From: Magnetospirillum sp. WYHS-4
GTDB taxonomy: Bacteria; Pseudomonadota; Alphaproteobacteria; Rhodospirillales; GLO-3
Assembly: GCA_039908345.1 (NCBI GenBank)
Contig: JAMOBD010000035.1
Location: 1-32,361, forward strand
Direction of reading: 5' to 3'
Length of the DNA stretch: 32,361 nucleotides
Shown: piece after piece, positions 1 to 32,361 of the stretch
Position numbering within the stretch: the first letter of the stretch is position 1
How the letters are laid out: every line of letters starts with the position of its first letter
The notes under the pieces: model-generated
What the model was told of the DNA's origin: nothing
Database searches by the model: none
The model's input: only the letters and a program-made list of their open reading frames with translations
Made by a program: the position numbers and the translations under genes

Positions 1-1
1 T

Positions 2-1150
2 CCCGCTCCGGTGGCGCCGCCCGCCGCCGCTCCGCCGTCCATGGAACAGGCGCTGGCCAAGCTGGACCGGGCCGCCAGCCTTCTCGATAAGCCTACCCCG
101 GCCGAACCGGTTGCCCCGAGCCCCGCCGCAGCCGTCGAGCCCCCGGCCTCGCCCGCCGCCGAGGGGCCGAACCTCTTCAAGAAGCTCGGCGAATTCTTCT
201 CGCGGCAGGCGGCGCCCGATCCTCCGCCGGCCTCCACCGTGGCGACCGATCCTCCGGTGCCCGCCGCCACCCAAGTACCGGAGCCGCCGAAGCCGGCGGC
301 AGTAACCGCCTGGGTCGGTCAGAACAAGGCGCCCTTCGATCCCGACAAGGCCGTCGCCACCGCCGCGCCCCTGCCGCCCGAAGCCGTCCCGGCCCCGCCG
401 CCGCCGCCCACACCGGCCCCACTTCCCGTCGGCGCGCCGGAACCGGCCAAGCCGGCCGCAAGCCCTCCCAAGGCGACCCAGCCGCCGCTCAAGGGCATTC
501 CCCTGACGCTGGGGCGGTCGCTCATCCTGGGCCGCATCAAGGATTCCGGCGACGCCACCGCCTTCTGCCTTTCCAAGAAGGCCTGGGCAGGGACCTATTG
601 CGTGGAGGCTGCCGACTGGCCCGAGGCGGTCAAGCCCCTGTTTGCCCAGCAGACGCCCCTTTACTCGGGGGCCAAGGCGGTGGTGCGTTACGACGACGAC
701 CGGGCGACCCGGTACCATGCCCAATTTCCCTCCCCGGACATGGTCAAGGTCGTGGCTTACCTGGAGGCGCTACTCGGGCCGCCCACCGAGGTTCCCGCAC
801 CCAAGACCGCTTGGCTGGGGGCTGTCCGCGAACCCAACATCCGCTATCTCTGGGTCAGCCAGGACGGGGCGGGCAAGCCGGAGGCCATTCTGGACATCCG
901 GCGCTACGACGATACCTCGGCGACCTTCCCCAGCAGCCAGTTCGGCTCCCTGCAGCTCTACCGACCCGAGGCCAAGGGAATTTTCGACGAACTGCAATCC
1001 ATGGATCTGTCCCTCCACGCCATCGCCCGGAACCGCCAGGCGGTCCAGGGGGACAAGCCGCCCGCGGCGGCGGTCGCGCCGCCGCCCGCCAAGCCGGCGG
1101 CCAAGCCCCGCAAGGGTCAGGACTCGTCGGGTTCGGCGGTGAAGCGGTAG
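2..1150 (+). CDS. Pro/Ala-rich hypothetical protein (5' end outside window)
   Basis: The frame is open to the left edge with no stop, so the true start probably lies upstream; GTG 11 and ATG 41 are internal candidates. The first ~150 residues are dominated by Pro and Ala, as in a disordered or wall-spanning linker. They are followed by a folded-looking segment of ~200 residues containing two Cys (roughly residues 188 and 198 counted from GTG 11) and many aromatic residues. The tail returns to Pro/Ala/Lys-rich sequence. I do not recognise the family; the layout (linker, compact domain, basic tail) would fit an envelope protein, but no signal peptide is visible because the N-terminus is missing. 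Its last 34 bp overlap the 3' end of the opposing pheA gene. Confidence 0.7.
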   Translation, partial: PAPVAPPAAAPPSMEQALAKLDRAASLLDKPTPAEPVAPSPAAAVEPPASPAAEGPNLFKKLGEFFSRQAAPDPPPASTVATDPPVPAATQVPEPPKPAAVTAWVGQNKAPFDPDKAVATAAPLPPEAVPAPPPPPTPAPLPVGAPEPAKPAASPPKATQPPLKGIPLTLGRSLILGRIKDSGDATAFCLSKKAWAGTYCVEAADWPEAVKPLFAQQTPLYSGAKAVVRYDDDRATRYHAQFPSPDMVKVVAYLEALLGPPTEVPAPKTAWLGAVREPNIRYLWVSQDGAGKPEAILDIRRYDDTSATFPSSQFGSLQLYRPEAKGIFDELQSMDLSLHAIARNRQAVQGDKPPAAAVAPPPAKPAAKPRKGQDSSGSAVKR

Positions 1151-1980
1151 GGGTGGGCCGGGTAGACGCCCAGGATCTTGACCTCGCGGCTGAAGAACCT
1201 GAGTTCCTCGAAGGCCAGCTTCATCGGGTGGTTTTCGGGGTGTCCTTCGACCTCGCAGTAAAACTGGGCGGCGTTGAAGTGGCCGCCCACCAGGTAGCTT
1301 TCCAGCTTGGTCATGTTGATGCCGTTGGTGGCGAAGCCGCCCAAGGCCTTGTAAAGCGCCGCCGGCACGTTGCGCACCCGAAAGACGAAGCTGGTCATCG
1401 TGCGGCCCATCTTGGGATGGGGCAGGACCAGGTCTTGGGCCATGATGAGGAACCGGGTGGTGTTGTGTTCGGCATCCTCGATGTTGGCCTTCAGCGATTC
1501 CAGGCCGCAAAGCGCGCCGGCCAGTTCCGAGGCGATGGCCGCCTGGGTGGGATCGCCCTTTTCGGCCACCATGCAGGCCGCCCCCGAGGTGTCGGCCGCC
1601 ACCACCGGCGTCACCCCGAGTTCCTTGATGAGCTTGCGGCACTGGTTGAGCGCGTGCACGTGGCTGTGCACGTGGGTGACCTTGGCGATATCGGCGCCCT
1701 TGACGCCCAGCAGGTGGTGATTGATGCGCAGGAAGTGCTCGCCGATGATCTGCAATCCGGAATCCGGCAGCAGGTGGTGGATGTCGGCCACCCGTCCGGC
1801 CACCGAATTCTCGATGGGGATCATGGCCAGTTGGGCGCGGCCGTCGCGCACCGCCTTGAAGGCCGTCTCGAAGGACTCGCAGGCGAGCGGCTCCATCTCC
1901 GCGCGGACGTGGCGGCAGGCGATCTCGGAATAGGCGCCGGGCCGGCCCTGGAAGGCGATGGTCTTTTCGGGTTCGGACAT
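1117..1980 (-). CDS. pheA: Prephenate dehydratase
   Basis: This 287-residue protein should convert prephenate to phenylpyruvate in phenylalanine biosynthesis. The N-terminal catalytic part starts with IAFQGRPGAYSE and continues with the IPIENSVAGRV segment and the NTTRFLIM segment (Thr-Arg-Phe of the active site). The C-terminal ~80 residues form an ACT domain, with the GALxGLESL-like region before it and the ESYLVGGHFNAAQFY segment matching the ESRP-type Phe-binding region in altered form. It is a monofunctional enzyme with no chorismate mutase domain, as usual in alphaproteobacteria. It is last in a minus-strand operon behind kdsB, with a 14-bp gap. Its 3' end overlaps the opposing gene, leaving no room for a dedicated terminator. 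Confidence 0.95.
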   Translation of the reverse strand: MSEPEKTIAFQGRPGAYSEIACRHVRAEMEPLACESFETAFKAVRDGRAQLAMIPIENSVAGRVADIHHLLPDSGLQIIGEHFLRINHHLLGVKGADIAKVTHVHSHVHALNQCRKLIKELGVTPVVAADTSGAACMVAEKGDPTQAAIASELAGALCGLESLKANIEDAEHNTTRFLIMAQDLVLPHPKMGRTMTSFVFRVRNVPAALYKALGGFATNGINMTKLESYLVGGHFNAAQFYCEVEGHPENHPMKLAFEELRFFSREVKILGVYPAHPYRFTAEPDES

Positions 1981-1994
1981 GGGATGGCCGTCGT

Positions 1995-2738
1995 TCAGGG
2001 GGCGAGCAGGCGGCGCGCCCGCTCCAGGTCGCCCGGAGTATCGACACCCAGCGGAACCGTGTCAACGAGGGCGGCATCGATGCGCATGCCGCTTTCCAGG
2101 GCGCGCAGCTGTTCCAGCTTCTCGCGGCGTTCCAGCACCCCCGGTTCCAGGCCGACGAACCGTGCCAGCGCGTCGCGACGATAGGCGTAAAGCCCGATAT
2201 GGTGATAGAGCGGCCCATCGCCCCACGGCACGGCGGCGCGGCTGAAATAAAGCGCCCGCCCGATATGCCTGCCGGGAAGAAACCCTACCGCGGCCTTGAC
2301 CACGTTGGGATCGCTCTTTTCGTCTTCGATGGCGATGTGGGCCACCAGGGTGGCGATGTCGACTCCGCCATCCTTCAGCGGTTCCAAAGCGGCCCGCACC
2401 AGATGGGGATCGAGGGTCGGCAGGTCGCCCTGCAGGTTGACCACGGCGTCGTAGCGGCCTTCCGGGTCGACCTTTTCCAGGGCTTCGAAGATGCGGTCGG
2501 AGCCGGAGGGGTGATCCGGGCGGGTCATCACGGCCCGCCCGCCGGCCGCCTCGATGGCCTGGGCGATCTCGGCCTCGGCGCAGGCGACGACCACCGGGCC
2601 CACTTCGGCCTCCATGGCGCGGCGCCAGACCTGGACGATCATCGGCTGGCCGTGGATGTCGGCCAGCGGCTTGCCGGGCAAGCGGGTGGAGGCCATGCGG
2701 GCCGGCACGACGACGATGGGATTGAGACGCGTGTCCAT
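1995..2738 (-). CDS. kdsB: 3-deoxy-manno-octulosonate cytidylyltransferase (CMP-KDO synthetase)
   Basis: The 247-residue enzyme activates KDO with CTP to give CMP-KDO for the lipopolysaccharide inner core, in the cytoplasm. The nucleotide-binding signature [14 protein letters not shown] is at residues 12-25. The metal/nucleotide segment NLQGDLP sits near residue 101; most family members have NVQGDEP, so the Glu is replaced by Leu here. The usual [12 protein letters not shown] segment is near residue 180. Length is normal for the family. It lies 16 bp downstream of the MlaC-like gene and 14 bp upstream of pheA, so the three are probably one transcript. Confidence 0.95.
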
Positions 2739-2754
2739 GGCCCGTCCGTCGGCC

Positions 2755-3381
2755 CTACTTGGCGTCTCTCAAAGCCGCGGTCTTGTCGCGCAGGACCTCC
2801 AGCAGGCCGGAGATCTTGCCGCCCTTCTGGCTGACGATGGAGGCGAATTCCGAGCGCAGGGTGGCGCTCATGGAAGTGCCTTCCACCAGCACGTCCATCA
2901 CCTTGGTGACGTTGTCCTTGCTGGCGATGCGCCAGGCGACGTTGATCGGGTCGCCCGGATTCTTGCGCATGATGTGCGAAAAGACGGTGACCGCGCCTTC
3001 CTCGCCCGGGGTGCTCTTCTGGATCTTGAGGGTTTCGCCGCTGTAGTTGGCGAAGCGATCCACGTAGGTCGCGATCATCAGGTCCTCGAAGAGCTTCTGG
3101 TACTCGTCCTTCTCGGCATCGGTGGTTTGGCCCCAGTGCTTGCCCAGCACCCAGCGGCCGATGGACTTCACGGCGAAATGCTCGTTGAACATCTTGCGGA
3201 AGCGGGTTACCCGCTCCTGGCGCGAAATGTCCGGGATGGTCAGGGACTGCACCGCCTGGTCGGCCAGGGAGGCGACGAAATCCTCGGCGTGTTTGGTGTC
3301 GCTGGCGGAAGCGGCCAAAGGCCAGGCGGCGGCCAGCAGGGCGGCGGCGAACAGGCGCAGCAACGATCGGCGAACCAACAT
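2755..3381 (-). CDS. MlaC/Ttg2-like periplasmic phospholipid-binding protein
   Basis: The 208-residue protein has a clear Sec signal peptide: MLVRR, a hydrophobic stretch to about residue 22, then an ASASD cleavage region. The mature part matches the MlaC/Tgt2 family (the toluene-tolerance Ttg2 type), with the [21 protein letters not shown] segment, an Asn-Tyr-Ser-Gly strand, and the C-terminal [11 protein letters not shown] segment. Family members shuttle phospholipids between the outer membrane and an inner-membrane MlaFEDB ABC transporter. No other mla genes are in this window, so it is an orphan locus or the rest lies elsewhere. It is the first gene of the kdsB-pheA operon, which puts two envelope genes together. 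A fragment resembling its 3' end recurs at 4176-4241. Confidence 0.85.
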
Positions 3382-3554
3382 GGCGGACCCCTTCTCGAAA
3401 GACGCTGCTGCTGCCTACCACAAGGAAGGCGAAAAAAAAAGCGACGGGAATCACATTCCCCTGCGCGTCGCCCTTTCCCGACGTCACTTGGCTTGACCTT
3501 GCCGGTGCGAGTGGACATGCTTGTTGCGGTTGCGAAGGGCGGAAGGAACGGACC

Positions 3555-4175
3555 GTGGCGGTGATCGGGCGGCTGATCGCGGGATTCAAGGGCTTCCGGG
3601 CCAAGTACTTCGAGCAGCGCCCCGACCTGTTCGCCGATCTGGCGGCACGCGGCCAGGCGCCGGGTGCCCTGGTGGTAGCCTGTTCGGATTCGCGCGTCGA
3701 TCCGGCCATCCTGCTGAACGCGGAGCCGGGCGAACTCTTCGTCGTCCGCAACGTGGCGAACTTGGTGCCGCCCTATCAGCCGGACGGCCATTATCACGGC
3801 ACCAGCGCGGCGGTGGAATTCGCCGTCCGCGACTTGGGGGTCCGGCATGTGATCGTGCTGGGCCATTCCCATTGCGGAGGCATCGCCGCGCTGCACCGGA
3901 CCGTCACCGGTGCGGAACCGGAACGCGAATTCATCGCCCCCTGGGTATCCATCGTCTCCGGGGCGCTGGAGTCAGCCCATGGCGCCGCCTGCGGCCTGAA
4001 CCGGCTGGAACAGGCGGCCATTTGCGTCTCGTTGTCCAACCTGAGGACCTTCCCTTGGGTCACGGAGGCCCTGGCCGGCGGCACCCTTGCGCTGCACGGC
4101 TGGTGGTTCGACATGGGCAGAGGGGAACTCTGGGCCGCTGACGAGTCTCAAGGGGTCTTCAACCGGCTGGCCTGA
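3555..4175 (+). CDS. Beta-class carbonic anhydrase
   Basis: The 206-residue protein interconverts CO2 and bicarbonate. The zinc-site motifs are intact: Cys43-x-Asp45-x-Arg47 in ACSDSRVDP, and His104/Cys107 in GHSHCGG. The VVRNVAN strand between them is also typical. Start is GTG 3555, supported by a GGAAGGA ribosome-binding site at 3541-3547 with 7-nt spacing. It is transcribed divergently from the MlaC-like gene, across a 173-bp intergenic region. It could supply bicarbonate for anaplerotic or autotrophic carboxylation; which of these cannot be told from the sequence. Confidence 0.95.
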   Translation: MAVIGRLIAGFKGFRAKYFEQRPDLFADLAARGQAPGALVVACSDSRVDPAILLNAEPGELFVVRNVANLVPPYQPDGHYHGTSAAVEFAVRDLGVRHVIVLGHSHCGGIAALHRTVTGAEPEREFIAPWVSIVSGALESAHGAACGLNRLEQAAICVSLSNLRTFPWVTEALAGGTLALHGWWFDMGRGELWAADESQGVFNRLA

Positions 4176-4241
4176 TTATTTCGCGTCCTTGAGCGAGGTG
4201 GTCTTGTCGCGCAGCACCTCCAGCAGGGCGGAGATACGGAT
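4176..4241 (-). pseudogene. Remnant of the 3' end of an MlaC-like gene
   Basis: Read on the minus strand, this stretch encodes [21 protein letters not shown] followed by TAA. The intact MlaC-like protein at 2755-3381 ends [19 protein letters not shown], also followed by a stop. Similarity begins abruptly at the Ile-Ser before LLEVLRDK and ends exactly at the stop codon. No start codon or upstream mlaC-like sequence precedes it. The likely origin is a short ectopic duplication, or the leftover of a second mlaC copy replaced by the carbonic anhydrase/DUF1640 region. The stop abuts the carbonic anhydrase stop codon at 4173-4175. Confidence 0.7.
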
Positions 4242-4282
4242 CGTTGATGGACGCCCAACCGGCGCGGGCGCATAGTAAAGCC

Positions 4283-4447
4283 ATGACGGCCGTGCCCTTC
4301 GATACCCTGGAACTCGCCCGCCGCTTGCGCGACCAAGTGGCGACCAAAGCCGACCTGATGGACCTCGAACACCGGCTGACCATCAGGCTGGGGGCCATGC
4401 AGGCCGTGTTGGTGGCCCTGGTCGCCGCCTTGGTCAAGCTCTTGTAG
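4283..4447 (+). CDS. Short DUF1640-like membrane peptide
   Basis: A 54-residue peptide beginning MTAVPFDTLELARRLRDQ, then ATKADLMDLEHRLTIRLG, and ending in a hydrophobic helix (QAVLVALVAALVKLL). The order FDTL-helix, TKADL coiled-coil segment, R/K-rich turn and terminal transmembrane helix is that of DUF1640 (CCDC90-like) proteins of alphaproteobacteria. The usual central coiled coil of several dozen residues is missing, so it looks like an internally shortened member. In-frame starts at TTG 4244 and ATG 4247 exist, but the family-like sequence begins at ATG 4283; the ribosome-binding site is weak (AAAG). Function is unknown; a membrane-anchored coiled-coil oligomer is a reasonable guess. Confidence 0.65.
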   Translation: MTAVPFDTLELARRLRDQVATKADLMDLEHRLTIRLGAMQAVLVALVAALVKLL

Positions 4448-4524
4448 CCTGCCGCTTTCGCAACCTCGTCATCCATGCTATCACCGCCCGCGATCGAGAT
4501 CCCGACAGGCGAGAAGGCGGAAAC

Positions 4525-5418
4525 ATGGCTTCGAACGCGGCATCCCTCCTGGTGGCGACTCCCTTGCCCCACGACGTGCGGGTGTCGTTCGAATTCTTCC
4601 CCCCGAAGGACGACAAGGCCCAGCAGGCGCTCTGGGAATCCATCGAGCGCCTGGGCCCCGTCAAGCCGGCCTTCGTCTCGGTAACCTACGGCGCCGGCGG
4701 CTCGACGCGCGAACGCACCCACGAGACCGTCCGCCGCATCCGCCGCGAGACCGCCCTGGAACCCGCCGCCCACCTGACCTGCGTCGGCCACAGCCGGGCC
4801 GAGGTCGACGCCATCGCCCGCCAGTACTGGGACGACGGCATCCGCCATATCGTCGCGCTCCGCGGCGATCCGCCCGAGGGGGCGACAAGGTACGAACCCC
4901 ATCCCGAGGGCTACGCCTATGCCGTCGACCTGGTGAAGGGCCTGAAGGAAATCGCCGACTTCGAGATCAGCGTCGCCGCCTATCCCGAGGTCCATCCGGA
5001 AGCCCCCAGCCCTCAATTCGACCTGGACAACCTGAAGCGCAAGGTGGATGCCGGGGCCTCGCGCGCCATCACCCAGTTCTTCTTCGATCCCGCCGTCTTC
5101 CTTCGTTTCCGCGACAAGGCGGCCGGGGCCGGCATCCAGGTTCCCCTGGTGCCCGGCATCCTGCCGGTCAGCAACTTCCGCCAGGTCATCAAGTTCGCCG
5201 GGCTTTGCGGAGCCGCCGTGCCGGGCTGGATGCACGATCTGTTCGACGGCCTGGACGACGACGCGAACACCCGCAAGCTGATCGCCGCCACCGTGGCCGC
5301 CGAACAGTGCCGGGCCTTGCATGCCGAAGGCGTCAAGGACTTCCACTTCTACACCTTGAACCGCGCCGACCTGGCCTTCGCCATCTGCCATATCCTGGGC
5401 GTGCGGCCCAGCCGTTAG
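4525..5418 (+). CDS. metF: Methylenetetrahydrofolate reductase
   Basis: The 297-residue flavoprotein reduces 5,10-methylene-THF to 5-methyl-THF, the methyl donor used by MetH next door. Visible family segments are SFEFFPPK (residues 21-28, containing the catalytic Glu), SVTYGAGGSTRERT, HLTCVGHS, and ALRGDPP, all in the expected order for a TIM barrel. The C-terminal RADLAFAICHILG segment is also typical. The start at ATG 4525 is preceded by GAGAAGG. MetH follows after 11 bp, so the two enzymes are co-transcribed and catalyse consecutive steps. The 77-bp leader is too short for a cobalamin riboswitch, and no such box is visible. Confidence 0.96.
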   Translation: MASNAASLLVATPLPHDVRVSFEFFPPKDDKAQQALWESIERLGPVKPAFVSVTYGAGGSTRERTHETVRRIRRETALEPAAHLTCVGHSRAEVDAIARQYWDDGIRHIVALRGDPPEGATRYEPHPEGYAYAVDLVKGLKEIADFEISVAAYPEVHPEAPSPQFDLDNLKRKVDAGASRAITQFFFDPAVFLRFRDKAAGAGIQVPLVPGILPVSNFRQVIKFAGLCGAAVPGWMHDLFDGLDDDANTRKLIAATVAAEQCRALHAEGVKDFHFYTLNRADLAFAICHILGVRPSR

Positions 5419-5429
5419 GGAGCCCCGCC

Positions 5430-8400
5430 ATGGCCCATATCCAAGACGTCCTCAAGGACCGCGTCCTGCTTTGCGATGGCGGCACCGGGACCCGCGTCCA
5501 GGCCCTTGACCTGAAGGTGGAAGAAGACTTCTGGGGCCACGAGAACTGCACCGACATCCTGGTGCGGTCCCGCCCCGACGTGGTGATGGGCGTGCACCGC
5601 GCCTATTACGAGGCCGGCTCCGACATCGTGCTGACCAACACCTTCGGCGCCTCGCCGGTGACGCTGGGCGAGTTCGGCCTGGAGAAGGAGGCCTTCGGGC
5701 TGTGCCGGGAAGCCGTCGGCTTGGCCCGCCAGGTGGCGGAGGAATTCAAGGACGGGCGCGAGCGCTTCGTCTTCGGCGACATCGGGCCGGGCACCAAGCT
5801 GCCCAGCCTCGGCCACATCCCGTATGACGCGCTGGAGGCCAGCTTCGCCGTCCAGGCCGCCGGTCTGATCGCCGGCGGCGCCGACGCCATCCTGATCGAG
5901 ACCTGCCAGGACCCCTTGCAGATCAAGGCCGCCGTCAACGGCGCCAAGCGCGCCCGCGCCGAAGCCGGCAAGGATACCCCGATCTTCGTCCAGGTGACGG
6001 TGGAAACCACGGGCACCCTGCTGGTGGGCAGCGACATCGCGGCGGTGGCCACCGCCATGATGGCCCTGGACGTGCCCTTGCTGGGCATGAACTGCGCCAC
6101 CGGCCCGCAGGAAATGGCGGAACACGTCAAGTGGCTGGGCGAGAACTGGCCCGGCCTGATTTCCGTGCAGCCCAACGCCGGCCTGCCCGAGGTGGTGGAC
6201 GGCAAGGCCTGCTATCCCCTGGGCGGGGAGGAAATGGCCCGTTGGATGGAACGCTTCGTCGTCGAGGACGGCATCAACATCGTCGGCGGCTGCTGCGGCA
6301 CCAACACGCCCCACATCGGCGCCATCGACGCCATGTTGCGCCGACTGGCCCCCGCCGGTTCCCATCGTCCGGCACCGAAGGCGCGCAAGTCCGCCTGGAC
6401 GCCGTCCGTCGCCTCCCTCTACGGCCAGACGGCGCTCCGCCAGGAAAACGCCTTCCTGGCCATCGGCGAACGCTGCAACGCCAACGGCTCCAAGAAGTTC
6501 CGCGACGCGCTCGCCGCCGAAGACTGGGACACCTGCGTCGCCATGGCGCGCGACCAGGTCAAGGAAGGCTCGCACACCATCGACGTCTGCACCGCCATGG
6601 TTGGGCGCGACGAAATCCGCGACATGACCGAGGTGGTGAGCCGCATGCGCGGTTCCGTCACCGCGCCCGTGGTGATCGATTCCACGGAACTGCCGGTCAT
6701 CGAGGCGGCGCTGAAGCTTTACGGCGGCAAGGCGATCCTCAATTCCATCAATTTCGAGGACGGCGAGGAGCCGGCGGCGAAGCGCCTGGAACTGGCCCGC
6801 AAGTACGGCGCCGCCGTCATCGCGCTGACCATCGACGAGGCCGGCATGGCGAAGACGGCCGCGGAAAAGCTGCGCATCGCCCGCCGTCTTTACGAGTTTT
6901 CGGTTAACAGGCACGGCCTGCCGGCGTCCGACCTGATGTTCGATCCGCTGACCTTCACCGTCTGCACCGGCAACGAGGACGACCGCCGCCTGGCCCTGGA
7001 GACCCTGGACGCCATCGCGGCCATCGCCAAGGAAATGCCCGAGTGCCAGATCGTCCTGGGCTTGTCCAACGTCTCCTTCGGCCTGAAGCCGGCGGCGCGC
7101 ACGGTGCTGAACTCGGTCTTCCTGGACGAGACGGTGAAGCGCGGCATGACCGGCGCCATCGTCCACGTCTCCAAGATCCTGCCGCTGCACACCTTGCCGG
7201 AAGAAGAGGTGAGGACGGCGCTGGACCTGATCCACGACCGCCGGCGCGAGGGCTACGATCCCCTGCAGGCCTTCATCGCCCTGTTCGCCGACCGCGCGGC
7301 CGGGCCGGCGGTGGCGAAGAAGCGGGCGGAAACGGTCGAAGAGCGTCTCAAGCAGCGCATCGTCGACGGCGACCGCCAGGGGCTGGAGGACGATCTGCTC
7401 GAAGCCTTGAAGACCCATGCGCCGCTCGCCATCGTCAACGACATCCTGCTGGACGGCATGAAGACGGTGGGCGAGTTGTTCGGGTCCGGCAAGATGCAAC
7501 TGCCCTTCGTGCTGCAGTCGGCGGAAACCATGAAGGCTTCCGTCGCCCTGCTGGAACCCCACATGGAAAAGACCGACGGCTCGGCCAAGGGCACCCTGGT
7601 GCTGGCGACCGTCAAGGGCGACGTGCACGACATCGGCAAGAACCTGGTCGACATCATCCTGACCAACAACGGCTACAGGGTGGTCAACCTGGGCATCAAG
7701 CGGCCGGTGCAGGACATCATCGCCGCCGCCAGGGAGCACAAGGCCGATGCGGTCGGCATGTCGGGTCTGCTGGTCAAGTCCACCGTCATCATGCGCGAAA
7801 ACCTGGAGGAAATGGCCCGCCAGGGGCTCGATGTGCCCGTCCTGCTGGGCGGCGCGGCGCTCACCCGCAAGTACGTGGAGGAAGACTGCCGCGCCGTCTA
7901 TCCGGGCGGCCGGGTGGGCTACGCCCGCGATGCCTTCGACGGGCTCGACCTGATGGACAAGGTCCTTGGCGGAACTTTCGCCGCCTCGACGCCACGCCCG
8001 CGGAAGGCCGCCGCGGCCATCGATCTTCCGGCCACCCCGATGCGGCCTGTCGACTGGGAAGAAGTTGATTTGCGCCGCGCGGAACTACGCAAGGCGGTCG
8101 CGGTGCCCCGGCCGCCCTTCTGGGGCGCCAGGCTGGTGGAACGCATCGAGCCCAAGGCGCTGGTGCCCTTCCTCAACGAGACCATGCTCTACCAGTTCCA
8201 CTGGGGCTTCAAGAAGGCGGGCCGGTCGCTGGACGAATGGAAGGCCTGGGCGGACCTGGAGGTGAAGCCCGTCCTCAAGCGCATGCTGGACCTTTGCGCC
8301 GCCGGGGACATCCTCAAGCCCCAGGCGGTCTACGGCTATTGGAAATGCGCCGCCGACGGAAACGAGGTGGTGCTGTTCGAAGAAGACGGCACCACCGAAG

Positions 8401-8894
8401 CCGCGCGCTTCGCCTTCCCGCGCCAGGCCGGCAAGGACGGGCTTTGCATCGCCGACTTCTTTCGCGCCGTCTCTTCCGGCGAACGCGACGTCATCGCGCT
8501 CCAGGCGGTGACCATGGGCGCCAAGGCATCCGATGTGGCGCGCCAGTGGTTCGCGGAAGACCGCTACCAGGACTATCTCTACCTGCACGGCCTGTCTGTG
8601 GAAATGGCGGAGGCGCTCGCCGAATACGTCCACAAGCGGATCAGGGGCGAACTGGGCTTCGGCCACGAGGACGCCCGCGAGATGGACAAGCTGCTCAAGC
8701 AGGGCTACCGGGGCTCGCGCTATTCCTTCGGCTATCCGGCCTGCCCGGACATGGCGAACCAGAAACCCTTGCTGAAGCTGCTGGGGGCGGACCGCATCGG
8801 GCTGGTCATGGACGAAAACGACCAACTCCACCCCGAACAATCCACCGCCGCCATCGTGCTGCACCACCCGCAGGCACGGTATTTCGTGGTGTGA
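5430..8894 (+). CDS. metH: Cobalamin-dependent methionine synthase
   Basis: The 1154-residue, four-module enzyme transfers a methyl group from methyl-THF through cob(I)alamin to homocysteine. Homocysteine domain: zinc ligands Cys222, Cys288 and Cys289 (GGCCGT). Pterin-binding barrel: from about residue 345 (AIGERCNANGS). Cobalamin domain: DVHDIGKN with the cobalt-ligating His733, preceded by a helical cap. Reactivation domain: RxxxGYPACP motif ending near Cys1105, which binds S-adenosylmethionine. All catalytic motifs are intact. It is somewhat shorter than the ~1227-residue E. coli enzyme. The start at ATG 5430 is chosen over the longer open frame because the sequence begins with the family-typical LKDRVLLCDGGTGT and follows directly on metF. 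Confidence 0.97.
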   Translation: MAHIQDVLKDRVLLCDGGTGTRVQALDLKVEEDFWGHENCTDILVRSRPDVVMGVHRAYYEAGSDIVLTNTFGASPVTLGEFGLEKEAFGLCREAVGLARQVAEEFKDGRERFVFGDIGPGTKLPSLGHIPYDALEASFAVQAAGLIAGGADAILIETCQDPLQIKAAVNGAKRARAEAGKDTPIFVQVTVETTGTLLVGSDIAAVATAMMALDVPLLGMNCATGPQEMAEHVKWLGENWPGLISVQPNAGLPEVVDGKACYPLGGEEMARWMERFVVEDGINIVGGCCGTNTPHIGAIDAMLRRLAPAGSHRPAPKARKSAWTPSVASLYGQTALRQENAFLAIGERCNANGSKKFRDALAAEDWDTCVAMARDQVKEGSHTIDVCTAMVGRDEIRDMTEVVSRMRGSVTAPVVIDSTELPVIEAALKLYGGKAILNSINFEDGEEPAAKRLELARKYGAAVIALTIDEAGMAKTAAEKLRIARRLYEFSVNRHGLPASDLMFDPLTFTVCTGNEDDRRLALETLDAIAAIAKEMPECQIVLGLSNVSFGLKPAARTVLNSVFLDETVKRGMTGAIVHVSKILPLHTLPEEEVRTALDLIHDRRREGYDPLQAFIALFADRAAGPAVAKKRAETVEERLKQRIVDGDRQGLEDDLLEALKTHAPLAIVNDILLDGMKTVGELFGSGKMQLPFVLQSAETMKASVALLEPHMEKTDGSAKGTLVLATVKGDVHDIGKNLVDIILTNNGYRVVNLGIKRPVQDIIAAAREHKADAVGMSGLLVKSTVIMRENLEEMARQGLDVPVLLGGAALTRKYVEEDCRAVYPGGRVGYARDAFDGLDLMDKVLGGTFAASTPRPRKAAAAIDLPATPMRPVDWEEVDLRRAELRKAVAVPRPPFWGARLVERIEPKALVPFLNETMLYQFHWGFKKAGRSLDEWKAWADLEVKPVLKRMLDLCAAGDILKPQAVYGYWKCAADGNEVVLFEEDGTTEAARFAFPRQAGKDGLCIADFFRAVSSGERDVIALQAVTMGAKASDVARQWFAEDRYQDYLYLHGLSVEMAEALAEYVHKRIRGELGFGHEDAREMDKLLKQGYRGSRYSFGYPACPDMANQKPLLKLLGADRIGLVMDENDQLHPEQSTAAIVLHHPQARYFVV

Positions 8895-9072
8895 GGAAGC
8901 GGTCCCCGCGCATTTTCTTGCCCTCCGCTGTGGAATCCTGTATCAAGGGGCGTCACCAAGGTCGGCTGTATGACCTGCTGGCTGCCCAAGGCGGCCGGAA
9001 CAGCGACTTCCTGGCATTGCGGACGTCATATCGGCGGGGGTTCGACCCCAGGCCGGTCCGCAGGCCTTTCGA

Positions 9073-10359
9073 ATGAAAGAACTCCGCAAGATGACCAATT
9101 TCTCCGGGCTCGGCCTTATCGAGCCCCTGCTGCGCGCCGTTGCCGCCGAGGGCTACGAGGCCCCCACTCCCATCCAGGCGCAATCCATTCCCCACCTTCT
9201 GGAAGGCCGCGACCTGCTGGGCGTCGCCCAGACCGGCACCGGCAAGACAGCCGCCTTCGTGCTGCCCCTGCTGAACGACCTGGCGTCCGCCGAGGGGCGT
9301 CCAGGCCCCCGCGAGGTCTTCAGCCTGGTGCTGGCCCCGACTCGCGAACTCGCCATCCAGATCCATGATTCCGTGCGCACCTACGGCCGCTTCCTGCGCC
9401 TGCGCAGCGCCGCCGTGTTCGGCGGCGCCCCCATCGGCAAGCAGATCAAAGCCGCTGCCACGGGCTTGGATGTCCTGGTGGCGACGCCGGGCCGCCTGAA
9501 GGACCTGCTCGACCGCAAAGCCTTGCGTCTCGACCGGGTGGAGACCTTCATCCTGGACGAGGCCGACCGCATGTTGGACCTCGGCTTCATCAACGACGTG
9601 CGCAAGATCGCCGCCCTGCTGCCGCGCGAGCGCCAGACGGTGCTGTTTTCCGCCACCATGCCGCAGGCGGTCGCCAAGCTGGCCGCCAGCCTGCTCAACA
9701 ACCCCGAGCGGGTCGAGGTGGCGCCGCAGGCGACCACGGCGGAACGCATCGAACAGCGCGTCCTGTTCGTCCAGCGCGACAAGAAGCGCAATCTGCTGAG
9801 CCGCCTGCTGGCCGACGACGCCGGCATCCAGCGGGTGCTGATCTTCACTCGCACCAAGCACGGCGCCGACAAGGTGGCGCGCTGGCTGGACAATGACGGC
9901 GTGTCGGTGGACGCCATCCATGGCAACAAGGCGCAGAACGCCCGCCAGCGGGCCCTCGACGGCTTTCGCAGCGGTCGCCTGCGTGCCCTGGTGGCGACCG
10001 ATATCGCGGCGCGCGGCATCGATGTCGATGGCGTGACCCACGTCATCAACTTCGACCTGCCCAACGACCCGGAAAGCTATGTGCACCGCATCGGCCGCAC
10101 GGCGCGGGCCGGCGCGGCGGGCATGGCGATTTCCTTCTGCGACGCCGAGGAACGCCCCTACCTCCGCGATATCGAAAAGATCATCCGCCAGGCGGTGCCG
10201 GTCCATACCGACCATCCGTTTCACGACGACAGCGGCGCCGGCGGCCACCTGAAGGCGGCCAAGGGTGCCGGCGGCCGTCACATGCCGGCCCCGCCGCGCG
10301 GCGGCGACCGCAACCGGGGGCGGCCCGGCAACAACAACCGGCGGCGCCAAGCCGCCTGA
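9073..10359 (+). CDS. rhlE: DEAD-box RNA helicase, RhlE type
   Basis: A 428-residue ATP-dependent RNA helicase, probably acting on ribosome assembly or RNA turnover. Motifs are in order: GYEAPTPIQ (Q motif), AQTGTGKT (52-59), PTRELA (89-94), DEAD (162-165), SAT (193-195), then RGID and HRIGRTARAG in the second RecA-like domain. The C-terminal ~60 residues are basic and Gly/Asn/Arg-rich, the kind of unstructured RNA-binding tail seen in RhlE proteins. Met7 (ATG 9091, sequence MTNFSGLGL) aligns better with the E. coli RhlE start than Met1 does; neither has a strong ribosome-binding site. The 178 bp between metH and this gene hold no other gene that I can see. Confidence 0.93.
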   Translation: MKELRKMTNFSGLGLIEPLLRAVAAEGYEAPTPIQAQSIPHLLEGRDLLGVAQTGTGKTAAFVLPLLNDLASAEGRPGPREVFSLVLAPTRELAIQIHDSVRTYGRFLRLRSAAVFGGAPIGKQIKAAATGLDVLVATPGRLKDLLDRKALRLDRVETFILDEADRMLDLGFINDVRKIAALLPRERQTVLFSATMPQAVAKLAASLLNNPERVEVAPQATTAERIEQRVLFVQRDKKRNLLSRLLADDAGIQRVLIFTRTKHGADKVARWLDNDGVSVDAIHGNKAQNARQRALDGFRSGRLRALVATDIAARGIDVDGVTHVINFDLPNDPESYVHRIGRTARAGAAGMAISFCDAEERPYLRDIEKIIRQAVPVHTDHPFHDDSGAGGHLKAAKGAGGRHMPAPPRGGDRNRGRPGNNNRRRQAA

Positions 10360-10426
10360 TGGCGGTCAAGGTGCCGGACGGACGGACCTTCTAGCACTGG
10401 GGGCCTTCGCAACCACGGAGGCCCCC

Positions 10427-11038
10427 ATGGACTACCCCCCCTTTTTCGACGACGTCCGGCGCATCCGCATGCGCGATCCGCTGCTCGCCTTCCTGGGCGG
10501 ATCGGATAGCGGGATCGTCGAGTATTCCTACCGCGACGCGGTGAAGCTGGCCGGGCATTCCTGTCCGACCGTGGCCGGTACCTGGCTGATGCTCGCCAAG
10601 GGGCTGGAGGCGCTTTACGGCCGCGAGGTTCCCGAACGCGGTGCCATCCGCGTCGCCCTTCCCGATTCCCGCGACCAAGGCGTCGCCGGGGTGATGGCCA
10701 ACGTCGCAGCCCTGGTCACCGGAGCCACGGCCAGCGATGGCTTCAAGGGCCTGGGCGGCCGGTTCGACCGCCGCGACCTGCTGTCCTTCGGCCAAGGCTT
10801 CGCGGGCGACCTGCGTCTGGCCCGCGTCGATACGGGGGCGGCGGTTACCCTTACCTATGCGGCTTCCGCCGTGGTGCCCCCGGCGCCCGAGATGCAGGCC
10901 TTGCTGCGCACCTTGCTAGGCGGTGGCGGCGGCGAGGCGGAGCGGCGGGAATTCGGGCGGCTGTGGCAGGAGCGCGTGCGCCGCATCCTGCTGGATTGCG
11001 CCGACGATCCCCGCCTTCTAACCGTGACGCTTTCGTAA
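10427..11038 (+). CDS. FmdE-like protein
   Basis: A 203-residue protein with the start set at ATG 10427 by a GGAG ribosome-binding site 6 nt upstream. Residues ~38-140 resemble the FmdE family (subunit E of formylmethanofuran dehydrogenase operons): a GHSCPTVAG segment (His44, Cys46) corresponds to the family's H-x-CPG motif, followed by a Leu/Tyr-rich helix and an ITGATASDGFKG-like strand. Bacterial FmdE-domain proteins have no firmly assigned function and are thought to bind metal. No molybdopterin or formyl-transfer gene lies nearby, so the genomic context gives no role. It converges with the PP2C gene and overlaps it by 21 bp. Confidence 0.6.
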   Translation: MDYPPFFDDVRRIRMRDPLLAFLGGSDSGIVEYSYRDAVKLAGHSCPTVAGTWLMLAKGLEALYGREVPERGAIRVALPDSRDQGVAGVMANVAALVTGATASDGFKGLGGRFDRRDLLSFGQGFAGDLRLARVDTGAAVTLTYAASAVVPPAPEMQALLRTLLGGGGGEAERREFGRLWQERVRRILLDCADDPRLLTVTLS

Positions 11039-12574
11039 GCAGCGGACCGCCGTCAGATCATCGGACAACGGGCGGTCGACCCCGGCGAAGAAGGGTGCGA
11101 GCAAAGTCTGCAACGGCACCCGGACGCCATGGTCGCGCACCGCGTCCCGAACCAGATCGACCACTCCCTGCCGGCCGAGGGCCCGGCCCTTCTCGCGCCC
11201 GCATTCCAGCAGGGCGTCGCTGTAGAGGAACAGCAGACCACCGTCCGGGAAGGGCACCCGGCGTGTCTCGTACCGGACGTTCTTGGTCACGCCGACCGGC
11301 AGGCCGGAGCCGTCGATGGCCCTCACCGCGCCACTGGCCGGATCGGCCAGCAAGGGGCGCGGTGCGGCGGCGGCCGCATAGCATAGGGTTTCCTCGGCCA
11401 CGTCGATCACGCCGTAGAACATGGTGGCGTATTGGCCGGTGGGCAGCAAGGCGGCCATGCGGCGGTTGAGGGCCTGCAAATAGTCGCCCGGCTTGTCCAG
11501 GTCGGCGGCCAAGGTATCGAGCACCGTATGGAGGCGGAAGGTGTTGAGGGCGGCGGTGACTCCGTGGCCCGAGAAATCGGCCATGTAGAGGGCGAAGCGG
11601 CGGTCGTCGATCGGCTTCAGGCCCCAGATGTCGCCGCCCAGTTCCGACGAGGTCTCGAAATGGGCCTCGATGGCGACGCCGTAGCGCTCCTCGACGGCCT
11701 GGATTTCCTCGGGTGTCGGGAGCATTTCCTCCTGCATGACGCGGGCGGCGCGCAGGTCTTCTTCCACCCGGACCCGGAAGTCTTCCAGGGACTCGTGGGT
11801 GTCCATCAGGCGTTCGTGGACCTGGGCCAGGCGCAGGCTGTGGCGCACTTCGTGGGTGACGTCGGTTCCCGTGCCGGCATAGCCGAGAAGGGTGCCGTCC
11901 GGGCCGAAGCGGGCCTCGCCCTCGATGCGCAGGGCGGCGGGACCGCCGGTCCGGGTCGGCAGGCCGAACAGCAGGTCGCGGAAAGACCGTCCGCCCGAGA
12001 TGTCAGCCCGCAGGCGGCTCCAGAAATCGGCCGGCTGCTCGAAGAGATCGAGGTCCCAGAAGGTGCGTCCCAGGGCCCGAGCGGCATCCAGGTCGGTACG
12101 GCCGCGCAGGCCGTCGGAAAACCAGACGAAGCGGGAATGGGCATCGGCCTCCCAAAGGAAGCCGCCGGGGCCGGCCGGCAGGACGCCCAGGGCCTTGGTG
12201 CGGTTCTGGCGTCGGCGGACCGCCCGCCGATGGCCGGCCGCACCCAGGAGGAAGGCGGCGGCATCCAAGATGCCGGTCTCTTCCGCCAGCAGGAAGTCGG
12301 TGGCCCCGAAGGCGAGCGCGCGCAGGGCCTCCGCCTCGCCGCTACGTACCGTCCAGACGATCACCGCGGCATCGGGGGCAGCCTCGGCCAGCTTGGCCAC
12401 CGCATGGGCCAGGGGGGTCAGGCCGGTGGCATCGGCGACCACCACCGCGAAGCCGCCGACCGTCGCCTGGGCGATGGCCTCGTCGAGGCTTTCGGCGAGG
12501 GTCGCCGGCAGGCCGCGGAAAGGGGCCGGAATATCGGTACCGACGGCCAGAAGGGTGGGAAGGTCGAATGTCAT
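11018..12574 (-). CDS. SpoIIE/RsbU-type PP2C phosphatase with pseudo-receiver and PAS domains
   Basis: 518 residues. Residues ~1-115 look like a response-regulator receiver (ADATG with Asp48 at the acceptor position, GATDFLLAEE at the end), but the conserved Lys-Pro is replaced, so phosphorylation is doubtful. Residues ~135-245 form a PAS domain (FLWEADAHSRFVWFSD). A coiled-coil linker follows (250-285). The C-terminal half is a PP2C/SpoIIE phosphatase with metal residues in ELGGDIWG (Asp315), MADFSGHG (Asp333) and LSDDLTAV near residue 502. Such enzymes dephosphorylate STAS-domain anti-sigma antagonists; the obvious substrate is the STAS protein encoded at 13513-13821. It starts 1 bp after the stop of the upstream gene, so translation is probably coupled. 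Confidence 0.88.
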   Translation of the reverse strand: MTFDLPTLLAVGTDIPAPFRGLPATLAESLDEAIAQATVGGFAVVVADATGLTPLAHAVAKLAEAAPDAAVIVWTVRSGEAEALRALAFGATDFLLAEETGILDAAAFLLGAAGHRRAVRRRQNRTKALGVLPAGPGGFLWEADAHSRFVWFSDGLRGRTDLDAARALGRTFWDLDLFEQPADFWSRLRADISGGRSFRDLLFGLPTRTGGPAALRIEGEARFGPDGTLLGYAGTGTDVTHEVRHSLRLAQVHERLMDTHESLEDFRVRVEEDLRAARVMQEEMLPTPEEIQAVEERYGVAIEAHFETSSELGGDIWGLKPIDDRRFALYMADFSGHGVTAALNTFRLHTVLDTLAADLDKPGDYLQALNRRMAALLPTGQYATMFYGVIDVAEETLCYAAAAAPRPLLADPASGAVRAIDGSGLPVGVTKNVRYETRRVPFPDGGLLFLYSDALLECGREKGRALGRQGVVDLVRDAVRDHGVRVPLQTLLAPFFAGVDRPLSDDLTAVRCLRKRHG

Positions 12575-12575
12575 G

Positions 12576-13484
12576 TCAGCCAGCCTTCTCCGATGGCGTC
12601 ATGACGGTCGCCACGACCTCGTTGCCGCAGCCCCGGTATTCCAGGGAATCGAAGCTCATGTTGCGGGCCAGGGCGATGCCGCGGCCGTGGCTGTCGAAGA
12701 CCCGGCGCGGGTCCATTTCCAGATACTTGCGCCAATCGAATCCCACCCCCTGGTCCTTGACCGTAATAGCGATGCGGTCGGGCTGGCGCTCGAACAGAAC
12801 CTCGACGGCCTTGTCCCGGTTGGCCGGTGCGGCGAGGCGGGATTCCACTTCCTGGTCCAGGCGTCGTTCGGCGATCAGGGTGGACTTTTCCTCGTAGGTG
12901 ATGCCCAGGTTGCCATGTTCGACCGCGTTGGCCAGCAGTTCGGACAGCCCGATGACCCGCTTGCGCGGGTTGGGGCAGGCGGCGGCCAGCACTGCCGCCA
13001 AGTCGGCCCCCTGCTTCATGCTGCGGAAGCGGAACAGGCTGGACTGCATGAGGCCCAGCACCTGGGTGCGCTGCTCGACGTCGCGACGCAGGCGGCAGAA
13101 GCGGGCGTAATCCTCCACCGCCGCGGCGGTGATGGACAGCAAGACGGCCGGCTCGAAGGGCTTGGTCAGATAGTAGAAAACGCCGGCCTTGATGCCTTCG
13201 ACGATTTCCTGCTGGCTGTCGGCGGCGGTCTGCATGATGACCGGGATCGACGACAGCTCGGCGTCGGCCTTCATGCGCCCCAGCAACTCCATGCCGTCCA
13301 TGTTCGGCATGCGGCGGTCGAGCAGCACCACGTCGACGGTATCGCCGGCTTGGCGCAAGAAGTCCCAGGCCTCGGCACCATCCGACGCGGTCGATATCTC
13401 GTAGCCCATCGCCGCGAGCTGTCCGGACAGCAATTCGCGGTTCAGGCGGTTGTCGTCGACGACCAGGGCCTTGATGGCGCCCAT
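12576..13484 (-). CDS. Response regulator with HATPase (RsbW-like) output domain
   Basis: 302 residues. An N-terminal receiver has the full active site: Asp10/Asp11, acceptor Asp56 (LLDRRMP), Thr86 and Lys108 (TKPF). Residues ~165-295 carry a GHKL ATPase fold: N-box ELLANAVEHG (Glu182, Asn186), G1 box DQGVGFD (244-250) and G2 box HGRGIALA (266-273). No dimerisation/His box is seen, so it resembles an anti-sigma serine kinase of the RsbW/SpoIIAB type rather than a histidine kinase. Its likely partner is the STAS protein 28 bp upstream in the operon, which it would bind or phosphorylate under control of its own receiver. The phosphodonor kinase for Asp56 is not in this window. Confidence 0.88.
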   Translation of the reverse strand: MGAIKALVVDDNRLNRELLSGQLAAMGYEISTASDGAEAWDFLRQAGDTVDVVLLDRRMPNMDGMELLGRMKADAELSSIPVIMQTAADSQQEIVEGIKAGVFYYLTKPFEPAVLLSITAAAVEDYARFCRLRRDVEQRTQVLGLMQSSLFRFRSMKQGADLAAVLAAACPNPRKRVIGLSELLANAVEHGNLGITYEEKSTLIAERRLDQEVESRLAAPANRDKAVEVLFERQPDRIAITVKDQGVGFDWRKYLEMDPRRVFDSHGRGIALARNMSFDSLEYRGCGNEVVATVMTPSEKAG

Positions 13485-13512
13485 GAGGTTCTACCGAAAT
13501 GGAGGTAGAGAA

Positions 13513-13821
13513 TCAGCGGGCGAGGATGGGGAACAGGGTGTCGAAACAGGCCAACTCCAGCATTTCCTTGACCGCGCCTTGGGGGCGGGCGAGGGCGACG
13601 CTGGCGCCGTTCCTTTCCGCCTGCTCGCGCAACGTCAGCAGCATCCCGAGGCCGGCCGAGTCCATGAAGGTGAGGCCTTGGAAGTCCACCTCGATGGTGG
13701 TCGGGCGGCTGACGAAGACGCGGGGCAGAAGGGAATCGAACTCGTTGCGATCGGCGGCCACGAGCTGGTCGCCGATCTGCAAGACGGTCTTCCCGCCATC
13801 GGTCTTGATCTCGTATTTCAT
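13513..13821 (-). CDS. STAS-domain anti-sigma factor antagonist
   Basis: A 102-residue single STAS domain of the SpoIIAA/RsbV type. The phospho-acceptor loop is intact: FMDSAGLGML, with Ser55. It lies between the chemoreceptor gene (40-bp gap) and the receiver-HATPase gene. The three following proteins thus give a switch protein, a kinase-like partner and a phosphatase. The final target of the switch (a sigma factor, a cyclase or the chemotaxis machinery) is not encoded here. The start at ATG 13821 is preceded by AGGAGGCCGTTCC on the coding strand, a strong ribosome-binding site. Confidence 0.92.
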   Translation of the reverse strand: MKYEIKTDGGKTVLQIGDQLVAADRNEFDSLLPRVFVSRPTTIEVDFQGLTFMDSAGLGMLLTLREQAERNGASVALARPQGAVKEMLELACFDTLFPILAR

Positions 13822-13862
13822 GGAACGGCCTCCTGAGTTTCGGTGTGTCCCTGTCGCTGCGC

Positions 13863-16295
13863 CTAGCGGCTTTTCTGTCGGGTCGCTATGAAGCGTTCTA
13901 AGGCTTCGGTTTGCGCTTCGTCCATATCCAGACGAATGTGCGTCGAAGTTTCGGTCTTGGCAACAGCCACGGCGGCCACGACCCCCAATCCACCGATCTC
14001 GATCTTGAACTCCTGTCCGCGCCCCAGGTCAAGGGCCCGGTCAAGAATGGCGACGCCGCTCAGGGCGACTTCCTGCATCAGGCAGGTCCGCCGGCCATCG
14101 GCGGCGTCGAGGGTGGCGGCTACGTTGATCGTATGCAGTTCGTTGATCTGGCGGTCCTCCTCGCTGCTGGCCCGCATGATGGTTTCCAGGGAATGCTGCA
14201 TGTGCTGCAGGCGTTCCCGCACCTCGGCTGCGGATTCCTTGACCTCCTGGGAATGGGAACCGGTCTGCTCGGTGCGCCGGCCCATCTCGCCGATGTGGCC
14301 CGAGGATTCCTGAGTGCTGTGCGCCGCCTGCCGGGCGTTGTCGCTGATGGCGCCCGTGGCGGCGCTCTGTTCGTCCACCGCCGCGGCGATGGTGGTGGTG
14401 ACCGCGTTGATTTCGCCGATGGTCCGCCCGATGCCCTGAATGGCTTCCACGGCCTCGCGTGTCGCCGCCTGGATGCCGCCGATCTGGGCGCCAATCTCTT
14501 CGGTGGCCTTCGCGGTCTGGTTGGCCAGGTTCTTTACTTCCGAGGCGACGACTGCGAAGCCCTTGCCGGCATCGCCGGCCCGTGCCGCCTCGATGGTGGC
14601 GTTCAGTGCCAACAGGTTGGTCTGCTCGGCGATGTCGGTGATAAGGTCCACCACCTCGCCGATCTTCTGGGCGGCCCGGGCGAGGCCCTGGACCCGGACG
14701 TTGGTCCGTTCCGCGTCGGCCACCGCCTGGGTGGTGATGGCCGTCGATCGTTCCACTTGGCCGGCGATCTCCTGGATCGAACGCGCCAGTTCTCCCGCAG
14801 CCGCCGCGACGGCGTCCACGCTGGCCGCCGCCGCGGTGGAGGCCTTGGCGGCGGAGTCGGCCATGCTTTCCGCCTCGACGACGGAATGGCTCATGTCGAT
14901 GGCGGCCTCGTGCATGGCGTCGGCCTGCTGGACCACGATGCCGATGGCGTTGCGGACTTCCTGGTCCAGCGCGTTCGTGAGCGCGAACATCTCGTTCTTC
15001 AGCTTGCGCTGGTTGCGCCTTCCCTGAGCTTCCTGCTCGGCGGCCATCTGCCTGAGCTTCAGGGCCTGGTCCTTGAAGATTTGGACGGCGTCGGCCATCT
15101 CGCCGATCTCGTCCTTGCGGTCCAGGCATGGGACCTTTACCGCCAACTGGCCATGGGCGAGGCTGGAAGTCGCTCGGGTCATGCGGGCGATGGCGCCTGC
15201 TATGGTGCGCGAGAACAGCACGCCGATGGCGATGGCCAAAGCCATGATGACCAGGGTGGCGACGATCATGAAGTTGCGGGTCTCGGCGACCGGTTCCAGG
15301 ATCTCCTTTTCGTCGATTTCGGCGATCACCGCCCACTTCTTGCCGAGAAACTCGATCCTGCCGTAGGCGGCCAGCACCTTGTCGCCGTGATGGTCGGAGC
15401 CGCGCAGCATGCCCGGCTCGCCGCCCAGGGCTTTTTCCACCTGGGGGGTATCGACCCTGACGGCCAGGATGGTGGGCTTGTCCGCGAGGCGGGAATCGCT
15501 GCGCATCAGGCGATCCTCGCCCACCAGATAGGTCTCGCCGGTGCGGCCCATGCCGGCGGACTGCTGCATGATGGCGTCGATACGTGGCAGCGGCATGCGG
15601 AACAGCAGCACGCCCAGGAAATTGCCCGCGTCTCCCATCGGGGCTGCCACAAATCCGGCCGGTGCCCCGCTGTCGGGGGCGTAGGGACGGATGTCGGTGA
15701 ACGCCACGGCGCCGGGTTTGGGGTTGTCCTTGAGGGTGCGGAAGACCTCGCCCAGCAAGCTGCCCTTCCATTGGTCGCTTTCCAGGTCGATGGCGTAGTC
15801 GTTGCCCTTGGTGACTGTGTAGACCACCACCCCTTCGGCATCGATCAACACCACGTCCTGGTAGCCGCGCCGGTCCATGAACTTGCGGAAGACCGGATGA
15901 TGGCGGGCATGGGTTTCCGAGAAGCGGGAACGGTCGGGCTTTTCCAGTTCGTGGCGTTTGCCGGCCGGATGGGGGTTCTCGTCGACGAACAGCTTGCGGG
16001 CCTTCTCGATGCCCTTGTCCTTGCCGCCGAAGCTCATGGCCTGGCTGAATTCCAGGGCCGCCTCGACCATTTGCTGGTTCTCCGAGAAGCTCAGGATATC
16101 GTCACGGATGATCTTCAGGTAGTCGTCCAGCCCGGCAATTCGGGCCTGGGTCAAGGCCCCCAGCCGTTCCTGGGCCGCCGTAACGAGCTGGCCCGAGGAC
16201 TTCTGATAGGCGACCAAGCCCAGGACCAACTGCGCGGCAAAGACCACCGCCGCGATGAACATGGGCAGCTTGATCGAGATCTTGAGACTCGACAT
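13863..16295 (-). CDS. Methyl-accepting chemotaxis protein with dCache-like sensor and C-terminal PilZ-like domain
   Basis: 810 residues from ATG 16295, chosen because a GGAGGGG ribosome-binding site precedes it and [10 protein letters not shown] leads directly into TM1 (~11-30). A large periplasmic sensor (31-340) has the [22 protein letters not shown] strand typical of double-Cache receptors. TM2 is ~341-361, HAMP ~362-415, and the signalling coiled coil carries the conserved tip [24 protein letters not shown] (557-580). Residues ~720-808 form a PilZ-like beta domain. A. brasilense Tlp1 is a known chemoreceptor with a C-terminal PilZ domain. Here the c-di-GMP motifs are degraded: only Arg-Arg remains of RxxxR, and DxSxxG reads ALSGVA. 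It heads the partner-switching operon. Confidence 0.9.
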
Positions 16296-16428
16296 CCGGC
16301 ATTCCCCTCCCTCGCCGATGCCGCCTCTTCCCGCTATCCCGGGGTTCCCCGCGGGAAGCTGGGCGGCATTCGATTCCACACCCCGCCACGTCTGGGATTT
16401 CTGCCGATTTCCAGATCGCGCTGGGGGT

Positions 16429-16457
16429 ACTATAGACGATGTGATCTTCGGTGGGAA
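16429..16457 (-). promoter_or_regulatory. Candidate promoter of the chemoreceptor operon
   Basis: On the minus strand, TTCCCA (16452-16457) and TATAGT (16429-16434) are separated by 17 bp. Each hexamer resembles the sigma-70 consensus. The implied leader is ~125 nt. This is pattern matching only. Confidence 0.35.
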
Positions 16458-16613
16458 TTAGATCGGACCAATGTCCGGAGCCGGGGTGGAGATGACTTCC
16501 TTCCAAGGTGCCATTTCGCCACGACCTCCCCATCTCATATCGGGAAAACTACCTATGAAGTCTCATTTTTTCAGGACTTAAGTGCCTGTTTGCGACTTTG
16601 GAGCCAATCCCCT

Positions 16614-16641
16614 TTGAATTAATTTAAGTCTGGTATATAGT
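16614..16641 (+). promoter_or_regulatory. Candidate promoter of irr
   Basis: TTGAAT (16614-16619) and TATAGT (16636-16641) with a 16-bp spacer, in the AT-rich tract upstream of irr. It predicts a transcript start near 16648, giving a ~50-nt leader before the GTG start. Confidence 0.45.
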
Positions 16642-16696
16642 GTTTTTCCCGATGGGTGCAGGGCCCAAGGGCAAACCGCCAAGGGAGACGACGGAC

Positions 16697-17143
16697 GTGA
16701 GACCTTACAGCCATGTTCTCGATCGGCTGCGTACAGCCGGTCTTCGGCCCACCCGCCAGCGTCTGGCTCTGGCCCGTATTCTTTTCGATTGCGACCACGG
16801 GCGCCACGTGACGGCGGAAATCCTTCATGCCGATGCCCTCAACCAGAACATCCGGGTTTCCCTGGCGACGGTGTACAACACGTTGCACCAGTTCACCGAG
16901 GCGGGCCTGCTGAAGGAAATCGTGGTGGATGCGTCGCGATCCTACTTCGATACCGGGATACACCCCCATCACCACTTCTTCTACGAGGCGACGGGCCAGC
17001 TCGAGGACATCATGCCGGAGCAGATCCAGATCGCCAAGCTGCCCCAGGCACCCGACGGGATGGCCATCCGCAGCATCGAGCTGGTGATCCGCTTGGCGCC
17101 GGCCAACCAGGACGAACGCCGCTCGGCCATGGCGGCAGAATAG
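16697..17143 (+). CDS. irr: Irr-type Fur family iron response regulator
   Basis: 148 residues from GTG 16697, which has an AAGGGAGA ribosome-binding site 8 nt upstream; longer in-frame starts (GTG 16640, ATG 16652) overlap the promoter and lack one. The N-terminal winged helix contains GLRPTRQRLALARILF and VSLATVYNTLHQFTEAGLL. The dimerisation domain has the His cluster HPHHHFF (His89, 91-93) typical of Irr, which senses haem/iron status. The Cys-x-x-Cys zinc motifs of classical Fur and the N-terminal haem regulatory motif of Bradyrhizobium Irr are absent. In alphaproteobacteria Irr controls haem synthesis, iron storage and Fe-S genes, and the products of this window include several Fe-S and haem proteins. 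It converges on the hsp20 gene. Confidence 0.92.
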   Translation: MRPYSHVLDRLRTAGLRPTRQRLALARILFDCDHGRHVTAEILHADALNQNIRVSLATVYNTLHQFTEAGLLKEIVVDASRSYFDTGIHPHHHFFYEATGQLEDIMPEQIQIAKLPQAPDGMAIRSIELVIRLAPANQDERRSAMAAE

Positions 17144-17172
17144 CATTCTTGCGCAGATCGAAACGGATCGAG

Positions 17173-17208
17173 AGGGAAGGGGCGGGGTTTCGGTACCGCC
17201 CCTTCCCT
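17173..17208. terminator. Bidirectional hairpin between irr and hsp20
   Basis: Perfect 13-bp arms, AGGGAAGGGGCGG (17173-17185) and CCGCCCCTTCCCT (17196-17208), with a 10-nt loop. It sits between two convergent stop codons. There is no long T-run on either side, so it may act mainly as an mRNA 3' end stabiliser or with help from Rho. Confidence 0.75.
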
Positions 17209-17241
17209 ATTCCTTACACGCGGCCCATGGTTTGACCGGGA

Positions 17242-17706
17242 TTACTCGTCGGCGTCGATGATCGTCTTGCGGGAGGCCTTGGCGCGGGACGGCTTGCCGC
17301 GCCCGATGGGCACGCTACGCACCTCGGGCTTGACTACCGGGCGTTCCAGGTCGACGTGCAAGAGGCCGTTATCGAGTGCCGCACCTACCACCTCAATGCC
17401 TTCGGCCAGCACGAAACTCCGCTGGAACTGGCGTGCCGCGATGCCCCGGTGCAGGAAGACCCGGTCGGACTCGTCGTCCGAATTGCGGCCGCGGATGACC
17501 AGCTGGTTCTCTTCGACCGTGATTGCCAGGTCGTCCATGGAGAAGCCGGCCACCGCCAGGGTGATGCGCAGGGCGTTCTCGCCGATCTGTTCGATGTTGT
17601 AGGGGGGGTAGCCCTCGGCGGAGTTCTTGGCGACCCGGTCGAGCAGGCGCTCGAAATGGTCGAAGCCCAGCAGGTGCGGATTATTGAATTGGCTCAGGCG
17701 CGACAT
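17242..17706 (-). CDS. Small heat shock protein, Hsp20 family
   Basis: 154 residues from ATG 17706 (ribosome-binding site AGGAGAA upstream), beginning MSRLSQFNNPHLLGFDHFERL, a start typical of IbpA-like alphaproteobacterial Hsp20s. The alpha-crystallin domain spans ~40-135: YNIEQIGENALRITLAVAGF, VIRGR, and GLLHVDLER. The tail is basic. These ATP-independent chaperones hold unfolded proteins during heat stress. The longer open frame to 17769 lacks family-like sequence at its N-terminus. Confidence 0.92.
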   Translation of the reverse strand: MSRLSQFNNPHLLGFDHFERLLDRVAKNSAEGYPPYNIEQIGENALRITLAVAGFSMDDLAITVEENQLVIRGRNSDDESDRVFLHRGIAARQFQRSFVLAEGIEVVGAALDNGLLHVDLERPVVKPEVRSVPIGRGKPSRAKASRKTIIDADE

Positions 17707-17772
17707 GGTCGTTCTCCTCGACGAGCGAAAACGCATCCGGGAGCCCGCGTTCCGGCCCTCCCTGGGCAAAAG

Positions 17773-19215
17773 CTAGGGTTGGGCCCGGAGTCTGTCAAGG
17801 TCGGCCGCCAGCCGCCCGATCGCGGCTTCCCAGGATTCGCCTGCGGCGCGCCGATGAAGGCGCAGGGATGGATACCAGGGGCTATCCTCCCGATTCCGCA
17901 GCCAGCGCCAGTCGTGCACCGGAACCAGCAGGACCCGGCAGGGTATGCCCAGAGCACCCGCCAGATGCACGGTCGCCGTGTCGATGGATACCAGCAGGTC
18001 GAAAGCCATCAGGGCGGCGGCCGTGTCGCCAAAGGTGGCGACCGCGTCGGCCAGGTGGGGGAGGCCGCCCAGGGCCTCCAGTTCGGCCGGTTCCGGGTCC
18101 TTTTGCAGGCTGAAGGCGGAGATGCCGGGCCGGTGGACGAGGGGGGCCAGGTGTTCGGGCCGCAAGGCCTCGCCGCGGGCCGCCAAGCGGCCGGCGCTGC
18201 TGGCGCCGCGCCAGACCAGCGCGATCTTGAATCCCTGATGCCCCGCCAGGCGGCGGCGCCAGTCCGCCACCCGTTCGGCGGGCGGGCGGATGTAGGGAAT
18301 CGGAGAAGGGACGGTCTCCAGCCGGGTGCCGAACAGGCGGGGCAGGGAGAGCAGGGAGGCCTGGCAGTCGGCGGGCGCGGGGAGGGCGTCCTGCGCCTGC
18401 GCCAGGGCAACGCCCGGTACGGTGGCCGCCAGATCGACCAGCTTCTTCTGGCAGAGCACCTGGACCCGCGCGCCGCGCGCAGCCGCAAGGGGGGCATAGC
18501 GGAGGAACTGGAAGCTGTCGCCAAAGCCCTGTTCGGCCACCAGGCGCAGGGTTAGGCCTTCCAGAGGCCCGCCATCCCAGAGCGGGGCGTCGGCCGGCAA
18601 GGCGGAGGACCGGAAGGCCGGGTCCTTCCAGCGCCATTCGTATTCGGAGAAGCCTCCATCCAGGTCGCCCAGCAGGAGGCGCACCAAGGCCCGGTGCCCG
18701 TGGGCCGCGGCATCGTCGGGGGCCAGGGCGATGGCGGCGTCGTAGGCAGCCAGGGCGCCTTCGGCATCGCCCAGGGTCCGGCGGACGTCACCCAGTTCGC
18801 GATGGGCTTCGGCCAAGTGGGCATCGCGGACCAAGGCGTCCTCCAGGACGGAAGCCGCTTCCTCCGGGCGTCCCAGACGGCGCAACAGTTTGCCCAGGGA
18901 CAGACGCGGTGCCGCGCCGGGATGGCCCAGGGCGATGGCGGTCCGGTAGGACTCGGCGGCCTCTTCCACGAGGCCGCCTTCCTCCTGCATCACGCCCAAG
19001 GTGCTGCGAAAGGACGGATTGCCGGGCGCGCGGGTCGCCGCGTCCTGAAGCGATGCGAGGGCGGCCGGGGCATCGCCGCGTTCGCGGGCCATCACGCCCA
19101 GCAGGTAGAGCGCCGCCGCATGATCCGGATGGGAGGACGGAATGGCGCGGCACAGGGCTTCCGCCATGTCCGGGCGGTTCCGTCGATAATGGTCCAGGGC
19201 TTGGCCGAGTCCCAT
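17773..19215 (-). CDS. TPR-repeat protein with glycosyltransferase-like C-terminal domain
   Basis: 480 residues. About five tetratricopeptide repeats fill residues 1-180 (for example AALASLQDAATRAPGNPSFR and GALAAYDAAIALAPDDAAAH). The remaining ~270 residues resemble the GT-B half found in TPR-glycosyltransferases related to heptosyltransferases: AEQGFGDSFQFLRYAPL near 225, and SIDTATVHLAGALG near 408, followed by DWRWLRNREDSPWYPSLRLHR. Such proteins glycosylate surface structures or flagellins in Rhodospirillales and Magnetospirillum-type genomes; the acceptor here is unknown. It stands alone, divergent from the ABM-domain gene. Confidence 0.85.
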   Translation of the reverse strand: MGLGQALDHYRRNRPDMAEALCRAIPSSHPDHAAALYLLGVMARERGDAPAALASLQDAATRAPGNPSFRSTLGVMQEEGGLVEEAAESYRTAIALGHPGAAPRLSLGKLLRRLGRPEEAASVLEDALVRDAHLAEAHRELGDVRRTLGDAEGALAAYDAAIALAPDDAAAHGHRALVRLLLGDLDGGFSEYEWRWKDPAFRSSALPADAPLWDGGPLEGLTLRLVAEQGFGDSFQFLRYAPLAAARGARVQVLCQKKLVDLAATVPGVALAQAQDALPAPADCQASLLSLPRLFGTRLETVPSPIPYIRPPAERVADWRRRLAGHQGFKIALVWRGASSAGRLAARGEALRPEHLAPLVHRPGISAFSLQKDPEPAELEALGGLPHLADAVATFGDTAAALMAFDLLVSIDTATVHLAGALGIPCRVLLVPVHDWRWLRNREDSPWYPSLRLHRRAAGESWEAAIGRLAADLDRLRAQP

Positions 19216-19326
19216 GAGTGCTCCATTCTTCGCCGCGTCGGCGACGGTAACTCAATCCAAGGCCGTTGATAAGAACCCGCCGCTTCGCCACAATCCGCCC
19301 GATCCCTTGTTCGCCGGAGGCTCGCC

Positions 19327-19623
19327 ATGCACGTCACCCTTGTCCATGTCCACGTGAAGCCGGAGGCGGTCGAGGCCTTCGTCGAGGCCACCCACCGCAA
19401 CCACCTGGGTTCGGTGGCCGAACCGGGCAATCGGCGTTTCGACATCCTCCAGGACGCCGGCCTGCCGACGCACTTCGTGCTTTACGAGGCCTTCGCCAGC
19501 GAGGCCGACGCCAAGGCCCACAAGGAGACCCGCCACTATCGGGAATGGCGCGATACGGTGGCCGGCATGATGGCCGAATCGCGTCGGGGCGAGTCCTTCG
19601 TCGGCCTCTATCCCAGGGTCTGA
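19327..19623 (+). CDS. ABM-domain protein (antibiotic biosynthesis monooxygenase / LsrG-like)
   Basis: 98 residues forming one ABM ferredoxin-like domain: HVTLVHVHVKPEAVEAFVEAT, then NRRFDILQD, then FVLYEAFASEADAKAHKETRHYREW. The His-x-x-x-His/Tyr pattern in the last segment is family-typical. Members include small quinol monooxygenases and LsrG-like isomerases; the substrate cannot be predicted. It is separated from the alcohol dehydrogenase gene by 2 bp, so the pair is surely an operon and may act on the same aldehyde or quinone. Confidence 0.88.
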   Translation: MHVTLVHVHVKPEAVEAFVEATHRNHLGSVAEPGNRRFDILQDAGLPTHFVLYEAFASEADAKAHKETRHYREWRDTVAGMMAESRRGESFVGLYPRV

Positions 19624-19625
19624 GC

Positions 19626-20819
19626 ATGGACCCGTTCGCCGGTTTCGCCATCGCCCGCCTGCCACGCCTGCGGTTCGGGGACGGTACCGTCGCCTCCCTG
19701 CCCGAGGAGGTGGCGGCCCTGGGACGCAGGGTGCTGATCGTCACCGGCGCCCGGTCCTTTCCGGCGTCGCCCCACTGGCCTGTCTTGCTGGAAGGCCTGG
19801 CGGCGCGGGGTGTCGCCTGGGAGCATTTCGCCGTCGCGGGCGAGCCCGGTCCCGATCTGGTCGACGAGGCGGCGGCGCGTTTCCGGGGTGCCGGCATCGA
19901 GGTGGTGCTGGGCATCGGCGGCGGCAGCGCCCTGGACGCCGCCAAGGCCATCGCCGGGTTGATTCCGGTCGGCCGGTCGGTGATGGACTACCTGGAGGGC
20001 GTGGGGCCGGAACTGCCCTACGAAGGTCCGGCGCTGCCCTTCGTTGCGGCTCCTACCACGGCGGGCACGGGCAGCGAGGCGACCAGGAACGCGGTATTGG
20101 GACGCCAGGGACCCCAGGGCTTCAAGAAATCCTTCCGTCACGACAGCCTGGTGGCGCGGGTGGCCGTGGTCGATCCCACGCTTCTTGCCACTTGCCCGCC
20201 CGCGGTTCTGGCTGCGGACGGCATGGATGCCTTTACCCAGTTGCTGGAGTCCTACGTCTCCCTGAAGGCCAGTCCCTTCACCGACGCCTTGGTCTGGTCG
20301 GGCCTGCAGGCCTTTGCCGAGGGCTTCTTCCCGGTGTGGGAAGGTGGGGAAGGGCGGGCCGAAGGGCGGCGCCGGCTGGCCTACGCCTCCCTGGTGTCGG
20401 GGATCGCCCTGGCCCAGACCGGTTTGGGCTCGGTACATGGCATGGCACCGGCCCTTGGCTCCCTGTTCGGCATTTCCCACGGCTTGGCCTGCGGCACCCT
20501 GGTGGCGGAAGCCACCGACGTGAATATCGCCGCCTTGGCCGTCAGGAATCCCGCAAGCCCGGCACTCGGGAAATATGCGGCGGTGGGACGGCTGCTGGCG
20601 GGGAAGCCAGGAGCCGACGACGCGGAGGCCCGCCGTCGGCTGGTCTGGATTCTGCGCGAGTGGACGGACCGCCTGGAGTTGGCGCGTCTGGGGGAATTTG
20701 CGGTCGGGGAGCCGGATTTCCCGCGCATCGCCGCCGGCAGTCGCGGCAGTTCGATGAAGACGAACCCACTGGTCCTCGACGACGCCGAGATCGTCGAAGT
20801 GCTACGACGGCGCCTTTAG
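19626..20819 (+). CDS. Iron-containing alcohol dehydrogenase
   Basis: 397 residues from ATG 19626. NAD(P)-binding GGGSALDAAKA at 98-108 and AAPTTAGTGSEAT at 141-153 identify the family. Metal ligands: Asp201, His271 and His285 are present (DGMDAFTQLLESY, GSVHGMAPALGSLFGISHGL). The second ligand, usually His in DAxxHxxE, is Gln205 (DAFTQLLE); a Gln here is seen in some family branches, so metal choice or activity may differ. It probably reduces an aldehyde or oxidises an alcohol with NAD(P). It is translated just after the ABM protein. Confidence 0.9.
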   Translation: MDPFAGFAIARLPRLRFGDGTVASLPEEVAALGRRVLIVTGARSFPASPHWPVLLEGLAARGVAWEHFAVAGEPGPDLVDEAAARFRGAGIEVVLGIGGGSALDAAKAIAGLIPVGRSVMDYLEGVGPELPYEGPALPFVAAPTTAGTGSEATRNAVLGRQGPQGFKKSFRHDSLVARVAVVDPTLLATCPPAVLAADGMDAFTQLLESYVSLKASPFTDALVWSGLQAFAEGFFPVWEGGEGRAEGRRRLAYASLVSGIALAQTGLGSVHGMAPALGSLFGISHGLACGTLVAEATDVNIAALAVRNPASPALGKYAAVGRLLAGKPGADDAEARRRLVWILREWTDRLELARLGEFAVGEPDFPRIAAGSRGSSMKTNPLVLDDAEIVEVLRRRL

Positions 20820-20887
20820 AGACAATCCAAACATGGCGGAAGTGGCTCCGGATTCGGCCCTTTGCCGCCCGCCTTCCGTGGGAAGAG

Positions 20888-21097
20888 TCAATCCGCCAGG
20901 ACGAGATTCACGGCCGAGGCCTTGCCCTGCGGACCTTGGGCCAAGTCGAATTGGATCTTCTGACCTTCGTCGAGGCCTTGCAGGCCGGCCGCCTGCACGG
21001 CGGAAACGTGCACGAACACATCTCTCCCGCCGTCGGCGGGCTGGATGAAGCCGAAGCGCTTGGTCGGATTGTACCACTTGACGGTGCCGGTAGCCAT
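20888..21097 (-). CDS. Cold shock protein, CspA family
   Basis: 69 residues from ATG 21097 with a GGGAGG ribosome-binding site. A single cold-shock domain: [21 protein letters not shown] (RNP1) and DVFVHVSAV (RNP2). It binds single-stranded RNA/DNA and melts RNA structure in the cold or during growth transitions. ~240 bp upstream hold no gene and could provide a regulatory leader, but I see no conserved cold-box. Confidence 0.94.
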
Positions 21098-21335
21098 TGG
21101 AGCCTCCCTCTTGGCCTTACGCGATAGCGAAACGCGCCCTTGCTCGGCGATCCTCGCTATTTCGGCCGTCGCCCGCGTCCTCTCCCAGTAGGACGCCATT
21201 CCGTCGGCACAGAGGATGCCAGCTCGATGGTGGGACGATCCTACCGTCGATCCGATATTCCGACAATCGGATTCGCGCCGGATGCGGCCCGCAGCCGACG
21301 CGTTTCCACCTGTTGGCGCGGCAGGGATGCTGCGG

Positions 21336-21752
21336 CTATCGCTGCGGCTCGGCCAAGGCGCGGACCATTTGGCTTAAAGCCTCCTGGTGGCGCTCGTTGG
21401 ATATCTGGACGAAATTCCTGGCCAATTCCAGGCACATGCGTTGGCGCAGCGGCAACTCAGCCTCGGCGGTGCCGCTCCCGTCCAACCCTTCGAAGAAATA
21501 GCCCACTTGAACCTTCAGGACCTGGGCGATCTCGAACAGACGCCCCGCCGAGATGCGGTTGATCCCGCGTTCGTACTTGTGGGTTTGCTGGTAGGTGACG
21601 CCGATCAACTCGGCCATCTGCTGCTGGCTGAGCCCCAGCATGATGCGGCGCTCGCGAATGCGCCCACCGACGAAACGGTCGACCTCGGTCGCGCGGCTGC
21701 CGACGGATTCCTCGTCGTCTCCAGAGCCGGAGCTTCTTCCGTTGCTAGACAC
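21336..21752 (-). CDS. XRE-family transcriptional regulator (PraR-like)
   Basis: 138 residues from GTG 21752, which follows GGGAGA at a good distance. ATG 21812 would add 20 residues but has no ribosome-binding site. The helix-turn-helix spans roughly 30-85 of this version: [48 protein letters not shown], then GYFFEGL. This arrangement is that of alphaproteobacterial PraR/PhrR-type regulators. An acidic, Ser/Gly-rich N-terminal stretch and a C-terminal helical tail flank it. The target is unknown; the perfect GAACT-GCC-AGTTC palindrome upstream is a candidate operator. Confidence 0.85.
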
Positions 21753-21819
21753 GATCTTTCTCCCATCCTCAAAGGCGTCATTGTTGGTGACGGCATTCCC
21801 CGGAACCGGCATGCCAAAA

Positions 21820-21832
21820 GAACTGCCAGTTC
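21820..21832. promoter_or_regulatory. Candidate operator of the XRE gene
   Basis: Perfect 5-3-5 palindrome GAACTGCCAGTTC, 67 bp upstream of the chosen GTG start of the XRE gene. Its size suits a HTH dimer. This is an inference from position alone. Confidence 0.3.
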
Positions 21833-22021
21833 AAAGCCAACATGGAGATGCCGACGGCTTCGCGACGCTGTTCCAACCCTTCGGGTGTTTCCCGAGGTCC
21901 CCGAAGAATCAATAGCATAACAGAAGTGGGCGAGAGAAGTTATTCACAGTTGAGAGATTTGCCACGAAATATTGCCCACAGATTGAGTTGGTTCTAATAC
22001 AGTGAAATTCTAATGCCGGAT

Positions 22022-22537
22022 TTAAGCGGTCAGGTTGACGGAAGCCTGTTCCGTGGCCTGCACCTCTTCGCGCCGGGTCTGCTCGAAGGCCCGGTTGTCA
22101 TCTTGGCGCCGTTGGGTCTCGCGTTGCTGGGCCTGCTGCTGTTGTTGCGCCGCATAGGCGGCGTTGGCCCGCTCGATCTCGGCCCGTTGGAATTGGCGAT
22201 TCGTCTCGTTGGTGGTGTCGCGGCGCTCCTGGGCGGCGACTTCCGCCCCGCGGACCAGGGCCTGGCGCCGTTGGGCGGAATCTTCTTCCACCGCTCGGGC
22301 ATTCTGGTCCTGCTGGTAGGCACGCAGGTCGCCGGACCTCTCGGTTGCCGCCTGGGCGTTTTGTTCTGCGCGGATACGCCGGGCGGCATCGACCCGGGAA
22401 TCCTCCTGGGCCCGGATATCGGCGGTATCCCGATCCTGGCTGCGGTCGGCCGCCTGGTTGCCGTCGCGGGCCTGGAAAACACGTTCGCGCGGCGATACCG
22501 GTCGGGCAACGGAGGACGCGACGGAATCGACGGCCAT
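22022..22537 (-). CDS. Gln/Arg/Ala-rich coiled-coil hypothetical protein
   Basis: 171 residues of low complexity, highly charged and Gln-rich, with almost no hydrophobic core (RAYQQDQNARAVEEDSAQRR; AAYAAQQQQQAQQRETQRR). There is no signal peptide or membrane segment. It is likely a long helix or disordered polymer. The first ~20 residues (MAVDSVASSVARPVSPRERV) are the least repetitive and end with a Pro-rich turn. The antisense frame is also open over this stretch, but the minus-strand reading has a Met start and better codon bias. I do not recognise a family; flanking genes give no function. Confidence 0.6.
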   Translation of the reverse strand: MAVDSVASSVARPVSPRERVFQARDGNQAADRSQDRDTADIRAQEDSRVDAARRIRAEQNAQAATERSGDLRAYQQDQNARAVEEDSAQRRQALVRGAEVAAQERRDTTNETNRQFQRAEIERANAAYAAQQQQQAQQRETQRRQDDNRAFEQTRREEVQATEQASVNLTA

Positions 22538-22712
22538 GACACCCTACCTTTTCCATCGAATTCGACGAGACGGTTAGTATACTTCTCCTGGCGCCGGAAG
22601 GCGAGTCTCGCGCGGAGAGTGCGAATTATTCGCGGCTTGGAGCATGGAGGGGCGGCATTTCGTGCCCGCGAGGATGCCGACGTCGGCGGGGCCCTGCGCG
22701 TCGATTGGCCGG

Positions 22713-23702
22713 TCACGCCGGATGCCCGGACTCGTCGCCTGGGATGGGGATGATGCAAGGTTCGCCCGGGCAGTGGATGACTTCCACATTCACATGGACG
22801 AGGTTTGGAACGCTGTCCAGAAGGTTCCTGTAGTGATCGGCGCTCCTCGGGAAATGGGTGACAACGGAAATAACGGCGGCCAGGTGACCGGCCCCCACCC
22901 ACCAGACATGAAGGTCCGTTATCCGATTGTCCGCGTCCGCCTCGACGATGGTGCGAATGGTTTCCTGGACTTCCTTGCCGGCCGCGCCATCGAGAAGGAT
23001 TCGGCCCGTGTCTCTCAGGAGTCCGTAGGTCCAATGCCCGATGACCAGGGCCCCCACGAGTCCCATGACGGGGTCCATCCATACCCAGCCCGCGATCTTT
23101 CCGGCCAGCAGAGCCACGATCGCCAATACCGATGTTACGGCGTCCGCCATGACATGCAGGAATGCGGCACGGAGGTTGTGGTCATGGTCGTGACCATGAC
23201 CATGACCATGACCATGACCATGCTGGTCGTGGTGGTCATGGTCGTCTTCTTGGTTGAGGAGCCAGGCGCTCGTCAGATTGACCAGGAGACCCAGAGCCGC
23301 AACCGATATGGCTTCGTCGAATTCAATGGTCAAAGGGGCGAAGAGGCGTCCCACGGATTCCCAGGCCATTATCAAGGCGACGATCCCGAGTACGACCGCG
23401 CTGGAGTAGCCGCCCAGAACTCCGACCTTCCCGGTTCCAAACGTATAGGTCTTGTCGTGCAGATGGCGGCGGGCGAACCCGTAGGCGAACACGGTGATGC
23501 ACAAGGCCGCCGCATGGCTCGCCATGTGCCAGCCGTCGGCCAGCAGCGCAATGGAATTGAAAAGCCACCCGGAGGCGATCTCGACCGCCATCATCGCCAC
23601 GGTCAGGGCGATCACCCAATAAGCCCGCCGCTCGCCGCGGGCCTGGTTCCTGTCGATGAAGACGTGCTCGTGACGCCAGTCGTCCAGAGAGTGGATATGC
23701 AT
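22713..23702 (-). CDS. DmeF-like cation diffusion facilitator (metal exporter)
   Basis: 329 residues. It starts MHIHSLDDWRHEHVF, the His-rich N-terminus typical of DmeF. Six transmembrane segments are visible. Site residues lie in ADGWHMASH (Asp56, His59, His63) and in HVMADAVTSV (His183, Asp187). Between TM4 and TM5 is a His-Gly/His-Asp loop (155-175). A C-terminal cytoplasmic domain follows. CDF proteins export divalent metals by proton antiport; DmeF members handle cobalt and nickel, and FieF/MamB relatives handle iron. The Fur-like palindrome 14 bp upstream suggests iron-linked control. The nickel hydrogenase 3 kb away makes nickel equally worth considering. The cognate DmeR repressor gene is absent. 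Confidence 0.88.
   Translation of the reverse strand: MHIHSLDDWRHEHVFIDRNQARGERRAYWVIALTVAMMAVEIASGWLFNSIALLADGWHMASHAAALCITVFAYGFARRHLHDKTYTFGTGKVGVLGGYSSAVVLGIVALIMAWESVGRLFAPLTIEFDEAISVAALGLLVNLTSAWLLNQEDDHDHHDQHGHGHGHGHGHDHDHNLRAAFLHVMADAVTSVLAIVALLAGKIAGWVWMDPVMGLVGALVIGHWTYGLLRDTGRILLDGAAGKEVQETIRTIVEADADNRITDLHVWWVGAGHLAAVISVVTHFPRSADHYRNLLDSVPNLVHVNVEVIHCPGEPCIIPIPGDESGHPA
23185..23245. repeat. GACCAT hexanucleotide tandem repeat in the CDF His loop
   Basis: About five consecutive copies of a GACCAT unit at 23191-23222, flanked by imperfect GGTCATGGTC copies in inverted orientation that could form a hairpin. On the coding strand it encodes alternating His-Gly. Unit gain or loss would keep the frame and lengthen or shorten the metal-binding loop by two residues. 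Confidence 0.85.
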
Positions 23703-23715
23703 TCGTATCGCCGCG

Positions 23716-23728
23716 AATGATTATCATT
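23716..23728. promoter_or_regulatory. Fur-box-like palindrome
   Basis: AATGATTATCATT is a perfect 6-1-6 match to the inner core of the classical Fur box (GATAATGAT-A-ATCATTATC), with the outer bases less conserved. It lies 13 bp before the start codon of the CDF exporter, in a position to block transcription or overlap the promoter. Confidence 0.6.
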
Positions 23729-23839
23729 GACTGATCTATCTCGTAGCGCCGGGGGATTGCCCAGTCAAGCGGGAAGACGGCCATCACCCTGTGGGGCGCC
23801 GGCATCCGAAACAGGCTTGACTTTGGCCGCGAGGTGTAT

Positions 23840-23853
23840 GCAAATGAATTTGC
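23840..23853. promoter_or_regulatory. GCAAAT/ATTTGC inverted repeat upstream of the small membrane protein
   Basis: A 6-2-6 palindrome, GCAAAT-GA-ATTTGC, 42 bp before the start codon at 23896, followed by another TTGCATATAGG tract. It could be an operator or part of a promoter; a TTGACT at 23817-23822 lies 17 bp before GCAAAT. Confidence 0.4.
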
Positions 23854-23895
23854 GACTGACTTGCATATAGGACCGCGGGCACGGGAGGGATGGCG

Positions 23896-24135
23896 ATGGA
23901 CGAACGGTTTATCCGGCATAAGAAGGCGAGCGGCGCCGAGGTGATGGTCCGCTCCACGCTGGTGGGCACCTGCGGCGGCTTGGCCGCCGGGACGACCAAG
24001 GCGGCGGGCCTGTTTGCGGTTGGAAAGGGGGTGGCGGGCGGAGCGGCCCTTCTGTCCCCCGTTGGTTTTGGTCTTGCGCTCGGCGCCCTGGTTGCCGCGG
24101 CCTACGCCGCCAACGCCGTTCGCTACCGGCGCTAG
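23896..24135 (+). CDS. Small Gly/Ala-rich membrane protein
   Basis: 79 residues from ATG 23896, which has GGGAGGG at a usable distance; the ATG at 23890 is too close to it. A charged N-terminus (MDERFIRHKKASG) precedes two hydrophobic stretches rich in Gly and Ala (about 20-45 and 52-73), ending in a basic RYRR tail. The layout is of a two-helix inner-membrane hairpin. I do not recognise the family. It is a monocistronic gene between the metal exporter and phaR, preceded by a palindromic site. Confidence 0.65.
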   Translation: MDERFIRHKKASGAEVMVRSTLVGTCGGLAAGTTKAAGLFAVGKGVAGGAALLSPVGFGLALGALVAAAYAANAVRYRR

Positions 24136-24163
24136 AGCAATTCCCACTTTGACGGAATTGCTC
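24135..24163. repeat. Perfect palindromic element after the small membrane protein gene
   Basis: GAGCAATTCC (24135-24144), nine-base loop, GGAATTGCTC (24154-24163): exact 10-bp arms. It starts on the last base of the stop codon. It is followed by a second hairpin, CCGCCC-GGA-GGGCGG (24170-24184). No T-run follows, so it may be a terminator, an mRNA-end hairpin, or one copy of a REP-like dispersed palindrome. Confidence 0.6.
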
Positions 24164-24271
24164 ATCGCTCCGCCCGGAGGGCGGGCGGCCAAGGGCAGAA
24201 TCGCGAGCCGATCCCGTCTTCCTTGGATCTGCCTTAACGGGTTGTACCCATGGCAGGCATGACCGGACGGG

Positions 24272-24868
24272 CTAGCGTGTTCCCTTGGTGAGTTGATCCA
24301 GTTGCCGCTGCATCTGGTTGAGGCGGTCCTTCAGTTCGCCCAGGTCCGCATCGGGCGCGCTCTTGCCCGTCTCGTCGCCCTTGGGACGGCCTTCCCCGGC
24401 CGGGTAGAAGGGGGCGAACATCTTGATGGCGCTTTCGAACAGAGCCATGTTCTGCTTGCCCATTTCCTCGTACTGGCCGAAAGGCATGAAGCCGTCCAGG
24501 GTTTCGCGCATGTACTGGCGCATCTGCTCCTGGTTCCGGGTGAACGAGTACATGCTGTATTCGAGGTAGCGGGGCACCAAGGCCTGGAGGCTGTCGCCGT
24601 AGAAGCTGATAAGGTGGCGCAAAAAGCCGATGGGCAGCAGGTTCTGGCCGCCCTTCGATTCCTCTTCGACGATGATGTGGGTGAGGACGGAACGGGTGAT
24701 GTCCTCGCCCGTCTTGGCGTCGTGCACGACGAAATCGGTACCGTCTTTCACCATCTGCGCCAAATGGTCCAGCGTCACGTAGCTGCTGGTCGCCGTGTTG
24801 TAGAGACGGCGGTTGGCGTATTTCTTGATGGTGATCGGCTTCTTTTCGCCTTCGGGCTTGTCGGCCAT
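24272..24868 (-). CDS. phaR: Polyhydroxyalkanoate synthesis repressor PhaR
   Basis: 198 residues from ATG 24868 (MADKPEGEKKPITIKKYANRRLYNTATSSYVTLDHL). The KYANRRLYNT DNA-binding segment is the hallmark of the PhaR N-terminal domain. A second PHB-binding region follows (LTHIIVEEESKGGQNLLPIGFLRHLI), and the C-terminus is a coiled coil (ELKDRLNQMQRQLDQL). PhaR represses phasin and PHA genes and is released when it binds nascent PHB granules. It is divergent from the PHA genes, with an inverted repeat between them. Confidence 0.96.
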   Translation of the reverse strand: MADKPEGEKKPITIKKYANRRLYNTATSSYVTLDHLAQMVKDGTDFVVHDAKTGEDITRSVLTHIIVEEESKGGQNLLPIGFLRHLISFYGDSLQALVPRYLEYSMYSFTRNQEQMRQYMRETLDGFMPFGQYEEMGKQNMALFESAIKMFAPFYPAGEGRPKGDETGKSAPDADLGELKDRLNQMQRQLDQLTKGTR

Positions 24869-24918
24869 GCTGCGGGCCCCCTGCGGAAAAACACGAAGGA
24901 AACTCATAGCACATATTT

Positions 24919-24939
24919 TCGCAATGCAAAATGTTGCGA
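24919..24939. promoter_or_regulatory. Candidate PhaR operator
   Basis: Inverted repeat TCGCAA-N9-TTGCGA between phaR and the PHA genes, surrounded by further TGC/GCA steps. PhaR proteins bind TGC-rich sites. The right arm TTGCGA could also serve as the -35 box of the rightward promoter (TAGGCT at 24958-24963, 18-bp spacer), so bound PhaR would block it. Confidence 0.5.
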
Positions 24940-24996
24940 TGCGGTGACGGTGCGGTCTAGGCTATGGTGGGAACCATCGAGGTGGCGGGATGACCC

Positions 24997-25365
24997 ATGG
25001 GCGGGAACGACGACTTGAACCGGTTGGCCCGGCAGTACATGGATTTGTGGCAGCAACAGCTTGCCGGCATGGCTTCCGATCCGCAGGTGGCGGAGACGGT
25101 GGCCCGCGCCCTGGAGGTGATGACGGCCGGGTCCGGGCTGTTCGCAAACGCGGCAGCGGGCGGAGGCTCCCCTGATGCTGCGTCAGCACCGGCTTCCGGC
25201 GCCGCGTCCGCTGCCCCTGCACATGGCGGTTCTGACCTTGACCTGGATGGTCTCGCGCGCCGCCTTGCCGCTCTCGAGCGCCGTGTCGCCGAGTTGGAGG
25301 CCGGACCTGCGGGAGGCCGCCGCAAACCTGCAGCAAAACCTGCAAAATCTCGGCGCGAGCCCTGA
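24997..25365 (+). CDS. PHA-associated protein with coiled coil and basic tail
   Basis: 122 residues. The N-terminal part (LNRLARQYMDLWQQQLAGMASDPQVAETVARALEVM) is amphipathic helix, as in PhaE/phasin-like proteins. An Ala/Ser/Pro-rich linker follows. Then come a short leucine-heptad coiled coil (LARRLAALERRVAELEAG) and an Ala/Lys/Pro basic tail (GRRKPAAKPAKSRREP) like the DNA-binding tails of PhaM/PhaF. It is probably the granule-binding partner of the short synthase encoded next. It overlaps that gene out of frame by 191 bp. The family is not certain. Confidence 0.6.
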   Translation: MGGNDDLNRLARQYMDLWQQQLAGMASDPQVAETVARALEVMTAGSGLFANAAAGGGSPDAASAPASGAASAAPAHGGSDLDLDGLARRLAALERRVAELEAGPAGGRRKPAAKPAKSRREP

Positions 25366-26452
25366 GGCCTTCGCCCGGGCCGTCGAGGCCGAGGCCTTCC
25401 GCCGGCTGGAAGCCTTCGCCGCCGGGGCGGTGGCCTTCAACCACGCCAGACCGCACCGGCCGGCCGAACCGTCCGTCGCCTGGGCGGAAGGGACGACGCG
25501 CCTGTTGGATTATGGCCGGGGCGGCGGCGGGATTCCTCTGCTGGTGGTTCCCTCCCTGGTCAACCGGGCCTACGTGCTGGACCTTACGGGCCGGCGTAGT
25601 CTGATGCGCTGGCTGGCGCGGCGGGGTTTCCGCCCCTTCCTGGTCGACTGGGGAGCGCCGGGAGAGGCGGAGCGGGCCTTCACCCTGACCGACTACATCG
25701 CCGGCCGCCTGGACCGGGCCCTGGACGCCGTCTTGGCTGCCACTGGCCGGCCGGTCGGCCTGGTCGGCTATTGCATGGGGGGCATGCTCGCCCTGCCGCT
25801 TGCCCAGCGCCGGCCCGCAGCGGTCGCGGCCTTCGCTGCCCTGGCCACTCCCTGGGACTTCCACGCGGTGGATGCAGGCCGGCGCCGTGTCTTGCAGGCC
25901 CTCGCCCCCGGCGTCCGGCGGGTCGTCGAGGACCAAGGGCTGATGCCTGTCGATGTCCTGCAGGCCATGTTCGCCAGCCTCGATCCCTACCAGACGCCGC
26001 GCAAGTTCCAGGCCTTTGCCGGCTGGGACAAGCGCAGCGCGCGGGCCAAGGCCTTCGTCGCCGTCGAGACTTGGCTCAACGACGGGGTGCCGCTAGCCGG
26101 TCCGGTGGCGGTCGAGGCGCTGCTGGGCTGGTATCTGGACAACACCCCGGCGCGGGGCGAATGGCTCGTCGCAGGCCGTCCCGTGCGGCCGGCCGAGGTG
26201 CGCTGCCCCTCCCTGGTCGTGGTGCCGGGCCGGGACATCATCGTGCCCCCCGATTCGGCCCTTGCCCTGGCGAAGGCCCTGCCGGGAGCGGATTGCCGGG
26301 TGCTCGACGGCGGCCACGTGGGCATGGTTGTCGGGAGCAGGGCCATCGAGGAACTCTATCGCCCCCTGGCGTCCTGGCTGCGCCATGCGGCTGCCGCAAG
26401 CCCGGTTCCCGGAAAGGGCTTTGCGGTTCGAAATAATATTCGTATAGTCTAA
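25175..26452 (+). CDS. phaC: Polyhydroxyalkanoate synthase, short class III-like
   Basis: An alpha/beta hydrolase polymerising 3-hydroxyacyl-CoA. The catalytic triad is visible counting from ATG 25175: Cys200 in GYCMGG, Asp354 in PGRDIIVPP, His381 in DGGHVGM. The VNRAYVLDL strand and the VDWGAPG segment are also PHA-synthase typical. The total of 425 residues (~390 without the unusual N-terminus) matches class III synthases, which need a PhaE-type partner, rather than class I (~590). ATG 25175 has GGAGG 8 nt upstream; the first ~36 residues are unlike known PhaC, so GTG 25283 is an alternative start. Confidence 0.85.
   Translation: MLRQHRLPAPRPLPLHMAVLTLTWMVSRAALPLSSAVSPSWRPDLREAAANLQQNLQNLGASPEAFARAVEAEAFRRLEAFAAGAVAFNHARPHRPAEPSVAWAEGTTRLLDYGRGGGGIPLLVVPSLVNRAYVLDLTGRRSLMRWLARRGFRPFLVDWGAPGEAERAFTLTDYIAGRLDRALDAVLAATGRPVGLVGYCMGGMLALPLAQRRPAAVAAFAALATPWDFHAVDAGRRRVLQALAPGVRRVVEDQGLMPVDVLQAMFASLDPYQTPRKFQAFAGWDKRSARAKAFVAVETWLNDGVPLAGPVAVEALLGWYLDNTPARGEWLVAGRPVRPAEVRCPSLVVVPGRDIIVPPDSALALAKALPGADCRVLDGGHVGMVVGSRAIEELYRPLASWLRHAAAASPVPGKGFAVRNNIRIV
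26421..26448 (+). promoter_or_regulatory. Candidate hydrogenase-operon promoter inside the phaC 3' end
   Basis: TTGCGG (26421-26426) and TATAGT (26443-26448) with a 16-bp spacer, embedded in the last codons of phaC. The local base composition turns AT-rich here. A start ~7 nt downstream of TATAGT would leave only a few bases before ATG 26459, implying a nearly leaderless message. Confidence 0.5.
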
Positions 26453-26458
26453 TTTGCC

Positions 26459-26926
26459 ATGAAGGAGCGTGACGCCATCCCAGGGGGGAACCCCGCTCCG
26501 ACCTTCGCTTCCCAGGCGGATACGTCTTCCGCCAACGCTCCTTCCGTGCTTCATCAGATTCGCCACGCGCTCGCGGTCCTGCTCGACGGGGGCGGGGAGA
26601 CGACCATCGATCTCAAGTCCCTGCCATTCGGCCCCGCCGACCTGACGGCCCTGCAGGCCGCGTTGGGCGAGGGCGAGGTCGAGGCCTCCGTTCGGGCCTT
26701 CGGCGAGAGCCGGTTGCGGGAAACGGGCGTTCCCGGAGTCTGGACGGTCGAACACCTGGGCCCGGCCGGCGAGGTGCGCGCGCGCTTCGTCGAAGTGACT
26801 TTCATGCCCGCCCTCCTGCGGGCCGACCCGGCGGACGTCCAGGACGGTCTCCGGCGTCTGGCCGACCGCCTCGCCGACGGCGAGGACGCGCCGGTCCCCA
26901 CCCTTGATGAGAGGAAACCGTCATGA
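26459..26926 (+). CDS. HupH/HyaF-type hydrogenase accessory protein
   Basis: 155 residues. A disordered N-terminus (~1-28) precedes a domain matching the C-terminal half of HyaF/HupH: SVLHQIRHALAVLLDGGGETTIDLKSLPFGPADLTALQAALGEGEVEA, then RETGVPGVWTVEHL and FVEVTFMPALL. The usual longer N-terminal part of HyaF/HupH (total near 280) is missing. These proteins assist assembly of the hydrogenase small subunit Fe-S clusters. The gene overlaps the small-subunit gene by 4 bp (ATGA), so it is translated with it. No Shine-Dalgarno sequence precedes ATG 26459. Confidence 0.8.
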   Translation: MKERDAIPGGNPAPTFASQADTSSANAPSVLHQIRHALAVLLDGGGETTIDLKSLPFGPADLTALQAALGEGEVEASVRAFGESRLRETGVPGVWTVEHLGPAGEVRARFVEVTFMPALLRADPADVQDGLRRLADRLADGEDAPVPTLDERKPS

Positions 26927-28014
26927 GGGATAGACCCACCCTGGGCGAGGTGATGCGGGCCCACGGCGTCAGCCGGCGCGGCTTCAACCGCTACTGCGCC
27001 ATGCTCGCCTCGGCCCTGGCATTGCCGCCCGCCATGGTGCCGCGCATCGCCGAAGCCCTGGAAAAGACGAAGCGGCCATCGGTGATCTGGCTATCGTTCC
27101 AGGAATGCACGGGCTGCACGGAATCGCTCGCCCGGTCCCATGCGCCGACGGTCGAAGACCTGATCTTCAACCACATCTCGCTCGACTACCACCACACCTT
27201 GCAGGCGGCCGCCGGCGCTGCCGCCGAAAAGGCGCGCGAGCAGGCCATGCACGACAACATGGGCAACTACCTGCTGGTGGTCGACGGCTCTGTGCCCTTG
27301 GGCAATCCCGGCTATTCGACCATCGCCGGCATCAGCAACAAGGACATGCTGGAGGAAGCGGCGAAAGGCGCCGTCGCCATCGTGGCGGTGGGCACCTGCG
27401 CTTCCTACGGCGGCGTGGGTGCGGCCAAGCCGAACCCCACGGGCGCGGTCGGCGTGTCGGAGATCGTCAAGAACAAGCCGATCATCAACGTGCCCGGCTG
27501 TCCGCCGATTCCGGTGGTCATCACCGGCGTGATCGCCCACTACCTGACCTTCGGGACCATCCCGGAACTGGATTCCATCGGCCGGCCGAAGGTGTTCTAC
27601 GCCGAAAGCATCCACGACCGCTGCTACCGCCGCCCCTTCTACGATCGCGGCCAGTTCGCCGGCGGCTTCGACGACGAGGGCGCGCGCAAGGGCTGGTGCC
27701 TGTTCAAGCTGGGCTGCAAGGGCCCCATCACCCAGAACGTCTGCGCCACCGTGAAGTGGAACAACGGCACCAGCTTCCCCATCCAGTCCGGCCATCCCTG
27801 CCTGGGTTGCTCGCAGCCCAACTTCTGGGATGCCGGCGGCTTCTACAAGACGGTCGGCATCCCGACCGTGGACGCCACCGGCCTTGCGGTCGCGGCGGTC
27901 GCGGTGGGCGCGGCGGCCGGCGTGGGCGTGGGCGCGCTCAACAAGGCCAAGAAGGCCCGGGCCAAGGCGGCCCACCAGCCCCTTACCCTCGCGGATCTGG
28001 AGGACGGCAAATGA
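26923..28014 (+). CDS. hynS: [NiFe]-hydrogenase small subunit (HynS type)
   Basis: 363 residues with a Tat signal, SRRGFNRYC at 17-25. The proximal [4Fe-4S] ligands are Cys62 and Cys65 (ECTGCTE) plus Cys in GTCASYGG and VPGCPP. The distal and medial ligands follow in the His-Asp-Arg-Cys, GWCLFKLGCKGP, NVCATVKWN and HPCLGC segments. The two extra cysteines of oxygen-tolerant membrane hydrogenases (ECTCC pattern) are absent, so a standard oxygen-sensitive enzyme is expected. A C-terminal hydrophobic Val/Ala/Gly helix (~325-343) and basic tail anchor it to the membrane. It overlaps the next gene by 4 bp. Confidence 0.95.
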   Translation: MRDRPTLGEVMRAHGVSRRGFNRYCAMLASALALPPAMVPRIAEALEKTKRPSVIWLSFQECTGCTESLARSHAPTVEDLIFNHISLDYHHTLQAAAGAAAEKAREQAMHDNMGNYLLVVDGSVPLGNPGYSTIAGISNKDMLEEAAKGAVAIVAVGTCASYGGVGAAKPNPTGAVGVSEIVKNKPIINVPGCPPIPVVITGVIAHYLTFGTIPELDSIGRPKVFYAESIHDRCYRRPFYDRGQFAGGFDDEGARKGWCLFKLGCKGPITQNVCATVKWNNGTSFPIQSGHPCLGCSQPNFWDAGGFYKTVGIPTVDATGLAVAAVAVGAAAGVGVGALNKAKKARAKAAHQPLTLADLEDGK

Positions 28015-28676
28015 CCGATTCGGGAATGGACCTCCTGCTCTGGGCGAAGGGCCCGGGCTTCAAGATCGCCGTCGCGCTGTTCCTGCTGGGCATGGCGCTA
28101 CGCCTATTCGAAATCCTCACTCTGGGCCGCAAGCCCGACATCTCGCCGGCCGAGGAAGATCCCATGGCGGCCGGTATCCGCACCATCTTCTCCCGCTCGC
28201 TGCCGGGGCCGCACCTGATGCAGCGGCGGCCCATCGTGGTGGTGGGCGGCTACATCTTCCACATCGGCTTCTTCGTTACGCTTCTGTTCTTCATCCCGCA
28301 CATCCAGCTATTCAAGCAGGGCTTCGGCATCTCGTGGCCCGGCCTGCCCTCGCCGCTGATCGAGGCGGTGGCGGTGACCAGCCTGCTGGCCATGGCGGCG
28401 GTGCTGATCTGCCGCATCGCCCAACCGGTGCGCCGCTTTCTGTCGGGCTTCGAGGACTACCTGACCTGGGCCCTGACGTTCCTGCCGCTGCTGACCGGCT
28501 ACATGGCGGTCAACAAGCTGCTGCTGCCCTACACGTTGCTGCTCGCCCTGCACATCCTGTCGGTCGAACTGCTGATGGCGGTGGCGCCCTTCACCAAGCT
28601 GACCCACATGCTGACCTTCGCCATCGCCCGCTACTACAACGGCGCCATCAACGGCCGGAAAGGAGCCCCGTCATGA
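28011..28676 (+). CDS. isp1: Isp1: NarI-like cytochrome b hydrogenase subunit
   Basis: 221 residues with about five membrane helices. Candidate haem-b ligands are His in GGYIFHIGFF, His in LLLALHILSVELL and His in KLTHMLTFA, fitting a NarI/DsrM-type cytochrome. The start at ATG 28011 overlaps the stop of the small-subunit gene (ATGA), and the gene overlaps the next by ATGA too. In the purple sulfur bacterium Thiocapsa roseopersicina the small and large hydrogenase genes are separated by two such genes, isp1 and isp2. The subunit probably links hydrogenase electrons to quinone through the membrane. Confidence 0.88.
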   Translation: MTDSGMDLLLWAKGPGFKIAVALFLLGMALRLFEILTLGRKPDISPAEEDPMAAGIRTIFSRSLPGPHLMQRRPIVVVGGYIFHIGFFVTLLFFIPHIQLFKQGFGISWPGLPSPLIEAVAVTSLLAMAAVLICRIAQPVRRFLSGFEDYLTWALTFLPLLTGYMAVNKLLLPYTLLLALHILSVELLMAVAPFTKLTHMLTFAIARYYNGAINGRKGAPS

Positions 28677-30031
28677 GCAAGCTCACCCTCGAACGGGGCC
28701 TCAACAACCTGAAGGAAGCCATCGACGCCCCGGTCGCGTCGTTCTTTTCCAGCTGCGTGCATTGCGGTCTCTGCGCCGAGTCCTGCCTGTTCTACACCGA
28801 GACCGGCGATCCCAAGTACACGCCCATCTACAAGCTGGAACTCATGCGCCGCACCTGGGAGCGCGAGTTCACCCTGCTGGGCCGCCTGCGCGCCCTGGTC
28901 GGCTTGGCCAAGAAGGTCAGCGACGCGGACCTGGAGGAGTGGGAGCGCTACGTCTACGACTCCTGCACCATGTGCGGGCGCTGTTCGCTGGTCTGCCCGG
29001 TGGGCAACGACATCGCCTACATGATCCGGCGCATGCGCGAATGCATGGTGGCGTCCGGCCACGCCCCGGAGGCGCTGATGGGCGCCGCCAAGCGGGCGCT
29101 CACCTTCAACAGCCCGATGGGCGACCTGCTGCCGGCGCTTCAAGCCGACATCCGCAACGCGGAAGCCGAAACCGGCATCAAGGTTCCCATCGACAAGCAA
29201 GGCGCCGACTACATGGTCATCCTGTCGGCCCAGGAAACCGCCGAATTCCCGGAGATCATCGGGGCGATGGCTCGGATCTTCAAGCATGCCGGCGTGTCCT
29301 GGACCATTCCGACGGAAGGCTTCGAGGCCACCAACGTGGGCCTGCAGATCGGTTCCGGCGATGTCGCCCGCAGTTTGGTGACCCGCATCGTCGACAAGGC
29401 CGAGTCCTTAGGCGTCAAGTACGTCATCAGCCCCGAATGCGGCCATGCCTACCAGGCCTTGCGCTGGGAGGGCCCCAACCTGATCGGGCGGCCCTTCAAG
29501 TTCGAAGTCATCCACATCATCGAACTGCTGGACAAGCTGCGCCGCGAGGGACGTCTGAAGACAGCCGGCAAGCACAATGCCAAGGTCACCTTCCACGATC
29601 CCTGCCAGTTGAGCCGCCGGGGCGGCATCCTGGGCGAGCCGCGGGCCCTGATGAACATGGTCTGCGACAACTTCGTCGAGATGGAGGACCCGGGCGGCTG
29701 GAACTGGTGTTGCGGCGGCGGCGGCGGCGTCGGGGCCAATCCCCGGGCCGACGATCTTCGGCTCACGGTTTTCCGGCGCAAGAAGCGTCAGTTGGACGAC
29801 GTCCGGCCCGACGCGGTGGTCACCATGTGCGCCTATTGCCATCACACCCTCGAGAACGGCCTCGAGGAGTACAAGATGGACATGGAGATCAAGAGCCTTA
29901 CCGAACTGATCGCCGAATACCTGCCCGACGATCCGGACGAAGCCGAGCCCGAGCCGGTTGCCGAGGAATCCAAGCCCAAGGCTGCCCGCGCGCGGAAGCC
30001 CAAGGCCGCCAAGAGCGGAGGTGAAGAATAA
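28673..30031 (+). CDS. isp2: Isp2: HdrD-like iron-sulfur hydrogenase subunit
   Basis: 452 residues, cytoplasmic. Two [4Fe-4S] motifs lie at the N-terminus: Cys28-31-34-38 and Cys98-101-104-108. The C-terminal part carries a cysteine-rich CCG motif (DPCQLSRRGG, then NWCCGGGGGV, then MCAYCHH), as in heterodisulfide reductase HdrD and DsrK. A Glu/Pro/Lys/Ala-rich tail ends the protein. It would pair with Isp1 as a membrane Fe-S/cytochrome module, as HdrE-HdrD or DsrM-DsrK do. It may pass electrons to or from a thiol/disulfide or quinone. It overlaps the large-subunit gene by one base (TAATG). Confidence 0.9.
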   Translation: MSKLTLERGLNNLKEAIDAPVASFFSSCVHCGLCAESCLFYTETGDPKYTPIYKLELMRRTWEREFTLLGRLRALVGLAKKVSDADLEEWERYVYDSCTMCGRCSLVCPVGNDIAYMIRRMRECMVASGHAPEALMGAAKRALTFNSPMGDLLPALQADIRNAEAETGIKVPIDKQGADYMVILSAQETAEFPEIIGAMARIFKHAGVSWTIPTEGFEATNVGLQIGSGDVARSLVTRIVDKAESLGVKYVISPECGHAYQALRWEGPNLIGRPFKFEVIHIIELLDKLRREGRLKTAGKHNAKVTFHDPCQLSRRGGILGEPRALMNMVCDNFVEMEDPGGWNWCCGGGGGVGANPRADDLRLTVFRRKKRQLDDVRPDAVVTMCAYCHHTLENGLEEYKMDMEIKSLTELIAEYLPDDPDEAEPEPVAEESKPKAARARKPKAAKSGGEE

Positions 30032-31743
30032 TGAGCAAGCGCCTGGTCATCGACCCGATCACCCGCATCGAGGGTCACCTGCGCATCGAAGCCCGCATGA
30101 ACGGCGGGACCATCGCCGAGGCCTGGTCCTCGGGCACCATGGTGCGCGGCATCGAACGCATCCTCAAGGGGCGCGACCCCCGCGACGCCTGGGCCTTCAC
30201 CCAGCGGTTCTGCGGCGTCTGCACCCTGGTGCACGGCATCGCCAGCGTGCGTGCCGTGGAGGATGCCCTCAAGTACCCCATCCCGAAGAACGCCCAGCTC
30301 ATCCGCAACCTGATGATCGCGGCGCAGTACGTGCACGACCACGTCATGCACTTCTACCACCTGCACGCGCTGGACTGGGTGGATGTGGTCTCGGCACTGT
30401 CGGCCGATCCGAAGAAGACCTCGGAACTGGCCCAATCGATCAGCCCTTACGCCAAGTCCTCGGCCGGGCACTTCCGGGACGTGAAGGCCAAGCTGAAGAC
30501 GTTCGTCGACCAGGGCCAGTTGGGCATCTTCGCCAACGGCTACTGGGGCCATCCGGCCTACAAGCTGCCGGCGGAAGCCAACCTGATGGCGGTCGCCCAC
30601 TACCTGGATGCCTTGGAATGGCAACGTGACGTGGTCGATCTGCACGCCATCTTCGGAGGCAAGAATCCCCACCCGAACTTCCTGGTCGGCGGCGTGCCCT
30701 GCGCGATCAACCTGAATTCGGATTCGGCATTGAACGCCGAACGCCTGTCCAAGGTGGGATCGGTGATCGACAAGATGGCGATGTTCGTCGATCAGGTCTA
30801 CGTCCCCGACACCCTGGCCATCGCCGGCTTCTACAAGGACTGGGCGACCCAGGGCGAGGGGCTGGGCAACTTCATGACCTACGGCGAGTTCCCCAGCGGC
30901 CCGCGCATGGACGGCCTCGCCATTCCGGCCGGGGTGATCCTGGATCGCGACGTCACCAAGATCCATCCCGTCGACCTCAATGCCGACAGCGAGATCGAGG
31001 AATTCATCTCGCGGTCCTGGTACGACTACACGGGTGGCAAGGACAAGGGCCTGCACCCCTACAAGGGCGAGACCAACATCGCCTACAGCGGCCCCAAGCC
31101 GCCTTTCGAGGAGTTGGATGTCGACAAGAGCTACACCTTCCTCAAGGCGCCGCGCTGGAAGGGCAAGCCGGTCGAGGTGGGCCCGCTGGCCCGTGTGCTG
31201 ATGCTCTACGCCAGCGGCCACCAGCAGACCAAGGAACTGGTCGCCCACGCGCTCAAGACCCTGGACCTGCCCGTCAAGGGCCTGTTCTCCACCCTGGGCC
31301 GTACCGCGGCCCGCACCCTGGAGACCAAGATCATCCTGGATACGATGAAGGGCTGGCACAAGGATCTGATCGCCAACATCAAGGCGGGCGACGTGAAAAC
31401 CCACAACGAGACCCTCTGGGACCCGTCCACTTGGCCCAAGGAAGCTCGGGGCGCCGGATTCATGGAGGCCCCGCGCGGCGCTCTGGGCCACTGGATCGTC
31501 ATCAAGAACGGCCTGATCGAAAACTTCCAGGCCGTCGTTCCCAGCACCTGGAACGCCGGCCCGCGCGACCCGAAGGGGCAGCCGGGCGCCTACGAGGCGG
31601 CGCTGGCCGGCCACAAGCTCGCCAAGGCCGATCAGCCCATCGAAGTGCTGCGCACCATCCACAGCTTCGACCCCTGTATCGCCTGCGCAGTCCATCTGAC
31701 CGACACCGATGGAAGCGAGTTGTTCAACGTCAAAGTACGCTAG
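30031..31743 (+). CDS. hynL: [NiFe]-hydrogenase large subunit (HynL type)
   Basis: 570 residues; the N-terminus MSKRLVIDPITRIEGHLRIE is typical. The Ni-Fe site Cys pairs are Cys61/Cys64 (RFCGVC) and Cys549/Cys552 (DPCIACAVH). The protein extends 15 residues beyond His555 (LTDTDGSELFNVKVR), the peptide a maturation endopeptidase removes after Ni insertion; the protease and hyp genes are not in this window. It oxidises or produces H2 with the small subunit. It is the last gene of the five-gene overlapping operon starting at 26459. A hairpin includes its stop codon. Confidence 0.96.
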   Translation: MSKRLVIDPITRIEGHLRIEARMNGGTIAEAWSSGTMVRGIERILKGRDPRDAWAFTQRFCGVCTLVHGIASVRAVEDALKYPIPKNAQLIRNLMIAAQYVHDHVMHFYHLHALDWVDVVSALSADPKKTSELAQSISPYAKSSAGHFRDVKAKLKTFVDQGQLGIFANGYWGHPAYKLPAEANLMAVAHYLDALEWQRDVVDLHAIFGGKNPHPNFLVGGVPCAINLNSDSALNAERLSKVGSVIDKMAMFVDQVYVPDTLAIAGFYKDWATQGEGLGNFMTYGEFPSGPRMDGLAIPAGVILDRDVTKIHPVDLNADSEIEEFISRSWYDYTGGKDKGLHPYKGETNIAYSGPKPPFEELDVDKSYTFLKAPRWKGKPVEVGPLARVLMLYASGHQQTKELVAHALKTLDLPVKGLFSTLGRTAARTLETKIILDTMKGWHKDLIANIKAGDVKTHNETLWDPSTWPKEARGAGFMEAPRGALGHWIVIKNGLIENFQAVVPSTWNAGPRDPKGQPGAYEAALAGHKLAKADQPIEVLRTIHSFDPCIACAVHLTDTDGSELFNVKVR

Positions 31744-31754
31744 GAAAGCGTACT
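31734..31754 (+). terminator. Hairpin over the hynL stop codon
   Basis: AGTACGCT (31734-31741), loop AGGAA, AGCGTACT (31747-31754): exact 8-bp arms with the hynL stop within the hairpin. No poly-T follows; it may define or protect the operon 3' end rather than terminate alone. Confidence 0.45.
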
Positions 31755-31897
31755 AGGCGGGCGGTCACCGGGATGTCATGGGGAGTTTTTCTCCTTGAAT
31801 CCCGGCCCGATCCGCACTACCTAGTAAGAGGGAAGCTGGGGAAGGAAGCCGACGGCGGGGCCGCTTTGACCCCAGGTCGGTGGGACTAGTAGGTCAC

Positions 31898-32356
31898 ATG
31901 CAAGTATTCGCACAGTCGGGCAGCAATTCTGGTGTGGTTCTGGTTGTCGAAGACAACCTGGGCGATGCGCGCTTGATCCGGGAACTACTGAATTCCGGCG
32001 ATGTCCAGCATCAGATCCATCATGTGGACGATGGCGTGAAGGCCATGGACTTCCTGCGCCGCCAGGGCACCTTCGATGCCTCGCCGCGTCCCGATCTGGT
32101 GATCCTCGACCTCAACCTGCCCCGCAAGGATGGCCGCGAGGTGCTGGCGGAGGTCAAGGGCGATCCCTTGCTGCGCACCATCCCGGTGGTGGTGCTGACC
32201 ACCTCGGAAGCGGAAGAAGACGTCCGCAATTGCTACGAACTGCACGCCAACTGCTTCGTCACCAAGCCCGCCGATTTCGACGACTTCAATACCGTCATGC
32301 GGATGATCGACGAATTCTGGTTCGGCGTCGCCCAGCGGCCCGTCGTCCTTTCCTGA
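31898..32356 (+). CDS. Single-domain response regulator (Rcp1/CheY-like)
   Basis: 152 residues from ATG 31898; the family-like sequence begins with VVLVVEDNLGDARLIRELL, typical of the Rcp1-type receivers partnered with phytochrome or PAS histidine kinases. Acidic pair Glu-Asp, acceptor Asp in LVILDLNLPRKDG, Thr-Thr in VVLTTSEAEEDV and Lys in FVTKPADFDDF are all present. There is no output domain. The GTG at 31880 is in frame but less likely. It lies 154 bp after hynL and has no visible partner kinase in the window; a role in hydrogenase control is possible but unsupported. Confidence 0.9.
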   Translation: MQVFAQSGSNSGVVLVVEDNLGDARLIRELLNSGDVQHQIHHVDDGVKAMDFLRRQGTFDASPRPDLVILDLNLPRKDGREVLAEVKGDPLLRTIPVVVLTTSEAEEDVRNCYELHANCFVTKPADFDDFNTVMRMIDEFWFGVAQRPVVLS

Positions 32357-32361
32357 TCGGC

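Follow-up and report, generated by a model that had tools for sequence, protein, structure and literature searches.

A partner-switch gene set without an adjacent sigma factor, headed by a chemoreceptor with a PilZ-like tail

The window (the whole analysed stretch of 32,361 nucleotides from Magnetospirillum sp. WYHS-4) has a minus-strand operon of four genes: the first is for a dCache chemoreceptor, followed by those for a STAS protein, a kinase with receiver and HATPase domains, and a PAS-PP2C phosphatase. The catalytic residues are as expected. The analysis supports the view that this is a complete partner-switch set of the RsbV/RsbW/RsbU type, with no recognised sigma factor beside it, and that the set is kept together across genomes with the chemoreceptor gene in the lead. 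From sequence comparisons we propose, with a probability of about 0.45, that the operon encodes a partner switch free of sigma factors, in which the STAS protein, depending on its phosphate, binds to the tailed chemoreceptor; the partner outside the kinase would be the chemoreceptor. Partner switching is familiar mainly from the control of sigma factors, and methylation is the best-known means of chemoreceptor adaptation. The conserved, phosphorylatable STAS protein and the dedicated receptor tail make a link between partner switching and chemoreceptors testable with one small protein, one serine and one tail, and suggest a possible function for a degenerate PilZ domain as well as for STAS genes that adjoin chemoreceptor genes.

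Gene set and layout of the operon

The start codon of the chemoreceptor gene (13863..16295, minus strand; 810 aa) was picked from the sequence, with GGAGGGG eight bases before the ATG. The gene product has dCache_1, HAMP and MCPsignal matches; the signalling domain (aa 534-656, 14328..14696, minus strand; PF00015, E 1.1e-28) is of the standard type and, together with HAMP, identifies the protein as a methyl-accepting chemotaxis protein. The double-Cache sensor named in an earlier, sequence-only reading of this DNA was recovered at aa 47-325 (15321..16157, minus strand; PF02743, E 9e-12), its 45.5 bits being just over the cut-off of 45. The STAS gene (13513..13821, minus strand; 102 aa; PF01740, E 2.1e-15) follows after 41 bp, a gap previously given as 40; the other two gaps, 28 and 1 bp, are as given. 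Ser55 is intact, as that reading had noticed: its codon (13657..13659, minus strand) lies in the motif FMDSAGLG, and the D-S pair is present in 30/30 operon STAS proteins, a set which includes one duplicate (L069) and two tail-less operons (L180, L193). Ser55 is the predicted phosphorylation site, a role which we assume from SpoIIAA/RsbV. Most of the solved structures that the STAS family profile matches are antagonists of anti-sigma factors. Ser56 of HsbA, as treated in the relevant part of PMC6482189, is a basis for the same role.

The switch kinase (12576..13484, minus strand; 302 aa) matches Response_reg (E 2.3e-27) and HATPase_c_2 (E 2.2e-10), in agreement with its reading as a receiver-HATPase. 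The N-box, DxGxG and GxG positions, which we take to have their usual roles, are conserved in 30/30, and so are the receiver residues D11, D56, T86 and K108; the first acidic residue (D10) is D in 27 and E in 3. The phosphatase (11018..12574, minus strand; 518 aa) has a clear SpoIIE-type PP2C match (E 1.5e-35) with five aspartates, presumably the metal site, in 30/30. The PAS domain that had been assigned to it stays just under the cut-off (PAS_4, 22.7 against 23.1 bits, E 1.2e-4), and the N-terminus, which had drawn no comment, matches Response_reg weakly (E 0.17) and looks like a degenerate receiver.

All four minus-strand genes were found where they had been read, and all members of a partner switch are present: a STAS-only antagonist with D-S, HATPase_c_2 with its motifs and SpoIIE/PP2C with its aspartates. 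In a Pfam scan of the four proteins and eight flanking ORFs no sigma factor family was found, so that the adjacent sigma factor of classical sigma-B/F partner switching is absent there, and the description as a full kinase/phosphatase/antagonist set without sigma factor holds. A second chemoreceptor-STAS-kinase-phosphatase cluster lies elsewhere in the same genome.

Spread of the operon and conservation of its parts

The same gene set was sought in other genomes, and the operon with a tailed receptor as first gene was found in 27 genomes of the order, the window's included; it is no chance neighbourhood. Kinase and phosphatase, separate genes in the window, are fused in 21 of the 27 operons (20 as REC-HATPase-PP2C, one as PP2C-REC-HATPase). 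In the fetched loci, 30 of 143 kinase-domain places have, on the same strand, both a STAS gene and an MCP gene lying upstream, plus a SpoIIE domain nearby; the 143 contain a few duplicates (L069 and L149 are on the same contig, L070 and L174 look like another such pair). The count of 27 leaves out L069 (Roseospira visakhapatnamensis) for this reason and L180 and L193 because they have no tail, includes L157, whose tail is encoded at the expected position but in an overlapping frame, and does not extend to G148 (L309), whose kinase is at a contig edge. The named-genome scan covered the best 80 of 461 relatives, and many loci end at contig ends. In the nearest relative (G001, the one other genome compared from the same family), tail and STAS protein are encoded on separate contigs, and a kinase match is absent. 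Dispersal of the genes in close relatives, on which the sequence-only reading had staked its view, is seen in this genome but not in 26 further genomes from the order. The recurring receptor-switch pairing in relatives suggests the navigation apparatus, and not a sigma factor, as the thing that the switch controls or takes its signals from.

The pairing could also reflect co-transcription only, with the switch serving an unlinked target and the receptor being a passenger of the same regulon. This would fit the finding that at 73 of the 143 kinase-domain places none of the three partners was present in the positions tested (some stretches end at contig ends), and that in the fetched stretches of genus g25 no receptor adjoins the switch. 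It is improbable given the 27 conserved operons and a tail selectivity within genomes: where 50, 54 and 61 MCP matches are found, the operon receptor carries the sole strong tail (eight-genome search with all candidates scored). Moreover, STAS-MCP neighbours recur outside the operon, 9 being seen against 1.5 expected by random placement in 5 genomes.

Identities to the window were compared in 24 operons (L069, L157 and L159, the last cut by a contig end, were left out; the medians did not change when L157 and L159 were included), using for L166 and L188 the inserted receptor closest to the STAS gene. The sensor has a median identity of 25%, with 23% in the shuffled control, and the signalling domain, kinase, STAS protein and tail have 54, 52, 49 and 44%, with controls of 19-23%. 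These values indicate that the sensor is interchangeable across relatives and that tail, STAS protein and kinase are conserved (44-52%); the element that stays constant beside the STAS protein is the receptor tail, not the sensor.

The PilZ-like tail and its association with the STAS protein

The C-terminal tail (aa 706-810, 13866..14180, minus strand), which the earlier reading did not mention, matches the PilZ profile PF07238 with E 0.0054 when searched alone, under the Pfam cut-off, and with E 0.2 in the complete receptor. With E up to 1 the profile was found in 11 of 14 members of A1, the window tail included (best 1.2e-7). AlphaFold2 models of three tail sequences reached a pLDDT of 80, and the top PDB match of the tail model is a PilZ domain (4i86, E 1.7e-4); a PilZ fold is thus predicted for the tail. 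The motifs are degenerate: both arginines of RxxxR are kept in none of 63 distinct strong tails of the fetched loci, the window tail having neither, and instead of [D/N]xSxxG the window has EVALSG. Across the 63 tails the serine position is Ser in 21 and Ala in 42, and the last glycine is kept in all 63.

Chemoreceptors with a PilZ domain are known from Azospirillum (Tlp1, Aer) and Azorhizobium (Cbp1), and a tail that senses c-di-GMP as in Tlp1 or Cbp1, with the proximity of STAS being secondary, would agree with the predicted fold. Unlike the tail described here, however, these receptors keep the c-di-GMP-binding arginines, and a partner switch is not mentioned in the relevant parts of the reports (PMC6454048, PMC6406031). 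Since the RxxxR arginines are required for c-di-GMP binding in several PilZ proteins (PMC6454048, in part) and none of the 63 tails keeps both of them, a canonical c-di-GMP receptor role is unlikely, and we consider this explanation of the operon very improbable.

Tail and STAS protein are co-inherited. A strong tail was found in at least 42 of 317 genomes of the order and the STAS subfamily in at least 37 of 317, all 37 of which also carry the tail; up to 15 candidates per genome were scored in both searches, and tails may be missed. The subfamily limit of 95 bits was set after seeing the list, in which the scores pass from 98 to 92 bits with no clear gap, and a lower limit would bring in many tail-less genomes. 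Among the candidates scored, five genomes have the tail without the STAS subfamily (G033, G049, G050, G052 and G206; G050 is a single contig). These, the receptor-less g25 switches and the dispersed genes of G001 count against the docking proposal. The association is in part linkage itself, the tail being encoded within the operon, and the Fisher values are not independent tests, as genomes share ancestry. The 'strong kinase' limit (E up to ~1e-32) omits G148 with its cut kinase and counts kinase relatives outside such operons. In a distance-correlation analysis all operon parts correlate; given the signalling domain, the partial r is 0.07 for tail and STAS and 0.08 for tail and kinase, and neither stands out. 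The tail-associated STAS proteins form one branch of a tree in which some duplicate rows were left out, with moderate support (86/83).

The association is also seen apart from the full operon. Five tailed-receptor/STAS neighbours (L384-L388) have no detected kinase or phosphatase in the stretch. In G207 and G208 the fused-kinase operon retains the tailed receptor and STAS was not detected there; STAS relatives in these genomes adjoin other tailed receptors.

Direction of signalling and relation to known systems

Based on the protein families, the receiver-gated HATPase would phosphorylate the STAS protein at Ser55 and the PP2C phosphatase would strip the phosphate, with the kinase receiver and the phosphatase PAS domain as proposed inputs. 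Depending on its phosphate state, the STAS protein may dock on the operon receptor and on siblings with the same tail, the degenerate PilZ tail being the docking site, and docking could alter receptor control of CheA, or array building. CheA is a possible histidine kinase for the receiver, which would close a feedback loop. A wider claim is more tentative: that serine phosphorylation adds a layer to the control of chemoreceptors, in which a single STAS switch would bind, as its phosphate dictates, to a degenerate PilZ tail common to one or several receptors, and the cytoplasmic state may in this way gate array output alongside CheR/CheB methylation.

In the opposite direction, from receptor to switch, which is that of the sequence-only reading, the receptor would control CheA and CheA would phosphorylate the kinase receiver; the phosphate on the STAS protein would then set an unlinked output, for example a diguanylate cyclase or a sigma/anti-sigma pair. 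Apart from the D/E variation at the first acidic residue, the receiver residues are complete in 30/30, the receptor retains its standard signalling domain, and the genome carries CheA, CheW, CheR and CheB, with a second CheA match on C31. This direction leaves unexplained why the tail is constant and the sensor variable and why tailed receptors and STAS genes are neighbours without a detected kinase; we regard it as rather unlikely, if the strongest of the alternatives. Because the tail and not the sensor is constant, and because of the neighbours with no kinase detected, the receptor fits at least as well as a partner or target of the STAS protein as it does as an input. The complete sigma-less set with a leading chemoreceptor, which the sequence-only reading had put forward, is supported by its conservation and by the second chemoreceptor-led cluster of this genome; a bypass of CheA, one of the options in that reading, is not required, given the standard signalling domain of the receptor and the two CheA matches in the genome.

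The STAS protein might also act like CheS of Sinorhizobium and Agrobacterium, with an effect on phosphate flow through CheA and the serine switch as added control. CheS is likewise a small, STAS-only protein tied to chemotaxis; it is encoded in alphaproteobacterial che operons and binds CheA (PMC12654446, in part), and STAS genes lie next to CheY-like genes in 6 of 20 CheA regions, one being very weak. The window operon, however, is not a che operon (neither CheA nor CheW is among the four proteins and eight flanking ORFs), the D-S motif is present in 0 of 5 aligned che-region STAS proteins, and these branch apart from the operon STAS proteins with 99/98, albeit on long branches. On motif, context and, with caution because of the long branches, tree, we rejected an identity with CheS, and a CheS-like action is quite improbable.

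The proposed docking on the receptor has parallels in known partner switches. In HsbR-HsbA (Pseudomonas), SypE-SypA (Vibrio fischeri) and CrsR-CrsA (Shewanella), a HATPase kinase gated by a receiver likewise controls the STAS serine phosphate together with a PP2C phosphatase, and the outputs are not, or not solely, a sigma factor, according to the parts of PMC6482189 and, for SypE, PMC12826045 concerned. There receiver, phosphatase and kinase form one polypeptide, whereas the window has two genes for kinase and phosphatase, with a tailed chemoreceptor gene as their neighbour. HsbA has FlgM and HsbD as partners besides its kinase (PMC6482189, in part) and SiaC has SiaD (PMC9239204, in part). 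Among open-licence PubMed Central papers, one clearly related statement was found: a pathway predicted in 2022 for Campylobacterota, in which a STAS protein might affect chemoreceptor conformation (PMC9239204). Like the operon, it comprises a REC-bearing PP2C-kinase fusion, a STAS protein and a chemoreceptor; unlike it, it belongs to another phylum and is a one-sentence prediction, and no receptor tail is mentioned in the relevant part of the paper. The genes for HsbA, FlgM and HsbD, as well as for SiaC and SiaD, are neighbours.

TciR of Vogesella indigofera resembles the kinase in fusing a receiver to an RsbW-like domain but regulates indigoidine, and an RsbV homologue is absent from this species (PMC12826045, in part). 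Nothing was found on SenB in open-licence PubMed Central papers; its structure (PDB 9qih) aligns over the receiver and HATPase of the kinase (query residues 5-291, E 2.6e-19).

The four-gene operon and its recurrence

The operon is located on the minus strand of contig C35 (11018-16295), one of 172 contigs of the 3.65 Mb assembly. ORFs and Pfam matches gave four consecutive genes encoding a dCache-HAMP-MCPsignal chemoreceptor, a STAS protein with Ser55 in FMDSAGLG, a receiver-HATPase_c_2 protein and a PAS-SpoIIE phosphatase, as the sequence-only reading had it; of the gaps of 40, 28 and 1 bp claimed there, the last two were confirmed and the first was corrected to 41 bp. On the plus strand, a convergent ORF without Pfam match (10265-11038) overlaps the 3' end of the phosphatase gene by 21 bases and a divergent FUR-family regulator gene (PF01475; 16640-17143) faces the operon's 5' end. 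The remaining flanking ORFs were assigned by Pfam to methionine synthase, DEAD helicase, Hsp20, TPR, iron alcohol dehydrogenase and cold-shock protein, and no sigma factor was found by Pfam among the flanking ORFs, in agreement with the sigma-free arrangement proposed before.

Of 317 genomes of the order searched with the kinase domain, 94 gave matches (E up to 1e-5). Domains were scanned in 60 stretches around these matches, in 80 named-genome loci (the best 80 of 461 relatives) and in the window, which together contained 143 kinase-domain places, a few duplicates included. A same-strand STAS gene, an upstream receptor and a nearby phosphatase domain were present at 30 of them; 73 had none of the three in the positions tested, 31 the phosphatase as sole partner, seven a STAS gene without receptor (five with and two without phosphatase) and two a receptor and phosphatase with STAS undetected. 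After subtraction of L069 (same contig as L149) and of two loci with tail-less receptors (L180 and L193), the operon with a receptor carrying the C-terminal tail described below was found to recur in 27 genomes, counting that of the window. In 21 of these operons a single fused gene encodes kinase and phosphatase (20 REC-HATPase-PP2C and one PP2C-REC-HATPase, L172), and in six the two genes are separate; in L166 and L188, a second, shorter tailed receptor sits between STAS and kinase, giving a five-gene version. Among the 80 named-genome loci (the best 80 of 461 relatives), many of which stop at contig ends, the whole set was seen in Roseospira visakhapatnamensis (L069) only. Dispersal in close relatives was the refuting condition named with the sequence-only reading, and by it G001, the sole other genome of the window's family in the sample, speaks against the unit: it has a tailed receptor on contig C124, a STAS protein of the operon subfamily on C95 and no match in the kinase-domain search. 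In genus g25, too, switch and tailed receptors are located apart.

Alignment of the 30 places revealed that receiver D11, D56, T86 and K108, all eight N-box and glycine-motif positions checked in the HATPase, five phosphatase aspartates and the STAS D-S are kept in 30/30. The first acidic residue of the receiver is D in 27 and E in three, and five further phosphatase positions vary, each in one to three of the 30 rows.

The receptor tail and its STAS subfamily

Pfam gave a weak PilZ match for the last 105 residues of the receptor (aa 706-810), with E 0.2 when the full-length protein was scanned and 0.0054, under the cut-off, for the tail alone. Among 14 tail sequences, the window's included, 11 matched PilZ at E up to 1 (best 1.2e-7). 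An AlphaFold2 model from three sequences reached pLDDT 80 in the best of five models (others 53 to 78; pTM 0.69); its top Foldseek matches in the PDB were PilZ entries (best 4i86, E 1.7e-4, TM 0.63), as were all three matches at E up to 0.001. Both RxxxR arginines were found in none of 63 distinct strong tails of the fetched loci (first position R in 37 and L in 24, second N in 54). In the second PilZ motif, Ala replaces Ser in 42 of the 63. According to the available text of PMC6454048, several PilZ proteins require these arginines to bind c-di-GMP; with no tail keeping both, the tail is, by its sequence, probably not a canonical c-di-GMP sensor.

Over 24 operons, median identity to the window sequence was 25% for the sensor (shuffled control 23%), and 54% for the signalling domain, 44% for the tail, 49% for STAS and 52% for the kinase (controls 19-23%). 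Within genomes, tail use is selective: counting tails with E below 1e-12 against MCP matches of the same genome, the operon's was the only one in G120 (1 vs 54), G122 (1 vs 50) and G139 (1 vs 61), and the ratios were 3/16 in the window's genome, 2/25 in G314, 3/11 in G212, 8/16 in G209 and 6/38 in G204.

Across the order, with at most 15 candidates scored per genome in each search, strong tails (E up to 1e-17) occurred in 42/317 genomes and the STAS subfamily (95 bits or more, a limit chosen after list inspection) in 37, all 37 with the tail; five had the tail without the subfamily, 275 had neither, and genomes just under the limit (84-92 bits; tentatively Azospirillum-like) had no strong tail. 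Tail and STAS mark the identical 14 of 115 genera; these association counts ignore the relatedness of genomes, and operon linkage itself accounts for part. With strong kinase relatives, in an operon or not, 34 genomes had both, eight the tail only (in one, G148, the kinase is cut by a contig end) and 16 the kinase only. In a 68-row STAS tree with few alignment columns, 40 tail-associated rows formed one branch with moderate support (86/83), and STAS rows from che regions branched apart (99/98) on long branches.

At five loci (L384-L388), a tailed receptor and STAS are neighbours and neither kinase nor phosphatase was detected within the stretch retrieved; the contig of L384 measures just 4.3 kb, L385 has receptor signalling part and tail in separate frames, and in L388 the STAS gene precedes the receptor. 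In G207 and G208, STAS was undetected in the kinase operons and operon-kind STAS relatives adjoin other tailed receptors. In the window's genome, a tandem STAS pair (L296, contig C20, 3-891, plus) groups with the subfamily, ~12 kb from another tailed receptor.

STAS proteins beside other chemoreceptors

In five genomes picked as operon carriers, 14/48 STAS matches were located 2.5 kb or less from an MCP match, with 1.7 expected by random placement, and 9/43 against 1.5 after removal of the operon's own pair. A second cluster in the window's genome, of the order receptor-STAS-HATPase-receiver/PP2C (L314, contig C41:5000-15000; 4986-8638, minus), has a receptor of ~488 aa without matched sensor domain and a kinase without receiver match. 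A third receptor-STAS pair of this genome (L390, contig C36; 3346-5740, plus) lies on a retrieved stretch where no switch kinase was detected. Further STAS-receptor arrangements were found in L317, L318 and L320, and in L393 and L394 the receptor follows a STAS-HATPase-REC/PP2C set. D-S is also retained in the other aligned STAS proteins adjoining chemoreceptors. A related switch type, with STAS next to HATPase and REC/PP2C (these two fused or separate) and no adjacent receptor, is present in other order members (L391, L392, L395).

Direction of signalling and chemotaxis context

In known partner switches, the STAS protein stands between kinase and phosphatase and, in one of its phosphate states, engages an additional partner; HsbA, for example, binds FlgM or HsbD (available text of PMC6482189). 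Since the switch set is complete, no sigma factor was recognised nearby and the constant STAS neighbour is a receptor with a changing sensor and an unchanging tail, docking of the STAS protein on the tail would be the economical reading. Through receiver and PAS domain the switch would have inputs separate from the receptor, an arrangement that speaks for the receptor as output, and we put the probability that STAS acts on the receptor at roughly 0.45. The che cluster of the window's genome (L312) encodes CheA, CheW, CheR and CheB and a second CheA match is on contig C31; therefore, the operon receptor can function as part of an ordinary array. CheA could phosphorylate the kinase receiver, in which case the receptor would be an input or the loop would close; the receptor as input to the switch, the direction first proposed, is unlikely in our estimate.

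The pairing of tailed receptor and STAS, of which no description was found in searches of open-licence PubMed Central papers, appears to be a variant within the known partner-switch category. It is not a new category, because for Campylobacterota a REC-bearing PP2C-kinase fusion was already suggested as possibly affecting chemoreceptor conformation via its STAS protein (available text of PMC9239204), linking, like the operon, such a kinase and STAS to a chemoreceptor. The authors of PMC12826045 state, in its available part, that they know of no functionally characterised protein with receiver plus RsbW-like architecture.

In 20 CheA regions (19 from other class members and the window's own), a STAS match adjoins a CheY-like gene in six, one very weak, and alignment showed the D-S phosphosite to be absent from all five clear che-region STAS proteins. 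In L312, the genes for a PAS protein and a chemoreceptor overlap (2696-4871, plus), a pair resembling, by gene arrangement only, the two-protein aerotaxis receptor in the available text of PMC12442639.
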